Shown: positions 1-64,000 of the stretch, piece by piece
How positions within the stretch are numbered: the first letter of the stretch is position 1
Layout: the number at the start of each line of letters is the position of its first letter
Assembly: GCF_000300235.2 (NCBI RefSeq)
Contig: NZ_CP004388.1
Coordinates: forward strand, 2,275,501 to 2,339,500
Direction of reading: 5' to 3'
Length of the DNA stretch: 64,000 nucleotides
Origin: Thalassospira xiamenensis M-5 = DSM 17429
Lineage (GTDB): Bacteria; Pseudomonadota; Alphaproteobacteria; Rhodospirillales; Thalassospiraceae
Notes under the pieces: model-generated
Databases searched by the model: none
What the model saw: only the letters and a program-made list of their open reading frames with translations
Told to the model about the DNA's origin: nothing
Program-made: the position numbers and the translations under genes

Positions 1-374
1 AGGATCGCTTCCTCACCGCACTCGAGGAACGCAACCGCGACTCTGCGGAAAAGATCAAGGCACTCATGTTCACCTTCGAAGACCTGGCCCGTCTCGACAA
101 CAACGGTGTTCAGACGCTGCTGCGTCAGGTCGAAAAAGACAAACTCGCACTGGCCCTCAAAGGCTCGACCGATGCGATGCGCGACCTGTTCTTCAAAAAC
201 ATGTCCGAACGTGCCGGCAAGATGATGCGCGAAGACATGGAGGCACTCGGCCCCGTCCGCCTGTCGGATGTCGAGGAATCCCAGATGATGATTGTCCAGC
301 TCGCCAAGGAACTCGCCGCACAGGGACAGATCGTCATCTCCGAAGGTAGTGGTGAAGACGAAATGGTCTTCTGA
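1..374 (+). CDS. fliG: Flagellar motor switch protein FliG, 3' end
   Basis: The window opens inside this gene; 123 C-terminal residues are visible, with codons in frame from base 3. The segment matches the FliG C-terminal domain: a LMFTFEDL helix start, the charged torque helix (LLRQVEKDKLALALKG), then NMSERAGKMM and GPVRLSDVEESQ, ending in a short acidic tail. In the family, FliG sits in the switch complex of the C-ring and its charged C-terminal helix contacts the MotA stator. The stop at 372-374 is followed about 60 bp later by an intrinsic terminator, so this is probably the last gene of its transcript. The N-terminal and middle domains lie outside the window. Confidence 0.95.
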   Translation, partial: DRFLTALEERNRDSAEKIKALMFTFEDLARLDNNGVQTLLRQVEKDKLALALKGSTDAMRDLFFKNMSERAGKMMREDMEALGPVRLSDVEESQMMIVQLAKELAAQGQIVISEGSGEDEMVF

Positions 375-435
375 CCCGAGAGACCTCCGGAGCCCCGGCA
401 TTTGGTCCGGGCTCCGAACCAAATTCGCCCCCAAA

Positions 436-467
436 ACGGGATGGCAGATTGCCGTCCCGTTTTTTTG
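436..467 (+). terminator. Intrinsic terminator after fliG
   Basis: The arms ACGGGATGGC and GCCGTCCCGT (one G-T pair) enclose a 5-base loop and are followed directly by a run of seven T. Confidence 0.9.
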
Positions 468-1132
468 TCTTTCATTTTATGAATTTGACAAACTACTTGC
501 GTAATGACTTTTGCCATTTTCGGGCTTGCGGCCCCTGTTTCGGATGCCTTGAATGACGGCTGGCATCGCGCCGTGACTTTATCTTCCTCCGCTCACATGA
601 CAGTCCAATATACCGCTGCATGAAATCTTCATGCCCGCCGGATTCGTAACGCAAGTTCAACAGGCATCCCGCCTGCCCCGCGCCTCGGCCAGTGCCCTGA
701 CGGCATTACGGCCCTTCGTCATCGACATTCGTGATCATGGCCCTCTTTCCTTTTGGAACAACACATGCGCCATCCGTTCCGTTTGCACTGCAAACATCCT
801 GTGACGGCGTCATGCCGGAATTGTCTGGGAAATTATTCAGAAGCCTGAAATCAGATAATTCCGCCCCCTCTCTCCCGCGATGTAGGCGCAATTATCAAGT
901 TGATAAAATATCTTTACCACAACAAAAGGAACAAATCAAGAACAAAATTGAGAAGCAATGACAAAGGCAGGATACAAATCCATTGTAGTGTGCAGGTGCG
1001 ATGATCGATTTCTATCAGGAAAACAGGGCCATTGAAAAATGTAGTCGCTGCATCCCAGCCGATGAAAATTTCCGGCCTTTCGGATCCGATCAACCTGCCT
1101 GACTACTCTGCCCGATACTCTACTCGGCAGCC
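468..1132. other. Gene-poor intergenic stretch
   Basis: About 665 bp between the fliG terminator and the convergent lipoprotein gene. Open frames here (for example 731-961 on plus and 706-891 on minus) have no convincing ribosome binding site or recognisable protein features, and I do not call them. The stretch turns AT-rich around 890-965. The only structured element I see is a perfect 7-bp dyad, GCATGAA-ATC-TTCATGC, at 618-634. It could hold an unrecognised small RNA or regulatory region, but nothing proves it. Confidence 0.5.
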
Positions 1133-1801
1133 CTATCCGATGATCACATTCGGCACCGGATCAGTAATCGATCTGATTTCCCAGCGCAGCCTGTTCTGCC
1201 CGCCTGTCTCAATGAACTCGGCGGCGTTATGGCTGCGAATGCCGGCCGTGGTGCGCAGTTCGATCTTGCCGGTCATCTGGTAGCCCAGTGCGGTCAGACG
1301 TTCTTCATACTGATCGGGAACAAAGCCGCCGCGTATTTCAACAGTGTTCGAATCTGCGCGGAAAAACATTTCAAGGATTCGCGAATTGCGCCGAACAAAC
1401 ACAAAGCTTTTATCGCGCATGATGTTGCTGCGCCGTTCATAGACAATGTTGAAGATGCCATTGCCCTGATAGGTCAGCTGCTTGACTCCGGAATCGCGTT
1501 TCAGATCGGCAAGCACCTTATCGACGCGTACTTTTTCTTCGTCCGCATCAATTTCTTTGTTCAGAAGGGCCTCGGTAATGGTCGGCTGCACCAGCAGTCC
1601 GCGATAGCTGAAGCGGAAATCGCCATTCTGCTCAACATTAAGATCAATAGTAAAGGCTTCGGGCAGATAACAGCTAACCAGCATCAGGGGCGCTATAGCC
1701 GCCACCAGAGCCCCACGGGCAATTGACCGACCCCGATGGGTAGCAAACGTACACAATGACGCCACAAGCGCGGAAAACGGGATTTTAGAAATCATGGTCA
1801 T
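1133..1801 (-). CDS. Putative lipoprotein of unknown function
   Basis: A 222-residue frame. Around residues 26-44 there is a basic stretch (RGRSIARG), a hydrophobic segment and a lipobox LVSC (residues 41-44), so the mature protein would start at Cys44 and be membrane-anchored. The long region before the lipobox suggests the true start may be internal, since signal peptides are normally about 20 residues. The mature part contains an YLPEAFTIDLNVEQNG opening and alternating strand-like segments with no catalytic motif I recognise. It stands alone, convergent with fliG and downstream of tRNA-Val. Coding character and lipoprotein nature are fairly secure; function is unknown. Confidence 0.7.
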   Translation of the reverse strand: MTMISKIPFSALVASLCTFATHRGRSIARGALVAAIAPLMLVSCYLPEAFTIDLNVEQNGDFRFSYRGLLVQPTITEALLNKEIDADEEKVRVDKVLADLKRDSGVKQLTYQGNGIFNIVYERRSNIMRDKSFVFVRRNSRILEMFFRADSNTVEIRGGFVPDQYEERLTALGYQMTGKIELRTTAGIRSHNAAEFIETGGQNRLRWEIRSITDPVPNVIIG

Positions 1802-1990
1802 CGCGGCGTCTTCCTGACTGGTGTTGCCTGATCAAGCTTGCCTGTCAAGCGTTATGGCGTCAACCACTGCATCGCGGTTCGATTCCTGAAAACGATTCGC
1901 GGTGCACTGCAATAGCGCGCTGATTCGCAAAAAGAAAATCAAATGGTCCAGAAACGCAAAAAGCCGGCACGAAGCCGACTTTTGCAAGAA

Positions 1991-2067
1991 TGGTGGGTGA
2001 TGAGAGATTCGAACTCCCGACCCTCTCGGTGTAAACGAGATGCTCTAACCAGCTGAGCTAATCACCC
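1991..2067 (-). tRNA. tRNA-Val (UAC)
   Basis: On the minus strand the acceptor arms GGGTGAT and ATCACCC pair perfectly. The D arm is GCTC/GAGC, the anticodon stem TCTCG/CGAGA encloses loop TTTACAC (anticodon TAC), and the T arm is GGGAG-TTCGAAT-CTCTC. The 3' ACCA is encoded in the DNA. Confidence 0.97.
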
Positions 2068-2128
2068 GTATTTTGATGCCCCGTTTTGCGGAAGCGGGCG
2101 GAACATAACATGCTTTTTTGAAAAAGCA

Positions 2129-2161
2129 ATGCCGGTGACGCTTGTCACCGGCATTTTTTTT
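2129..2161. terminator. Terminator between hup and tRNA-Val
   Basis: An 11-bp perfect stem (ATGCCGGTGAC / GTCACCGGCAT) with a 4-base loop. On the minus strand it follows hup and is succeeded by TTGCTTTTT; on the plus strand it is followed by eight T. It should work in both directions. Confidence 0.85.
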
Positions 2162-2177
2162 CAGAACATCGTCAAAC

Positions 2178-2450
2178 TTAGTTGACGGCGTCCTTAAGAC
2201 CCTTGCCAGCCTTGAATTTAGGCTGTTTCGATGCCGGAATGTCGATTTCTTCACCGGTGCGCGGGTTGCGACCTTTTGAAGCAGCGCGAGCAGCGACAGC
2301 GAAGGTACCGAAACCGACGAGACGAACTTCGTCACCGCCTTTGAGAGATTCGGTAATGGAATCGAAAACAGCGTCAACGGCTTTAGCAGCGTCTGCTTTG
2401 GACAGATCGGCTTTAGCAGCTACACTTCCAACGAGATCGTTTTTATTCAC
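2178..2450 (-). CDS. hup: DNA-binding protein HU
   Basis: A 90-residue protein of the HU/IHF family: a small basic dimeric protein that bends and compacts DNA in the nucleoid. It begins [18 protein letters not shown], carries [25 protein letters not shown] (the DNA-gripping beta arm, with the intercalating proline in GRNPRTGE around residues 61-68) and ends with the [14 protein letters not shown] helix. Length and sequence are typical of HU-beta. It follows lon, as in many proteobacteria, but the lon terminator at 2659-2690 implies its own promoter in the roughly 200 bp between them. Confidence 0.97.
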
Positions 2451-2658
2451 TTCCTGGCCCCCTTATTGGACGTTCGGAGTTATGAGGAAATTTGGTTTGC
2501 CCCAAACCTGTTGCATCGGCAGTGTAAGCAGGTAGCCAACATCCCGTCAATGCGACAGTCGCAGTTTTCTGCGGTTTCGAACGTTTTTTTGATTTTTTTC
2601 GCCTTTACAGCAACACGGCTGTGGATCATTGCCGATTCTGGGCCAAAGTTATCCACAG

Positions 2659-2690
2659 AAAAGGGGGGATGACAGCGCCATCCCCCCTTG
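2659..2690 (-). terminator. Intrinsic terminator after lon
   Basis: On the minus strand the arms AAGGGGGGATG and CATCCCCCCTT flank a short loop and are followed by TTCTG. It lies 24 bp past the lon stop codon. Confidence 0.8.
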
Positions 2691-2713
2691 AATTCAGACC
2701 TTTTTGACGTCAA

Positions 2714-5125
2714 TCAGTGCGTGGTAACACCACCGACTTCCGATTCTTCGCCGTCCTTGGTTTTGACAGCGACGTCATCCACTTCTTCTTCCCACTCGAT
2801 GGGAACCAGCGGATTGACCAGCGCATGGCTGAGAACCTCGTCAACATGGGAAACCGGAATGATTTCCATGCCACGTTTGACGTTGTCCGGAATGTCTTCC
2901 AGGTCCTTTTCGTTTTCCTGCGGGATCAGGACGGTTTTGACACCGCCGCGCAATGCCGCAAGAAGCTTTTCTTTCAAACCACCAATCGCAAGCACACGAC
3001 CGCGAAGCGTGATTTCGCCCGTCATCGCGACATCCCGGCGAACCGGATTTCCAGTCAGAACCGAAACCACCGACGTCACCATGCCAACACCAGCCGACGG
3101 ACCGTCTTTTGGTGTCGCCCCTTCCGGAACGTGAACGTGAATGTCACGTTTCTGGAACAGGGTCGGCTTGATCCCGAACTGGGTGGCGCGCGACCGGACA
3201 AACGAGGTTGCCGCCTGAATCGATTCTGTCATGACTTCACCGAGCTTGCCGGTGGTTTTCATGTTGCCCTTGCCCGGTACGGTGACCGATTCAATCTGCA
3301 ACAGATCGCCGCCGAATTCGGTATAGGCCAGACCAGTAACAACACCGACCTGATCTTCGCCTTCAGTTTCGCCATAACGGAACTTGCGAATCCCGGCATA
3401 TTTGCCAAGCGTGCGCGGCGTTACGCGAACGGTTTTCAGGTTCTCAAGCATGATGCGCTTGGTCGCCTTACGGGCAAGCTTCGCCAGCTCGCGCTCAAGG
3501 CTACGCACACCGGCCTCTCGGGTGTAGTACCGGATCAGATCCCGCAATGCGTCGTCCGAAATGCTCCACTCGCCTTTTCTCAGGCCGCTTTCCTTGACCT
3601 GTTTCGGGATCAGGTGGCGCTTGGCGATCTCAACCTTTTCATCTTCGGTGTAACCCGAAATCCGGATGATCTCCATACGGTCGAGCAACGGCTGCTGCAT
3701 GCGCAGGCTGTTGGCAGTCGTCACGAACATCACATCCGAAAGATCGTAATCGACCTCAAGATAGTGGTCGTTAAAGGTCGAATTCTGTTCCGGATCAAGA
3801 ACTTCAAGCAACGCCGAAGCCGGATCGCCGCGGAAATCCGAACCCATTTTTTCAATCTCGTCGAGAAGGAAAAGCGGGTTGGAGTATTTCGCCTTTTTCA
3901 TGCCCTGGATGATTTTTCCTGGCATGGAACCGATATAGGTCCGGCGATGACCGCGAATTTCAGACTCGTCACGCACCCCGCCAAGCGACATGCGCACGAA
4001 CGTACGACCGGTCGCATTCGCAATCGATTTCCCAAGCGAGGTTTTACCAACGCCCGGAGGACCGACAAGGCACAGAATCGGGCCTTTGACTTTTTTGACG
4101 CGCGCCTGAACGGCAAGATATTCAAGGATGTGTTCCTTGACCTTTTCAAGACCGTAATGCTCCTTGTCGAGCACCTTCTTGGCCTTTTTCAGATCAAGCG
4201 AAACCCGCGAACGTTTGTTCCACGGAATAGACACCATCCAGTCAAGATAATTGCGCACCACGGTGGCCTCGGCGGACATCGGGCTCATATTGCGCAGTTT
4301 CTTAAGCTCGGCCTGGGCTTTTTCCTTGGCTTCCTTCGGCATCTTGGCCTTGTTCAGCTTCTCTTCGATTTCAGAAGCTTCATCCTTGCCATCTTCGCCC
4401 TCGCCCAGCTCCTTCTGAATGGCTTTAAGCTGCTCGTTCAGATAGTACTCGCGCTGGGTTTTTTCCATCTGGCGCTTGACGCGGTTGCGGATTTTTTTCT
4501 CGACCTGCAAGACGCCGATTTCCGATTCCATGAAACCGAAAATGCGTTCCAAACGGTCCCCGACGAGGGTGGTTTCCAGAAGTTCCTGTTTCTCGGAAAT
4601 CTTGAGCGACAGATGCGACGCCACCGTATCGGCAAGCTTCGCAGGCTCTTCGATCTGATTAACCGACACCAGAACTTCCGGCGGTATCTTCTTGTTCAGC
4701 TTGATATACTGTTCGAACTGGGTCACGACGGAACGCGCAAGCGCTTCAAGCTCGCTATCGTCCTCATCCGCTTCCTCACGAACAGCGGCATAAGCCTGGA
4801 AAAATTCAGGATTGTCGACGAAACCGGAAATCTCTGCACGCTTGCCACCTTCGACAAGCACCTTGACCGTCCCGTCGGGCAGCTTCAGAAGCTGCAACAC
4901 GGTTGCGACAGTACCGATTTCGTACAGATCCTTGACCGACGGATCATCAAGACCCGCGTCTTTCTGGGTAACAAGCAGAATCTGCTTGTCTTCGCGCATC
5001 ACATCTTCAAGTGCGCGCACTGATTTTTCACGTCCGACAAACAGCGGAACAATCATGTGCGGGAACACTACGATGTCGCGCAACGGCAGTACCGGGTAAA
5101 TTTCGCCACGCGCCAATTCAACCAT
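2714..5125 (-). CDS. lon: ATP-dependent protease La (Lon)
   Basis: 803 residues, the normal size for LonA. The order is: N-terminal substrate-binding domain (starts [25 protein letters not shown]), coiled helical region rich in K and E (about residues 190-290), AAA+ domain with Walker [16 protein letters not shown] and Walker [12 protein letters not shown], then the protease domain with the catalytic serine in [10 protein letters not shown] and the partner lysine in [13 protein letters not shown]. Lon is a soluble hexamer that degrades damaged and short-lived regulatory proteins. It lies 130 bp downstream of clpX and is followed by its own terminator. No missing motif was seen. Confidence 0.98.
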
Positions 5126-5215
5126 TATGTTCTATTCCCTATTCTGAGCCAAAACGTTGCTGGGGTCCTGCCATAGGCCCCGCCAGTAACGCGAACATTC
5201 AAAAGATAATCTGAA

Positions 5216-5249
5216 ATCCCCGCACCGCAATAGGATGCCGGTGCGGGAT
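5216..5249 (-). terminator. Probable terminator after clpX
   Basis: On the minus strand ATCCCGCACCG pairs with CGGTGCGGGGAT (one bulged base), followed by a weak T-rich tract. It begins just after the clpX stop. Confidence 0.55.
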
Positions 5250-5255
5250 CAGAAA

Positions 5256-6521
5256 TCAGGCACTGTGTTCGACACCTTCACGTCGTTCGGCATGGATCAG
5301 CAACGGTTTTGCCTTTCCTTCGACGACATCACGGTTGATCACGATTTCCTCGACGCTTTCAAGGGTCGGCAGATCAAACATGGTATCAAGCAGGATACCT
5401 TCCATGATTGACCGCAGGCCACGCGCACCGGTTTTACGCTCGATCGCCTTTTTGGCGATTCCCACCAGCGCATCAGGCTGGAAGGTCAGTTTCACGTCTT
5501 CCATATCGAACAGACGCTGATACTGCTTGATAAGCGCGTTTTTCGGCTCGGTCAGAATCTTGACCAGCGCATCCTCGTCGAGGTCTTCAAGCGTTGCCAG
5601 AACCGGCAGACGACCGATGAATTCCGGAATAAGGCCGAATTTCAACAGATCCTCGGGCTCGACTTCGCGCAGGACTTCGCCGGTACGACGGTCTTCGGGG
5701 CTGCGGACATCCGCACCAAACCCGATCGCACTGCCCTTGCCACGCTGCGAAATCACCTTATCCAGACCAGCGAAGGCACCGCCCACGATGAACAGGATAT
5801 TGGTAGTGTCGACCTGCAGGAATTCCTGCTGCGGGTGTTTACGGCCGCCCTGCGGCGGAACCGATGCAACCGTACCTTCCATGATCTTCAGAAGGGCCTG
5901 CTGCACACCCTCGCCCGACACGTCACGCGTGATCGACGGGTTGTCGGACTTGCGTGAAATCTTGTCGACCTCGTCGATATAGACGATGCCACGCTGTGCA
6001 CGCTCGACATTGTAGTCAGCCGCCTGAAGCAGCTTGAGGATAATATTCTCGACGTCCTCACCGACATAACCTGCTTCGGTAAGGGTCGTGGCATCAGCCA
6101 TGGTGAAAGGCACATCAAGGATGCGCGCAAGCGTCTGCGCCAGAAGCGTCTTACCACAACCGGTCGGACCGACCAGCATGATGTTCGACTTGGCAAGTTC
6201 GATATCCTCGTTCTTGCTGGCATGATGCAGGCGTTTGTAGTGGTTGTGAACCGCGACAGAGAGAACTTTCTTCGCATGGCCCTGACCGATCACATAATCG
6301 TCAAGAACCTTGCAAATCTCTTGCGGAGAAGGCACCCCGTCAGCCGATTTGACGAGATGGGTTTTGTGCTCTTCGCGGATGATGTCCATGCAAAGCTCTA
6401 CGCATTCATCACAGATGAATACGGTTGGACCGGCGATGAGCTTGCGAACCTCGTGCTGGCTCTTTCCACAGAAAGAACAATACAGAGTGTTCTTGGAGTC
6501 CCCGCTATTCGATTTGCTCAT
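5256..6521 (-). CDS. clpX: ClpX, ATPase subunit of the ClpXP protease
   Basis: 421 residues. The N-terminal zinc-binding domain has Cys15, Cys18, Cys37 and Cys40. An AAA+ module follows with Walker [16 protein letters not shown], Walker [11 protein letters not shown], the pore loop [10 protein letters not shown] and the sensor/arginine motif region. An [11 protein letters not shown] stretch precedes the conserved [11 protein letters not shown]. ClpX unfolds tagged substrates and feeds them to ClpP. Unlike many bacteria, clpP and clpX here are 302 bp apart with a strong terminator between, so clpX must have its own promoter. The start used gives the canonical [11 protein letters not shown] opening. 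Confidence 0.98.
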
Positions 6522-6766
6522 ACAAACCCCAATTACGTTTGACGTTATCTTTTATCGCCATGTTAGCCGGTAAACGATACCGATCTCAACGTTTAATCTG
6601 CGCTTATCGGCCATATGGCCACATGTTTGATATGGGAGCGCACCCAAGGATGCGAAACCCCTGTTCATTATCACCTGAACGTTATGGAATTTCGCATGTT
6701 CCAAACAATGTCACAGAACCTACTTATACGTCCTGTCTATGACCAGAGGATGAATGTGCGCAAGCC
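6522..6766 (-). promoter_or_regulatory. clpX upstream region
   Basis: About 245 bp between the clpP terminator and clpX. Since read-through from clpP should be blocked, the clpX promoter must lie here. I could not assign a convincing -35/-10 or heat-shock sigma site by eye. Confidence 0.45.
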
Positions 6767-6803
6767 ATAAAAAAACGCCCCGGCAAAACACCGGGGCGTT
6801 TTC
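6767..6803. terminator. Strong terminator after clpP
   Basis: A 12-bp perfect stem (AAAACGCCCCGG / CCGGGGCGTTTT) with a 7-base loop. T runs stand at the clpX-facing (minus-strand) end and a shorter T run on the other side. Confidence 0.9.
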
Positions 6804-6823
6804 ATCGGATCGTTATGCAACGA

Positions 6824-7462
6824 TCAATCTTTTTTCGCATCAGACTCCGGCTTCGGACGCGACGTTACCACCTCGTCAATCAGGCCGAATTCCTTGGCCT
6901 GATCCGGGGTAAGGAAGTTATCACGCTCCATCGCGTCTTCAATCGTCTTGAGATCACGGCCGGTATGTTCGACATAAATCTCGTTAAGACGCTGACGCAA
7001 TGCCAGAATTTCGCGGGCATGGATTTCGATATCCGATGCCTGCCCCTGGAACCCGCCGGACGGCTGGTGAATCATGACGCGCGCATTCGGCAGGCAGTAA
7101 CGCTTGCCCTTTGCACCGGCCATCAGCAACAGCGACCCCATGGAAGCCGCCTGCCCCATGCACACCGTGGAAACATCGCAACGGATGTATTGCATGGTGT
7201 CATAGATCGCCAGACCCGACGTCACAACCCCGCCCGGGGAGTTGATATAAAGCGAGATATCCTTGTCCGGGTTTTCCGATTCGAGATGTAGCAACTGCGC
7301 GCAGATCAGTGACGACATGCCGTCATGGACCTGGCCGTTGATGAAGACGATCCGCTCCTTGAGAAGACGGGAAAAGATGTCATAGGCCCGTTCACCACGA
7401 CTGGTCTGTTCAACCACCATCGGCACGAGCGAGTTCATCTGTGCTTCAATCATCGACTGCAA
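6824..7462 (-). CDS. clpP: ClpP, proteolytic subunit
   Basis: 212 residues, the usual ClpP length. The catalytic serine lies in [11 protein letters not shown], the histidine in [11 protein letters not shown] and the aspartate in the [16 protein letters not shown] region. It is a tetradecameric serine protease that works with ClpX (encoded next) or ClpA. It starts 37 bp after the trigger factor stop with no terminator between, so tig-clpP is likely one transcript ending at the terminator at 6767-6803. Confidence 0.98.
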
Positions 7463-7499
7463 TCTCCTTGCTGCATCCTAAACCGGTATGTCGGACGGA

Positions 7500-8957
7500 T
7501 TACTTCTCTTCCGATTTATCGGCTTTTTTCTTGGCAGCCGGCTTCTTGTCAGCAGATTTCTTGGCCGGAGCCTCTTTGTCTGCGTCTTTTTTAGCCGATG
7601 CCTTCTTGGCAGCCGATTTCTTCTTCGGAGCTTCGTCTTCCTCTTCCGGTTTCAGAAGGTCTTCGACCGAAACGGTCTTGTCTTCTACCTTGGCGAGTTC
7701 GACGATGTAATCCACGACCTTGTCTTCATATACAGGGCCCTGAAGCGCCTGCAAGGCCTGCGGGTTATTTTTGTAGAATTCAATAACCTGCTGTTCCTGA
7801 CCCGGATATTTCTGGGCCTCGGCAACAAGGACCTTGTTCACGTCTTCCTGAGTAACCTGGATTTCGTTTTTACGGCCGACTTCTGCCAGAAGCAGACCAA
7901 GAAGAACACGGCGTTCTGCGATTTCGCGGAACTCGTCGGTCAGTTCTTCTTCGGACTTGCCTTTAGTCTCGTCATCTTCCTGCCCCGCATCACGTGCCTG
8001 TTTGATCTGGGCAATGATGCCTTCCAGCTCGTTCTCAACCAGGCTGGTCGGCAGTTCGAAGCTGTGGTTTTCGGCCAATGCATCAAGCAGCTGGCGTTTC
8101 AGTTTCTGACGGGCAACCGATTCGTACTCGCGACCGAAATCCTTGCGGATTGCGTCTTTGAGGGCGTCAAAGCTTTCCTGACCGAGTTTCTTGGCGAGTT
8201 CATCGTCAAGAGCAGCCGGTTTCTTTTCCTTGATTTCCTTGACGGTTACGTCGAACTCGGCATCTTTGCCTGCAAGTTCAGCCGCACCATAGGCTTCCGG
8301 GAATTTCACTTTGACGACAACTTCGTCACCGGCATTAACGCCGGTAAGCTGGTCTTCAAAACCTTCGATGAACGAACCCGAACCAAGTTCAAGTTCGTAA
8401 TCTTCGGCTTTACCGCCTTCGAAAGCTTCGCCGCCGATTTTGCCAAGGAAATCGATGACGACAACGTCACCGGCTTTCGACTTGCGCTTGCGTGCGAGCG
8501 GCTCGGTGGTGCCCTGCGCTGCAGCAATACGGTCAAGCGTTTCGTTGACCTTCACATCGTCAAGTTCAACGACTTCGCGGGTCAGCTTCAGCTTTTTGAA
8601 GTCCATCGGTTCGATGGCCGGAATGACTTCGACAGCAATGGCGAACTCAAGGTCCTTGCCTTCGTCAAACGAGGTCACTTCGATTTTCGGCTGAACGGCC
8701 GGACGCAGGTCATTGTCGTTAAGAACCTTGCCGGTGTTTTCGTTTACAGCGGCTTCGAGAACTTCGCCCATGACAGCCTGGCCATAGCGCTGGCGCAGCA
8801 GTTTCGCCGGAATCTTGCCCGGACGGAAGCCCGGCAGGCGAACCTGGTCTTTGATCTCGTCGAGTTTGGCGACGACTTTTTCTTCGATCTGAGCGGCGGG
8901 CACAACGACTTTGAACTCGCGCGCCAGGCCTTCGTTTTTGGTTTCAGTAACCTGCAT
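7500..8957 (-). CDS. tig: Trigger factor, ribosome-associated chaperone
   Basis: 485 residues. The N-terminal ribosome-binding domain holds the signature GFRPGKIPAKLLRQRYG (around residues 44-60). A PPIase FKBP-like domain follows (GDVVVIDFLGKIGGEAFEGGKAEDYELELGSG region), then the helical C-terminal chaperone domain. From about residue 435 there is a low-complexity tail made almost only of K, A, E, D, P and S, with repeated AAKK/SAKK/APAKK units. Such tails are known in alphaproteobacterial trigger factors and absent from the E. coli protein. Trigger factor meets nascent chains at the ribosome exit. It is first in a tig-clpP unit. Confidence 0.97.
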   Translation of the reverse strand: MQVTETKNEGLAREFKVVVPAAQIEEKVVAKLDEIKDQVRLPGFRPGKIPAKLLRQRYGQAVMGEVLEAAVNENTGKVLNDNDLRPAVQPKIEVTSFDEGKDLEFAIAVEVIPAIEPMDFKKLKLTREVVELDDVKVNETLDRIAAAQGTTEPLARKRKSKAGDVVVIDFLGKIGGEAFEGGKAEDYELELGSGSFIEGFEDQLTGVNAGDEVVVKVKFPEAYGAAELAGKDAEFDVTVKEIKEKKPAALDDELAKKLGQESFDALKDAIRKDFGREYESVARQKLKRQLLDALAENHSFELPTSLVENELEGIIAQIKQARDAGQEDDETKGKSEEELTDEFREIAERRVLLGLLLAEVGRKNEIQVTQEDVNKVLVAEAQKYPGQEQQVIEFYKNNPQALQALQGPVYEDKVVDYIVELAKVEDKTVSVEDLLKPEEEDEAPKKKSAAKKASAKKDADKEAPAKKSADKKPAAKKKADKSEEK

Positions 8958-9071
8958 AGATAACTCTTTTGCTTGGTTCGAATAATGTCCGTTACGCGAC
9001 GCAGTCCGGACCTCAGAAAGTCAATATGACTAAACGAATATGCATCCTGGTCTTAATTTATGGTCAGCTTA

Positions 9072-9156
9072 TGGTACGGGCGAAGGGACTCGAACCCCCA
9101 CGGATTGCTCCACTGGAACCTAAATCCAGCGCGTCTACCAGTTCCGCCACGCCCGC
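9072..9156 (-). tRNA. tRNA-Leu (UAG)
   Basis: On the minus strand the acceptor arms GCGGGCG and CGCCCGT pair (one G-U), followed by ACCA. The anticodon stem CTGGA/TCCAG surrounds loop TTTAGGT (anticodon TAG). A long variable arm is present, as expected for leucine, and the T arm carries GGTTCGAGTCC. Length is 85 nt. Confidence 0.96.
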
Positions 9157-9415
9157 ACACAAGCATACCAAACACACCGGAAGTACCGGTGTGGGTGCGC
9201 CTTAATACAAACTTCGATCATGTCATGCAAGCATCGCCTTTTAGACAGATGCATTCAGGTGGAAAATTAATTTGAAACGGGCCGGTTTTCTGCGTTTCAC
9301 AAGATTGTTGGAAGGTTCAAAAAACTGCCAGAAAAAGCATTTTCGCCCATCAAACATCGGCTTCAGGGGCCCAAACGCAGCCGATTTGCGATAAAACCAG
9401 CGCCTCATTCAGACA

Positions 9416-10882
9416 TCACCACTTAGGCACGGCACGCCAAAGCTGCCCCAGCAGAACCGGCAGATGATGCGGAATATCCTCGGCAATCAGACCGGGACCA
9501 ATATCCCCCCCGGCACGCGCATGAAGCCACGCCCCCATGCAGGCAGCATCAAACATTTCCATCCCCTGTGCCATTAACCCGCCGATAATCCCGGCCAGGA
9601 CATCCCCCGATCCGGCTGTTGCCAGCCACGGCGCATCGATCGTGTTGATTGCCGCCCGGCCATCTGGGGCGGCAACAATCGTATCCGTCCCCTTGATCAG
9701 GACGGTCGCACCGCTTCGCTTGGCTGCGGCCCTTGCCCGGCTTAGCTTGTCGCCTTCGATATCAGGAAACAGACGGGCAAATTCGCCTTCATGCGGCGTT
9801 AACACCGTTGGCCCCTGAATGGCAAAAAACAGCGTGCTGGGCTGTTCGGCGAAACTGGTCAGCGCATCGGCATCCAGAACCGTGCACCGACAATAATGCA
9901 GCAACGTAATGATCCGGCTGCATGTTTCATCCCCAACGCCGAATCCCGGCCCGATCACCAACGCGTTGTGACGACAATCCTTTAACAGGTCATCAAGGGT
10001 CGCAATCGGTGCCGTCATGATGCCGGGGCTATCCGCGGCATAAACCGAAAGGCTTGCGGGTTCTGCCACAACTGTAAGCAACCCTGCCCCGGCACGGCGC
10101 GCCGCCCTTGCCACCAGTCGGCCTGCCCCGGTCATGGTAGCCCCGCCAATCACCAGCAAATGCCCCCGATGATATTTATGCCCATCCACACCGGGCCAGT
10201 TGATACCCGCCCGCCACACACCGGGCTCATTACATACAAGCATCGGACGGATATCGCGGATCGTCTGATCGGCGATACCGATGTCACGCACAATCACCTG
10301 ACCGCACAGAATGCGACCGGGCAAAAGATAGTGCCCCGGTTTCGGACGGCAGAATGTCACGGTGACGTTCGCCTTGACCGAAATACCGCGAACCTCGCCG
10401 GAATTGCCATCGACCCCGCTTGGCACATCTACCGCAACAACCGGCACGCCGGAATCGTTTACAGCCTGCACCAGACTGGCAAGATCACCCTCAATTGGCC
10501 GCGCAAGCCCCGCGCCAAACAGACAATCAACCACCAGATCGGCCCCGACCAGCAATGCAGGCGAAAGCCGCTCGACCGCCCCATCCCAGCGTCCCGCATT
10601 CAGGGCGGCATCCCCGGTCAGCTTTTCAACATCGCCAAGCAACCCCAACCGTACCGACCACCCCGCATTGCGTAAAAGGCGGGCAATGACAAAGCCATCG
10701 CCGCCATTGTTCCCCGGCCCGCATAACACCGTTGCGGCACGCGCAGTCCACCGCGACACGATTTCGGCAACAACAGACGCACCGGCATTTTCCATCAAGA
10801 CATCGCCAGATGTGCCAGCTTCAATGGTTCTGCGGTCGGCTTCGTACATCTGTTCAGTAGTGAGGACTTCGAACATTTTCAC
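9416..10882 (-). CDS. nnr: Bifunctional NAD(P)HX epimerase/dehydratase
   Basis: 488 residues in two fused domains. The N-terminal YjeF_N-type epimerase (to about residue 215) has the GPGNNGGDGFVIARLL motif, and the C-terminal ribokinase-like dehydratase has VIGPGFGVGDET, LKGTDTIVAAPDG and the nucleotide-binding TAGSGDVLAGIIGGL. It repairs hydrated NADH/NADPH: the epimerase interconverts R- and S-NADHX and the dehydratase restores the cofactor using ADP or ATP. The two-domain fusion is the normal bacterial arrangement. It stands alone, divergent from the D-amino-acid dehydrogenase with about 150 bp between. MK before MFEVLTTEQM leaves a second start two codons downstream. Confidence 0.95.
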   Translation of the reverse strand: MKMFEVLTTEQMYEADRRTIEAGTSGDVLMENAGASVVAEIVSRWTARAATVLCGPGNNGGDGFVIARLLRNAGWSVRLGLLGDVEKLTGDAALNAGRWDGAVERLSPALLVGADLVVDCLFGAGLARPIEGDLASLVQAVNDSGVPVVAVDVPSGVDGNSGEVRGISVKANVTVTFCRPKPGHYLLPGRILCGQVIVRDIGIADQTIRDIRPMLVCNEPGVWRAGINWPGVDGHKYHRGHLLVIGGATMTGAGRLVARAARRAGAGLLTVVAEPASLSVYAADSPGIMTAPIATLDDLLKDCRHNALVIGPGFGVGDETCSRIITLLHYCRCTVLDADALTSFAEQPSTLFFAIQGPTVLTPHEGEFARLFPDIEGDKLSRARAAAKRSGATVLIKGTDTIVAAPDGRAAINTIDAPWLATAGSGDVLAGIIGGLMAQGMEMFDAACMGAWLHARAGGDIGPGLIAEDIPHHLPVLLGQLWRAVPKW

Positions 10883-11035
10883 CTGTCAAATTCGGTACAT
10901 TGGCGTGCTTGCCGGATCATCCGGAAAACGAACAGACACCGGTAGCTATTTGTTTTCCCGATCAGTATATTGCAAACGCAATCGCGAGTCAGAGACTAAC
11001 GCGTACTTAACGATCCGTAACGAGGCTTTTCCGGT

Positions 11036-12286
11036 ATGCATGTTGTCGTGATGGGCGCTGGCGTCATTGGGACGACGGCGGCCTGGTATCTTTTGGAAAA
11101 CGGCCATCAGGTTACGGTCATTGACCGACAGCACGCCGCAGGTCAGGAAACCAGCTTTGCCAATGGCGGCCAGATTTCCGCCTGCCATGCCACACCGTGG
11201 GCAAATGAACATACCCCCGCACAGATACTGAAATGGCTTGGCCGCGAAGAAGCGCCGCTGTTGTTCCGGATGCGCTGGGATCCGCAACTGTTTTCATGGG
11301 GCCTCCGGTTCCTGCGCAACTGCACCGATAAACGGGCACGCGTGAACCTTGAAAAGGCACTGCGCGTTGCGACATACAGCCGCGCCTGCCTAAAAGACCT
11401 GCGCAGCAGCCTTGGGCTTGAATATGACCATCTCGAACAGGGTATTCTTCACGTCTGTCGAAACGAAGACGAACTGGCAACGGTCGAAAAGGCAACCCGC
11501 CAGATGCAGGAATTTGGCCTGAACCGTCGCATGGTCAGTGCCACCGAATGCCTTGAAATCGAACCAGCCTTGCGCGACAGCAATGCCAAAATCATCGGCG
11601 GCAGCTTTACCCCCGACGATGAAAGCGGGGATGCGCGAAAATTTACCGAACTTCTGGCAGACCGCTGCCGTGCACGCGGTGCCATCTTCAGGCTCGACAC
11701 CACCATCACCGGACTTAAACAGGATCAGGGCCGCATTGCCGCCGTCAGCACCGATCAGGGCGATATTTCCGGTGATCGTTATCTGATGTGTCTGGGCAGT
11801 TACAGCCCGCTTCTGTTAAAGCCGCTTGGCATCCATTTGCCGGTTTACCCGTGCAAGGGATATTCGATCAGCATCGATACCACTGGCCATAACGGCGCCC
11901 CCCGGGTGGCCCTGATTGATGACAGTGTGAAGATGGTCTATTCGCGGCTTGGAAACCGGCTCCGCGTCGCGGGAACGGCGGAACTGGACGGCTATAATCT
12001 TAGAATGTCGGAACGACGCCAAAAAATGATTGCCGACAAGGCATTCGAATTGTTTCCAAATTCCGGTGATCGTTCAACAATCGAGTTCTGGTCGGGACTT
12101 CGTCCTGTAACACCTGATTCTGCCCCTGTTATTAGTGATACCAAATATGATAATCTGTATCTTAATACGGGGCACGGGACTTTGGGGTGGACGATGAGTT
12201 GTGGTTCTGGAAAGGCTGTTGCCGATCTCATTGACGGACGCAAACCCGATATCTCGCTTCTTGGACTGGGTATCGACCGTTTTTAA
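11036..12286 (+). CDS. dadA: D-amino acid dehydrogenase
   Basis: 416 residues of the DadA/glycine oxidase flavoprotein family. It opens with a dinucleotide-binding GAGVIGTTAAWYLLENGH motif and carries the family landmarks ETSFANGGQISACHATPWAN and, near the end, SGLRPVTPDSAPVIS and NTGHGTLGWTMSCGSGKAVADLI. Members are peripheral membrane FAD enzymes that oxidise D-amino acids to 2-oxo acids and pass electrons to the respiratory chain. A GAGG motif precedes the ATG. No alanine racemase gene is adjacent, so the in vivo substrate (D-alanine or other) is not fixed by context. Confidence 0.9.
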   Translation: MHVVVMGAGVIGTTAAWYLLENGHQVTVIDRQHAAGQETSFANGGQISACHATPWANEHTPAQILKWLGREEAPLLFRMRWDPQLFSWGLRFLRNCTDKRARVNLEKALRVATYSRACLKDLRSSLGLEYDHLEQGILHVCRNEDELATVEKATRQMQEFGLNRRMVSATECLEIEPALRDSNAKIIGGSFTPDDESGDARKFTELLADRCRARGAIFRLDTTITGLKQDQGRIAAVSTDQGDISGDRYLMCLGSYSPLLLKPLGIHLPVYPCKGYSISIDTTGHNGAPRVALIDDSVKMVYSRLGNRLRVAGTAELDGYNLRMSERRQKMIADKAFELFPNSGDRSTIEFWSGLRPVTPDSAPVISDTKYDNLYLNTGHGTLGWTMSCGSGKAVADLIDGRKPDISLLGLGIDRF

Positions 12287-12325
12287 ACGATTGATTGCTG
12301 GATAACGATGGGACCAGGGGCCGAC

Positions 12326-13438
12326 ATGACCACAGACTCCCCGATTGACGCGGAAACCGCGCCATTGGCAGATCAAGTTGTTCTGAACGCACTGCCCTAT
12401 GCCGCCGTCATCTGCGAGCGTAGCGGCAAGGTTTTGCAGTGCAATGACGCCATGGCGAACCTGATCGGTGTTGCCCGCGACCGAATGATAGGGCGCAAGG
12501 CGGGCTTTCTGTCTGCCGGACTTCTCAATGACATTGATGATGTCTTTGCATCCGGTAGGACATGGCGCGGCGATATCGTGCTGGTCAATGCCAGCGATGA
12601 AAGCCACATGTGCGATCTGTCCATCGCCCCGCTGGAATATTTCCGCGAAAACGAAACACGCACAGCTGTCCTGATGACGCTGCTTGAAAATGACAGGCAG
12701 CAACAGGCCGAGCGCACCTTGATGGAACAGAATCGCGAACGCTCGGACGCCAATGCATCAAAATCCGACTTCATTGCCAATATGGGGCATGAACTGCGCA
12801 CCCCGCTTAATGCGATTATCGGCAATTCCGAATTGATCGCCGAAGGCGTGCTGGGCGATATTTCCGACAGCTATCGTGACTGCGCGCGCGACGTGTACGA
12901 GGCCGGAACGCATCTGCTTGAACTCGTGAACAATGTTCTTGATGTCTCGAAGCTTTCAAATGGCTCGATGGCTTTGCAACTGGCAGAAGACGATATTGTT
13001 TCTGTAACGCAGGAAGCAACAAAACTAGTCAGCGACGACATCAAAAAACGGCATCACAAACTGATCCTGAATTTGCCGCAAAAACCATTGATGATGCCAT
13101 GTGATCGCCTGAAACTGAAGCAAATCCTGATAAACATCCTCAGCAACGCCGCCAAGTTCACCCCCGACAAGGGAGAGATTTCCGTAACATTGACGGTCTT
13201 GGACGACGAAATCTGTTTTGCCATTCAGGATAATGGTGTCGGCATGAGTCCGAACGACATTCCACGTGCGCTTGCTCGATTCTCCCAATTGCACCCATCT
13301 GGGGTCAAGGAAAGTGCCGGAACGGGACTTGGTTTGCCGCTGACCAAGCTTTTGGTTGAATTGCACGGTGGACGACTAAGCATCGAAAGCGACCTTGGCA
13401 AGGGCACAACAGTAAGAATCACCCTGCCCCGCGTTTAG
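12326..13438 (+). CDS. PAS-domain sensor histidine kinase, orphan
   Basis: 370 residues from the ATG at 12326, preferred over the ATG at 12308 because AGGGG lies six bases upstream. A PAS-like region spans roughly residues 18-120, followed by a short coiled segment. The HisKA domain has phospho-acceptor His155 in FIANMGHELRTPLNAIIG, and the HATPase domain has the N box LINILSNAAKFT, the G1 box IQDNGVGMS and the G2 box GTGLGLPLTKLL. No transmembrane segment is evident, so it is probably cytosolic and senses an internal cue. No response regulator is adjacent. It starts 39 bp after dadA and may be cotranscribed with it; the signal is unknown. Confidence 0.88.
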   Translation: MTTDSPIDAETAPLADQVVLNALPYAAVICERSGKVLQCNDAMANLIGVARDRMIGRKAGFLSAGLLNDIDDVFASGRTWRGDIVLVNASDESHMCDLSIAPLEYFRENETRTAVLMTLLENDRQQQAERTLMEQNRERSDANASKSDFIANMGHELRTPLNAIIGNSELIAEGVLGDISDSYRDCARDVYEAGTHLLELVNNVLDVSKLSNGSMALQLAEDDIVSVTQEATKLVSDDIKKRHHKLILNLPQKPLMMPCDRLKLKQILINILSNAAKFTPDKGEISVTLTVLDDEICFAIQDNGVGMSPNDIPRALARFSQLHPSGVKESAGTGLGLPLTKLLVELHGGRLSIESDLGKGTTVRITLPRV

Positions 13439-13456
13439 GTTTTATGTCGTAAAAAC

Positions 13457-13490
13457 ATGAAGGCCCGGCAGAACATTGCCAGGCCTTGTG
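13457..13490. terminator. Convergent terminator between kinase and cytochrome genes
   Basis: AAGGCCcGGCA and TGCCaGGCCTT form an imperfect stem between two convergent genes. T-rich sequence follows on the plus side; on the minus side the downstream tract also contains a T run (from the A run at 13451-13455). Confidence 0.55.
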
Positions 13491-13492
13491 CT

Positions 13493-13975
13493 TTATTGGT
13501 CGGCCGACTTGTTCATCTGATCGTGACGCATCCGGATTTCTTTGGGCCAGCGGCTTTTGATATAGGACAGGGATGCTATGATTTCCTCATCCGTCAGAAC
13601 TTTTTCAAAGCCGGGCATCGCAGACTGATAACCATCACCGATCATTTTCGCCGGACCATATTTGGTCAATGCAAACAGCAAATCATCCGGGTGATGCCAG
13701 GTATGGCCGGTTTCATCATGGGGAGGTGCAGGCAGCAAACCATCGTCGCGTCGTTCGCGCCAGTTTGCTTCCCCTTTAAAATCACGACCGTGGCAGGACG
13801 CACAATTGGCGTCATAGATTTTCTTGCCCATTGCAACCAGTTGCAAATTATCGGGTTGCAAGCGAACCTGCGCCGCATCTTTTTCAGGGTAGGCACCTGA
13901 AACGACAACAGCAATCACCAGGATTGCGGACACGGCCACAGCTCCGCCGAGGGCAAAAATCGTTTTCTTCTTCAA
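13493..13975 (-). CDS. Membrane-anchored c-type cytochrome in the copper operon
   Basis: 160 residues from a TTG at 13975. The longer frame starting at 14068 would overlap the upstream regulator by 62 bp, while GAAGGAAG lies seven bases before the TTG. A basic start (LKKK) and one hydrophobic segment (about residues 4-27) form an uncleaved anchor or signal. The soluble part carries one haem motif, CASCHG (Cys58, Cys61, His62), and a likely distal ligand Met120 in SAMPGF. It should face the periplasm and carry one electron per haem. It is the third gene after copA and the CueR-type regulator, implying copper-linked expression; whether it acts in copper handling or respiration is not evident. 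Confidence 0.85.
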   Translation of the reverse strand: MKKKTIFALGGAVAVSAILVIAVVVSGAYPEKDAAQVRLQPDNLQLVAMGKKIYDANCASCHGRDFKGEANWRERRDDGLLPAPPHDETGHTWHHPDDLLFALTKYGPAKMIGDGYQSAMPGFEKVLTDEEIIASLSYIKSRWPKEIRMRHDQMNKSADQ

Positions 13976-14006
13976 CGAATGTCTTCCTTCTTCAGATTTA
14001 AGCAGG

Positions 14007-14390
14007 CTATCCCGCGAGATCGTTGATGATAGGACAATGAGGACGATGATCGCCTTGGCATTCGTCAACCAGATGCGACAAGGTCTTTTGCAGACTTTGC
14101 AGTTCTGCGATCTTGCGTTCGATTTCGATCAGATGTGTTTTGGCAATCTGCTTCACATCTGCCGAAGCACGGTTGCGATCCTCGTAGAGCGACAGTAACA
14201 CCCGGCAATCCTCTACCGAAAAGCCAAGCCCCCGGGAACGCTGCAAAAAGCGCAATTTGTGCAAGTCATCGTCGCTGTAGTCCCGGTAGCCGTTTTCAAG
14301 CCGACCGGGCTTTACCAGTCCGATATCCTCGTAATAACGGATGGTTTTCGCCGGAAGACCGCTATCGCGGGATGCATCGGAAATATTCAT
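14007..14390 (-). CDS. cueR: CueR/HmrR-type copper-responsive MerR regulator
   Basis: 127 residues from the ATG at 14390, which overlaps the copA stop as ATGA; an upstream ATG inside copA is unlikely. The N-terminal winged helix-turn-helix reads NISDASRDSGLPAKTIRYYEDIGL, followed by the dimerisation helix. The metal loop has Cys111 and Cys119 separated by seven residues (CQGDHRPHC), matching the Cu(I)-binding Cys112/Cys120 arrangement of CueR. Such proteins sense monovalent copper (or Ag, Au) and activate promoters with long spacers; a 19-bp-spacer promoter lies before copA. It lies inside the operon it probably controls. Confidence 0.92.
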   Translation of the reverse strand: MNISDASRDSGLPAKTIRYYEDIGLVKPGRLENGYRDYSDDDLHKLRFLQRSRGLGFSVEDCRVLLSLYEDRNRASADVKQIAKTHLIEIERKIAELQSLQKTLSHLVDECQGDHRPHCPIINDLAG

Positions 14391-16873
14391 GGTTTTTCTC
14401 CGCGGACTTTCCAACCGCGCAGCAACAGCGAGTTGCTGACGACCGAAACCGAACTCAACGCCATCGCAGCCCCCGCAATCGCGGGGCTCAGGATACCGAA
14501 CGCCGCCAACGGCACGCCGATCACGTTATAACCAAACGCCCAGAACAGGTTTTGGGCGATCTTGCGCCGTGTTGCGATCGACACATCAATTGCCCCCTCG
14601 ACAAGTGCCGGGTCAGACCGCATCAGGGTAATGCCCGCCGTCTCCATGGCCACATCGGTACCGCCCCCCATCGCAATACCGACATCCGCCGCCGCCAGGG
14701 CTGGCGCATCATTGATACCATCGCCGACCATGGCAACATGACGGCCAGCCTTGCGCAGTTTTTCGACCTCGCGCGCCTTGTCCTGCGGACGGATACGACC
14801 GCGGCCTTCTTCAAGACCAAGCTGCTCTGCAACATAGGAAGCAACATCTTCACCGTCTCCAGACAACATGATGCTGTTGATCCCACGCGCTTTCAGATCG
14901 GCTATCGCCTGCTTTGCCGACGCACGAATCCGATCTTCCAGCGTGATGAACCCGGCGAACCTGCCGTCAATCGCAACCAGAATGACGGTCTGGCCGCGCC
15001 CTTCGTAATCGGCAATCTGGCTGCCAAGATCACCATCTGGCAATCCAATACCAAGATCGGCAAGCATTGCCTCATTGCCTATAACGACATTGTGGTCTTC
15101 AACCTTTGCCTGAACACCGGCACCGGTTTTGCTGCTAAAATCAGTGATGTCAGGAATTTTAATTTCCTGTTTGCGTGCGGCATTGACGATTGCACGCGCC
15201 AGCGGATGTTCGCTTGCGGCCTGCACGGCGGCAACCATACGCAGCAGTTCGGCTTCATCTGTGCCCTCTGCGGGTTTGATGTCTCGAACTGTTGGCTTGC
15301 CTTCGGTCAGGGTACCGGTTTTATCAAAAATGACGGTATCAACATTGTGTGCCTGTTCCAGCGCATCGAAGTTCCGGATCAGGATACCGCTTTTCGCCGC
15401 GGCCCCCGTGCCCGCCACCAGTGCGGTTGGTGTCGCAAGCCCCAATGCACAGGGGCAGGCAATAACAAGAACCGAAACAGCGGCCACAATCGATGCTTCC
15501 ATCGTGGCACCGAATAAAAGCCATCCGCCAAAGGTAACCATGGCAATCAAGACGACCACGGGCACAAAAATCCCGGAAACTTTATCGACCAGTTTCTGAA
15601 CCGGTGCCTTTCCGGTCTGGGCATGTTCAACCAGCCGAATGATCCGCGACAGTGTTGTATCTTCGCCGATTGCGGTGACTTCGACATCAAGCCGCCCGGT
15701 ACCATTGACAGCACCACCAACGACCATATCCCCTGCCACACGCGCGATCGGGCGTGTTTCTCCGGTGATCAGGCTTTCATCAAGCTCACTTTCACCTGCT
15801 GAAACCTTGCCATCAACGGGAACACGTTCACCTGGCAAAACCCTGACGGTGTCACCGATAACAAGCTGGGCGATATCGATTTCAATTTCGCCTTTGGTTT
15901 CGTCAAGTTTACGCGCACGGCGCGGACGTAGCGCCATCAGTTCACGAATAGCCGCCGACGCACCGCGTTTGGCGCGTTCTTCCATGATTTTACCGGCAAG
16001 GATCAGGGTGATGATCGCGGCGGATGCCTCGAAATAAAGATGCGTCTGCCCGTCATGACCAGCCACAATCATGTTATAAAGGCTCAGGAAATAGGCGGCC
16101 GACGTGCCAAGTGCGACCAGCACGTCCATATTGGCACTGGCGTTACGCAACGCCATCCAGGCGCCGCGATAGAACCGCCAACCGATCAGGAACTGCACCG
16201 GGGTCGCCAGCGCCAGTTCTACCCACGGGCTCAAATGAAAATCGACCCCCAGATACATCCAGATCATCTGGGCCACCAGCGGCGCGGTCAGGACAATAGA
16301 AGCCGCCAGCCACCAAAACGACTTGTCGGGATTCTTTTGGTCTGCGGGATCCTGCCCGTTTTCCTGACCCGATTTGCCTCGTGAAACAGCGTGATAACCG
16401 GCCTTTTCAACAGCCGCGATGACATCGGCGTCACCAACCTGTCCCGGTAAGGTATGAATATCGGCCCGCTCCAGTGCGAAATTGACACTGGCTTCCGTAA
16501 CCCCGGGCAGTTTGCTCAATGCCTTTTCGACGCGAAGCGCGCAATTGGCGCAGGTCATGCCATCAATATCAAAAGACCGGCTTTCATCGGCAACAGAATA
16601 GCCCGCAGAACGGATGGTATCGGCCAGTTTGCTAACTGATGTCTGATCACGATCAAAGGTGACATGGGCAGAATTCAGCGCAAGGTTCACCTCGGACGAT
16701 ACACCGGGCAGCTTGCCCAATGCCTTTTCAATCCGACCGGCACAGGATGAACAAGTCATCCCGCCGATTTGCAGGGTCACTTCGCCACGCGCCCCTTCGT
16801 CCGTCGGTTTTTTCAAACCGGGGGCACCATTGCCACGAATTTCAGGGATGTCGGGTTCTGATCGCCTGTCCAT
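14387..16873 (-). CDS. copA: Copper-exporting P1B-type ATPase
   Basis: 828 residues. Two N-terminal heavy-metal-binding domains carry GMTCSSC (Cys41, Cys44) and GMTCANC (Cys108, Cys111). Then come the membrane helices with the transport motif CPC (residues 473-475 in VIACPCALG), the phosphorylated Asp517 in DKTGTLTEG, the ATP-binding domain with a SEHPLA motif, and the hinge GDGINDAPAL. CPC with two CxxC domains is the pattern of Cu(I) (or Ag) exporters in the inner membrane. It is the first gene of copA-cueR-cytochrome c, transcribed from the MerR-type promoter at 16913-16943. Confidence 0.96.
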   Translation of the reverse strand: MDRRSEPDIPEIRGNGAPGLKKPTDEGARGEVTLQIGGMTCSSCAGRIEKALGKLPGVSSEVNLALNSAHVTFDRDQTSVSKLADTIRSAGYSVADESRSFDIDGMTCANCALRVEKALSKLPGVTEASVNFALERADIHTLPGQVGDADVIAAVEKAGYHAVSRGKSGQENGQDPADQKNPDKSFWWLAASIVLTAPLVAQMIWMYLGVDFHLSPWVELALATPVQFLIGWRFYRGAWMALRNASANMDVLVALGTSAAYFLSLYNMIVAGHDGQTHLYFEASAAIITLILAGKIMEERAKRGASAAIRELMALRPRRARKLDETKGEIEIDIAQLVIGDTVRVLPGERVPVDGKVSAGESELDESLITGETRPIARVAGDMVVGGAVNGTGRLDVEVTAIGEDTTLSRIIRLVEHAQTGKAPVQKLVDKVSGIFVPVVVLIAMVTFGGWLLFGATMEASIVAAVSVLVIACPCALGLATPTALVAGTGAAAKSGILIRNFDALEQAHNVDTVIFDKTGTLTEGKPTVRDIKPAEGTDEAELLRMVAAVQAASEHPLARAIVNAARKQEIKIPDITDFSSKTGAGVQAKVEDHNVVIGNEAMLADLGIGLPDGDLGSQIADYEGRGQTVILVAIDGRFAGFITLEDRIRASAKQAIADLKARGINSIMLSGDGEDVASYVAEQLGLEEGRGRIRPQDKAREVEKLRKAGRHVAMVGDGINDAPALAAADVGIAMGGGTDVAMETAGITLMRSDPALVEGAIDVSIATRRKIAQNLFWAFGYNVIGVPLAAFGILSPAIAGAAMALSSVSVVSNSLLLRGWKVRGEKP

Positions 16874-16912
16874 TTAGGTCACCATTCCATGATCAATAAC
16901 TTGATATGGGTG

Positions 16913-16943
16913 ACCATAGAGGTTCCAGCAACTGGAAGGTCAA
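16913..16943 (-). promoter_or_regulatory. CueR-type promoter/operator of copA
   Basis: On the minus strand TTGACC (-35, 16943-16938) and TATGGT (-10, 16918-16913) are separated by exactly 19 bp. The spacer holds the interrupted dyad CCTTCCAGTTGCTGGAACC, centred between the two boxes. The over-long spacer plus dyad is the hallmark of MerR-family activated promoters and matches the sequence style of CueR/HmrR sites. It lies about 40 bp before the copA ATG. Confidence 0.9.
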
Positions 16944-17004
16944 GCATAAAACGGGCGGATTGATTTTGCGTTATCAATTCACCCGCAAATATCTGATAAA
17001 AATA

Positions 17005-17035
17005 AAAAAACCCCGGACAATACCGGGGTTTTCAA
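17005..17035 (-). terminator. Terminator after the bacterioferritin genes
   Basis: An 8-bp or longer stem (AACCCCGG / CCGGGGTT) with a 6-base loop. On the minus strand it is followed by a run of seven T. Confidence 0.85.
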
Positions 17036-17051
17036 ATGACATTTGGCAACC

Positions 17052-17543
17052 TTAACCGTGCGGGTTCGGCTCGCCAACAGCGCGGAACTGGATATAGTTC
17101 GGCAAGCCCATCATATCGATCAGACGGATCTGCTGTTCAAGCCAATATGCATGATCCTCTTCGCTGTCATCCAGCAGCGTGGTCAGCATATTGCGCGTCT
17201 GATAATCTTCTTCCTTCTCGGCAAGTTTAATCGCCTTTTTCAGAAGATCGATCACATGATATTCGTGTTCGAGATCGTTTTTCATCATCTCAGGCACGGT
17301 TTTGCCGATCTTGATCGGACTGCGCGACGCGGTATCGGGCACACCTTCAAGGAACAGAATACGTTCGATCAGGCGTTTTGCATGTTCGAGTTCTTCGTCC
17401 TTTTCATGATGCATACGAGCATAAAGTGCATGCAAACCCCAATCGAGATACATCTCGGCATGGGTGTTGTACTGGTCGGCGGCGGACAATTCAGCCGTAA
17501 GCTGCTTGTTCAGCGCGTCGATAACCTTCTTGTTACCCTTCAT
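17052..17543 (-). CDS. bfr: Bacterioferritin subunit with intact ferroxidase site but no haem Met
   Basis: 163 residues from the ATG at 17543, after AGGAGC; the longer frame to 17627 overlaps the upstream gene and lacks homology. It begins MKGNKKVIDALN, as bacterioferritins do. Aligned by eye to E. coli Bfr, the di-iron ligands Glu18, Glu51, His54, Glu94, Glu127 and His130 are all kept, but haem ligand Met52 is leucine (EELEHAK). It should oxidise Fe(II) and store iron in a 24-mer shell, but not ligate haem by itself. The neighbouring gene, 20 bp upstream, has the opposite pattern, so the two probably co-assemble. The C-terminus ends in a short AVGEPNPHG tail. Confidence 0.93.
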   Translation of the reverse strand: MKGNKKVIDALNKQLTAELSAADQYNTHAEMYLDWGLHALYARMHHEKDEELEHAKRLIERILFLEGVPDTASRSPIKIGKTVPEMMKNDLEHEYHVIDLLKKAIKLAEKEEDYQTRNMLTTLLDDSEEDHAYWLEQQIRLIDMMGLPNYIQFRAVGEPNPHG

Positions 17544-17563
17544 GGCGTAAAGCTCCTGAATTG

Positions 17564-18040
17564 TTAGTCGCCGTCGCCAGAACGGCTTTGAATATAATTC
17601 TGCATACCGACATTTTCGATCTGCCACTGCTCCGTTTCCAGCCAGTCGACATGTTCTTCCTGATCTTCAAGGAATTTGACCAGCAGATCGCGGGTTACAA
17701 AGTCTGCGGCCTTTTCGCAGGCGCTAATCGCCTCGCGCAGAAGCGGCAGGCTTGCCAACTCGAACTTCATGTCGCAGGAAACGATTTCCTCGACATTCTC
17801 GCCGATCATAAGCTTGTTCAAATTCTGAAGATTGGGCAGACCTTCAAGGAACAGAATGCGCTCGATGGTGTCATCGGCACGTTTCATTTCCTTGATCGAA
17901 AGTTTGTATTCGTACTCGCCCATTTCTTCCACGCCCCAGTCGCGGAGCATACGGGCATGCAGGAAATACTGGTTAATCGCCGTTAACTGGTTGGTAAGCA
18001 CGCGATTAAGATAACTGATGATCTTGGGATCACCCTTCAT
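17564..18040 (-). CDS. bfr: Bacterioferritin subunit with haem Met52 but degenerate ferroxidase site
   Basis: 158 residues from the ATG at 18040 (MKGDPKIISYLN, the standard Bfr opening); ten extra residues upstream are disregarded. Met52 in SIKEMKRAD is in the haem-ligand position. By comparison with E. coli Bfr, Glu18 is Gln, His54 is Arg and Glu127 is Gln, while Glu51 and Glu94 remain, so the di-iron site is probably inactive. This is the first gene of a two-gene operon with the ferroxidase-type subunit. Mixed-subunit bacterioferritins of this kind are known from Magnetospirillum and Neisseria. A Fur-like dyad lies upstream. Confidence 0.93.
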   Translation of the reverse strand: MKGDPKIISYLNRVLTNQLTAINQYFLHARMLRDWGVEEMGEYEYKLSIKEMKRADDTIERILFLEGLPNLQNLNKLMIGENVEEIVSCDMKFELASLPLLREAISACEKAADFVTRDLLVKFLEDQEEHVDWLETEQWQIENVGMQNYIQSRSGDGD

Positions 18041-18115
18041 GGTGGCACTCCTGATGATTGGGCTGTCCAAATAGTGGGATCGACCATTCCCCTTTTCAAG
18101 GGAAAACCGCGCCTT

Positions 18116-18130
18116 TGATTACCATTATCA
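18116..18130 (-). promoter_or_regulatory. Possible Fur/Mur-type box upstream of the bacterioferritin operon
   Basis: TGATTACCATTATCA resembles the 7-1-7 core TGATAAT-n-ATTATCA with two mismatches in one half. It lies about 80 bp before the bfr start, in an AT-rich part of the bfr/photolyase intergenic region. This is a resemblance by eye only. Confidence 0.4.
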
Positions 18131-18322
18131 ATAATTTAGCCGATTTTTTTGCAAATTTTCAGATCATGGCACACAAGTAAAAATCATTCGCGCAGCAACC
18201 ATTGCGAATGAAAATCGGTCCGCCCGTTTTCGGTTGTTTTTGTTTGCTTCAACCAATCTCTGGGACCTTTTTTCGCGTACGAGTCGGAAATATGATTTTC
18301 GCTGCCGGAGGTCGCCCGTTAA

Positions 18323-19897
18323 ATGTCTGCCATCAAATCGATCCGTTTCATACTTGGTGATCAGCTGTCTGTTTCACTGGCAAGTTTAAGGGATGCCGAT
18401 CCTGATCACGACTTGATTGTAATGGCGGAACCGAACAGCGAGGCAAACTATGTCGCCCATCACAAGCAGAAAATTGTCTTCATTCTGTCTGCGATGCGCC
18501 ATTTCGCTCATGAATTACGTGAAAAGGGTTTCGCGGTTTGTTATTTCGATTATGAGAATCAGCCGACCAATAGCTTTAGCGATGCCCTGAAACTGGCATT
18601 GAAAAATCATCCGGTAAAACAGGTAATCATTACAGAGCCCGGCGAATGGCGGATACGCACGGAAATCGAAACATGGGCGGACAAGTTCGGTATCGTCCTT
18701 GATGTTCGCGACGATGATCGTTTCTTTGCCCCACTTTCGGTATTTGCGGAATTTGCTGAAAACCGCAAGGAACTCCGTATGGAGTATTTCTATCGGCAAC
18801 TGCGACGTACAACCGGTATCCTGATGGAACCGGATGGCAAACCGGTTGGCGGTCAGTGGAATTTTGATCACGATAATCGCAAACGCCTTCCCGATGATCA
18901 CAGGCCGCCAAGCCCCCTGACTTTCAAACCGGATAGCATCACGCAGGCATTGCTCAACCGGGTTAAACAGGATTTCCCGAATGCCTGCGGGGATCACGAA
19001 AGTTTCGGCTGGGCGGTTACCCGACGCGATGCGCTTACAGTCCTTGATCACTTTATAGAACATCAATTGCCGCTATTTGGTGACTATCAGGATGCGATGA
19101 CTGTAAAAAGCAGCACTGTTTATCACTCTCTTCTAAGCGGCTATATCAATGTCGGCCTTTTGCTCCCCGATGAAGTATGCCGTGCCGCTGAAAATGCCTA
19201 TCGCGTCGGCAAGATACCAATCAACGCCGCCGAGGGCTTTATTCGTCAGATCCTTGGCTGGCGCGAATATGTGCGCGGGCTTTACTGGCATATGGGGCCC
19301 GATTACGGAAAAGGCAGTTATTTCGATGCCAGACGCCCCCTACCCGCCTTTTTCTGGGATGGGAATATTGGGATGAACTGCCTGCATCACGCCATCACCG
19401 AAACGCTGGACAATGCCTACGCGCATCACATTCAGCGATTGATGGTGATTGGCAACTTTGCGCTTCTATCCGGTCTGGATCCAAAGGAAGTCTGTGAATG
19501 GTATCTGGCAGTTTATATCGACGCATTTGAGTGGGTGGAACTTCCCAACACCTTTGGCATGGCACTTTATGCCGACGGGGGAAAAATGGCGTCCAAGCCC
19601 TATGCTGCGAGTGGAAAATACATCAACCGGATGTCTGATTACTGTACGGCTTGCCAATACAGTCCCAATAAGAACACAGGGCCCGATGCATGCCCCTTTA
19701 ACGCACTTTACTGGCACTTCCTGGATCGTAACGTCGATAAACTCGGCAAAAACCCGCGCCTTGCTATGCCATATCGCAATTGGTCGCGTATGAATGGGAA
19801 CAGTAAAACGGCACTAATCGAACAGGCCGAGCATTTCCTGACACAGATGGATACCGGAAAAATCCCAAAGCCATCACATCAGGCAAGCCTGTGGTAG
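18323..19897 (+). CDS. phrB: FeS-type bacterial cryptochrome/photolyase (PhrB-like)
   Basis: 524 residues of the iron-sulfur cryptochrome/photolyase group, with N-terminal Rossmann-like antenna domain (IRFILGDQLS opening) and C-terminal helical FAD domain (GFIRQILGWREYVRGLYW, LGWRE hallmark). Four cysteines fit the 4Fe-4S ligands of Agrobacterium PhrB with a constant three-residue offset: Cys353, Cys441, Cys444 and Cys457 (CTACQYSPN...DACPFN). Characterised members repair (6-4) pyrimidine photoproducts with blue light and use a ribolumazine-type antenna. It is transcribed alone, divergent from the bacterioferritins, and ends at a shared terminator. Confidence 0.93.
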   Translation: MSAIKSIRFILGDQLSVSLASLRDADPDHDLIVMAEPNSEANYVAHHKQKIVFILSAMRHFAHELREKGFAVCYFDYENQPTNSFSDALKLALKNHPVKQVIITEPGEWRIRTEIETWADKFGIVLDVRDDDRFFAPLSVFAEFAENRKELRMEYFYRQLRRTTGILMEPDGKPVGGQWNFDHDNRKRLPDDHRPPSPLTFKPDSITQALLNRVKQDFPNACGDHESFGWAVTRRDALTVLDHFIEHQLPLFGDYQDAMTVKSSTVYHSLLSGYINVGLLLPDEVCRAAENAYRVGKIPINAAEGFIRQILGWREYVRGLYWHMGPDYGKGSYFDARRPLPAFFWDGNIGMNCLHHAITETLDNAYAHHIQRLMVIGNFALLSGLDPKEVCEWYLAVYIDAFEWVELPNTFGMALYADGGKMASKPYAASGKYINRMSDYCTACQYSPNKNTGPDACPFNALYWHFLDRNVDKLGKNPRLAMPYRNWSRMNGNSKTALIEQAEHFLTQMDTGKIPKPSHQASLW

Positions 19898-19941
19898 CCG
19901 GGATCATCTGAAATACAGCGCATATTCAGAAGACAGAAAAA

Positions 19942-19968
19942 CAAAAAGCCGGACGAAATGTCCGGCTT
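19942..19968. terminator. Terminator between phrB and the DUF1127 gene
   Basis: A 9-bp stem AAGCCGGAC / GTCCGGCTT with loop GAAAT. On the minus strand it is followed by TTTGTTTTTC, so it mainly serves the DUF1127 gene but lies between two convergent genes. Confidence 0.85.
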
Positions 19969-20017
19969 CTGCTTACACAGCTGCCTACAAACTGGCGCTG
20001 TCGAAATTCAGTCTGGC

Positions 20018-20182
20018 TTAAGCGATCGCGTCACGAGCAGCTTTGCGCGCTACGTCTTTGATCTGCCAGTGGGAAATCCCGACATCATCCAGGTCACGCT
20101 TATCGAGATTGTAGAGTTCGTTCGCGACAGAGCGTGCATAGGCCCAACGGCGAACAGCAACGAGAATACTGGACAGGAACAT
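20018..20182 (-). CDS. Small DUF1127-family protein
   Basis: A 54-residue gene. The minus-strand ATG at 20182 is preceded by a near-perfect AAGGAGG seven to eight bases upstream. The protein opens MFLSSILVAVRRWAYAR and carries the family core ELYNLDKRDLDDVGISHWQI, then a basic tail (KDVARKAARDAIA). DUF1127 proteins are short, arginine-rich proteins common in alphaproteobacteria; some have been linked to RNA turnover or to phosphate and carbon metabolism, but no general activity is known. The gene is monocistronic, ended by the hairpin at 19942-19968. Confidence 0.9.
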   Translation of the reverse strand: MFLSSILVAVRRWAYARSVANELYNLDKRDLDDVGISHWQIKDVARKAARDAIA

Positions 20183-20459
20183 GTTGAACCTCCTTGGTTT
20201 AAGAATAAGAACGCTAGCCTGCGGGTCTTCCGCTTTTGGTCGGCGCGTTCATCACTTCGCTTTCTGCAATGCAATATGCTCCCAAGAGCCATATATCTCA
20301 ACCGCCAAAGATTGCATATCATCTATTCCAAAACGTCACAATTGAATGGGTTCAATTGTGAAACTTGTAGCCTTCATCACAGGAAAAATTGAAATAAATC
20401 ATATATTTCAGCCTTCGCCCCCATGCGGCAACGCAACATAGCCACGCACGGCAAAAAGC

Positions 20460-21272
20460 TCATTTCGCCATTCCCGCGGCAACCACACATTTATCACCCG
20501 CTAATTTATCACCCGCTAGCTGATCACGTACCCCCATTGCCAATTCAAAGAACTGTTCCCGCACGGCACCGGCATAGGGGTTCTCGTTTTCAATCGCCCA
20601 GAAAACGCTGGGCGCGTCGTAGCGCACCATTTCGGTGGCCTTGACCAGCAAGTCAAAGCTTGCTGTTGTCATGCGCACAGGCAATGGATCCATCCGGGCA
20701 AGAACCTTGGCAATGAGATGCGTGACACCCTGCACGACCGCGGCCTCGCGGTCATGGACCTCCGGAGTAACAACAAAAACCTTGAGCCGCAGAATATGGC
20801 GCAGGAACGCGGCAATCCGGCGAAATTTGTATCCCCGCACAGGGCATATCGCGATCTTGAGCCCGGAAATACCGTCCCGCGCACTTTGCGGACCAAACAA
20901 CGGATGGGTACCGATGATCTCGACATGATCGGGAAGCCCTTCAAGCATTGCCTGCGCCGGTTCCATTTTCACGGACCCGACATCCAGAACAATCGCCCCC
21001 GTACGCAAATATGGTGAAATCGTCGCGATCACAGACCTCATTTCCGTAACGGGAACGGCCAGAATGACGATATCGCATTTCGCCACGCTTAGAATATCAG
21101 CCGCCCGAATGTTTCCATGTGCGGCTTCCGACACGTATGCCGAAACCGCATCAGGATTAACATCATGTACCAAAACCGGAAAATGATCTGCCAGATGCCG
21201 GGCGGTCAAACAGCCAAAGGCGCCGAACCCGAAAATCCCGATGGTCGGGTGATCTGGAAATAAAAAAGGCAT
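20460..21272 (-). CDS. Prephenate/arogenate dehydrogenase-family protein (TyrA-like)
   Basis: 270 residues from the ATG at 21272 (CGGAGA upstream); the longer frame to 21395 adds a basic non-conserved stretch. An NAD(P)-binding GFGAFG motif opens the Rossmann domain (TIGIFGFGAFGCLTARHLAD). It is followed by VLDVGSVK and the family hallmark GTHPLFGPQSARDG, then a helical C-terminal domain. Members oxidise prephenate or arogenate in tyrosine synthesis. It is monocistronic and away from aro/trp genes, so substrate preference is open. The C-terminus contains LAGDK twice in a row, caused by a 15-bp tandem duplication. Confidence 0.88.
   Translation of the reverse strand: MPFLFPDHPTIGIFGFGAFGCLTARHLADHFPVLVHDVNPDAVSAYVSEAAHGNIRAADILSVAKCDIVILAVPVTEMRSVIATISPYLRTGAIVLDVGSVKMEPAQAMLEGLPDHVEIIGTHPLFGPQSARDGISGLKIAICPVRGYKFRRIAAFLRHILRLKVFVVTPEVHDREAAVVQGVTHLIAKVLARMDPLPVRMTTASFDLLVKATEMVRYDAPSVFWAIENENPYAGAVREQFFELAMGVRDQLAGDKLAGDKCVVAAGMAK
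20489..20518 (-). repeat. In-frame 15-bp tandem duplication in the TyrA-like gene
   Basis: ATTTATCACCCGCTA occurs twice back to back (20489-20503 and 20504-20518). It encodes the repeated LAGDK near the C-terminus and leaves the frame intact. Confidence 0.95.
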
Positions 21273-21833
21273 CGTCTGTCTCCGAAGAGCTGCGATGCCG
21301 GTGCCTGCCTTATAAATCAACCGCCGACGACGCAGCGGTTGAACATAGAAAAACGCTCCCGCCTTATGTGGCAGGGCCGTAATAGAAATCAGCAAACAGG
21401 CAAATAACGTTTTTCATGGCGGCGATTAATAATGCCAAACCTTTCCATGTCAAGGCATCTTGGCATCTCTGGTACGATACCAAGAGCAGCACAGCATCAA
21501 TACTAAAGTCCCTCACCCTCTCGCAGAGCTTTTCACGCCTTCTCCGAAGGACGCATACTGAATTCAAATTGCACCGGCACGCCTTTTCCAAGCTGTTACA
21601 AATACGGACACATTTCATTCAGTTGTGCATCATTGGAATAACTGTCTTGCGGCGAAATACGCTAATTTTTCTTGCTGCCATGCAATATAATTCAGGACTA
21701 TCATGCTATTTTTGTAACAGTTTGTTTCAGTTCGCATTCTGGAAACGCCCTGTTACAGTTTTGTGAGTGCAAAGGGTCCCCCTTGGCAGCATGTTGTCGC
21801 TGCAATTGGTTTAAAGCCAGGGAGGAAACCTAA
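21273..21833. promoter_or_regulatory. AT-rich divergent regulatory region, TyrA-like/gtsA
   Basis: 561 bp with no gene I can support. Structured elements: a direct repeat of GGCATCT (21454-21460, 21462-21468) running into the perfect dyad TGGTA-CGA-TACCA (21470-21482), and two copies of TGTWACAGTTT at 21713-21723 and 21751-21761, the second 72 bp before the gtsA ATG. The latter pair, with a further GTTTCAG after the first copy, looks like binding sites for an OmpR-family regulator. One such regulator is encoded at the far end of this locus. Confidence 0.55.
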
Positions 21834-23096
21834 ATGAATCTGCGCAAAACCATTCTCGCCACCGGTGTGGCGTTCTCTGCTCTCGCGACTACAAGCTTTG
21901 CACATGCCGAACCGACTGCCGAAGTCCTGCATTGGTGGACCTCGGGCGGTGAAGCCAAAGCGGTCTCTGCCCTGAAAGAAGATTTCGAAGCACGTGGTGG
22001 CAAATGGGTTGATAGCCCGGTTGCCGGTGGTGGCGGTGACGCCGCAATGACCGTGCTGCGTTCGCGCGTTCTGTCGGGCGATGCCCCGGCCGCTGTTCAG
22101 CTTAAAGGCCCGGCGATCCAGGATTGGGCAGAACAGGGTGCACTTGCCGATCTGAATGACGTTGCCGAAGCAGAAGGCTGGGACAAAGTCATTCCGCCAG
22201 CTATTCAGAGCGTCATGAAGTATGAAGGCGATTATGTTGCCGTTCCTGTAAACATTCACCGTGTTGACTGGATCTGGGCAAACCCGGAATTGCTGGCCAA
22301 AGTTGGTGCCACCGAAGCGCCGAAAACCTGGGACGAATTCAACGCCCTTGCTGACAAGCTCAAAGCGGCCGGCATCACGCCTGTCGCCCATGGTGGTCAG
22401 CCGTGGCAGGATGCAACCGTCTTTGAAACCGTCGTTCTTGGGCTTGGCGGCCCGGAATTCTACCAGCAAGCCCTGGTTGATCTCGACGAAGACGCGCTGA
22501 AATCCGACACGATGAAAGCCGTGTTCGACCAGATGCGCAAAATCCGCGGTTATGTCGATGCCGACTTCCCGGGCCGTGACTGGAACCTTGCAACAGCTAT
22601 GGTCATGAATGGCGATGCCGCCATGCAGATCATGGGGGACTGGGCAAAAGGCGAATTCCTTGCCGCAGGCAAAGTCCCGGGCAAAGACTTCATCTGTTCG
22701 GCAACCCCGTCCGAACACGGTTACCTGTTCAACGTTGACAGCTTTGCGATGTTCAATGTTTCGGGCGATGACAAGGTAGAAGGCCAGAAACTGCTTGCAG
22801 AACTGATCGTTGGCCAGAAATTCCAGGAAACCTTCAACCTTCTCAAAGGCTCGATCCCGGCACGTCTTGGCGTTCCGCTCGACAAATTTGACGATTGTGC
22901 GAAGAAATCCGAGGCTGACCTTCTGGCTGCCCAGGACGCAGGCGGGTTCCTTCCGTCGATGGCACACGGCATGGCTCTTCGCGGTCATCTTTCGGGTGCG
23001 ATCATTGACGTCGTAACCGCACATTTCAACTCCGACATGTCGTCTGACGAAGCCGTCTCGCGGCTGGTCGAAGCTGTTGAACTGGCCAAAGACTAA
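21834..23096 (+). CDS. gtsA: Glucose/mannose-type ABC transporter, periplasmic binding protein
   Basis: 420 residues with a cleavable signal peptide (MNLRKTILATGVAFSALATTSFAHA, likely cut after AHA). The mature start, EVLHWWTSGGEAKAVSALK, and the following AVAGGGGDAAMTVLRSRVLSGDAPAAVQLKGP closely follow Pseudomonas GtsA, the binding protein for glucose and mannose. Family 1 solute-binding proteins clamp the sugar between two lobes in the periplasm. GGAGG lies upstream of the ATG. It heads a four-gene operon with two permeases and an ATPase and is followed by a strong hairpin. Substrate assignment rests on resemblance only. Confidence 0.88.
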   Translation: MNLRKTILATGVAFSALATTSFAHAEPTAEVLHWWTSGGEAKAVSALKEDFEARGGKWVDSPVAGGGGDAAMTVLRSRVLSGDAPAAVQLKGPAIQDWAEQGALADLNDVAEAEGWDKVIPPAIQSVMKYEGDYVAVPVNIHRVDWIWANPELLAKVGATEAPKTWDEFNALADKLKAAGITPVAHGGQPWQDATVFETVVLGLGGPEFYQQALVDLDEDALKSDTMKAVFDQMRKIRGYVDADFPGRDWNLATAMVMNGDAAMQIMGDWAKGEFLAAGKVPGKDFICSATPSEHGYLFNVDSFAMFNVSGDDKVEGQKLLAELIVGQKFQETFNLLKGSIPARLGVPLDKFDDCAKKSEADLLAAQDAGGFLPSMAHGMALRGHLSGAIIDVVTAHFNSDMSSDEAVSRLVEAVELAKD

Positions 23097-23135
23097 TCTC
23101 ATCTGACCTGTACAGTCACATTGACTGACGACGCA

Positions 23136-23161
23136 CCGGCCCCGGACATTTCCGGGGCCGG
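23136..23161 (+). promoter_or_regulatory. Intercistronic hairpin between gtsA and gtsB
   Basis: CCGGCCCCGGA and TCCGGGGCCGG form a perfect 11-bp stem with a 4-base loop and no proper T run. It lies between a binding-protein gene and its permease gene, where such hairpins often protect the upstream mRNA or cause partial termination. Confidence 0.7.
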
Positions 23162-23195
23162 ATTCCCGCTACTTTAATTGTTTGAGGCAAAGGGT

Positions 23196-24104
23196 ATGGG
23201 GGCTTCTTCAAGCACCGAAAGCAACCTGACGGCCAGCATCCAGCGTCATCTTTCCAAGATCGTTGTTGCACCGTCCTTTGCTGCGTCCCTGTTTTTCGTC
23301 TACGGGTTCATCCTGTGGACAGGCTATATGGCGTTTTCGAAATCGCGCATGCTTCCGGTCTGGGATTGGGCCGGTCTGCGGCAATACGAACGTCTGTGGC
23401 AAATGGAACGCTGGCATGTTGCCATCGAGAACCTGCTGATTTTCGGCGGTCTCTTTATTGTTATCTGCCTGTTTCTTGGCTGCCTGCTTGCAGTTCTTCT
23501 TGATCAGCGCATCCGCGCCGAAGGCGTCCTTCGCACAATTTTCCTGTATCCGATGGCCCTGTCCTTCATCGTGACGGGTACCGTCTGGAAATGGCTTCTC
23601 AACCCGGGCCTTGGCCTGGAAAGCATGATGCATGACCTTGGCTGGACCAGTTTCAAATTCGACTGGCTGGTCAATTCGGACATGGCGATCTACACGGTCG
23701 TGATCGCAGCCGTCTGGCAGGCATCGGGTTTTGTTATGGCAATGTTCCTTGCGGCATTGCGCGGCGTCGATCAGGACATCATTCGCGCAGCCTATATGGA
23801 TGGTGCCAGCCTGCCCCGCATCTATTTCGGCATTATCATCCCGTCGATCCGTCCGGTTTTCCTAAGTGCGATCGTCGTTCTGGCCCATCTGGCCGTTAAA
23901 AGCTTCGACCTCGTCATTGCGCTTACCGGTGGCGGCCCCGGCTATTCGTCCGATCTTCCGGCAACCTTCATGTACACGATGGCCTTCCAGCGCAACCAGC
24001 TGGGCGTTGGTGCCGCAAGTGCCATGATGATGCTGGCGACCGTGATGGCGATCATTGTGCCGTATCTGTATTCCGAACTGCGCGGAGGCAAGAAAAATGG
24101 CTGA
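23196..24104 (+). CDS. gtsB: Sugar ABC transporter permease 1
   Basis: 302 residues from the ATG at 23196 with GAGG eight bases upstream; a TTG at 23178 in frame is less likely. It is a typical MalF-type inner-membrane permease with about six hydrophobic helices (for example FAASLFFVYGFILWTGYMAF near the start). The cytoplasmic EAA loop (YMDGASLPRIYFGIIIPSIRP), which docks to the ATPase, is present, followed by LTGGGPGYSSDLPATFMY. It is the second gene of the gts-type operon and overlaps the next gene by 8 bp, indicating translational coupling. Confidence 0.9.
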   Translation: MGASSSTESNLTASIQRHLSKIVVAPSFAASLFFVYGFILWTGYMAFSKSRMLPVWDWAGLRQYERLWQMERWHVAIENLLIFGGLFIVICLFLGCLLAVLLDQRIRAEGVLRTIFLYPMALSFIVTGTVWKWLLNPGLGLESMMHDLGWTSFKFDWLVNSDMAIYTVVIAAVWQASGFVMAMFLAALRGVDQDIIRAAYMDGASLPRIYFGIIIPSIRPVFLSAIVVLAHLAVKSFDLVIALTGGGPGYSSDLPATFMYTMAFQRNQLGVGAASAMMMLATVMAIIVPYLYSELRGGKKNG

Positions 24105-24984
24105 TATTCAGCATTACAGTCACGACGCAGGCTGGAAACATACCATACTGCGCGGGTTGCTATATCTCGTTCTGATCCTGTTTGCAGCCTACTATCTGTT
24201 CCCGCTTTTCGTGATGATTTCGACCTCGTTGAAGTCGCTCGATGAAATTCGGGAAGGCTCACTCATTTCGCTGCCGCGCGTCATCACGTTCGATGCCTGG
24301 ACCTATGCGTGGAATGAAGCCTGTGTTGGCGTTGAATGTTCAGGCATCAAAATTTACTTCTGGAATTCGGTCAAAATGGCGGTTCCGGCGGTTCTGATTT
24401 CGACATTCCTTGGTGCGATCAACGGATATGCCCTGACCAAATGGCGTTTTAAAGGGGCTAATATCGTCTTTGCCCTACTGCTGTTTGGTTGCTTCATTCC
24501 GTTCCAGGTTGTGCTGCTGCCGATGTCACAGGTTCTGGGGTCACTTGGCCTTGCCAGCTCGACCACCGGTCTTGTTCTTGTGCATGTCGTTTACGGCCTG
24601 TGCTTCACCACCCTGTTCTTCCGCAATTACTATGTTTCGATCCCGGATGAACTGGTGAAGGCAGCCACCATCGACGGCGCAGGTTTCTTCACCATTTTCT
24701 GGCGTATCATTCTGCCGATTTCGACACCGATCATCGTCGTGTCGGTCATCTGGCAGTTTACCCAGATCTGGAATGACTTCCTTTTCGGTGCTTCCTTCGC
24801 CTCTGGCGATAATGCGCCGATGACTGTCGCACTCAACAATATCGTCAACACCACGACCGGCGTGAAACAGTACAATGTCGATATGGCCACAGCCCTGCTG
24901 ACCGGCCTGCCGACGCTACTTGTTTATGTTCTGGCCGGAAAATACTTCGTCCGCGGCCTGACCGCCGGTTCGGTGAAGGGATAA
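24097..24984 (+). CDS. gtsC: Sugar ABC transporter permease 2
   Basis: 295 residues from the ATG at 24097, which has GGAGG directly upstream inside the end of gtsB; the longer frame from 24055 is rejected. It is a MalG-type permease: an early helix (LLYLVLILFAAYYLFPLFVM), then TSLKS, several further helices and the EAA loop (TIDGAGFFTIFWRIILPISTP). It pairs with the previous protein to form the membrane channel. It is separated from the ATPase gene by 4 bp. Confidence 0.9.
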   Translation: MADIQHYSHDAGWKHTILRGLLYLVLILFAAYYLFPLFVMISTSLKSLDEIREGSLISLPRVITFDAWTYAWNEACVGVECSGIKIYFWNSVKMAVPAVLISTFLGAINGYALTKWRFKGANIVFALLLFGCFIPFQVVLLPMSQVLGSLGLASSTTGLVLVHVVYGLCFTTLFFRNYYVSIPDELVKAATIDGAGFFTIFWRIILPISTPIIVVSVIWQFTQIWNDFLFGASFASGDNAPMTVALNNIVNTTTGVKQYNVDMATALLTGLPTLLVYVLAGKYFVRGLTAGSVKG

Positions 24985-24988
24985 GCAA

Positions 24989-26101
24989 ATGGCATCACTC
25001 ACCCTTGATAAAGTTCGCAAGGCCTTCGGTCCTGTCGAGGTTCTCAAAGAAATCAATATTGCTATTGAGGACGGCGAGTTCCTGGTTCTGGTCGGCCCGT
25101 CGGGTTGCGGCAAATCGACCCTTCTTAACCTGATCGCAGGTCTTGAAGGTTCCAGCGACGGGGAAATCCGCATCGGTGATCGCGTGATCAACGATGTCCA
25201 CCCCAAGGACCGAAACATCGCCATGGTGTTCCAGTCCTACGCGCTTTATCCAAATATGACCGTTCGCAAGAACATCACCTTCGGTCTTGAAATCCGTGGT
25301 GTTTCGGCAGCAGAACGTGACAAGGCTGTCGCCGACGTCGCCAAACTGCTACAGATCGAAGCCCTGCTGGATCGCAAACCATCCCAGCTTTCGGGGGGAC
25401 AGCGCCAGCGCGTTGCGATGGGCCGTGCACTGGTTCGCGATCCGGACATCTTCCTGTTTGACGAACCTTTGTCGAACCTTGATGCCAAGCTGCGCGTCGA
25501 TATGCGCACCGAGATCAAGAAACTGCATCAGCGTCTGGGTGCCACCATCGTTTACGTGACCCACGACCAGATCGAAGCCATGACCCTTGCCTCGCGCATT
25601 GCGGTCATGAAAGACGGCATTCTGCAGCAGTTCGATACGCCGCAGAACATCTATGAACGCCCAAACAATATCTTTGTTGCTGGCTTTATCGGTTCGCCGT
25701 CGATGAACTTCATCAACGCAACCCTGATCAATGACAATGGCAATCTGGCCGTATCGATCAAACGCGATAACGACCCGATCATTCTGCCGCTGAAAGATGC
25801 GCCGGAAAGCTATCAGAGCTATGTCGGGAAAGATGTCGTTTTCGGCATCCGTCCGGAAGGTTTGACGCACAAGCGTACCGGTTCTGATGAACCGGGCAGC
25901 CAGTATGTCAATTTCGACTGCAAGGTCGAGGTTATTGAACCGACCGGTGCTGACACCATGACCGTTGTCGAAATCGGCGGAAAGGAAATCGTTGCACGTG
26001 TCCGGCCTGACCGGGCACCGCAACCGGGCGAGATGATGACATTCTCGGCCGACATGTCTCAGATCAGTCTGTTTGATCCGGTAACGGAACTTCGGATCTG
26101 A
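24989..26101 (+). CDS. gtsD: Sugar ABC transporter ATP-binding protein
   Basis: 370 residues, the length of MalK/UgpC-type ATPases. Walker A is GPSGCGKSTLLNLIAG, the Q loop lies in MVFQSYALYP, the ABC signature is LSGGQRQRVAMGRALVR, Walker B is DIFLFDEPLSNLDA and the switch histidine is in YVTHDQIEAMT. A C-terminal TOBE-type regulatory domain follows from about residue 240 (VFGIRPEGLTH). A dimer on the cytoplasmic face powers import. It is the last gene of the operon, ended by the hairpin at 26108-26148. Confidence 0.92.
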   Translation: MASLTLDKVRKAFGPVEVLKEINIAIEDGEFLVLVGPSGCGKSTLLNLIAGLEGSSDGEIRIGDRVINDVHPKDRNIAMVFQSYALYPNMTVRKNITFGLEIRGVSAAERDKAVADVAKLLQIEALLDRKPSQLSGGQRQRVAMGRALVRDPDIFLFDEPLSNLDAKLRVDMRTEIKKLHQRLGATIVYVTHDQIEAMTLASRIAVMKDGILQQFDTPQNIYERPNNIFVAGFIGSPSMNFINATLINDNGNLAVSIKRDNDPIILPLKDAPESYQSYVGKDVVFGIRPEGLTHKRTGSDEPGSQYVNFDCKVEVIEPTGADTMTVVEIGGKEIVARVRPDRAPQPGEMMTFSADMSQISLFDPVTELRI

Positions 26102-26107
26102 TCTGAT

Positions 26108-26148
26108 CGGCGGGCGGTTCTGGGGGCCGTCCGCCGTTCTTGTCTTTA
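26108..26148 (+). terminator. Terminator of the gts-type operon
   Basis: A 10-bp stem CGGCGGGCGG / CCGTCCGCCG (one G-T pair) followed by TTCTTGTCTTT. A second weaker hairpin (AACGGCC ... GGTCGTT, about 26163-26188) may serve the convergent kinase gene. Confidence 0.75.
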
Positions 26149-26192
26149 TAGGATTCTTAAAAACGGCCTGGAATTCCCGGGTCGTTTTGTTT

Positions 26193-27701
26193 TCAACCTT
26201 TGTCGACGCGCCGCGGCAAAGCAATCGTGACCTCCAACCCACGTCGGGGCAGATTGCGTAATCGTATCGTCCCGTCATGGGCATCGATGACCGTTTTTAC
26301 AATCGACAGACCAAGGCCGCTGCCACCGGTGGTGCGTGCGCGTGATCCTTCTACACGGAAGAACGGCAGAAAGACATCCTCCTGATGTTCCGCGGCGATA
26401 CCCGGTCCTTCGTCCCGAATGGACACCAGAACCGTATCGGCCGTCGCATCCAGACTGACATAAGCGCGATAGCCATATTTCAGCGCATTCTCGATCAGAT
26501 TGGTGAAGGCACGTTTTAATGTTCCGGGTCGGCAGGTCAGACGGATGCTGCGCTTGTCACCAAACGAATGCGCCTCGTCCCCGCCGCCAAATACGGTGTG
26601 AACCGAACTGAAACGAAGCGGCTGCGGTCCCTCGAAACTTACCGGACGGCCAAGATCGGCATAATCGTCACAAATCGCTTCGAGAACCGATGTGAAGTCA
26701 ACTGTGCGCTCTTCTTCCTTGCTAATCCAGTCACCAAGGAAATCGAGTGCATCGTTGAGAAGCCCGTCCATTTCATCAAGATCGCGCAACACGGTTTCGC
26801 GCAATTCTTCATTTTCGATAAATTCTGCACGCAGGCGCAGGCGCGTGCTGGGCGTGCGCAAATCGTGTGAAATTGCGGCCAGCATACGGGTTCTGTCACC
26901 CAGCATCCGTGAAATCCGTTCTCGCAATCCATTATATGCCGCGGCCATTGACCGGGCTTCGGTCGGGCCGCGCTCCTCCACCGGTGGGCCTTCAACTTCA
27001 TCCCCCTGGCGAATGATCGCCTCGGTCAAATTCTTGAAGGGACCGGCCAGAAGATCGGCCAAAGCAGCAAACACCGCCAACACGGCAACAACCCCGACCA
27101 GAAAGATCAGAAAAACCATGGATGGCGATGCATAGTCGGACCACAGCACCGGATGAGACAGCAGCATTCGCATGCCGGATGGCAACATGATTTCAACGCG
27201 AGCCTCAAGTCCCTGACGCGCTATTTCGCGCGATAGGCCGGCAAAAAACAGACTGGGATTTTCGGCGGTTTCAATCAGGTCGCGCTGTTCCGCACCAAGA
27301 CGCCCGCGCCGAAAATGCACCTTTACCGATGTCGGCCAGCCCGTATCGGCCAGACGTGCGGGCATTGCGATATGTTGTGCCGGGCGCGAAAATAACAGAA
27401 TGGTACCGATATCGTCAGATGGCAGAACACGAACAGAAAGCCCGTCACGCGCGGCTATATCAACGATATTTCCCTGTAACTCCGGACTTTCGGCAATCAG
27501 GATCAATTCGCGAATGGTAAAGCCCAGAGTATAGGCTCGGCTGATCCGCTCGCTCCGTTCGATGATGTATTTCGATGCGATTGAACTGATGCCCGCGATG
27601 ATGACACCGCCGACCATCATGATCATAAAGATGCGTCCGCCTAGCGTGCGGGGCTTGAATCGCCGCATATATTCGGAAAACGCACCAATCTGAACTGCCA
27701 T
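26193..27701 (-). CDS. Membrane sensor histidine kinase, candidate GtrS-like sugar sensor
   Basis: 502 residues. The first transmembrane helix is near residues 22-42 and a periplasmic domain of about 145 residues follows. A second helix spans about residues 193-216 (VFLIFLVGVVAVLAVFAALA), then a HAMP linker and the HisKA domain with His279 in LAAISHDLRTPSTRLRLRAEF. The HATPase domain has RDEGPGIA and GGSGLGLSIVKTV. The response regulator gene lies immediately upstream (11 bp). The pair converges on a glucose-type ABC operon, as GltR-GtrS is linked to gts genes in Pseudomonas. Sugar sensing is therefore plausible but inferred from position. Confidence 0.88.
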   Translation of the reverse strand: MAVQIGAFSEYMRRFKPRTLGGRIFMIMMVGGVIIAGISSIASKYIIERSERISRAYTLGFTIRELILIAESPELQGNIVDIAARDGLSVRVLPSDDIGTILLFSRPAQHIAMPARLADTGWPTSVKVHFRRGRLGAEQRDLIETAENPSLFFAGLSREIARQGLEARVEIMLPSGMRMLLSHPVLWSDYASPSMVFLIFLVGVVAVLAVFAALADLLAGPFKNLTEAIIRQGDEVEGPPVEERGPTEARSMAAAYNGLRERISRMLGDRTRMLAAISHDLRTPSTRLRLRAEFIENEELRETVLRDLDEMDGLLNDALDFLGDWISKEEERTVDFTSVLEAICDDYADLGRPVSFEGPQPLRFSSVHTVFGGGDEAHSFGDKRSIRLTCRPGTLKRAFTNLIENALKYGYRAYVSLDATADTVLVSIRDEGPGIAAEHQEDVFLPFFRVEGSRARTTGGSGLGLSIVKTVIDAHDGTIRLRNLPRRGLEVTIALPRRVDKG

Positions 27702-27712
27702 CGATCGAATTC

Positions 27713-28447
<735 letters not shown>

Positions 28448-28553
28448 TCTCCGCCTCCCTTGGATCCGACAGGTCCGTGACCGGACTGTCGCGCGGAGTT
28501 TAGTGCATATTGTCCCGGGTTTGAACTATTTTACCCAATGCCGGGGATAAATG

Positions 28554-28583
28554 AAAAAGCCGGGATAAAAAACCCCGGCTTTC
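28554..28583. terminator. Terminator after the Pho-box lipoprotein gene
   Basis: AAAGCCGGG and CCCCGGCTTT pair around an A-rich loop. On the minus strand the stem is followed by TTTTTC. Confidence 0.8.
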
Positions 28584-28619
28584 CTAAAGAAAATCTTCTT
28601 CCCCAACGTGTTAGGTGAC

Positions 28620-30218
28620 CTATTTCAGGTCATAAACCTTGGTGCTTCCCGATACTTCGGATGCGACGATCAACATTGCATTGCCCGTCGGGCTGTTTTT
28701 GGCATCAACAAACAGCATCCCTTCCGGGGCAAGTTCACCCGCGGTGTCGGCTTCCGGGCTTCCGGAATATCGACGATCAGAATGATATGTCACGAATTGC
28801 GGGTTAACCGGATTGGTCAGATCATAGACCATAAACCCGCCCTGACGTTCCAGACCGATGAAAGCATAAGGCGTGCCATTGACATAACCCGATGCCAGAC
28901 CTTCGGGTTCTGGCCCCTTGTCATCGGAACGATTATCGCGGCTATAGTTTTCGGTATCCGAGGCATTGAAAACATTGCTGTAATTCGCTGCCATGAACTG
29001 TTCAAATTGATCACCACTGTCAAAGACCATCTTGCCACCGGCATCAAGGACCGAGAACGACCGGGCGCCATAGCTATAAATCACATCGAAATCACCATCG
29101 CCGTCAATGTCGCCCTGTGCCTTGGTGGTTTTAAGGCGGCCCAGGTTTTCATCCTTTTGCAGGTTTGCTGCATTCGGGAATGCTACCGGATCAAGGGTCA
29201 ACTTGCCGACGCGGGTTTCCTCGCTATAGCCATCATAATCGCGGGAATCGCCTTCGTTCGCGATCAGCACCCAGGTTTTGCCATCGATTTCAATCGTATC
29301 AATGGTGTCGGGCATATACATCCCCATCACCGGCCAGGTGCGGATATTGATCTTGCCGTCCTTGTCGCTGGCATCAAACGCATTGACCGAATGGTCCTTG
29401 AACCCAAGACCGGCAACACGGATCACGCTGGCGGTTGCAATATCAAGGATCGCAACAGCGTTATTTTCCTGAAGCGACACATAGGCCGTTTTACTGTCTT
29501 TCGACACGGCGATATATTCCGGCTCAACATCCTGTGCGACACTTGACGTGCCCGGGTTCGATACCCGCATGCCGTATGGAAGCGTCGCATCATTCAAAAA
29601 GGCGAAATCAACGTTACGAACATCCGCATCCGTTAACTTGGCCACATCACCCGATACCGGAATGATCGAAACGCTGCCTTCCGGATCATTGTCAAACGCA
29701 TCATTTGGTTCACCTTCATTGGCAACCAAAACATATTTACCATCCGGGGTAAATTTGATCATATCGGGCAAGGCGCCCACAGTAACGGCTGCGATAAAAT
29801 CACCATTGGTGGTAAAGAACACAGCTTTGCCAGATGCCTGTTTATCTTTATTTTCAACAGCAACGGCCACAACGCCATCGTGAACAGCAACGCTGTTGGC
29901 GGCTTTGCCCCAATTCGAAAGATCAAGCGCCCCGATTTTACTGATTTCATTTGGGTTCGACATATCAAGAATGTCGATGGCCTTATCCCCACCATTCACA
30001 ACAAAAATACGCTTGGTCACCGGATCAAATGCCGGAATTTCAGCCGCACTTTCATCAAACACGCCGGTGCGATATTCGCCCATTGAAAGGATCGAAAGCG
30101 GTTTGGCCGCCGGTGTTGCCGTATCAAGCCCCATCGCAACGTTCTTTGACGTCGCCGCTGTACCACAAGCCCCAAGAAGCACAGACATCGCAACAGTCGC
30201 CATTAATGAATAACGCAT
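28620..30218 (-). CDS. Choice-of-anchor I-type beta-propeller lipoprotein
   Basis: 532 residues from the ATG at 30218, which has AGGGGG upstream; the frame from 30266 would hide the signal peptide. A lipoprotein signal ends in VLLGACG (lipobox LGAC). The mature protein is built of repeated blade-like segments (DKAIDILDMSNPNEISK, GKYVLVANEGEPNDAF, LIANEGDSRDYDGYSEETRV, DGDFDVIYSYGARSFSVLD). The anchor-I family is usually of unknown role and is sometimes annotated as alkaline phosphatase. A three-repeat Pho box upstream suggests induction by phosphate starvation, which would suit a surface phosphatase or phosphate-ester hydrolase. No direct catalytic evidence is visible. Confidence 0.85.
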   Translation of the reverse strand: MRYSLMATVAMSVLLGACGTAATSKNVAMGLDTATPAAKPLSILSMGEYRTGVFDESAAEIPAFDPVTKRIFVVNGGDKAIDILDMSNPNEISKIGALDLSNWGKAANSVAVHDGVVAVAVENKDKQASGKAVFFTTNGDFIAAVTVGALPDMIKFTPDGKYVLVANEGEPNDAFDNDPEGSVSIIPVSGDVAKLTDADVRNVDFAFLNDATLPYGMRVSNPGTSSVAQDVEPEYIAVSKDSKTAYVSLQENNAVAILDIATASVIRVAGLGFKDHSVNAFDASDKDGKINIRTWPVMGMYMPDTIDTIEIDGKTWVLIANEGDSRDYDGYSEETRVGKLTLDPVAFPNAANLQKDENLGRLKTTKAQGDIDGDGDFDVIYSYGARSFSVLDAGGKMVFDSGDQFEQFMAANYSNVFNASDTENYSRDNRSDDKGPEPEGLASGYVNGTPYAFIGLERQGGFMVYDLTNPVNPQFVTYHSDRRYSGSPEADTAGELAPEGMLFVDAKNSPTGNAMLIVASEVSGSTKVYDLK

Positions 30219-30269
30219 AGTTCCCCCTGAAAACTGAATTAACCGTGGCAGACAACCTGCAAACAAGCC

Positions 30270-30298
30270 GTAACAGTTTGATGACGACGCCGTGACAG
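30270..30298 (-). promoter_or_regulatory. Pho box (PhoB binding site) upstream of the anchor-I gene
   Basis: On the minus strand CTGTCAC, TCGTCAT and CTGTTAC start exactly 11 bp apart (30298, 30287, 30276), each separated by four bases. This is the 11-bp direct-repeat layout of PhoB sites (consensus half-site CTGTCAT). The box lies about 50-80 bp before the ATG at 30218. The divergent flavoprotein gene starts 94 bp on the other side. Confidence 0.8.
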
Positions 30299-30391
30299 TT
30301 TCATAAATTTCCTGAACCCCGCTATGCTCTGAACAGCCACAATCAACCTAAAGCAATAACCGTTCACGAAAATCAGTTGGAAACAGCAAGA

Positions 30392-31417
30392 ATGGCCACG
30401 ATCAATATCGCCGTGATCGGTGCGGGCATGGCTGGCCTTAAGGCAGCATCGACCCTGCATGGCATTGGCATCAATGTAACGGTCTTTGAAAAAAGCCACG
30501 GCACAGGCGGGCGGCTTGCGACCCGCCGAACCGAATTTGGCAATTTCAACCATGGCGCCCAATATGTGACGGCACGTGATCCGGCATTCCGTGCCTTCCT
30601 GCGCCATGCCGCAAGCCAAAATTCAGCGCGCGACTGGCGGCCCAACCTGTATCACGGCCAGCAAGCCCAAAGACAACAGACGCCACGCCCGATTGCGGAT
30701 GGCAACACCGCCGCCGACATTTGGTATCAGGGCGCGCCACTAATGAACAAGCTGGTCACGCCTCTTCTGACCTCATTTGAAATTCGCACCCGTCACCACA
30801 TCAATCGCATTGAACCACATGGCCCCCGTGAATTTATCCTGCATAATAATCTTGGTCAGGAATTTGGTCCTTTTGACGGTGTAATCGCAACTGCACCGGC
30901 CCCTCAAGCCGCCGAACTGTTACAGCCCTTAAGCCCGCGGTTTGATGTCATCAATAACGTTAAAATTGCTCCCTGCTGGTCAGCAATGATCGCATTTGCC
31001 AACCCTTTACCCACGGCATTTGACGCCATGGTCCATCCTGACCCTGCCATCAGTTGGGCCGCGCGAAGCGACAATAATAATAATCTGCCCCACAGACCAT
31101 CACCGGATCTTTGGGTTTTGCACGCCACCACAGAATGGTCCCGTGACAATCTGGAAGACGACAACGAACGTGTCGCATCGCGCTTGCTGGAAAAATTTCG
31201 CGATATATGTGGCAGCCGACTTCCCGAAATCATATCAATCGACGCCCATCGCTGGCGATATGCCCGAACGGAAACACCGCTTGGCCAAAGCCATTTAACC
31301 GGGATGAAGGGTCGAATAATTGCCGCAGGTGACTGGTGCCTTGGCGCACGGGTCGAAGCCGCATGGCGCAGCGGAAAATGCGCGGCACATGCCATGATCG
31401 AAACTCTGACCAGTTGA
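30392..31417 (+). CDS. FAD/NAD(P)-dependent amine oxidase-like protein (renalase-like)
   Basis: 341 residues from the ATG at 30392 (MATINIAVIGAGMAGL); five codons upstream are excluded. A classic FAD-binding motif GAGMAGLKAAS is followed by VFEKSHGTGGRLATRRTEFGNFNHGAQYVTA, a pattern of bacterial renalase-like and small FAD amine oxidases. The C-terminal FAD contact is IIAAGDWCLGARVEAAWRSGKCAA. Such proteins are soluble oxidoreductases, often of unknown substrate. It is monocistronic and divergent from the Pho-box gene. Confidence 0.82.
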   Translation: MATINIAVIGAGMAGLKAASTLHGIGINVTVFEKSHGTGGRLATRRTEFGNFNHGAQYVTARDPAFRAFLRHAASQNSARDWRPNLYHGQQAQRQQTPRPIADGNTAADIWYQGAPLMNKLVTPLLTSFEIRTRHHINRIEPHGPREFILHNNLGQEFGPFDGVIATAPAPQAAELLQPLSPRFDVINNVKIAPCWSAMIAFANPLPTAFDAMVHPDPAISWAARSDNNNNLPHRPSPDLWVLHATTEWSRDNLEDDNERVASRLLEKFRDICGSRLPEIISIDAHRWRYARTETPLGQSHLTGMKGRIIAAGDWCLGARVEAAWRSGKCAAHAMIETLTS

Positions 31418-31517
31418 TCCCCATGGCAAAAAAGAATGCGTAAACAAAGACAAGGACGGTGCCAGCCGATAGCCGCCACCGCCCCCAAATGATTGACGTC
31501 TGCATCACGTGTGGTGA

Positions 31518-33164
31518 TTAACCACGCAATGCCTGCAACTGCTTGATCAAACCGGCCGTGGATGCATCACGGGCATCGGCACTTTGCGTGGCCTGCACCA
31601 TCGGCAACAATTCCTTGGCCAATTGTTTGCCCAGTTCCACCCCCCATTGGTCATAGGAATTGACGTTCCAAATGATGCCCTGAACAAAGATTTTATGTTC
31701 ATACATCGCAACCAAACGTCCCAACGTGAAGGGATCAAGCTGCTTATACAGGATCATATTGCTCGGCTTGTTGCCGGCAAAAACCTTTTGCGGGGCCAGA
31801 ACATCAATCTCGGCCGGGGTTAAGTTGGTATCCGAAAGTTCATCGCGGACTTCGGCCTCGGTCTTACCACGCATCAGGGCCTCGGCCTGGGCAAAGCAAT
31901 TCGCCACCAGCTTGTCATGATGGTTTGCCAGTGGATGCAATGCATTGGCCGCTACAATGAAATCAACCGGGATCAGTTCTGTTCCCTGATGGATCAGCTG
32001 ATAAAACGCATGCTGGCCATTGGTCCCGGGCTCGCCCCAAATAATCGGACCGGTTTCGTAATATATCGGCTTGCCATCGCGGGTCACCGACTTGCCGTTG
32101 CTTTCCATATCGGCCTGCTGCAAATAGGCAGGCAGTCGTGACAAATGCTGATCATACGGCAAAATCGCCTGACTGGATGCGCCCAGCACATTGCGATACC
32201 ACACCCCGATCAACGCCAAAGTCACCGGAATATTTTTATCAAGCGGGGCGGTCTGGAAATGCAGATCCATCGCCTGCGCACCGCGCAACAATTCTTCGAA
32301 CCTGTCATAACCAACGGCCAGAATGATTGGCAACCCAATCGCCGACCAAAGGCTGTAACGGCCCCCAACCCAATCCCAGAAACCGAACGCATTATCAGTA
32401 TCGATGCCAAAGGCGGCGACCTTATCAAGGGCGGTCGACACGGCCACGAAATGCTTGGCAACCGCGGCCTCGTCCTTTAGCAGCCCAATCAGCCAATCCC
32501 GCGCCGAAAAGGCATTGGTCAGGGTTTCATCGGTGGTAAAGGTCTTTGACGCAATGATGAAAAGCGTCGTTTCCGCATCAAGGTCTTTCAGCGTATCAAC
32601 AATATGTGCGCCATCGACATTGGAAACAAAATGGCAGCGAATGCCGTCAATATGATACGGGCGCAAGGCCTCGTTGACCATCACCGGGCCAAGGTCCGAG
32701 CCACCAATCCCGATATTGACCACATCGGTAATCGCCTTGCCGGTATGCCCCTTCCAATCGCCACGATGAATGCGTGCACTAAAGGCCTTCATCCGTGCCA
32801 ATACGGCTTTGACATCAGGCATGACATCCTGACCATCAATCACCACCGGGCCACCATCCAGATTGCGAAGGGCGGTGTGAAGCACTGCACGGTCTTCGGT
32901 GACATTGATCCGCTCACCGGCAAACATGCGATCGCGCCAGCTTTCAACCTGTGCCGCCCCGGCCAGATCACGAAGGGCTGTCATCACTTCATCGGTGATC
33001 AGGTTTTTTGAATAATCAACAAACAGATCATCCAGCGTGACCTGAAAACGGTCAAACCGCGCCGGATCATCGACAAAAGCCTTGCGTAAATTGAGGCTCT
33101 TGGAAACATCCCCCCCCAATTGATCAAGCTTTTCCCAGCAGGTCGTCATATTTTCTGTGGACAT
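31518..33164 (-). CDS. pgi: Glucose-6-phosphate isomerase
   Basis: 548 residues from the ATG at 33164 (GAGGG upstream), matching the roughly 550 residues of the family; 46 unrelated residues upstream in the open frame are dropped. Signatures: [20 protein letters not shown], the SIS-type [27 protein letters not shown] (PGI signature 1) and the C-terminal [18 protein letters not shown]. It interconverts glucose-6-phosphate and fructose-6-phosphate in the cytosol. It follows the sugar kinase gene by 141 bp, so kinase and isomerase are likely cotranscribed. With the ABC transporter at 21.8-26.1 kb this makes a sugar-use neighbourhood. Confidence 0.96.
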
Positions 33165-33305
33165 TCCACCCTCGGCTTCAAACAGATAGCAAACAATACC
33201 GGCGTTATATTCAAAGAATAACATGCCGATACGACCATTTGTGGGACAGTTTATGGGACATTTTGATGGCAATTCCGATGGGGTGAAACTGCCATCAAAC
33301 AAATT

Positions 33306-34277
33306 CTAACCGGGCAATCCGTTCACAGACAGGAATTGCGCAACCTCTGCCTCGGTCGGAAGGGCCGCAATCGCACCGCGTTTGGTGGCTGTCATCGCGC
33401 CGACCGCATTGGCAAATCGGCAGGCAGCAGCGACCTTTTCCGCCGATGTCAGCAATTCCGGGTCCTTAAGCAAACGTGACAGGAAACCGGCGGTAAAGCC
33501 ATCCCCTGCCCCGGTCGCATCAACCGCTGTGACTTTGAACGGCTTGGCCGCCCCTTCAAAATCCGGGGTAAAGAAACGGCTGCCTTTCGGGCCGGATGTT
33601 ACGATCATCAGTTTCCAGTGATCACACCATAATTCGCGAACCCCTGCCTCAAGGTCATCCTTCCCGGTGATAAAGGCCACTTCATCATCGGAAATCTTGA
33701 CCACATCCGCCTTGGTAATCGCAAGCCGCAACATATCACGCGCGGCGTCCGGATTGGGCCAAAGCGGCAAACGAAGGTTCGGATCACAGGAAATAATCGC
33801 CCCGTTTTCGCGTGCAATGTCAATTGCGGCAAGGGTCGCTGCACGCGGATCATCATCAATCATGCAAAGCGTACCGTAATGAAACAGGTCACAGCCTTTG
33901 AGCATATCCTGATCAAGATCGGCCGGTGTCAGCAACATATCCGCCGACGGGCTGCGATAGAAAGAAAATTCGCGTTCGCCATCGGCACGCAGCGACACAA
34001 AAGCCAACCCGGTCAGGGCTTCCTTGGTCAGAACAATGCCCGATGTATCAACATTGTCGGCCTTTAAAGTATCGACCAGAAAATGGCCAAAAGCATCATC
34101 GCCAAGCTTGCCGATAAAACCGGTTTCAATGCCCAGCCGTTGCAATCCCACAGCCACATTGCCCGGCGCACCACCTGCGGCCTTGGCAAAGGCCGGTGCA
34201 TCGGCAAGGCCGGTACCGGTCACAGTCGGGACAAAATCAATCAGCAATTCCCCAAGGCAAACTGCTTTTGCGCTCAT
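33306..34277 (-). CDS. PfkB-family sugar kinase (probable fructokinase)
   Basis: 323 residues of the ribokinase/PfkB family. The N-terminal sugar-binding region is CLGELLIDFVPTV ... AGGAPGNVAVGLQRLG and the C-terminal active site is DATGAGDGFTAGFLSRLL, with the catalytic Asp in the GAGD loop. Members phosphorylate fructose, ribose, ketodeoxygluconate or nucleosides with ATP. The opening most resembles fructokinases (GELLIDF). Adjacent pgi would connect fructose-6-phosphate with glucose-6-phosphate. SD CGGAGA precedes the ATG. Confidence 0.88.
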   Translation of the reverse strand: MSAKAVCLGELLIDFVPTVTGTGLADAPAFAKAAGGAPGNVAVGLQRLGIETGFIGKLGDDAFGHFLVDTLKADNVDTSGIVLTKEALTGLAFVSLRADGEREFSFYRSPSADMLLTPADLDQDMLKGCDLFHYGTLCMIDDDPRAATLAAIDIARENGAIISCDPNLRLPLWPNPDAARDMLRLAITKADVVKISDDEVAFITGKDDLEAGVRELWCDHWKLMIVTSGPKGSRFFTPDFEGAAKPFKVTAVDATGAGDGFTAGFLSRLLKDPELLTSAEKVAAACRFANAVGAMTATKRGAIAALPTEAEVAQFLSVNGLPG

Positions 34278-34373
34278 AGCGATTCTCCGTTTATATCGCC
34301 CGTCAACCGGGTTGCGGGCATTATCATTTGCTGTGGGACGCGATGGTTTTAAATCGATTCAATTCATCAGGCA

Positions 34374-34406
34374 AAGAAAAAGCCACCTTAGGCAAAAAGT
34401 GGCTTT
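34374..34406 (-). terminator. Terminator after the phosphatase gene
   Basis: AAAGCCAC and GTGGCTTT pair perfectly; on the minus strand the stem is followed by TTCTTTG. It separates the phosphatase from the kinase-pgi pair. Confidence 0.8.
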
Positions 34407-34429
34407 AGCCCGCTGCTTTTTCAATAACT

Positions 34430-35014
34430 TCAGGCCGATTTCCCCAGCGCAACTTCACGCCCGCGGCCAAGCGATGTCATCCATTCATCGAAATGATCAT
34501 CATGCTCAAGCTGATAACGATAATGGCGTGTCAGCGCCGCATTCAGTTTACCACCCCGCCCCAGCAGATCATCGGCAAAGGAAATCATGCGCGAATTGGG
34601 CCAGGCAATCGGACGAATGGCACGAAGGGTTGCAAAAAGTTCATCTTCGTTTGCATCGGGCTGGGTTTGCGCCATGAGCGTCAGCATCGCTGCTGTCGAA
34701 CGTGAAACGCCCATATGGCAATGCACCAGCAAATGGCCGTCCTTACGGGCATCGACGGTGTTTTTGAGTCCCTCACCAAAGGCGAGAACCTCTTCGACAT
34801 GGGCGACCGTCGGAGCCATCTGACCGGGCAGTTCATCAATGATATCGTGGAACCGCAAAATGGTACGTTCATGCGGGGCATAAGCCGCGAATGCATCCGG
34901 GTCCGGTCTTTCCGGATCAAGGACCGAAAGCACATGCGAAACCGACCGGGTTTGATGGGTTGGCAGTTCATCAATGCCACAAATCGTCAAAAGCGAAATA
35001 GAAACCGGTTTCAT
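34430..35014 (-). CDS. Tyrosine/dual-specificity protein phosphatase
   Basis: 194 residues from the ATG at 35014 with GGAGG upstream. The active-site loop HCHMGVSRSTA matches the Cys-based phosphatase signature HCxxGxSRS. An upstream conserved Asp in RFHDIIDE could be the general acid. It resembles the small, compact dual-specificity phosphatases found in alphaproteobacteria. It lies between terminators at 35074-35100 and 34374-34406, so it is transcribed alone. The target (phosphotyrosine protein or small phosphorylated metabolite) cannot be told from sequence. Confidence 0.87.
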   Translation of the reverse strand: MKPVSISLLTICGIDELPTHQTRSVSHVLSVLDPERPDPDAFAAYAPHERTILRFHDIIDELPGQMAPTVAHVEEVLAFGEGLKNTVDARKDGHLLVHCHMGVSRSTAAMLTLMAQTQPDANEDELFATLRAIRPIAWPNSRMISFADDLLGRGGKLNAALTRHYRYQLEHDDHFDEWMTSLGRGREVALGKSA

Positions 35015-35073
35015 GTCTTTCCTCCAATACACTGATTAAGCGTAATAACATCACAGCAACCGTAAAAAGCAAA

Positions 35074-35100
35074 GGGCCGGTACTGTTAAAATACCGGCCC
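35074..35100 (-). terminator. Terminator after speB
   Basis: A 9-bp perfect stem GGGCCGGTA / TACCGGCCC with a 9-base loop; the following minus-strand sequence is moderately T-rich (TTTGCTTTTTAC). Confidence 0.75.
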
Positions 35101-35126
35101 GCGTTGAAATCTGTGTGATCTTGCTA

Positions 35127-36098
35127 TTACGGCTTTCGGTTCACCGCATGGATATTCAGCATTTCCCAAGCAATCGTCGCACCGGCAAGCGATGTGATGT
35201 CCGATACATCATAAGGCGGGGAAACTTCCACCACGTCCGAGCCGATCAGATTGATCCCCCCCGCAAGACCGCGCAGGATCGAAACCGCCTGATGGCTGGT
35301 CAGGCCGCCCAGAACCGGCGTGCCGGTGCCCGGTGCATAGCACGGGTCAAGCCCGTCGATATCAAAGGTGATATAGGCGTGATTGTCGCCGACCACGTCT
35401 TTGATTTTGGCAACGATCTGATCAATCGACATCGCCTGCACATCCGGCCCGTACAGGATGTTATATCCATGGGTCGATTCATTATGCGTGCGGATGCCAA
35501 CCTGAATGGATTTCGACGCGTCAACAATGCCATTCTTTGCCGCATGCCAGAACATGGTGCCATGATCGATACGATCGCCATCATCTTCCCATGTGTCGGA
35601 ATGGGCATCGAACTGGATCAGCGAAATTCCCTTGCCGTACTTTTCGGCATGAGCCTTCAGGATTGGGTAACTGATGAAATGGTCGCCACCAATCGTCAGC
35701 ATTTTCGCACCCGAGCTAACGATATCGCGTGCGTGATCCTCGATCATCTCCGGGATTTTATGCGGATAACCGGGATCAATCACCATATCGCCATAGTCGA
35801 TCACGGCCAGTTCACCAAAAATATCGCGCCCGGACGGGAAATGCGGTGCCCATGCAAGATTTACCGACGCACGGCGCACCCCCTGCGGGCCAAGGCGCGT
35901 ACCAGGGCGGCTCGACGTTGCAAGATCAAAGGGGATGCCCGTAACCGCAACATCAATGCCCGTAAGATCACGGGTATATTTGCGGCGCATGAATGACAGC
36001 GCGCCGGAATACATCGGCTCGCTGGTATTCTGATGCACGGATTTCGCAGTAAAAGCGTTGTCGCCGCCTTTGGTATCAATAACCCCGGTACTGCTCAT
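35127..36098 (-). CDS. speB: Agmatinase / ureohydrolase
   Basis: 323 residues of the arginase/agmatinase family with all three manganese-binding motifs: GGDHFISYP, DAHSDTWEDDG and FDIDGLDPCYAPGTGTP. Agmatinase splits agmatine into putrescine and urea. Guanidinobutyrase is an alternative activity in the same fold. Its position 27 bp after puuC and in one strand with puuA and puuR supports a role in supplying putrescine to the gamma-glutamyl route. SD AAGGGGAC precedes the ATG. Confidence 0.9.
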   Translation of the reverse strand: MSSTGVIDTKGGDNAFTAKSVHQNTSEPMYSGALSFMRRKYTRDLTGIDVAVTGIPFDLATSSRPGTRLGPQGVRRASVNLAWAPHFPSGRDIFGELAVIDYGDMVIDPGYPHKIPEMIEDHARDIVSSGAKMLTIGGDHFISYPILKAHAEKYGKGISLIQFDAHSDTWEDDGDRIDHGTMFWHAAKNGIVDASKSIQVGIRTHNESTHGYNILYGPDVQAMSIDQIVAKIKDVVGDNHAYITFDIDGLDPCYAPGTGTPVLGGLTSHQAVSILRGLAGGINLIGSDVVEVSPPYDVSDITSLAGATIAWEMLNIHAVNRKP

Positions 36099-36125
36099 AA
36101 TTCGTCCCCTTGTCCTTTCCGAACC

Positions 36126-37631
36126 TCAGGCGTCGCCTAGTGCAATCCAGGTCGACTTGATTTCACAATATTTGTCCATCGCATGCAGCGAACGGTCACG
36201 ACCGGTGCCCGATTGCTTGTAACCGCCAAACGGCATGGTGATGGATCCACCGTCCCAGCAATTGACCCAGACAAGACCGGCACGCAGTTTTTTCGCGGCC
36301 AGATGCGCCTTGTTGATATCGCGCGTCCATACGGCTGCGGCAAGTCCATATGGCGTATCATTTGCCGTCTGAACAGCCTCTTTCCAATCCTTGACCGAAA
36401 TCACCGACAAAACCGGGCCAAAGATTTCTTCCTTGGCAATCGTCATGTCGTTTTTGACCGCATCAAAAACGGTTGGTTCGACATAATAGCCACCGGACTC
36501 GGTGCGTGCACGCTTGCCGCCGGTGCAAAGTTTTGCACCCTCGGCCGCCCCCTTCTCGATATAGCCGAGAACGCGGTTCATCTGATTTTCATCGACGATT
36601 GCGCCCATCTGGCTGTTCGGGTCTAGGGGGTCACCCGGCTGCATTTTGCGGCCTGCTGCAACCACTTTCTCGATGAATTCGTCCTTGATGCTTTCTTCGA
36701 CAATCAGGCGCGAACCGGCCGTGCAAACCTCGCCCTGATTATAGAAAATTCCGCCTGCTGCCGCTTCGGCCGCCGCGTCCATGTCGGGGCAATCGGCCAG
36801 AACGATATTCGGGCTTTTTCCACCGCATTCCAGCCAGACGCGTTTCATGTTCGACTGACCGGAATATTGCAAGAACAGTTTCCCGACTTCGCCCGAACCG
36901 GTAAAAGTCACGCAATCAACATCGGGATGCAGACCAAGCGCCTTACCCGCCGTCGGGCCAAAGCCGGGCAGAACGTTCAGAACACCCGCCGGAAGACCGG
37001 CTTCGACCGCCAGCTCCGCAACACGGATCGCGGTTAATGGCGACTGTTCGGCAGGTTTGAGAATGATCGAGTTCCCCATCGCCAGTGCCGGACCCAGCTT
37101 CCAGACCGCCATCATCAGCGGGAAGTTCCATGGCACGACTGCCGCCACCACGCCCAGCGGTTCACGCGTGATCATACCGATTGCGCGTGCTTCACCCGGT
37201 GAAATCTCGTCATAAATCTTGTCAATCGCCTCTGCGTACCAGCGAATGCATTTATAGGACAACGGAATGTCATCACCCGCCGCAAGGCTGATCGGTTTGC
37301 CCATATCAAGACTTTCAAGCAGCGCCAGTTCGGCAGCATGCTTTTCCGTCAGATCGGCAAATTTCATCATGACGGCCTTGCGCTTGCCCGGTGATGCTTC
37401 CGACCAACTGCCTTTTTCAAAGACCGCACGCGCGGACTGCACCGCGCGATTGACGTCTTCAACATCGCATTCGGCGACTTGGGTCAAAATCTTGCCGTCG
37501 CGCGGGCTGATGCAATCAAACGTTTTACCCGATGCCGCATCGACATAAACGCCATTGATAAAGGCCTTGTTGCGGATCGTCAGGCTGGCGGCCTGTGCTC
37601 TAAGCTGTTCGAAATTCAACTGGTTTGTCAT
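36126..37631 (-). CDS. puuC: Gamma-glutamyl-gamma-aminobutyraldehyde dehydrogenase
   Basis: 501 residues, a full-length NAD(P)-dependent aldehyde dehydrogenase. The Rossmann part shows PWNFPLMMAVWKLGPALA, the general base Glu lies in LECGGKSPNIV and the catalytic Cys in FYNQGEVCTAGSRL. The closest family by overall sequence style and context is PuuC/AldH, which oxidises gamma-glutamyl-aminobutyraldehyde (and 3-hydroxypropanal or aminoaldehydes). Flanked by puuR and speB on one strand; GGAGG precedes the ATG. Confidence 0.9.
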   Translation of the reverse strand: MTNQLNFEQLRAQAASLTIRNKAFINGVYVDAASGKTFDCISPRDGKILTQVAECDVEDVNRAVQSARAVFEKGSWSEASPGKRKAVMMKFADLTEKHAAELALLESLDMGKPISLAAGDDIPLSYKCIRWYAEAIDKIYDEISPGEARAIGMITREPLGVVAAVVPWNFPLMMAVWKLGPALAMGNSIILKPAEQSPLTAIRVAELAVEAGLPAGVLNVLPGFGPTAGKALGLHPDVDCVTFTGSGEVGKLFLQYSGQSNMKRVWLECGGKSPNIVLADCPDMDAAAEAAAGGIFYNQGEVCTAGSRLIVEESIKDEFIEKVVAAGRKMQPGDPLDPNSQMGAIVDENQMNRVLGYIEKGAAEGAKLCTGGKRARTESGGYYVEPTVFDAVKNDMTIAKEEIFGPVLSVISVKDWKEAVQTANDTPYGLAAAVWTRDINKAHLAAKKLRAGLVWVNCWDGGSITMPFGGYKQSGTGRDRSLHAMDKYCEIKSTWIALGDA

Positions 37632-37700
37632 CGGAAATCCTCCTGACGGATCGCGCGTGCTGTTTGTTCCGCGCGATATTCAAACATGATGATTGTGCAA

Positions 37701-38249
37701 TCAGTATGACGGTGGTGTCGCGGCACTGACAACTTCGCATTCAATGTCGCCCGCGTTACGAAACCGGTGCGGGATTTCCGCATTAAAGTAATAGGCGTCA
37801 CCTGGCCCAAGAACCTGAACCCGTTCGCCCACCGTGACCTCAAGCTTGCCACGGACGACAACACCGGCCTCCTCACCCTTCTGGACGATCAGATTGTCGC
37901 CGGTATCGCCGCCGGGCGGATAAATTTCATGAAGGACGCGCAGATTGCGGTCCTTGCGTGTTGCGCCGACAAGACGCATCGACATGGTGCCATCGGAAAG
38001 CTCGACGAGGTCTTCCTTGCGAAAGAAAATCTCCTCGCCGTTTTCCAGATCAATCGTAAAGAAGTTGATCAGGCTCATAGGGATGCCTGCCAGAACCTTG
38101 GCCAGACTGTCGACCGACGGGCTGACCCGGTTCTGTTCAATCGTCGATATCGTGCTGTTGGTGACACCGGCGCGGCGCGCCAGTTCACGCTGGGATAGCC
38201 CGTACATGGTACGTACTGCTTTCAGGCGATCCCCAACCTTTTGTGACAT
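37701..38249 (-). CDS. puuR: PuuR-type XRE/cupin transcriptional regulator
   Basis: 182 residues from the ATG at 38249 (MSQKVGDRLKAVRTM); an in-frame ATG 13 codons upstream is less likely. N-terminal XRE helix-turn-helix (LSQRELARRAGVTNSTISTIEQNRVSPSV, about residues 18-45) and a C-terminal cupin domain (GDNLIVQKGEEAGVVVRGKLEVTVGE, HRFRNAGD). In E. coli PuuR represses the putrescine genes and is released by putrescine; the cupin presumably senses a polyamine. It sits inside the operon between puuA and puuC. Candidate operator dyads lie before puuA. Confidence 0.9.
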   Translation of the reverse strand: MSQKVGDRLKAVRTMYGLSQRELARRAGVTNSTISTIEQNRVSPSVDSLAKVLAGIPMSLINFFTIDLENGEEIFFRKEDLVELSDGTMSMRLVGATRKDRNLRVLHEIYPPGGDTGDNLIVQKGEEAGVVVRGKLEVTVGERVQVLGPGDAYYFNAEIPHRFRNAGDIECEVVSAATPPSY

Positions 38250-38303
38250 CCGGTCTCTTCCCTGTCGGTCGCTCTTATCGGCGACCATTTTGCAAAAATG
38301 GCG

Positions 38304-39686
38304 TTATACCGCGTCAAGATACCAGCGGTATTCAAGCGGCGTGACCTCCGAGAAGAATTCATCATATTCGGAACGTCGACAGATATCGAATACCTCGACA
38401 AACCGTTCCCCCAGATATTCCTTGACGATGTCACCCTCGACAAAACGATCAAGTGCAGAAATCATGCTGCGCGGGACGATCTTGCCGCCATGCTGTTCAT
38501 AGCCGTTACCAACAATCGGATCACCTGGATCAAGCTTGTTCTTGATGCCGTAATGCATCCCTGCAAGAACGCAGGCCAGAACCAGATACGGGTTGGCATC
38601 CGCGCCCGACACACGATGTTCGATACGCGCGGCCTGCGGGCTACCGGCTGGGATACGCAGGGCAACCGTACGGTTGTTAAGCCCCCAGTTTGGAGACATC
38701 GGCGCATAGGCCTTGTTCTGGAACCGACGGTAGGAATTCGGATTTGGCGCAAAAATCGCCATGCTTTCAAACATCGACGCCTGCAAGCCGCCAATAGCGT
38801 TCAACAGGAGATCCGAAACATCCTCGTCGCCCTTGGGCGACAGGGCGTTATTTCCTTCCTCGTCACGTAGCGACACATGAACGTGCAATCCGTTACCCGC
38901 CTGATCGGAATAGGGTTTTGCCATGAATGTCGCGGTCACACCATGATCCCAGGCAATACCTTTGACAACGCGCTTAAGCTGCATCGCGTGGTCTGCCGCC
39001 TGCATCGGATCATTGACATGACCCAGATTGATCTCGAACTGGCCGGGGCCAGCTTCGGCAACGATTGTATCAGCAGGAATGCCCTGACGGTTCAGTTCGG
39101 CAACCGCGTCGTGAAGGACTTTTTCGAAATCCTCGATCTGCTGGAGGCCATAGACCTGCACACCATCCGACGCGATCCCGCCGCCAAGCGGTGCGGGTGG
39201 CAAGGGTGCGGCAGTTTGTTCGTTCTGATCGGCAAGATAGAATTCAAGTTCCAGCGCCACGGTCGGATAGAAACCATCCGCTGCCAGACGATCCACAACC
39301 GCCTGCAAAACGTTGCGCGGATCGGCAAAGAATTTTGTACCGTCCAAGTTATACAGGCTCATCATGACCTGTGCCAACGGTAGCTCACCATAGGGAACCG
39401 CATGCAGGGTTCCCGGGATTGGCTTGGCGATATTGTCCTGATCACCACTGGACCAAAGCATGCCGGTACCTTCCGGGTTGTCGCCGGTGATATCCACCAG
39501 ACACACAGAACCCGGCATGTTGATGCCTTCATGGAAGCTTTTAAGAAACTTCTGCTTGCTGATTCGCTTGCCCCGGAACACCCCGTTCACATCAGGAATG
39601 AGTAATTCGACAAGTTCTATATCCGGATTTGCTTCAAAGAATCGTTGAGCTTCCGCCCTACTGTCTTCGACGAACGACTTGTTCAT
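38304..39686 (-). CDS. puuA: Gamma-glutamylputrescine synthetase
   Basis: 460 residues of the glutamine-synthetase-like PuuA family. It lacks the adenylylation-site context of GlnA and carries GS landmarks: DVNGVFRGKRISKQKF near the start, ELEFYLAD, EAGPGQFEINLGHVNDPMQAADH, GNGLHVHVSLRDEEGNN and NRTVALRIPAGSPQAARIEHRVSGADANPYLVLA. It ligates glutamate to putrescine using ATP, the first step of the Puu route. First gene of the minus-strand puuA-puuR-puuC-speB group, with GGGAG before the ATG. Related enzymes act on other amines (GlnA3-type, ethanolamine), but context favours putrescine. Confidence 0.9.
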   Translation of the reverse strand: MNKSFVEDSRAEAQRFFEANPDIELVELLIPDVNGVFRGKRISKQKFLKSFHEGINMPGSVCLVDITGDNPEGTGMLWSSGDQDNIAKPIPGTLHAVPYGELPLAQVMMSLYNLDGTKFFADPRNVLQAVVDRLAADGFYPTVALELEFYLADQNEQTAAPLPPAPLGGGIASDGVQVYGLQQIEDFEKVLHDAVAELNRQGIPADTIVAEAGPGQFEINLGHVNDPMQAADHAMQLKRVVKGIAWDHGVTATFMAKPYSDQAGNGLHVHVSLRDEEGNNALSPKGDEDVSDLLLNAIGGLQASMFESMAIFAPNPNSYRRFQNKAYAPMSPNWGLNNRTVALRIPAGSPQAARIEHRVSGADANPYLVLACVLAGMHYGIKNKLDPGDPIVGNGYEQHGGKIVPRSMISALDRFVEGDIVKEYLGERFVEVFDICRRSEYDEFFSEVTPLEYRWYLDAV

Positions 39687-39987
39687 CGTCTAATACTCCC
39701 AGAAAAGCCTGTTTATTTCACTTTTCATCGTGCCCCGCCCAATGATTGCGGTCAAGCCCCTCGTTCGATATATCGTGCAAATAATGCACTGCAAAATAAA
39801 CGCACGACATCATTGCATTGGATATTAATAATGGTTTGAAACAACCAGTGCATATCAAATTTGGCACCAAGACGACAAAATTGTTTCATAAAATTTCCCC
39901 TTGCAAAGGTGTTCAAAAAAACGAACACTTGTCTCAGATGTTCAACATATCGCACAAAGCAGGCGACTATCGCTGTCAGGAGACGTT
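39687..39987. promoter_or_regulatory. Divergent puuA/spuC promoter region with dyads
   Basis: 301 bp, AT-rich. Two dyads are visible: GTGTTC at 39909-39914 facing GAACAC at 39923-39928 across an 8-base spacer of mostly A, and ATGTT-C-AACAT at 39938-39948. Both contain a TGTTC/GAACA core, which also ends the reported E. coli PuuR site (ending in TGAACA). They could be PuuR operators for spuC or both directions. No -35/-10 pair was convincing. Confidence 0.45.
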
Positions 39988-41358
39988 ATGAATAATTTCG
40001 ACAAAACCGCCTATTGGCAGGATATCGATCAGCAGCACCACATTCATCCGTTTACCGATACGGCCGACCTTAACAATCGTGGCACACGCGTGATTACACG
40101 CGCCAAAGGCGTCTTCATCGAAGATTCGCACGGTAAACAGTATCTGGACGGCATGGCTGGCTTGTGGTGCGTCAATGTCGGTTATGGCCGCAAGGAACTT
40201 GCCGAAGCCGCCTATAACCAGATGCTGGAATTGCCCTACTACAACAACTTCTTCCAGTGCGCGAACACGCCTGCGATCGAGCTTTCCAAAGTTCTTGCAG
40301 AAATCACGCCCGATGGTTTGAACCACGTATTTTATGCCAACTCCGGGTCGGAAGCGAACGACACGGTCGTGCGCATGGTGCGCCAGTACTGGAAGCTTAA
40401 AGGCCAGCCGGAACGCACCTACATCATCAGCCGCAAGAACGCCTATCACGGCTCGACCATTGCCGGGGCATCGCTTGGCGGGATGGCCGGGATGCATTCA
40501 CAGGGCGGGCCGATGCTGCCTGATGTTGTGCATATCGATCAACCGTACTGGTACGGCGAAGGCGGCGATCATACCCCCGAAGAATTCGGCCTGATTGCCG
40601 CACGCAAGCTTGAAGAAAAAATCGAAGAACTTGGTGCCGACCGCGTCGGCGCCTTCATCGGCGAACCGATCCAGGGTGCCGGTGGCGTGATAATTCCGCC
40701 ATCAACCTACTGGCCGGAAATTCAACGCATCTGCAAAAAATACGACATTCTTCTGATTGCAGATGAAGTCATTTGCGGATTTGGCCGTACCGGCAACTGG
40801 TTTGGCTCCGACACGTTCGATATCAAGCCGGACCTGATGCCAATGGCAAAGGGCATGTCGTCGGGTTACCTTCCGATTTCGGCCGTTATGGTCGGTGAAC
40901 GGGTTGCTGACGTCCTGATCAACGAATGCGGCGAATTTACCCACGGCTTCACCTATTCCGGCCACCCGGCAGCCGCCGCCGTAGCCTTGGAAAACATCAG
41001 GATCATTCGCGATGAAAAGCTTGTTGAACGTGTCCGCGATGATATCGGTCCGTACTTTGCCGAAAAACTTAAAACCCTTGCCGATCATCCGCTGGTCGGG
41101 GCAGTTGAAACCGTCGGCCTGATTGCCGGTATTCCGCTGGTCGATAACAAGGCGACCCGCAAACCGTTCGATAAACCGGGCACGGTGGGCACGATCTGCC
41201 GGGATGCCTGTGTTGAAAATGGCGTTATCATGCGAGCCTGCGGTGATCGCATGGTGGCATCACCTCCGCTTTGCATCACGCACGACGAAGTCGATGAGCT
41301 GGTCAAACGCGCACGTGCCGCGTTTGATGCAACAGCCAGGAAAATCGGCAAAATGTAG
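39988..41358 (+). CDS. spuC: Putrescine-pyruvate type aminotransferase (class III)
   Basis: 456 residues from the ATG at 39988, with CAGGAGA upstream; the frame from 39901 adds a non-conserved leader. A class III PLP aminotransferase: substrate/PLP contacts YANSGSEANDTVVRM and NAYHGSTIAGASLGG, the Asp of LLIADEVICGFGRTGN and the PLP lysine in MAKGMSSGYLPISAV. It resembles SpuC/YhxA-type omega-aminotransferases that move the terminal amine of putrescine or cadaverine to pyruvate. It diverges from puuA, giving a non-glutamylated alternative to PuuA-PuuB. Terminator follows at 41387-41421. Confidence 0.88.
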   Translation: MNNFDKTAYWQDIDQQHHIHPFTDTADLNNRGTRVITRAKGVFIEDSHGKQYLDGMAGLWCVNVGYGRKELAEAAYNQMLELPYYNNFFQCANTPAIELSKVLAEITPDGLNHVFYANSGSEANDTVVRMVRQYWKLKGQPERTYIISRKNAYHGSTIAGASLGGMAGMHSQGGPMLPDVVHIDQPYWYGEGGDHTPEEFGLIAARKLEEKIEELGADRVGAFIGEPIQGAGGVIIPPSTYWPEIQRICKKYDILLIADEVICGFGRTGNWFGSDTFDIKPDLMPMAKGMSSGYLPISAVMVGERVADVLINECGEFTHGFTYSGHPAAAAVALENIRIIRDEKLVERVRDDIGPYFAEKLKTLADHPLVGAVETVGLIAGIPLVDNKATRKPFDKPGTVGTICRDACVENGVIMRACGDRMVASPPLCITHDEVDELVKRARAAFDATARKIGKM

Positions 41359-41386
41359 GTTCCGATTTAAATCAAGACATTACACA

Positions 41387-41421
41387 AACACCCGGCGGGA
41401 TATATCATTCGCCGGGTGTTT
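41387..41421 (+). terminator. Terminator after spuC
   Basis: A 12-bp perfect stem (AAACACCCGGCG / CGCCGGGTGTTT) with an 11-base loop, followed by GTGATTTTGTC. Confidence 0.85.
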
Positions 41422-41473
41422 GTGATTTTGTCTCGAAACACTGCTGAAATGCCCTATCTCAAAAGAGTCCGCC

Positions 41474-42823
41474 ATGCTCAAACGCCTTTATCAATCCCCC
41501 GCCTATCAAACCGCCACCCTGCCCGACAGCTATTGGGTTGCCAGTGCTGGCCATCTGCCCGAATGTGATCAAATGCCCGATGAGGGCACCATCACGGCCG
41601 ATGTCGCGATCATTGGTGGCGGTTATTGCGGCCTGTCAGCTGCACTGGAACTGGCAGAAAGCGGCATTGATGTTGCGGTATTCGATGCCGGGCGTTCCGG
41701 ATGGGGCGCATCAGGGCGCAATGGTGGATTTTGCTGCATGGGCGGAAGCGGCAAAAGCTATGCACAGCTTTCAAAGAAGTTTGGTGATGACCAAACACGC
41801 CATTTTGCCAAACTTCAACGCAGTGCGATTGACCTTGTCGCATCGCGGCTTGAAGAGTGGAATATTGATGCTGATCGTCATTCGGACGGGGAAGTCATAC
41901 TGGCGCACAAAGCCAATCGGGTGGCGGAATTGCGCAAAGAGGCCGAGGAAAATAATCATTTTACCGGTATCGAAAGCGAATTCCTGACCAAGGACGAGCT
42001 TCGCGAACGCGGTCTTTGTGCGCAGGAAACCCATGCAGGATTGCACGTCAAAAAAGGTTTTGGCCTGCATCCGTTGAAATATCTGGCCGGACTGCATCGT
42101 GCCTGTGTAACCAAAGGTGTTCGGATATTTGAACAGGCGACCATTGAAGACCTCCAAGACACCGGGGACGGTTACATCCTGACCTGCAAAAATGTGCGAA
42201 TTTCGGCGAACAAGGTCGTTATCGCCACTAATGGCTACAGCGCCGAAAACCTGCCAGACTGGATCGGCGGGCGATTGATGCCGGTCTTTTCGGGTATTCT
42301 TGTCACCCGACCGATGTCAGATCATGAGCTTGCAACGCAAGGCTGGACCAGCGACCTGATGGCGTTTGATACCCGCATCTTGCTGCACTATTTCCGTAAA
42401 CTCCCTGATAATCGGTTCATGTTTGGCGGTCGCGGCGGCATCACGGCAACCCCCGCCGCATTTGATGATGCAAAACAGCATCTGTTGGCGCATTTTCGCC
42501 GGATGTTCCCCGCATGGCAGGATGTTGAAATCACCCATCACTGGAACGGTCTTGCCTGCCTTTCGCAGTCGTTCCGCCCCTATCTTGGTCGGGTTCCGGG
42601 GCATCGGGACGTCTGGACGGGACTTGCATGGCATGGCAACGGCGTCGCACTTGGAAGTCTGGCCGGGAAAATGCTGGGTCAGCAAATTCTGGGCGCCAAG
42701 GGCCCGGATGATGTCGGTGCCATCATGGGGACACCACCGGATCGTTTCCCGTTATCAAAGTTTCGCCGGATCGGCCGCAGTCTTGCCTATCGATATTATG
42801 GTCTGCGTGACGAGTTTGCGTAA
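41474..42823 (+). CDS. FAD-dependent amine oxidase, PuuB-like paralogue
   Basis: 449 residues of the DAO/glycine-oxidase flavoprotein family. FAD motif GGGYCGLSAALELAESGIDV, then FDAGRSGWGASGRNGGFCCMG, a pattern shared with PuuB. The second half has NGLACLSQSFRPYLGRV and GLAWHGNGVALGSLAGKMLG, a C-terminal FAD contact. Likely oxidises a secondary or primary amine from the polyamine pathway and releases hydrogen peroxide or passes electrons onward. It is a paralogue of the PuuB encoded at 44302-45615, so the two may handle different glutamylated or free amines. A truncated hemoglobin gene follows after 83 bp. Confidence 0.85.
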   Translation: MLKRLYQSPAYQTATLPDSYWVASAGHLPECDQMPDEGTITADVAIIGGGYCGLSAALELAESGIDVAVFDAGRSGWGASGRNGGFCCMGGSGKSYAQLSKKFGDDQTRHFAKLQRSAIDLVASRLEEWNIDADRHSDGEVILAHKANRVAELRKEAEENNHFTGIESEFLTKDELRERGLCAQETHAGLHVKKGFGLHPLKYLAGLHRACVTKGVRIFEQATIEDLQDTGDGYILTCKNVRISANKVVIATNGYSAENLPDWIGGRLMPVFSGILVTRPMSDHELATQGWTSDLMAFDTRILLHYFRKLPDNRFMFGGRGGITATPAAFDDAKQHLLAHFRRMFPAWQDVEITHHWNGLACLSQSFRPYLGRVPGHRDVWTGLAWHGNGVALGSLAGKMLGQQILGAKGPDDVGAIMGTPPDRFPLSKFRRIGRSLAYRYYGLRDEFA

Positions 42824-42906
42824 TCAGTCAAACTGACCTATGTCATGTCGCGGATATGGCCTTTGCGCTATTGCCCGGATTAATCCTTATCGAGCACGAG
42901 ACGAGC

Positions 42907-43389
42907 ATGTCAGATCAACCGACCCTTGCCGAAATCAAAGAACGGCGTGAAATCGCGACCCGCAAAATCCGCGAAGAAACCGGTATTGATCACCAAATGA
43001 TCAAAGATATCGTGCATGGCTTTTATGCCAAGGTACACGACGACGCGATGCTGGGCCCGGTATTTGCCGAGAAGATCACGGATTGGGATCACCATTTGGA
43101 ACGGATGTGCATGTTTTGGGCATCTGTGGCACTTGCCAGTGGTGCCTATGACGGTCGCCCGATGCAAAAGCACCTGACACTCAGGATCGACCGCACCCAT
43201 TTTGATCGCTGGCTTGAATTATTTGCCGAAACACTGGCAGAGCATTGCGAAACAGCTGCCGCACGTCACTTCATGGAACGCGCCCTTCGGATTGCATCCA
43301 GTTTCGAAATCGGGATTGCTGCGCATAACGGCGTCATTCTGGGTAAAGGCGAACGTTACGATCCGGTTTCGGCATGGTCCCCGAAATAG
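42907..43389 (+). CDS. Group III truncated hemoglobin
   Basis: 160 residues from the ATG at 42907; the frame from 42856 reads upstream without a site. Truncated-globin features: FYAKVHDDAMLGPVFAEKITDWDHHLERMCMFWASVAL (helices B to E, with aromatic residues FY at the B position and a conserved WDHHLERM) and a following HLTLRIDRTHFDRWLELF segment that should hold the proximal histidine. These proteins bind O2, NO or peroxide at one haem. Placement after an oxygen-using flavin oxidase and within polyamine genes suggests oxygen or peroxide chemistry, but that is inference. Confidence 0.85.
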   Translation: MSDQPTLAEIKERREIATRKIREETGIDHQMIKDIVHGFYAKVHDDAMLGPVFAEKITDWDHHLERMCMFWASVALASGAYDGRPMQKHLTLRIDRTHFDRWLELFAETLAEHCETAAARHFMERALRIASSFEIGIAAHNGVILGKGERYDPVSAWSPK

Positions 43390-43625
43390 GCCAGAACTCA
43401 TAGTAATCAGCACACTGCAAAACTTTTTGTCAGCTTTCTTAAGACCGACATGTTGACAACATTGTCCTGCTCTGAACAAAATATTTTTACGTGTTATTAC
43501 TAGACGGGGGCAATCTTCGCGCGCACTGAACTGGCAAATCAAAGGGCTTATATTGGCAGCCCTGCAAGATTGCTATGTGCCAGACCGATTGCAGAGTACG
43601 ACGGACGAGAGCGGAGAAAGACGAT

Positions 43626-44297
43626 ATGTGGTCTTGGATTGGCGTCAGCGCAGTCATCATTCTAGCCCTGATTACCTATACGATTTATGGCCACAAACGT
43701 CATCTCAGCCCGACAAAGGGTAAGAAAATCGATCTTTCTCAACGCCCAAACAGCGCGCTTCTAATCATTGATCTGCAAGAAGACTTTACGCTGGCCACCG
43801 GCAAAAACGCCTATGAACCTGCCGCGGTCGAAAAAACGATTTCCGCGATCAATGAACTTGTTGAAATTGCCAACAAAACCGGTCAATCGGTGATCTCTGT
43901 CCGTCAGATATTCAAAGGCTGGTACATCAATCTTCTGGTTAGTCTGTTCAATAATGGGCGCGGTAGCCCGAAATCACCGGGCCTTGATCTTGATGCCCGC
44001 CTGAACGGCGATATCGATCATGACATTACCAAAGCCCGCGCCGATGCCTTCAGCGCGCCTGAACTTGAACGCGTTCTTGAACGCCAGAAAGTCGGCAAGC
44101 TGCACATCGTCGGTCTGGATGGAAATTACTGCGTCCAAGCAACAATGCAGGCCGCAATCAACCGCGGATATGATGTTTCATTCACCGATGCCGGTATTTT
44201 GGCGGTCAATCCCGGCATTTGGCAAAAAACCAAGGCCCGCCTCGCGGCGAGTGGTGCCAAAAGCACCATCACACAAGCCCCCGCCAAGGCATCCTGA
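43626..44297 (+). CDS. Membrane-anchored isochorismatase-like cysteine hydrolase
   Basis: 223 residues from the ATG at 43626, with GGAG upstream. An N-terminal transmembrane helix (WIGVSAVIILALITYTIYG) is followed by the cysteine-hydrolase core: catalytic Asp in ALLIIDLQEDFT and Cys in GLDGNYCVQATMQAA (family consensus xxxCVxxTAxxA). The family includes nicotinamidase, isochorismatase and N-carbamoyl-putrescine-type amidohydrolases. The anchor is unusual, as most members are soluble. It lies 237 bp after the globin and converges with puuB. Substrate unknown; an amide of the surrounding polyamine route is possible but unproved. Confidence 0.82.
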   Translation: MWSWIGVSAVIILALITYTIYGHKRHLSPTKGKKIDLSQRPNSALLIIDLQEDFTLATGKNAYEPAAVEKTISAINELVEIANKTGQSVISVRQIFKGWYINLLVSLFNNGRGSPKSPGLDLDARLNGDIDHDITKARADAFSAPELERVLERQKVGKLHIVGLDGNYCVQATMQAAINRGYDVSFTDAGILAVNPGIWQKTKARLAASGAKSTITQAPAKAS

Positions 44298-44301
44298 AAC
44301 T

Positions 44302-45615
44302 TTACAGTCTGTCGCGGATTGAATACCAGGTCATGGCAAGAACCAAAAACGGATAGCGCAACGCCTTGCCGCCCGGGAAACTTGGAATTTTGATGTTTGA
44401 CATCACATCAAACCGGTCCATCGTGCCCGATATCGCATCGGCCATGATCTGCCCGGCCAGTGTCGCCATGGCAACCCCATGCCCGGAATAGCCCGTCGCG
44501 GTATAGACGCGGTCCTCTACCTTGCGGAAAAACGGCATGCGATTCATCGTAATCGCCAATGTCCCGCCCCAGCCATAATCGATTTTCACATCCTTAAGCT
44601 GCGGATAGACTTCCAGCATATGCGGCGCAACAAAGGATTTTATATCCTTGGGGAAGTGATAGCTGTATGTCTCGCCACCGCCAAACAACATGCGTTTATC
44701 AGCCGACAGGCGATAATAATTGATCACGAATTTTGAATCCGCCACCGCCACATCATCGCGGATCAGTTCACGCGCCAGATCATCGCCCAATGGCTCGGTC
44801 GCAATAACGAAATTGTTGATCGGCATCACCCGTCTGGCAACCCGGTCTTCCAGCCCGTCAAGATACCCGTTGCAGCCCAGCACCATCATATCCGCCGTCA
44901 CCCGATGCCCTGATGCCGTTTTGACAATAACCTTTTCGTCATTGTCATAGCCATTAACCGTCGCGTTTTCAAAAATCCGCGCCCCGGCGGCACGTGCCGC
45001 ATCCGCAAGTCCAAGCGCGAAATTCAGCGGATGAAGATGCCCCGCCCCCATATCAAGCGACCCGCCATAATAAAATTCCGACCCCAGCATGTCGCGGATT
45101 TCATCCCGGTCAACGGCACGGATCGCGTCATAGCCATATTCGGTCCGGAGTTTTTCGGTATATTCGTGCGTGCCTGCCACAAATCGTTCGCGATGATCGG
45201 CATGCAGAATGCCCGGTTTCCAGTCGCATTTGATGTCATGCTTGGTAATCAGGCTTTTGACGATATCCTTGGATTGCTCCGCAATATCCCATAGCTTTCT
45301 GGCATCGTCGCGACCGACCATCTTTTCAAGGTCGTCCTGCTCGCGGCGCTGTCCCGAACCGACCTGCCCGCCATTGCGCCCTGATGCACCCCAACCAACC
45401 CGATGCGCTTCAAGCAACACAACACTATATCCGCGTTCCGCCAGATGAAGTGCCGCGGACAGTCCGGTAAACCCGCCGCCGACAACAACAACATCGCAAA
45501 CCTGATCCCCATCCAGTTCGACAAAGTGTTCGGTCTTGTTTGCCGTCGCGGCGTAATAGGACGACGGATATGCACCGGACTTGTCATTTGCGGTCAGGAA
45601 GCTTGGGGTAAACAC
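44302..45615 (-). CDS. puuB: Gamma-glutamylputrescine oxidoreductase
   Basis: 437 residues. Follows E. coli PuuB closely: SSYYAATANK near the start, DVVVVGGGFTGLSAALHLAERGYSVVLLEA (FAD motif), RVGWGASGRNGGQVGSGQRRE, SLDMGAGHLHPLNFALGLADAAR, and the C-terminal YSGHGVAMATLAGQIMA. PuuB oxidises gamma-glutamylputrescine to gamma-glutamyl-aminobutyraldehyde, the PuuC substrate. Gene lies 4.6 kb from puuA, on the same strand, convergent with the isochorismatase-like gene (4 bp between stops). puuD, the final hydrolase, is not in the window. Confidence 0.92.
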   Translation of the reverse strand: MFTPSFLTANDKSGAYPSSYYAATANKTEHFVELDGDQVCDVVVVGGGFTGLSAALHLAERGYSVVLLEAHRVGWGASGRNGGQVGSGQRREQDDLEKMVGRDDARKLWDIAEQSKDIVKSLITKHDIKCDWKPGILHADHRERFVAGTHEYTEKLRTEYGYDAIRAVDRDEIRDMLGSEFYYGGSLDMGAGHLHPLNFALGLADAARAAGARIFENATVNGYDNDEKVIVKTASGHRVTADMMVLGCNGYLDGLEDRVARRVMPINNFVIATEPLGDDLARELIRDDVAVADSKFVINYYRLSADKRMLFGGGETYSYHFPKDIKSFVAPHMLEVYPQLKDVKIDYGWGGTLAITMNRMPFFRKVEDRVYTATGYSGHGVAMATLAGQIMADAISGTMDRFDVMSNIKIPSFPGGKALRYPFLVLAMTWYSIRDRL

Positions 45616-45792
45616 GCGATGCCTCGGATTGGTTGTCTTGAGATTTATAATCCCGTCATGGTGCCGGAATTGATCGGACCATCAAGGGAAAACTGGCTAG
45701 AACCAGCCTTCGCACATGCTTTTCACCGATTATGTCAAAACAGGCAACAACCGGAACAAAGGATTGCGCAAAAACCGGTTTATAAGGGTAAT

Positions 45793-47382
45793 TCAACGCG
45801 CCTGCGTTACAGCCTCAACCATACGAAGGGCGGTTTTGGTCGCAGCACATCCGCCGCGTGCCGTGCATCGCAAATCCGGATGCATCATGGCCCCGATTTT
45901 AACCGTCTGATCGACCAACTCGTCATATCCCAACACCGCATCAAACCCGGCCATAACCGCCATTGCCGATGAAAATGCGTGCGACACCCCGGCAACATTG
46001 CGCGCATGGCACGGGATTTCAACATCCCCGCCCACCGGATCACAGACAAGGCCCAGCGTATTCATCAAACACATGCTGGCAGCGTCAAAACATTGTACAG
46101 GTGTTCCGCCAAATGCCTGCGCCACACCCGCGGCCGCCATTGCCGCCGACGCACCGGTTTCCACCGAACAACCACCGCATTCGGCGGCAAAGGTTCCGCG
46201 CGCGGCAAACACGGCACCCACCAGCGCCATCACCTGCAACGCATCGGTCGCTCCATCCAGATCAATGCCATGCCGGATAAGGCCATACAGTGTGCCCGGA
46301 ACCACACCAGCACTGCCTGCCGTTGGTGCAGCACAGACCAGTCCGCGATTGGAATCCCGTTCCATCGCCGAAAGCGCGCCTGCAATCGCATCCTGCAAAA
46401 CCGCCCCGCCCAGCCCTGCGGGCAGATTGGCATCGCGAACCTTGCGCGCACGCAGGGTTAAAAACCGCATCACATTGTCTTCGGGCTTGGCATCGAACCC
46501 TTCGGCCACCACACGCAACATCAATTCGCACCGTTCACGAAAAAGCGCGCGCGTTGCATCACGTGAAAGACCAAGGCGCCTTGCTTCCAGAACCAGGCCC
46601 GCCTCGGCAAGTGATCCGCCCTGTTGCTCGGCCACCGCGATGACCGCATCGCTGGTCGAAAACAGATCATCAGTGGCACACACCGGATATTGCGAGGCAG
46701 CAGCGAAACGAACGTCTTTGATACCGTCCTGATCACGCAAAGAGGCTATCAACGTTGTATCAGGCAAGGCCTGCAGGGCAATTTCGCAGCGATCATGATC
46801 CGGATCGACCGATATTCCGAGCAACTTGTTGCCATTCAAAGCAAGCCCGGCCGCAATATCATCCGACCGCGCACCGATATCAGGGCACCAGACAAACACA
46901 CTTGCGGTTTTGCCAGTCAGAAAGACCGGTTCGCCATTCATCGCATCGATGTAATACATCCCGCCACCAACCGATGCACCGGCATACAGATCGGCACGAT
47001 CCGCGCCATTCCGCTCGGTTACGGTCAGTTCAAGGTCAACACGATTGGGATGGTTGTTGTTTTCAAGTTCGACGATTTCGACCGCGAAGAGAAATCCCTC
47101 GCCCCGCGTCACACGCGGTAAAATGTCACGGTAATCTGTATCCGTCAGCGCCGCCCCGGCAAAACCGGCGGCAAAATTTTCATCCGAACTTTGTGCCTGA
47201 TACACGGGCGCAAACGACCCGCGCGGATCGAAACGGACAATCGCCTTTTTCAAAACCTCGCCATTGCTGCACGATAATTCGCGCGCGACCTTCGCCATCA
47301 TATAAGGTGCTGCCCAATGGGAACTTGATGGACCGCGCATCACGGGGCCAATAACGGAGTTAAGCAGACTAATTTCTTGCAT
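45793..47382 (-). CDS. Iron-sulfur L-serine dehydratase-family protein, single chain
   Basis: 529 residues from the ATG at 47382; the open frame continues to 47553 without a credible site. The N-terminal beta-type domain shows the dehydratase GPSSSHWAAP (family GPSSSHTxGP, with Thr replaced by Trp). The C-terminal alpha-type domain has CAAPTAGSAGVVPGTL, AECGGCSVETGASAAMAAAG and CDPVGGDVEIPCHARN. Cys402, Cys405, Cys447 and Cys458 are candidates for 4Fe-4S ligation. The family converts L-serine to pyruvate and ammonia. It lies downstream of betA, and betaine can be degraded to glycine and serine, which would fit, but a terminator separates it and the substrate is uncertain. A weak ribosome site makes the start less secure. 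Confidence 0.83.
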   Translation of the reverse strand: MQEISLLNSVIGPVMRGPSSSHWAAPYMMAKVARELSCSNGEVLKKAIVRFDPRGSFAPVYQAQSSDENFAAGFAGAALTDTDYRDILPRVTRGEGFLFAVEIVELENNNHPNRVDLELTVTERNGADRADLYAGASVGGGMYYIDAMNGEPVFLTGKTASVFVWCPDIGARSDDIAAGLALNGNKLLGISVDPDHDRCEIALQALPDTTLIASLRDQDGIKDVRFAAASQYPVCATDDLFSTSDAVIAVAEQQGGSLAEAGLVLEARRLGLSRDATRALFRERCELMLRVVAEGFDAKPEDNVMRFLTLRARKVRDANLPAGLGGAVLQDAIAGALSAMERDSNRGLVCAAPTAGSAGVVPGTLYGLIRHGIDLDGATDALQVMALVGAVFAARGTFAAECGGCSVETGASAAMAAAGVAQAFGGTPVQCFDAASMCLMNTLGLVCDPVGGDVEIPCHARNVAGVSHAFSSAMAVMAGFDAVLGYDELVDQTVKIGAMMHPDLRCTARGGCAATKTALRMVEAVTQAR

Positions 47383-47460
47383 GGCGGGGCAATCCGGGAA
47401 AATTGCATATGATTTTCCCCGATGATCGCGCGCAAGATGGACGAAAGCAATGACCGAAAC

Positions 47461-47498
47461 GAAAAATCCCCGGTCCTGAAAGATCAAAGACCGGGGAT
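47461..47498 (-). terminator. Terminator after betA
   Basis: A 10-bp perfect stem (ATCCCCGGTC / GACCGGGGAT) followed on the minus strand by TTTTTCG. It isolates the serine dehydratase-like gene from the bet operon. Confidence 0.85.
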
Positions 47499-47506
47499 GA
47501 GCAGTA

Positions 47507-49192
47507 TCAGCGCTGTTTGGTTTCCCATTCAGGATGGACGAAATATGGCGCATTTGATGGCGGCAACGGATCGCGTCCGCGAATGATATCTGCGGCCTTT
47601 TCCCCGATCATGATGGTCGGGGCATTCAAATTGCCCGATGCGATTGTCGGCATGATGGAACTGTCCACCACGCGCAGGCCTTCGATACCATGCACGCGCG
47701 TTTTTTCATCCACCACTGCCATATCGTCGCTGCCCATCTTGCACGAACAGGACGGGTGATAGGCACTTTCGGCATGATCGGCGACCCATGCATTGATTTC
47801 ATCATCGGTCTGAATGTCCCTGCCCGGCGAAATTTCAATACCGCGCAGGTCCTTGAAGGCATCCTGTGCGAAAATCTCGCGGGTCAGACGCACGGATGCG
47901 CGCATTTCTTCCCAGTCTTCCGGATGGCTCATGTAATTGGGATCAACAATCGGGCGCTTTGCCGGATCGTTTGATGCCAACCGGACCGTGCCGCGCGATT
48001 TGGACCGCATCGGACCGACATGCGCCTGGAAACCATCCTTTTCGGCGGCTTTGGATCCGTTATAGTTAATCGCAGCCGGTATAAAGTGATATTGCAGGTC
48101 AGGATGCTGAATACCCGCTTTTGACCGGATAAACCCACCGGCTTCAAAATGGTTGGTCGCACCAAGCCCGGTTTTGAAAAGATACCATTCCAACCCGATC
48201 TTGAATTTGTTCCAAGGATCAAGCTTGCTGTTCAGACTGATCGGCTGGGTGCATTCCATCTGGACGTAAAGTTCCAGATGGTCCTGAAGGTTTTCACCAA
48301 CACCGGGGATATCGGCCACTACATCAATCCCGTGTTCGCGCAAATGTGCTGCCGGACCAACTCCAGACAACATCAAAAGCTTGGGCGAATTGATCGATCC
48401 TGCCGAAATAATCACCTCGCGCTCGACCGTCGCGCGTTTGAGTTCACCACGGTGGGTGAAATCAAGTCCGATGGCGCGTTTTCCATCAAAAACAACGCGC
48501 TGCGCCAGTGCCTTGTCATGAACTGTCAAATTCGGACGTTTCATTGCCGGATGCAAATAGGCCCGCGCGGTTGACCAGCGGCGGCCCTTGTAAACCGTCA
48601 TATCCATCGTCCCCAGACCTTCCTGGCGATAGCCATTCTGGTCGGGAGTAAATTCATAACCGGCTTCCTGACCGGCCTTGATCCACGCCTTGTGCAGCGG
48701 GTTTTTGCAAGCCCCCGTGGTGACATGCAGCGGGCCATCTCCGCCATGATATTCGTCACCATTGGTGTCTTCATTGCGCGTATCGGCCTTGCGGAAATAC
48801 GGCAGGCACCGCGCATAATCCCATTCTTTCAGCGCCGCATCCTGTTCCGCCCAGCGATTGTAATCAAGTGCATGACCACGAACATAGGCCATGCCGTTGA
48901 TTGAACTGGAACCACCGAAAACACGCCCGCGCGGTGTTTCCATACGGCGATTGTTAAGGTTCGCCTGCGGCGTCGTCCAATAGGCCCAGTTATAGGTTTC
49001 CGACTGCATCGGATAGGAAAGTGCGGTTGGCATATGGATGCGCCAATCCCACCAATGATCAACCGGTCCGGCTTCAACCACCAGCACCTTGACTTCCGGG
49101 TCCTCGGTCAGGCGACTGGCCAGAACGGCACCGGCAGAACCGGAACCGACAATAACGTAATCGTACTTTTCCGTGGTGGTCGGCGTATTCAT
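47507..49192 (-). CDS. betA: Choline dehydrogenase
   Basis: 561 residues, GMC oxidoreductase family. FAD motif YVIVGSGSAGAVLASRL near the start, GGSSSINGMAYVRGHALDYN (GMC signature 1), ISAGSINSPKLLMLSGVGP (signature 2) and the active-site His region HPSCSCKMG near the end. It oxidises choline to betaine aldehyde at the membrane. Third gene of betI-betB-betA on the minus strand, 56 bp after betB, with AAGGA upstream of the ATG. Confidence 0.95.
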   Translation of the reverse strand: MNTPTTTEKYDYVIVGSGSAGAVLASRLTEDPEVKVLVVEAGPVDHWWDWRIHMPTALSYPMQSETYNWAYWTTPQANLNNRRMETPRGRVFGGSSSINGMAYVRGHALDYNRWAEQDAALKEWDYARCLPYFRKADTRNEDTNGDEYHGGDGPLHVTTGACKNPLHKAWIKAGQEAGYEFTPDQNGYRQEGLGTMDMTVYKGRRWSTARAYLHPAMKRPNLTVHDKALAQRVVFDGKRAIGLDFTHRGELKRATVEREVIISAGSINSPKLLMLSGVGPAAHLREHGIDVVADIPGVGENLQDHLELYVQMECTQPISLNSKLDPWNKFKIGLEWYLFKTGLGATNHFEAGGFIRSKAGIQHPDLQYHFIPAAINYNGSKAAEKDGFQAHVGPMRSKSRGTVRLASNDPAKRPIVDPNYMSHPEDWEEMRASVRLTREIFAQDAFKDLRGIEISPGRDIQTDDEINAWVADHAESAYHPSCSCKMGSDDMAVVDEKTRVHGIEGLRVVDSSIMPTIASGNLNAPTIMIGEKAADIIRGRDPLPPSNAPYFVHPEWETKQR

Positions 49193-49248
49193 GCTTTTTC
49201 CTTATCTTCAACAGGTTGCAGGCAGCCATTCACAGTTCGGAACCGTGA

Positions 49249-50706
49249 TCAATAAGGCGCCTCGACGTCACCGGTTTCGACATAGACGGATTTGATCCGG
49301 GTATAATGTTCAATCGCGGCCCGGCCATTTTCGCGGCCCACCCCGGATTTCTTGACCCCGCCGAACGGCATTTCAATCGGGGTGATGTTATAGGTATTGA
49401 TCCAGCAAGTTCCTGCCTCAAGCCGCGCGACAACTCGGTGCCCGCGCGACAGGTCTCTGGTAAAGACCCCCGCAGCCAGACCATACTGCGTATCGTTAGC
49501 ACGTCTGATGACTTCGTCTTCATCCCTGAAGGTCAGGACCGACATCACCGGACCAAAGATTTCCTCACGCACAATAACCATATCATCGGCGCAGCCGGTA
49601 AAGATGGTCGGGGCCACAAACAGGCCGCCTTCGGGCATGTTTTCGGTAACCGCATGACCGCCAAGAACGCATTTCGCGCCCTCGCCCTTGCCTGCCTCGA
49701 TATAAGACATGATCTTGTCGAATTGAGCTTTGGTCACGATCGGACCAACCTGGGTTGTCGGTTTTTCCGGATCACCAAGAACAAGATCCTTGCTGCGCGC
49801 AATCAGTTTTTCGATGAAGGCATCGGCAACGGTTTCATGCACAAAAACGCGCGTGCCGTTCGAACAAATCTGCCCGGATGAATAAAAGTTCGCCATCTGC
49901 GCGCCCGATACGGCGTTATCCAGATCGGCATCTTCAAACACGATCATCGGCGATTTGCCGCCAAGCTCCATGGTCACGGCCTTCATGCCGCCTGCGGCAA
50001 CTGCGGCGACCTTGGCACCGGTCTCGGCCGAGCCGGTCAACGAGATTTTATCAACGCCCGGATGTTCGACCAGTGCCGCACCACAGGTCCGTGCGCCTTG
50101 AACCACGTTGTAAACCCCATCGGGAAGACCTGCTTGCTGCAATGCCTCGGCCACCGCAATCGCCGAAAGCGGCGTGACTTCGGAGGGTTTGTAAACAACC
50201 GCGTTTCCGCACGCCAATGCCGGTGCGGCTTTCCAGCAGGCAATCTGGATCGGATAGTTCCACGCCCCAATGGCACCGCAAACGCCAACCGCCTCGCGCC
50301 GGGTATAGGCAAAATTGCCGCCAAGATCGATATGCTCTCCCGATAGGCTTCCGGCCACACCGGCAAAATATTCAAGACATTCGACACCGGAAATCACATC
50401 CACGATTTCGGTTTCCTGAATGGCACGGCCCGTATCACGGGTTTCTACCAGCGCCAATTCATCGTTACGGTCCCGCAGGATTTGGGCCGCCTTGAACAAA
50501 ACGCGCGCCCGTTCAGCGGCGGGCGTGTTTTTCCAGATTTCAAAACCGGCACGTGCGGCCTTCACTGCGGCATCAACATCGGCAGCGGTGCTTTCCTTAC
50601 CCTTGGCAAGGACCTTATTGGTCGCGGGGTTCAGCGTGACCATTTCCGCACCCGAACCGGCAACTTTTTTGCCGTTGATGAAGTTCTGGATCTGATAAAG
50701 GCTCAT
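49249..50706 (-). CDS. betB: Betaine aldehyde dehydrogenase
   Basis: 485 residues from the ATG at 50706 (GCAGGAG upstream); 7 residues upstream in the open frame are dropped. NAD-dependent aldehyde dehydrogenase with [25 protein letters not shown], the base Glu in [11 protein letters not shown] and the catalytic Cys in [16 protein letters not shown]. It turns betaine aldehyde into glycine betaine, an osmoprotectant. Lies between betI and betA. Confidence 0.95.
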   Translation of the reverse strand: [485 protein letters not shown]

Positions 50707-50769
50707 GTCGAAACTCCTGCAGGCCACACCGGAAACGGGCAGCCCTTTTTTTAAGTGTATGTCTCTTGA

Positions 50770-51360
50770 CTAGCGCGCAGGCGAACTCGCCAGATGCAGG
50801 TGCATGGTATCAAGCACCATTTTCCGCGCCGCCGCGACATTGGCGCGTCCCGGTGTCAAACCGGACCGCACCCAGATGCCGTCGATCATGGCAGCAGTCA
50901 CCGCCGCAATTTCTTCGGCCCGCTGATCGGTTGTCAGCCGACGCAACTCATGGCGTAAATTCGATGCCAGTCGCTTGAAATAAACCGCATTCAATCGGCG
51001 CAGCGGATCGGAAAACGGCACCTGCGACCAGAATGACAACCACGCACCAATCACCTGCGGCGTGAATTGTTCTTCGTTGAAGTTGGTATCAACAATCGCT
51101 TCAAGACGTTCGTGGGGTGTTTTCGCCTTGGCAACGCGGCCCAGAAAATCGCTACGCAATTCCTGCATCAGAAAGCGCATCGTTGCTTCCAGAAGCGCAT
51201 TCTTACCGCCAAAATAGTGCGAAATAATTCCTGACGACATCCCCGCCGCCCCGGCAATCCGACTGATCGTGGTATCGGCAAAACCAAAGCGGTGAATGGT
51301 CTCGATCGTGGCATCGATCAGTTGCCTGCGGCGTACAGGCTGCATTCCAACCTTGGGCAT
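50770..51360 (-). CDS. betI: Choline-responsive repressor BetI
   Basis: 196 residues from the ATG at 51360, giving the standard BetI opening MPKVGMQPVRRRQLIDATIETI; 41 residues further upstream are not conserved. TetR family: helix-turn-helix TTISRIAGAAGMSSGIISHYFGGKNALLEATMR, then the ligand-binding domain. BetI represses the bet genes and is released by choline. It heads the operon and is divergent from choX, with a BetI-like operator between. Confidence 0.94.
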   Translation of the reverse strand: MPKVGMQPVRRRQLIDATIETIHRFGFADTTISRIAGAAGMSSGIISHYFGGKNALLEATMRFLMQELRSDFLGRVAKAKTPHERLEAIVDTNFNEEQFTPQVIGAWLSFWSQVPFSDPLRRLNAVYFKRLASNLRHELRRLTTDQRAEEIAAVTAAMIDGIWVRSGLTPGRANVAAARKMVLDTMHLHLASSPAR

Positions 51361-51738
51361 TACTAATCCAATTCTAAGCGACCCGAAGGACTTAGGCCTG
51401 TTTGATGACGCAAATGCGACTTTTTCGCCCTTCGCAATTGACCTCGGGGGAATATGCTGTATTTTAATTGAACAATCAATCAATAAAAAACGCCGTCTTT
51501 TGTGGCGCGACGTTAACAGGGAAAGTGCCTTGGTTGCGCGGCTTTATGGCTGTTTTTATGATTATTCCGGTCTATGTGACCGGGTTCAGGGGACCCGATC
51601 ACATGGTTTTGGACGGGTGTTGGCGGTGCCAGATGCGCATCGTTTTACATGCGTCTGGCCTCCGGAACCGAAAGTCTGATGGCGGCGATATTGCCACCAT
51701 CAGTAACCGCTAGGTCCACACAAGGGAGAACCATAAAC
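51361..51738. promoter_or_regulatory. Divergent betI/choX region with a BetI-like operator
   Basis: 378 bp. A perfect dyad ATTGA-ACAA-TCAAT lies at 51467-51480 and matches in form the operator described for Pseudomonas BetI (ATTGGACGTTCAAT): both have ATTG, n, AC and TCAAT. It sits about 107 bp before the betI start and 260 bp before the choX start. The rest of the region shows no gene I can support. Confidence 0.7.
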
Positions 51739-52698
51739 ATGACCACACGTTCCACCATTGGCCGTCTTCTTGGCACCACTGTCATTGCCACCACCCTTCT
51801 GGGGGCGGCCGGTGCACAGGCGGCTGATAGCGATGCTTGCAAAACCGTAACATTTTCTGATGTTGGCTGGACCGACATCACCGCGACCACGGCAACCGCA
51901 TCGGTTATTCTCGAAGCACTTGGCTATGATGCTGAAACCGAACTTCTTTCCGTTCCTGTCACCTATACCAGCCTTGCCAACGGGGACGTTGACGTCTTCC
52001 TCGGTAACTGGATGCCGACAATGGCAGCAGACATTGCGCCTTACCTGGAAAAGAAAACCGTCGTCAGCACCGGTGCCAACCTTGAAGGCGCTAAATATAC
52101 GCTGGCCGTTTCGAAAAATGCTTATGACGCGGGCCTCAAGGATTTCGCCGACATCGCCAAATTCAAGGATCAGCTTGATGGTGAAATTTACGGGATCGAG
52201 CCGGGCAATGATGGCAACCGCCTGATCCAGGACATGATCGACAATGACCAGTTCGGCCTCAAGGGCTTTGAACTTGTTGAATCTTCCGAACAGGGCATGC
52301 TGGCCGAAGTCAAACGCAAATCGGCACGTGACAAATTCATCGTTTTCCTTGGCTGGGAACCGCACCCGATGAATGCCAAATATGACATGGCCTATCTTGA
52401 TGGTGGCGATGACGTATTTGGTCCTAATTTCGGGGGCGCTACGGTTCATACCAATCTGCGTGCCGGTTACACCGATGAATGCCCGAATGCCGGTAAATTC
52501 GTCACCAACCTGAAATTCAGCCTCGATATGGAAAACCAGATCATGGATGCCATCCTGAACGAAGGCACCGATCCGGAAGATGCCGCAACCGCATGGCTTA
52601 AAGCCAATCCGGATGCCGCGATGGCCTGGCTTGACGGTGTCACCACCTTTGACGGTGGCGATGCCAAGGCAGCGCTTAAAGATGAACTCGGTCTCTAG
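51739..52698 (+). CDS. choX: Choline/betaine ABC transporter, binding protein
   Basis: 319 residues from the ATG at 51739 with GGGAGAA upstream. A signal peptide (MTTRSTIGRLLGTTVIATTLLGAAGAQA, cut after AQA) precedes the OpuAC-type binding domain beginning ACKTVTFSDVGWTDITATTATASVILEALGY. FLGNWMP and GWEPHPMNAKYDMAYLDGG are typical of choline and glycine-betaine binders. ChoX of Sinorhizobium is the nearest family by context. Its start region is controlled through a BetI-like operator. A strong intercistronic hairpin follows. Confidence 0.92.
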   Translation: MTTRSTIGRLLGTTVIATTLLGAAGAQAADSDACKTVTFSDVGWTDITATTATASVILEALGYDAETELLSVPVTYTSLANGDVDVFLGNWMPTMAADIAPYLEKKTVVSTGANLEGAKYTLAVSKNAYDAGLKDFADIAKFKDQLDGEIYGIEPGNDGNRLIQDMIDNDQFGLKGFELVESSEQGMLAEVKRKSARDKFIVFLGWEPHPMNAKYDMAYLDGGDDVFGPNFGGATVHTNLRAGYTDECPNAGKFVTNLKFSLDMENQIMDAILNEGTDPEDAATAWLKANPDAAMAWLDGVTTFDGGDAKAALKDELGL

Positions 52699-52719
52699 GG
52701 TCCAGCTTCAAATACATAA

Positions 52720-52758
52720 TGCCGGTACGTTGCCCCCATCACAGGCAGCGTATCGGCA
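52720..52758 (+). promoter_or_regulatory. Intercistronic hairpin between choX and choW
   Basis: Two 15-base arms, TGCCGGTACGTTGCC (52720-52734) and GGCAGCGTATCGGCA (52744-52758), pair with two G-U positions around a 9-base loop. T-rich sequence follows (CATTTTCTTTG). It should stabilise the choX message and cause partial termination before choW. Confidence 0.75.
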
Positions 52759-52790
52759 CATTTTCTTTGTTCAAATAATGGAAAAATCCA

Positions 52791-53639
52791 ATGGAATGGC
52801 TCACGGAAACTAAAATTCCGCTGGGACGGTGGATTGCATCCCTTATGGATGCGCTTAACGAGCATGCCGACTTCGTGTTTTACACCATCTCGGACGTTCT
52901 TGAATTCATTATCGAAAACACAGTCGAACTGCTGGTCTGGTTACCGCCGTTTCTGATTATCGCGCTATTTGGCGTGCTGGCTGCATGGCTGCACAGATCA
53001 TGGAAACTGACGGCCTTCACTGTTCTTTCCCTGCTTCTGATCGTCAATCTTGGCTATTGGGAAGCCACCATGGAAACGCTCGCACTTGTGATCTATGCGA
53101 CGCTGTTCTGTATGGTGATCGGGGTACCGCTTGGCGTAGCATCGGCACATCGCCCATGGCTTTATCAGGCATTGCGTCCGGTTCTTGACCTGATGCAGAC
53201 GATTCCGACCTTTGTCTATCTGATCCCGACCCTGATCCTGTTTGGTCTTGGTGTGGTTCCGGGACTGATTTCGACCGTGATCTTTGCCATTGCCGCCCCG
53301 ATCCGCCTGACGCATCTTGGCATCGCCAGCACGCCAAAGGCACTGATTGAAGCTGGTAGAAGCTTTGGCTGCACGCCGCGGCAATTGCTTTTCAAGGTCG
53401 AACTGCCATCTGCCATGCCATCGATCATGGCGGGCCTTACCCAATGCATCATGCTGTCGCTGTCCATGGTGGTGATTGCCGCTCTTGTCGGGGCAGATGG
53501 ACTTGGCAAACCGGTTGTTCGCGCCCTTAACACGGTCAATATCGCCCAAGGCTTCGAGGCCGGCCTTGCAATTGTGATCCTGGCCATTGTGCTGGACCGC
53601 ATCTGCCGCCGCGACAAATCAGAAAATACGGGGCAGTAA
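52791..53639 (+). CDS. choW: Choline/betaine ABC transporter, permease
   Basis: 282 residues. Multiple hydrophobic helices (for example LLVWLPPFLIIALFGVLAAW), and the EAA-type loop EAGRSFGCTPRQLLFKVELPSAMPS that contacts the ATPase. ProW/ChoW family inner-membrane component for choline or glycine betaine. The gene is 92 bp after choX, past the hairpin, and 2 bp before choV. Confidence 0.92.
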   Translation: MEWLTETKIPLGRWIASLMDALNEHADFVFYTISDVLEFIIENTVELLVWLPPFLIIALFGVLAAWLHRSWKLTAFTVLSLLLIVNLGYWEATMETLALVIYATLFCMVIGVPLGVASAHRPWLYQALRPVLDLMQTIPTFVYLIPTLILFGLGVVPGLISTVIFAIAAPIRLTHLGIASTPKALIEAGRSFGCTPRQLLFKVELPSAMPSIMAGLTQCIMLSLSMVVIAALVGADGLGKPVVRALNTVNIAQGFEAGLAIVILAIVLDRICRRDKSENTGQ

Positions 53640-53641
53640 TC

Positions 53642-54838
53642 ATGAGCAATGCTGTTGAATTTGATAATATCGACGTCATTTTCGGGGACAAGCAGGCTGA
53701 ATCGCTCGCCCTCCTCGACGCCGGTAAAAACCGTGACGAAATAGCCAAGGAAACCGGCAATATCCTTGGTGTTGCCAATGTCAGCTTTGATGTCCCGCAG
53801 GGTGAAATCTGCGTTCTGATGGGGCTTTCGGGCTCGGGTAAATCCTCGTTGCTGCGCTGTGTAAACGGGCTTAACCGCGTTTCACGCGGATCGCTTCGGG
53901 TACATGACGGAGACTGGATGGTCGATGTCACCAGTTGTGATGCCAATACGCTACGCGATCTGCGTCGTAAATGCGTTGCCATGGTCTTTCAGCAATTCGG
54001 CCTGTTCCCTTGGCGCACCGTCGAAGACAATGTCGGATTTGGTCTTGAGCTTGATGGCATGGGTCTGAAGGAACGCCGTGAAATCGTCCGGGAAAAGCTG
54101 GCCCTTGTCGGGCTGGATCAGTGGGCGGGTAAGTATGCCCACGAACTTTCAGGCGGCATGCAGCAGCGGGTCGGCCTTGCCCGTGCCTTTGCCACCGATG
54201 CACCGATCCTTTTGATGGATGAACCGTTTTCGGCCCTTGATCCGCTGATCCGTAACCGCCTGCAGGACGAGCTTCTTGATCTTCAGGAAAAGCTTAATAA
54301 AACCATCCTGTTTGTCAGTCATGATCTGGACGAAGCCATGAAGCTTGGCAATTCAATTGCCATCATGGAAGGTGGCTATGTCGTACAGCATGGCACGCCC
54401 GAAGACATCGCCCTGCGTCCCGCCAATGAATATGTCGCCGATTTTGTTGCCCATATGAACCCGGTCAATATCCTGCGCGGTCGCGCCATCATGCACCGCA
54501 TTGACCGCGATCAGCGCAACATGACCGGCGAACTTTCCGTCGAAGACGAAGATATCCGCATCACGCTTCAGGACGGCATCATTCGTGCCGCCAATAGCGG
54601 CGAACATGGCGAGTTGAAGCTGATCCAGTATGACGGCAACCTGCCGGACGATCTGGACGGGACCGACAATTCGGTCATCTTCGTTGCCGATGATACCGTG
54701 CTTCTCAAAGACCTGATCGAAATGCGCAGCATCACCCAGAATCCGGTGCTTCTAACCCGCGAGGGACGCATTTCCGGCACATTGGGCCGCAAGGAATTTT
54801 TTGAAAGCCTGACGCAAACGGCAACCGTCGCAGACTGA
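53642..54838 (+). CDS. choV: Choline/betaine ABC transporter, ATPase
   Basis: 398 residues, the size of ProV/ChoV. A leader of about 45 residues precedes Walker A GLSGSGKSSLLRCVNG. The Q loop is MVFQQFGLFPWRTVEDN, the signature LSGGMQQRVGLARAF, Walker B ILLMDEPFSALDP and the switch His in LFVSHDLDEA. The C-terminal part, from about residue 280, resembles the CBS-like regulatory tail of this group. Ends at a bidirectional terminator. Confidence 0.93.
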   Translation: MSNAVEFDNIDVIFGDKQAESLALLDAGKNRDEIAKETGNILGVANVSFDVPQGEICVLMGLSGSGKSSLLRCVNGLNRVSRGSLRVHDGDWMVDVTSCDANTLRDLRRKCVAMVFQQFGLFPWRTVEDNVGFGLELDGMGLKERREIVREKLALVGLDQWAGKYAHELSGGMQQRVGLARAFATDAPILLMDEPFSALDPLIRNRLQDELLDLQEKLNKTILFVSHDLDEAMKLGNSIAIMEGGYVVQHGTPEDIALRPANEYVADFVAHMNPVNILRGRAIMHRIDRDQRNMTGELSVEDEDIRITLQDGIIRAANSGEHGELKLIQYDGNLPDDLDGTDNSVIFVADDTVLLKDLIEMRSITQNPVLLTREGRISGTLGRKEFFESLTQTATVAD

Positions 54839-54845
54839 TCATCAA

Positions 54846-54875
54846 AAAAGGCGCCCTGCAAACCGGGCGCCTTTT
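54846..54875. terminator. Terminator between choV and moaD
   Basis: An 11-bp perfect stem AAAAGGCGCCC / GGGCGCCTTTT between two convergent genes, with A/T tracts on both sides. Confidence 0.85.
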
Positions 54876-54898
54876 AAATACCATTTCAATTTCGTCTT

Positions 54899-55150
54899 TT
54901 ATCCCCCGGTTACCGGCGGAAACAGCGCGATTTCGCTGGCACCACGAACATCACGTTCGCCTTGCGCATATTCCTGATCAACCGCAACCCGGATAATCGC
55001 CGGATCAGCAAACGCATCAGCGAAATTCGCCCCCCTGCCCGGCATCCATGCCAGAAGGTCGGCAACGGTTTTCACATTTTCCGGCAGTTCAACCTCTTCC
55101 TCGGCCATGCCGATACGGTCTTTGACCCAGGAAAAATAAACCAGCTTCAT
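54899..55150 (-). CDS. moaD: Molybdopterin synthase sulfur carrier subunit (MoaD)
   Basis: 83 residues of ubiquitin-like ThiS/MoaD type, ending in the essential double glycine (ALFPPVTGG). MoaD carries the thiocarboxylate sulfur used by MoaE to make molybdopterin. No moaE or other moa/moe gene is within the window; normally moaE follows directly. The gene is bounded by a terminator just downstream, so it is expressed alone. Could be one of several MoaD-like carriers in the genome. Confidence 0.88.
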   Translation of the reverse strand: MKLVYFSWVKDRIGMAEEEVELPENVKTVADLLAWMPGRGANFADAFADPAIIRVAVDQEYAQGERDVRGASEIALFPPVTGG

Positions 55151-55234
55151 CTTCTATCCCGTTCGCTTGAAATCCGTGTTTGGCCGCATGCTTGCGCAAA
55201 CACCCACAATCCGCAAGTCCCGATCACATCCTGT

Positions 55235-56179
55235 TTACGGATAAACAAAATAGCCATCCGGCGCATTGCCAAGCCGCCCGGTCAGGTTTTCAATAAAAAA
55301 CCGTTCCGCCCGGCCAAGCGACATGCGCGGATTGGTCACCAGATAGATATCAATTGCCGGCGGCGCATCATAGGGTGGCAGGCGCCATAACTGCCTGCGT
55401 TCCATCGCGTTTTGCACGACATGGATCGGCAACGGGCCAATGCCAAGTCCAGCATTGATCAGGCGGCGTACTTCTTCAAGATGCGGGCTGGTGGCGATCA
55501 CCTTGCCTTTCATGCCTTCGCGCGCGCGTAATACCGCAACCGGGGCTAGCGCATCGGAAAGCTGATCGGTGGAAAACGATACAAATGCTTCGCTACGCAG
55601 ATCGGCAAGTGTCAGGTTTTCCCGGCCAAACAAATGATGTGTCGGCCCGCAAAAGAACCCGAAATGTTCACGATACAGTTTGCGATATTCCAGCCGGGGA
55701 TGCTGTTCATTCACCAGACAAATGCCAAAACTCGCCTGCTGGGATAAAACCTGGCTTGTAACATGGGCGGATGTCGCGACGTTGATTTCATAGGTGACTT
55801 CGGGATGTTCGCGATTGAATTCAAACAACGCATCGTCAAGCGGCGGAAACACCACATGACTTGCCAGCCACAAATGCAAATGCCCGCTAAGCTGATTGCC
55901 ACTGTCCGACATTACATCGGAAAGTCGGCCAATCGCCCCGCAAATCTCGCGGCATTCATGATAAAGCGCCAATCCCTGTTCGGTGACCTCAAACCGGCCG
56001 CGTTCCCGGTCAATCAGGCGCGCGCCGATCTGATCTTCAAGCCGTTTAAGCGCATTGCTGACACTGGGCTGGCGCAAAAGCAGCCGGTTGGCCGCCCCGG
56101 TGATCGACCGTTCTTCGACAATCACCGTAAAGGTATGCAACAGGTTCCAGTCGAATTGCCGTTTTAAAAGGTCGCTCAT
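55235..56179 (-). CDS. LysR-family transcriptional regulator
   Basis: 314 residues from the ATG at 56179, with GGGGA upstream; four extra codons to 56191 are dropped. The N-terminal HTH reads FDWNLLHTFTVIVEERSITGAANRLLLRQPSVSNALKRLEDQIG, followed by an effector-binding domain. Divergent from the ABC/BKACE operon, 152 bp away, with a palindrome in the gap. Typical layout for a LysR regulator that autoregulates and activates the divergent operon in response to a pathway compound. The effector is unknown. Confidence 0.92.
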   Translation of the reverse strand: MSDLLKRQFDWNLLHTFTVIVEERSITGAANRLLLRQPSVSNALKRLEDQIGARLIDRERGRFEVTEQGLALYHECREICGAIGRLSDVMSDSGNQLSGHLHLWLASHVVFPPLDDALFEFNREHPEVTYEINVATSAHVTSQVLSQQASFGICLVNEQHPRLEYRKLYREHFGFFCGPTHHLFGRENLTLADLRSEAFVSFSTDQLSDALAPVAVLRAREGMKGKVIATSPHLEEVRRLINAGLGIGPLPIHVVQNAMERRQLWRLPPYDAPPAIDIYLVTNPRMSLGRAERFFIENLTGRLGNAPDGYFVYP

Positions 56180-56188
56180 TTCCCCACC

Positions 56189-56205
56189 CATAGCAATTGG
56201 CTATG
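56189..56205. promoter_or_regulatory. LysR-type operator palindrome
   Basis: CATAGC-AATTG-GCTATG, a perfect 6-bp dyad with 5-base spacer, of the T-N11-A type bound by LysR regulators. It begins 10 bp before the regulator's start codon and about 130 bp before the ABC operon. Confidence 0.7.
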
Positions 56206-56331
56206 CAATCCATTCTACTTATCTATTTGCGCTATGTGCAAGTCTGGGGTGAAATGATCAGACATATTCATTCACGGCCAGATAACCGCGCATGGCAGGC
56301 AATTGCCAGAGCACAATAACGGGAGGCAAAA

Positions 56332-57204
56332 ATGGCCGCAGATGTAGCCGGGGCACGCAGAACGCCCTGGGTCCTGCTATCGCCGTCACTGGCGACGATA
56401 TCGCTGTTATTGATCATCCCGATGATATTCATCGTGGTTTATTCGTTCTGGCTGCGCACCGCAACCGGTGCCGATCAGGTCGGATTTTATCTTGATAACT
56501 GGGTCGAAGTCCTTGGCGACAGGTTTTACCGCGATATCCTGTTTCAGACCTTTGCCATTGCCTTTTACACCACGGTGATCTGTGCGCTGGTTGGCTATAT
56601 CCCGGCCTATTTCGTTGCCAACACCCCGATGAAATCGAAGACTTTCCTGCTGTTGATGCTGATGCTGCCCTTCTGGATCAGCTACATCATCCGCACCATG
56701 TCGTGGATCAACATCCTTGGCACGTCGGGCGCGCTCAACACATTGATGATCTCGCTTGGCATCATCGATGAACCGATCCAGATGCTCTATAACCAGACGA
56801 CAGTTGTTCTGGGCCTTGTGCACTATCTGCTGCCCTTCATGATCCTGAATGTCTATGTCAGCCTGGATGGTATTGAAAAAAACCTTACCGAGGCAGCCCA
56901 AAGCCTTGGCTGCACCGGCTGGCAAGCCTTCCGCGAAGTCACCCTGCCGCTGTCCTTCCCCGGTCTCGCCGCCGGATCGCTGTTATGTTTTGTTCTGGCC
57001 GCGGGGACCTATATCACCCCGATCGTTCTGGGCGGGCCACGCGACGCGATGTTTGCCAATCTCGTGTTCGAGGCCATCGTCACACAGCTTAACTGGCCTC
57101 TGGGCTCCGCCCTTTCGCTTGTCCTGCTGGCGCTTCTGGGTGCGCTGGTTGTCATTTACACCCGTTATCTTGGCGTCGATCAGATCGCCAAAAGCTTCAA
57201 ATAG
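56332..57204 (+). CDS. Polyamine-type ABC permease B
   Basis: 290 residues with GGGAGG upstream of the ATG. PotB-type inner-membrane permease: first helix LATISLLLIIPMIFIVVYSFW, then multiple helices and the EAA loop EAAQSLGCTGWQAFREVTLPLSFPG. It forms the channel with the next gene product (9 bp on). First structural gene of an operon with LysR control. The substrate is unknown; the family includes putrescine/spermidine and other amine or betaine importers. Confidence 0.9.
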   Translation: MAADVAGARRTPWVLLSPSLATISLLLIIPMIFIVVYSFWLRTATGADQVGFYLDNWVEVLGDRFYRDILFQTFAIAFYTTVICALVGYIPAYFVANTPMKSKTFLLLMLMLPFWISYIIRTMSWINILGTSGALNTLMISLGIIDEPIQMLYNQTTVVLGLVHYLLPFMILNVYVSLDGIEKNLTEAAQSLGCTGWQAFREVTLPLSFPGLAAGSLLCFVLAAGTYITPIVLGGPRDAMFANLVFEAIVTQLNWPLGSALSLVLLALLGALVVIYTRYLGVDQIAKSFK

Positions 57205-57213
57205 GGGAATGTA

Positions 57214-58023
57214 ATGATGTCCGGCTGGTCCCTGATCCGTATCGCCACAATCCTTGTTTATCTGTTTCTGTTCGCGCCGGTCGCGGTCGTCATCCTGTTG
57301 GCATTCAACGCCAACCAGTTCGGCAGTTTCCCGATCGAGGGCTTTTCAACACGCTGGTTCGAAGCATTGTGGAACAACGATGCCATTATCCGTGCATTCA
57401 AAACATCTCTGTTGCTGGGCGCGCTGACCAGTGCGATTTCAACGACGTTTGGCACGCTCGCGGCCCTTGCCATGGTCAGGTACGATTTTCCGGGGAAGCG
57501 TTCAATATCAACGCTTCTGGTTGCTCCAATCCTGATCCCCGAGGTCGTCCTGGCTGTGGCTCTTTTGCTGTTTCTGCAATTCCTCTCCATGCCCAAAAGC
57601 TTTGGCCTGCTTCTGATGGGGCATGTCGTATTCACCCTGCCCTTCGTGGTTCTGGTCGTTCAGGCGCGCCTTGTATCGATCCGGCGCGACGTCGAAGAAG
57701 CCGCCATGAGCCTTGGCGCAACACCGATCCAGACTTTCTTTGAAATCACCCTGCCGCTGATGATGCCGGCTGTCATGGCCGGGATGCTGTTTTCATTCAC
57801 CATTTCGTTTGACGACATTACCGGCACCCTGTTCTGGAAACCGGGCGGGGTTGAAACCGTCCCAACCCAGATTTTTGCCATGCTGCGCAATTCCATCAGC
57901 CCGGAAATCAATGCACTGGGCGCTGTGATGGTGATCTTCACCATCGCGCTGCCATTGATTGCCACCGCCATTGCACGCATCGCATCAGCACGAAAAATAC
58001 GGGCACAAAAAGCCGCTGCCTAA
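57214..58023 (+). CDS. Polyamine-type ABC permease C
   Basis: 269 residues (a second ATG follows at once). PotC-type permease: helix ILVYLFLFAPVAVVILLAF, NANQFGSFPIEGFSTRWFE (typical PotC-like), and the EAA loop EAAMSLGATPIQTFFEITLPLMMPA. Partner of the upstream permease. A 109-bp A-rich gap precedes the binding-protein gene. Confidence 0.9.
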   Translation: MMSGWSLIRIATILVYLFLFAPVAVVILLAFNANQFGSFPIEGFSTRWFEALWNNDAIIRAFKTSLLLGALTSAISTTFGTLAALAMVRYDFPGKRSISTLLVAPILIPEVVLAVALLLFLQFLSMPKSFGLLLMGHVVFTLPFVVLVVQARLVSIRRDVEEAAMSLGATPIQTFFEITLPLMMPAVMAGMLFSFTISFDDITGTLFWKPGGVETVPTQIFAMLRNSISPEINALGAVMVIFTIALPLIATAIARIASARKIRAQKAAA

Positions 58024-58132
58024 CAAACAACAGATACCGCGGGAAACCGCCAAAACCAACAACAAGACCATAAAAAAGAAGACCATAAGACCGACAAGAA
58101 AACGGATAAAAACCTTTATCAGGAGGCCTTAA

Positions 58133-59287
58133 ATGGACGAGACGAAACGCTATGAACGCCTGCTAACCCGCCTCAAAGACGGTGATATCAACCGTCGCAC
58201 TTTCCTGACCGTTCTGGGGGCTGCGGGTGTCACCGCCGGGATCACCGGTGGCCCGATGGGCATGCTGACCCGCAACGCCATTGCCGCAACACCAGAACAG
58301 GTCCGCTTTGACGGCTGGGGCGGTGTGGTATCCGAGGCATTTGAAAAATACGCATTTGCCCCCTATACCGAAAAAACCGGGATCAAGGTCGTATCGGGCA
58401 CCTTTGGCGGTGCGGACGAATATATCGCCCGCGTCAAGGCGGGCCAACCGGGCGAGTTTAACCTTGCCCACCTGTCGGGTGTGTTTGACTATGCCCGATA
58501 TCATGGTCTGGAACTGACGTCCGAGCTGAACGAAGCCAATATTCCGAACCTCAAAAACGTCATTCCCGGCCTGATCGAACCGCTGCGCAAAATCACCGGC
58601 GGTACCATTTCGGCGGTTCCCTATGATTACGGCACCACCGGCATTGCCTATAACCGCAAATATATCAGCGACGATGAAGCCAAGGCCAAAGGTGCCAAGC
58701 TGATGGTCGATGAAGCTTACAAAGGCAAGATCGGCGGTTGGGGCGAATGGAAAACCCGCGTCTGGTACGGTGCCCTGCAATCCGATCAGGACCCGAATGC
58801 AATCAAGGATATCGACGCCGTCTGGGACATGATCCGTGCCCATCGCGATCTGGCCCTGAAATACTGGAGCTCAGGGGCCGAACTGATGAGCCTTCTGGCC
58901 GAAGAAGAAATCTATGTCACCGAAGGCTGGTCCGGGCGCATCAAGGCATTACAGGATCAGGGCCACGATATCGGCTATCACGACCCGAAAGGCGGTCTTG
59001 GCTGGCAGGAATGCCTGTTCGTTCTGCGCGGAAGCCCGATGGCAGCCTGTGAAGAACTTCTGAACTTCATGCTCGAACCCGAAGTCGCGATTGCGGTTGC
59101 CGAAGGCCAAAGCTATCCGCCTGCTCTTGATCCGCAGAAAGTCGAACTCGGCAAAGTCATCCCGACCCTGCCCGCGTTTGATCCATCCGGCACGCTCAAG
59201 GAACTCAGCTTCTTTGATCCGGCCTACTGGAACGAAAACGAAGCCGACTGGTCGAAAACCTTCTCGCGGGTTCAGCGCGGCTACTAA
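58133..59287 (+). CDS. Polyamine-type ABC binding protein with Tat signal
   Basis: 384 residues with AGGAGG before the ATG. The N-terminus holds a twin-arginine motif (NRRTFLTVLGAAG, residues near 20-32), so it may be exported folded by Tat. The mature protein is of the PotD/PotF type (RFDGWGGVVSEAFEKYAFAPYTEKTGIKVV..., then VPYDYGTTGIAYNRKY and LLAEEEIYVTEGWSGR). Members bind spermidine, putrescine or related amines. Ligand residues cannot be assigned by eye. Tat routing of an ABC binding protein is a minority pattern. Confidence 0.88.
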   Translation: MDETKRYERLLTRLKDGDINRRTFLTVLGAAGVTAGITGGPMGMLTRNAIAATPEQVRFDGWGGVVSEAFEKYAFAPYTEKTGIKVVSGTFGGADEYIARVKAGQPGEFNLAHLSGVFDYARYHGLELTSELNEANIPNLKNVIPGLIEPLRKITGGTISAVPYDYGTTGIAYNRKYISDDEAKAKGAKLMVDEAYKGKIGGWGEWKTRVWYGALQSDQDPNAIKDIDAVWDMIRAHRDLALKYWSSGAELMSLLAEEEIYVTEGWSGRIKALQDQGHDIGYHDPKGGLGWQECLFVLRGSPMAACEELLNFMLEPEVAIAVAEGQSYPPALDPQKVELGKVIPTLPAFDPSGTLKELSFFDPAYWNENEADWSKTFSRVQRGY

Positions 59288-59310
59288 GCCGGACTGATCG
59301 CATAAACCGG

Positions 59311-59346
59311 AACCCCGGTCGTTGTTTTTAAATAATGGCCGGGGCA
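59311..59346 (+). promoter_or_regulatory. Possible hairpin between binding protein and ATPase genes
   Basis: CCCCGG and CCGGGG with a ~20-base loop in the 90-bp gap between the binding-protein and ATPase genes; a weaker version of the intercistronic hairpins in the gts and cho operons. Confidence 0.4.
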
Positions 59347-59377
59347 CCACCGCCTTTTTCTGACAGGGTTATTTGTG

Positions 59378-60475
59378 ATGGCTGACATCGAAAATGCGGT
59401 CGAACTGCAAAATGTCGTCAAACGTTACGGCGAATTTACCGCCGTGCAACGCATGGATCTGACCGTGCCTGACAACAGCTTCGTGACCTTTCTGGGTCCA
59501 TCGGGCTGCGGCAAGACCACGACACTTCGCATGATTGCCGGGCTGACCGACATTACCGAAGGCAATTTGCTGATCCGTGGCAAACGGGTCAATGCCCTGC
59601 CGATCCACAAACGCAATCTGGGACTGGTTTTTCAGAACTACGCCCTGTTCCCGCACAAATCGATTTACGACAATATCGCCTTTGGCCTGAAATACCGCAA
59701 GGTGTCCAAATCTGACATCCGGGAAAAGGTCAATCGTGCCCTCGATCTGGTGCAACTGCCCCATGTTGCGGATCGCTTTCCAAACCAGCTTTCCGGCGGG
59801 CAGCAGCAGCGCATTGCCCTTGCGCGCGCCATCGTGATCGAACCCGATGTACTGTTACTTGATGAACCGCTATCTGCCCTTGACGCCAATCTGCGTGAAG
59901 AAATGCGGGTCGAACTGAAACGTATTCAGCGCGAGCTGGGCATTGCCACCGTTTTCGTCACCCACGATCAATCCGAAGCCCTTGCCATGTCCGACAAACT
60001 GGTGGTGATGAATAACGGTGTCGTCGAACAGGAAGGCGCGCCTGAAGACGTCTATAACAATCCCGCATCGGCCTTTGTTGCCGATTTCCTTGGTCATTCC
60101 AATATCATTCCTGCTGCCCTTGGTGCACCGGATGCGGCCTTTACCAAGGTTGCCCTGCAAAGCGGCGAAACATTGCTGACCACATCCGAACAAACCGCCA
60201 AAACCAATGGTTCAAAAGACGTCCGCGCCGTTATCCGCGCTGAAAAAATCGGCCTGTCGGATCAGAACGGTGCGACGGACGGTGTGATCGCCATCCCCGG
60301 CAGGATCAAAACAGTCGACTATCTGGGGCAGCAGGCCCGCTATTTCGTCACGGCCAATGGTCGTGACTGGCAGGTGATCAACCCGATTGATGCCCGCCCC
60401 CATCACGAAGGTGCCGATGTGTTCATGCACATTGCCGCCCGAAATTGTGTGTTGTTGCCCGGTCATCACGACTGA
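59378..60475 (+). CDS. Polyamine-type ABC ATPase
   Basis: 365 residues from the ATG at 59378, with a GTG one codon upstream as an alternative. PotA-type: Walker A GPSGCGKTTTLRMIAG, Q loop LVFQNYALFPHKS, signature LSGGQQQRIALARAI, Walker B VLLLDEPLSALDA, switch His in VFVTHDQSEA. A C-terminal TOBE-like domain follows (VRAVIRAEKIGLS). Completes the importer encoded upstream. It ends 23 bp before the aminotransferase gene. Confidence 0.92.
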   Translation: MADIENAVELQNVVKRYGEFTAVQRMDLTVPDNSFVTFLGPSGCGKTTTLRMIAGLTDITEGNLLIRGKRVNALPIHKRNLGLVFQNYALFPHKSIYDNIAFGLKYRKVSKSDIREKVNRALDLVQLPHVADRFPNQLSGGQQQRIALARAIVIEPDVLLLDEPLSALDANLREEMRVELKRIQRELGIATVFVTHDQSEALAMSDKLVVMNNGVVEQEGAPEDVYNNPASAFVADFLGHSNIIPAALGAPDAAFTKVALQSGETLLTTSEQTAKTNGSKDVRAVIRAEKIGLSDQNGATDGVIAIPGRIKTVDYLGQQARYFVTANGRDWQVINPIDARPHHEGADVFMHIAARNCVLLPGHHD

Positions 60476-60498
60476 CCGGATCTGGAGTGCCACCCGAA

Positions 60499-61872
60499 GT
60501 GACGCATGATAACCCCAAAACCGGCCATAACCGGGAATCCCGCCTGTTTTATCAAAGCCGTTCGCGCCGGCCGCTGATCGACCGCGCCAAGGGCGTCTAT
60601 ATGTGGGATGTCGATGGCAAACGCTATATCGACGCTTCCAGCGGTGCGATGGTCAGCAATATCGGCCATAGCGACCCACGCGTGATTGCCGCAATGAATG
60701 CGCAGCTTGAAAAGGCCAGTTTCGCCTATCGCCTGCATTTTGAAAATGATGCGGCCGAAAATCTGGCATTCCGCCTTGCCGAACGCGCACCGGGCGATCT
60801 TGAACGGGTATTTTTTGTCTCCGGCGGGTCCGAAGCTGTCGAAAGCTGCATCAAGCTTGCCCGTCAATATGCCCTGGCAAAGGGGCAAGCCCAACGAACC
60901 AAGATCATTTCGCGTTTCCCCAGCTATCACGGCTCAACCCTTGGTGCGCTTGCCATCACCGGCTATACGCCGATGCATGCGCCCTTCGCCCCGATGATGG
61001 TGGACCAACCCAAAATCCCCGCCCCGACCTGCTATCTGGATCGCGATGATCTGAGTAATCATGAACGCGGCCTGAAATACGCCAACATGCTAGAATCCGA
61101 AATACTCAAACAGGGCCCTGAAACCGTTCTTGGTTTCATCATGGAACCGGTTGGCGGGGCTGCGACCGGCGCACTGGTTGCGCCTGACAGCTACTATGCC
61201 CGTATCCGCGAAATCTGTGATCAATACGGCATTCTTCTGATCTATGACGAGGTCATGACAGGTGCCGGGCGCACTGGCAAATATTTTGCCGCCGAACATT
61301 GGGGCATCACACCCGATATTCTGGCCGTGTCAAAGGGGCTGGCGGCGGGGTATGCCCCGCTGGGGGCGATGATTGCACCTGATCGCATTGTCGGACCGGT
61401 TCTTGATCATGGCGGGTTTATTCACGGTTATACCTATGCCGGAAATCCGATGGCCTGTGCGGCGGGCAACGCGGTTCTTGATGTGATTGATGAAGACAAC
61501 CTTCTGGAAAATGCGACCCAAAGCGGGGCGGCATTGAAGGCCGAACTTGTCAAACTTGCCGATGAATTTCCGATCATCGGCGATGTGCGTGGCCTTGGAT
61601 TGCTGCTTGCGGTCGAACTGGTCAAAGGCCGCGAAACCATGGAACCGATTGATCCCAAACACCTTGCGGCTGCCCGCCTTGTGGACATTGCCTATGACAA
61701 GGGCCTGATCATTTACTGGCGTCGCACCCGCGGCGGTTATCGCGGTGATCATGTGATGGTCTGCCCGCCCATGACGATCACACCCGATCAGTTTGACGAC
61801 ATCCTCATTCCGTTGCGCGCCGCCCTTGGCGACCTTCAGGACGAACTCACCCGTGCCGGAGCCTTCGCATGA
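60499..61872 (+). CDS. Class III PLP aminotransferase of the BKACE operon
   Basis: 457 residues from a GTG at 60499 (GGAG about 11 bases upstream; a GTG at 60487 is in frame too). Class III fold: FVSGGSEAVESCIKLARQYAL, PSYHGSTLGALAITGYTPMH, LLIYDEVMTGAGRTGKYF and the PLP lysine in AVSKGLAAGYAPLGAM. Family members transaminate omega-amino or beta-amino groups. Directly followed by a BKACE, it may create the beta-keto acid that BKACE cleaves. TGA overlaps the next ATG (ATGA). Confidence 0.9.
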   Translation: MTHDNPKTGHNRESRLFYQSRSRRPLIDRAKGVYMWDVDGKRYIDASSGAMVSNIGHSDPRVIAAMNAQLEKASFAYRLHFENDAAENLAFRLAERAPGDLERVFFVSGGSEAVESCIKLARQYALAKGQAQRTKIISRFPSYHGSTLGALAITGYTPMHAPFAPMMVDQPKIPAPTCYLDRDDLSNHERGLKYANMLESEILKQGPETVLGFIMEPVGGAATGALVAPDSYYARIREICDQYGILLIYDEVMTGAGRTGKYFAAEHWGITPDILAVSKGLAAGYAPLGAMIAPDRIVGPVLDHGGFIHGYTYAGNPMACAAGNAVLDVIDEDNLLENATQSGAALKAELVKLADEFPIIGDVRGLGLLLAVELVKGRETMEPIDPKHLAAARLVDIAYDKGLIIYWRRTRGGYRGDHVMVCPPMTITPDQFDDILIPLRAALGDLQDELTRAGAFA

Positions 61873-62798
61873 GCCGGAAAGTCATCATCACCTGCGCAAT
61901 CACCGGATCGGTTCACACCCCGTCCATGAGCCCGCACCTGCCAATCACCCCCGACCAGATTGCCGATCAGGCAATTGCGGCGGCAAATGCCGGGGCTGCC
62001 ATCCTGCATCTGCATGCACGCGATCCCGAAACCGGCTTTCCAAGCCCGGAACCGGCTGTTTTCAACCAATTCCTGCCGCGCATCAAATCGGCCACCGATG
62101 CGGTGATCAATATTTCGACCGGCGGCGGCATGACCATGACGGTAAAGGACCGCATTCGTGCGGCAAAGCAGGCCGCGCCCGAAATGGCGTCATTGAATAT
62201 GGGGACGATGAATTTCGGCCTGTTCCCGGCGCTTGCCGGGCGCAGCGACTGGAAACACGACTGGGAACCGAAATTTCTCGAAGATAGTCGTGATTTTGTT
62301 TTCAAAAACACGTTTTCCGATATCGAGACCATTCTGGCAGATCTCGGCGATGCCAATGGCACAAGGTTTGAATTTGAATGTTATGACGTCGGGCATCTCT
62401 ATACGCTGGCCCATTTTGTTGATCGCGGCCTGATCAAAGGGCCGATTTTCATTCAGTTCGTTCTGGGCGTTCTGGGCGGTATCGGGGCCGATCCCGACAA
62501 TCTTGCCCATTTGAAACGCACCGCCGACAAACTTTTTGGCGATCAGTACCAGTTTTCGGTTCTGGGTGCCGGGCGACATCAGATGCCGCTTGCCACCATG
62601 TCGGCCACCATGGGCGGTCATGTCCGGGTCGGTCTTGAAGATAATCTGTATTTGCGCAAGGGCGAACTCGCCCCGGACAACGCATCGCAAGTTCGCAAAA
62701 TCCGCAACGTTCTGGACGGGTTATCGCTTGAAATCGCAACACCGGACGAAGCCCGCGCCATGCTGGGTCTGAAAGGTGCCAATCAGGTCGCCTTTTAG
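61869..62798 (+). CDS. Beta-keto acid cleavage enzyme (BKACE, DUF849)
   Basis: 309 residues of the DUF849/Kce family. Opening RKVIITCAITGSVHTPSMSPHLPIT, then the metal-binding HLHARD (His47, His49), NISTGGG, and MPLATMSATMGGHVRVGLEDNLYL. Characterised BKACEs use Zn and acetyl-CoA to convert a beta-keto acid to acetoacetate and the shortened CoA ester; the lysine-fermentation enzyme Kce is the prototype. Specificity varies widely across the family. It is translationally coupled to the aminotransferase (ATGA). Confidence 0.93.
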   Translation: MSRKVIITCAITGSVHTPSMSPHLPITPDQIADQAIAAANAGAAILHLHARDPETGFPSPEPAVFNQFLPRIKSATDAVINISTGGGMTMTVKDRIRAAKQAAPEMASLNMGTMNFGLFPALAGRSDWKHDWEPKFLEDSRDFVFKNTFSDIETILADLGDANGTRFEFECYDVGHLYTLAHFVDRGLIKGPIFIQFVLGVLGGIGADPDNLAHLKRTADKLFGDQYQFSVLGAGRHQMPLATMSATMGGHVRVGLEDNLYLRKGELAPDNASQVRKIRNVLDGLSLEIATPDEARAMLGLKGANQVAF

Positions 62799-62853
62799 GA
62801 AACAACAAACTGCCACCAACACCACGACGCAAAGCCAACGAAAGGCGGCGCCC

Positions 62854-63897
62854 ATGATGCATGCCTATTTCTCAGCCGATCAGCTTCGCCATCACGGCCA
62901 GACATTCATGGTCGCAGGCGAAGCACGGCCAATCCCCGAAGTCCCCGAACGGGCGGAAATCCTGACCACTGCCATAAAACGGCTTGGCCTTGATTTGCGC
63001 ACCCCCGATGATTTCGGCATGGGTCCGATTGCCACCATTCATGCGCCCGAATATCTGAAATTCCTGCAAACCATCCATGCCGAATGGAAGGCTGTTGGTG
63101 GGTCTGATCTGGTGGTGCCCGGTATTCATCCGTTTGACCGGCTTGGCCCCTATCCCAGGTCACCGGCGGGCAAGGCCGGTTTTCATATGGGCGATACATC
63201 CTGCCCGATATCGGCAACCACCTGGCAATCGGCCTATGCCAGTGCGCAAACCGCCATTGCCGCCACGCGCCAGGTCCGCGATGGCAATGCCAGATCGGCC
63301 TATGCCCTGTGCCGTCCCCCCGGCCACCATGCCAGCCGCGATATCGCCGGTGGTTTCTGTTACCTGAACAACAGCGCGGTTGCGGCACAGGAACTCCGTG
63401 TCAAATACGACCGCGTTGCGATCCTTGATGTCGATCTGCATCATGGCAACGGCACACAGCATATTTTCTATGCCCGTGATGATGTCATGACGCTGTCGAT
63501 CCATGCCGACCCGCGTGATTTCTATCCGTTTTTCTGGGGCCATGCCGAAGAACGCGGACAGGGTGCAGGGCTTGGTTTCAACCACAATTATCCCCTGCCC
63601 CTTGGCAGCGGCGATGACGCATTTCTGGCCGCCCTTGATCGTGCGCTTGTCATGATCGATCATTTCAGCGCCGATGCAGTTGTCATTGCACTGGGTCTGG
63701 ATGCATCATCGGATGATCCGTTTGGCGGACTTGCCGTGACACCCGGCGGATTTGCCAAAATCGGTGAAAAAATTGGCAGCCTCAAACTGCCAACCGTGCT
63801 AGTGCAGGAAGGTGGTTATGTCAGTAACACACTGGCTGAAAACCTTTTTCAGTTTATCAGCGCCTTTGACGCCACCACCGCGGGGAGCCCCAAATGA
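62854..63897 (+). CDS. Histone-deacetylase-like (acetylpolyamine) amidohydrolase
   Basis: 347 residues from the first of two tandem ATGs at 62854 with AAGGCGG upstream; the frame from 62776 overlaps the BKACE. HDAC-superfamily landmarks: RPPGHHASRD (active-site His pair), VAILDVDLHHGNGTQHIFY (zinc ligands), SIHADPRDFYPFFWG and LVQEGGYV. Bacterial relatives (acetylpolyamine amidohydrolase) remove acetyl groups from N-acetylated polyamines. Together with a polyamine-type importer this suggests uptake of an acylated amine. It overlaps the next gene (ATGA). Confidence 0.9.
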   Translation: MMHAYFSADQLRHHGQTFMVAGEARPIPEVPERAEILTTAIKRLGLDLRTPDDFGMGPIATIHAPEYLKFLQTIHAEWKAVGGSDLVVPGIHPFDRLGPYPRSPAGKAGFHMGDTSCPISATTWQSAYASAQTAIAATRQVRDGNARSAYALCRPPGHHASRDIAGGFCYLNNSAVAAQELRVKYDRVAILDVDLHHGNGTQHIFYARDDVMTLSIHADPRDFYPFFWGHAEERGQGAGLGFNHNYPLPLGSGDDAFLAALDRALVMIDHFSADAVVIALGLDASSDDPFGGLAVTPGGFAKIGEKIGSLKLPTVLVQEGGYVSNTLAENLFQFISAFDATTAGSPK

Positions 63898-64000
63898 AAA
63901 CATCCGATATCCTGATCATTGGCGGCGGTATTGCCGGCATGTCAGCAGCCTATTTTCTGGCCAAACACGGCAGGTCCGTTACGGTTCTCGAACGCGAAGA
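63894..64000 (+). CDS. FAD-dependent oxidoreductase, 5' end only
   Basis: The window ends inside this gene. 35 residues are visible, with a classic FAD/NAD dinucleotide-binding motif GGGIAGMSAAYFLAKHG followed by VLERE. Overlaps the amidohydrolase stop by 4 bp, so it is in the same operon. Probably a DAO/glycine-oxidase-type amine oxidase, but this is only a guess from the fold. Confidence 0.75.
   Translation, partial: MKTSDILIIGGGIAGMSAAYFLAKHGRSVTVLERE

Follow-up and report, generated by a model that had tools for sequence, protein, structure and literature searches.

A conserved Pho box precedes a choice-of-anchor I beta-propeller lipoprotein gene in Thalassospira xiamenensis and points to a probable phosphate-starvation phosphatase

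The gene for a choice-of-anchor I beta-propeller lipoprotein in Thalassospira xiamenensis M-5 is preceded by a Pho box that is kept wherever the gene is kept in the genus, and the reading that we favour is that it encodes a PhoB-activated outer-membrane lipoprotein, a phosphatase of the PhoA-aty kind that is probably Ca-dependent (rough probability of this explanation as a whole, 0.72). Pho control of the gene appears close to certain from the comparisons of upstream regions given below, and the assignment of the product as a phosphatase of the PhoA-aty kind, which is argued by analogy with its relatives, is probable. The stretch of DNA analysed (64,000 nucleotides, henceforth the window) comes from a genome of 4.77 Mb (C1:2275501-2339500). 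In the mechanism that we propose, PhoB would bind tandem 11-bp repeats at 30270-30298 of the window when phosphate is scarce, perhaps as two head-to-tail dimers if a degenerate fourth unit counts, and the bound PhoB would activate a minus-strand promoter with its -10 element lying 10 bp downstream of the repeats. The product would be a lipoprotein sited in the outer membrane, in which conserved Glu, Asp and Arg residues of the beta-propeller may form a metal-dependent (probably Ca2+) site that hydrolyses phosphoesters, and the protein would therefore free phosphate from dissolved organic phosphorus. It would represent a heterotrophic-bacterial member of the PhoA-aty group, related to cyanophage phoA genes.

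Read on the minus strand from 30298 to 30270, the Pho box consists of CTGTCAC (unit 1, 30292..30298), TCGTCAT (unit 2, 30281..30287) and CTGTTAC (unit 3, 30270..30276), with GGCG and CAAA as spacers; the three PhoB-like heptamers described by the sequence-only reading, with their exact 11-bp spacing, are thus borne out, and 51 bp separate them from the ATG of the propeller gene at 30218. The gene is present in 25 of 29 Thalassospira genomes, and every one of the regions upstream of it preserves the heptamer cores: unit 1 has its TCA and unit 2 its TCAT in 25/25 (with G in 22/25 and 24/25, respectively), and unit 3 has its G, T, A and C in 25/25, with its middle T in 24/25. Mean column identity ranges from 0.84 to 0.90 across the units, whereas the 4 bp that part unit 1 from unit 2 drift (0.44); the second spacer, before unit 3, remains A-rich. 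Exactly one 11-bp period upstream of the box, the consensus TATTTAT-GAAA is nearly invariant (0.94). Its first seven letters, AATTTAT in the window (30303..30309, minus strand; five of the seven columns 25/25, one 23/25 and one 17/25), may be a degenerate fourth unit, and given this near-invariance the footprint looks like four 11-bp units, which would correspond to two PhoB dimers. On the other side, 10 bp after unit 3, the C, A and last T of a CAnnnT element (CAGGTT in the window, 30254..30259, minus strand) are found in 25/25 genomes; this is where the -10 element of E. coli Pho promoters sits, and it is the likely -10 element here. The likely ribosome-binding site is GGGGG at 30223..30227 on the same strand.

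The gene downstream of the box (28620..30218, minus strand, stop codon included) encodes 532 amino acids, and the sequence-only reading had called its product an anchor-I beta-propeller lipoprotein. Each element of that description was confirmed: the protein scores 571 bits against NF038117 (cut-off 300) and 452 bits against PF22494 (cut-off 32) and is the single choice-of-anchor I copy in the genome; it carries a lipobox, LGAC, at residues 15-18 (30165..30176, minus strand); and its AlphaFold model (mean pLDDT 88.1, pTM 0.88) is a beta-propeller. By regular expression only, a lipobox occurs in 22/25 Thalassospira orthologues and in 21/41 other proteobacterial loci with a short N-terminus. The Lol +2 rule governs outer-membrane sorting of lipoproteins, and since the residue after the Cys is Gly, the protein would be located in the outer membrane. 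Its best-matching named relatives are Thalassospira, and the closest, with 98 percent identity at the protein level, is that of T. alkalitolerans. Within the genus, the metagenome bin UBA1131 (L049, L050, L092) holds its choice-of-anchor I gene in two pieces of 73 and 89 percent identity; the gene may be broken, or the assembly may be a mosaic.

The best PDB matches in a fold search with the AlphaFold model are generic propellers, e.g. WD40 proteins and YncE, both seven-bladed. PhoX, which is PhoB-regulated, is absent among the fold matches listed, and PDB sequence searches gave partial propeller similarity only, with no PhoX chain at E<=1. Generic propellers were likewise returned from a viral structure library, cyanophage PhoA being absent among the best 50 listed. 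An alignment of 57 selected members, drawn from several phyla, has 45 invariant columns, of which 20 are E, D or R; the invariant set includes P151-D152, E232-P-E234, P303-D304, E437-P-E439 and E457-R458, and this acidic core fits a metal site better than it fits a scaffold. The phytase-like family PF13449 has one match in the genome, and it lies elsewhere and not in this gene. Five plasmid proteins (H18-H22) show weak similarity of 24-33 percent, and four of the five are annotated 'esterase-like activity of phytase family', which suggests a deeper link between the phytase-like propeller family and choice-of-anchor I.

When 50,697 phage records were searched at the protein level, 9 matched; they represent 6 distinct Synechococcus phages (three being duplicated), and in all 9 the gene bears the annotation phoA or alkaline phosphatase (25-26 percent identity by tblastn, E 3e-16 to 1e-14); a Microcystis member of the family matches the same 9 records at E 6e-9 to 2e-7. 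In the three records that were opened, phoA begins within 13 nt after pstS or overlaps its end. The three phage proteins (S-SM1, S-SM2 and S-BM1) pass the Pfam choice_anch_I model with 61-70 bits (cut-off 32), and in a 10-sequence alignment that includes them 19 of the 20 invariant E, D and R residues are kept, the exception being R326. They are thus like the protein described here in Pfam family and in this residue set, and differ from it in being only 32-33 percent identical (multiple alignment), in their length of 418-451 aa, in missing several insertions and in adjoining pstS. Two of the phage proteins, those of S-SM1 and S-SM2, were scanned against PHROGs and fall in phrog_23282, which is listed there as of unknown function. 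One review (PMC6359870) credits S-SM1 and S-SM2 with an alkaline phosphatase gene and, citing Zeng and Chisholm, states that expression of phage pstS and phoA rises when the host is P-limited.

Among characterized phosphatases, PhoA-aty, as represented by Synechococcus PCC 7942 phoA and by dinoflagellate and Emiliania huxleyi enzymes, shares control by phosphate starvation with the gene described here, for which such control is predicted. The recombinant, purified PhoA-aty of Amphidinium is reported to have phosphatase activity that is restored by Ca, Mg and Mn and not by Zn (PMC6723241), and in E. huxleyi PhoA-aty transcripts are reported to rise under phosphate depletion, with activity in lysates restored by Zn2+ as well as Ca (PMC6156274). 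The D/E and Pro-Asp motifs given for PhoA-aty (PMC4548154) are matched here by description only, in the invariant P151-D152 and P303-D304. The protein here differs from PhoA-aty in being a compact lipoprotein of 532 aa and in having a PhoB-type box. For Prochlorococcus MED4, the putative PhoA is described as distantly homologous to the atypical PhoA that freshwater Synechococcus carries (PMC11098088). The S. elongatus control genome passes NF038117, the passing gene not being identified as phoA. Membership of phage phoA in one family with the Thalassospira protein was tested by sequence, and algal PhoA-aty would belong to it as well, phage phoA itself then being presumably of the PhoA-aty kind; Ca2+-dependent hydrolysis of phosphate esters by the protein is what its relatives would lead one to expect. 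PhoX resembles it in being a beta-propeller phosphatase, one described as needing calcium and iron (PMC11098088); it has no chain among the sequence matches at E<=1 and is not among the fold matches listed, a ranked list that could have missed it. Psip1 is also a propeller alkaline phosphatase, from low-phosphate picocyanobacteria, and is set apart by its description as a discrete family (PMC11098088). Animal MSP130 has a relative called alkaline phosphatase-like (PMC2909932) and a function reported as unclear (PMC6368272), and the PhoA-aty tree is described as taking in marine metazoans (PMC4548154).

The alternative that survives best accepts the PhoB-controlled box as real and holds that the protein is non-enzymatic, acting at the cell surface in metal or phosphate-ester binding, in adhesion or as a scaffold, as could also hold for animal MSP130. 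Propellers often serve binding alone, and a phosphatase is absent among the fold matches listed. Sea-urchin Sp-ApL, which is very similar to MSP130-related 2, is moreover described as having only limited similarity to alkaline phosphatase (PMC2909932). Against this, the share of E, D and R among the invariant columns (20/45) is more typical of an active site than of a scaffold, cyanophage phoA, which adjoins pstS, belongs to the Pfam family, and recombinant PhoA-aty is reported to be active (PMC6723241). We therefore regard a purely binding role as unlikely, and a phosphatase of the PhoA-aty kind as the better reading.

We next consider the gene that the box serves and the regulator that binds it, for which the surroundings of the box offer one rival each. 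Divergently from the propeller gene runs an FAD-dependent amine-oxidase-like gene (30392..31417, plus strand; Pfam PF01593), and directly downstream lie genes for an OmpR-type response regulator (27713..28429, minus strand) and an EnvZ-like histidine kinase (26193..27701, minus strand; EnvZ model 178 bits, under the 415-bit cut-off). The best NCBIfam model for the regulator is OmpR and not PhoB: its 203-aa frame (27713-28324) scores 234 bits against the OmpR model, under the 331-bit cut-off, and the match that extends the gene to 28429 scores 193 bits against the PhoB model (cut-off 296). Three of the four Thalassospira genomes that lack the propeller gene (L259, L260 and L261) retain the FAD gene, and in these three a response-regulator frame like the OmpR-type one of the window, as judged by eye from its translation, adjoins it; no Pho box was found on either strand beside the FAD gene in the three (p 0.14 to 0.96). 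The fourth has no FAD match, which leaves 28 readable genomes for comparing box and gene, and since the two are present or absent together in all 28, we assign the box to the propeller gene. The box does lie in the region common to the two divergent genes, with 93 bp between it and the FAD ATG, as it would if it drove the FAD gene or both genes; however, the orientation of the heptamers and the conserved -10-like element point toward the propeller gene, and with the FAD gene standing boxless in those three genomes we rejected it as the target and consider such a role very improbable. Slightly less probable still is binding of the site by the neighbouring OmpR-type regulator in place of PhoB: the OmpR/EnvZ-like pair is directly downstream and OmpR-family proteins bind tandem repeats, but the repeats at 30270-30298 follow the PhoB consensus, a similar box stands before relatives with other neighbours, and the candidate was rejected on the three genomes that keep the regulator gene and lack the box.

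PhoB control of the propeller gene also has to be set against chance. Scored against three copies of CTGTCAT, the Pho box reaches 16/21 and is the top 29-bp place on both strands of the 64-kb window; in dinucleotide shuffles of the window (n=100) the mean number of places scoring 16/21 was 0.08, and 7 of the 100 held at least one. A looser, site-fitted pattern gave 1 match in the window versus 0.02 expected and was present in 2/100 shuffles, and with up to 3 mismatches a fitted pattern gave 23 matches in the whole genome versus 8 for a reversed control pattern, the Pho box having 0 mismatches and every other match 3. The letters alone are only moderately unlikely by chance, and because the search patterns had been fitted to the site, the case from them is suggestive. 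It is conservation within Thalassospira that we take as decisive for the reality of the Pho box. When overlapping blocks of the upstream region were ranked, 14 of 145 (the box itself counted) were at least as conserved as the 29-bp box alone, and the 40-bp footprint was more striking, with 3 of 135. A chance likeness to a Pho box, which the equal strict-consensus matches in 7 of the 100 shuffled windows could be taken to favour, is hardly credible beside 25/25 conservation and absence together with the gene. These same two observations, a conserved PhoB-type site and its loss along with the gene, support the earlier proposal that the box ties the gene to phosphate starvation.

The genome holds one regulator above the cut-off of the PhoB model TIGR02154 (333 bits versus 296), at C1:3891117, and the strongest PF12849 (PstS-type) match, at C1:3896332, is 4.5 kb away from it. 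No strong Pho box was found in the same scan before the two PF12849 genes of the genome, so that either genuine sites escape the scoring or Pho control is uneven here; by eye, upstream of a PstS-type gene (L162, 2300-2800, minus strand), the succession TTGTCAC-ATAA-CGTTAAC-AAAA-GTGACGC can be read as a weak candidate box, unranked by the scan. Other two- or three-unit boxes were looked at as regulon candidates, 10 of 53 loci in detail, and C1:694274 alone stood in an obvious phosphate-related context. There the Pho-like box CTGTCAA-TATA-CTGTTAC (locus L143, C1:692774-695791) is flanked on one side by a calcineurin-type metallophosphoesterase gene and a glycosyltransferase gene (truncated where the locus ends), and on the other by a diacylglycerol-kinase-family gene. 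We take this arrangement to resemble PlcP-type lipid remodelling under phosphate starvation, and L143 is likely such a locus. In the window itself, repeats like CTGTCATGACCTCGTCAT occur at 61233-61272 on the minus strand, within a long reading frame, and are probably due to chance.

Pho-type boxes recur before relatives outside Thalassospira. In a first pass, PhoB-type boxes at p<=0.05 were found at 8/10 proteobacterial and 5/51 other loci, and SphR-type boxes at 9/22 cyanobacterial loci, yet also at 10/39 others; the SphR scan being unspecific, it was redone with an antisense control. The fuller proteobacterial scan covered 540 bp upstream of the domain at 61 loci outside Thalassospira (L188 and L192 were dropped because contig ends cut them, three Thalassospira loci were omitted, and L193 and L194 are two parts of one gene), a short N-terminus being defined as a domain start no more than 500 nt from an in-frame stop, a class that includes some long front-domain proteins (e.g. 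L174). At p<=0.01 a three-unit PhoB-type box was found in the sense direction at 19/49 short-N-terminus loci and in the antisense direction at 2/49 (Fisher p 4e-5, which is optimistic because loci of one genus are not independent), leaving 30 of the 49 in which this level was not reached; at p<=0.05 the counts were 29 and 6. At the 12 loci where a long stretch of coding sequence precedes the domain, the counts at p<=0.01 were 1 sense and 0 antisense. The scan weights were set after the site had been seen, and the antisense and long-N-terminus loci serve as guard controls. In cyanobacteria, SphR-type boxes at p<=0.005 numbered 13/28 sense and 2/28 antisense, with 0/23 at long-N-terminus loci, and at p<=0.05 they numbered 20/28 and 5/28. 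The cyanobacterial consensus is quoted as PyTTAAPyPyT/A in PMC10976474, a source that also cautions against relying on Pho boxes predicted in phage genomes. In a Spirochaetes metagenome bin (L084), CTTAACCAACATTTAACCAGTAATTTATC upstream of the gene is closer to the cyanobacterial than to the PhoB type of Pho box, and in two Acidobacteria (L077, L078) PhoB-like repeats (TTGTCAT) stand about 110 bp upstream of the match, with neighbouring frames alike in size and order. A survey of the neighbours of relatives (78 proteins at 14 loci, from 91 proteins at 16 loci minus two Thalassospira loci with 12 proteins and L101:9001-9543) showed no recurring phosphate gene among the best 25 of 104 Pfam and 25 of 327 NCBIfam families listed. 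The expectation that the box could help to assign a function has gained support, the tie to phosphate now extending through other proteobacteria, cyanobacteria and the cyanophage phoA genes.

Choice-of-anchor I genes (E<=1e-40) were found in 37/398 sampled genomes of the phylum of the window and in 69/292 of the phylum of Phormidium, and in two phyla this NCBI family, which has no stated function, appears to be tied to phosphate starvation. The literature searched, which was limited in scope, contained no mention of 'choice-of-anchor I' and none of choice-of-anchor together with phosphate or the Pho regulon, and the accessions are absent from the PhoA-aty papers in that set. That the family as a whole consists of ancient phosphate-starvation phosphatases, Pho-controlled in several phyla through differently spelled boxes, is a possibility that we hold only tentatively; if it were true family-wide, the MSP130 biomineralisation proteins of animals would derive from a phosphate-scavenging enzyme. 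The compact 532-aa member described here would suit a first structure of the family, PDB searches having given partial propeller similarity. Overall, the phosphate-type boxes and the kinship with cyanophage phoA turn an anonymous NCBI label into a testable phosphatase assignment. The enzyme kind itself is already known, and the main value of the finding lies in a function for a widespread label; with this assignment, heterotrophic marine bacteria would join the organisms that use the PhoA-aty type of enzyme.
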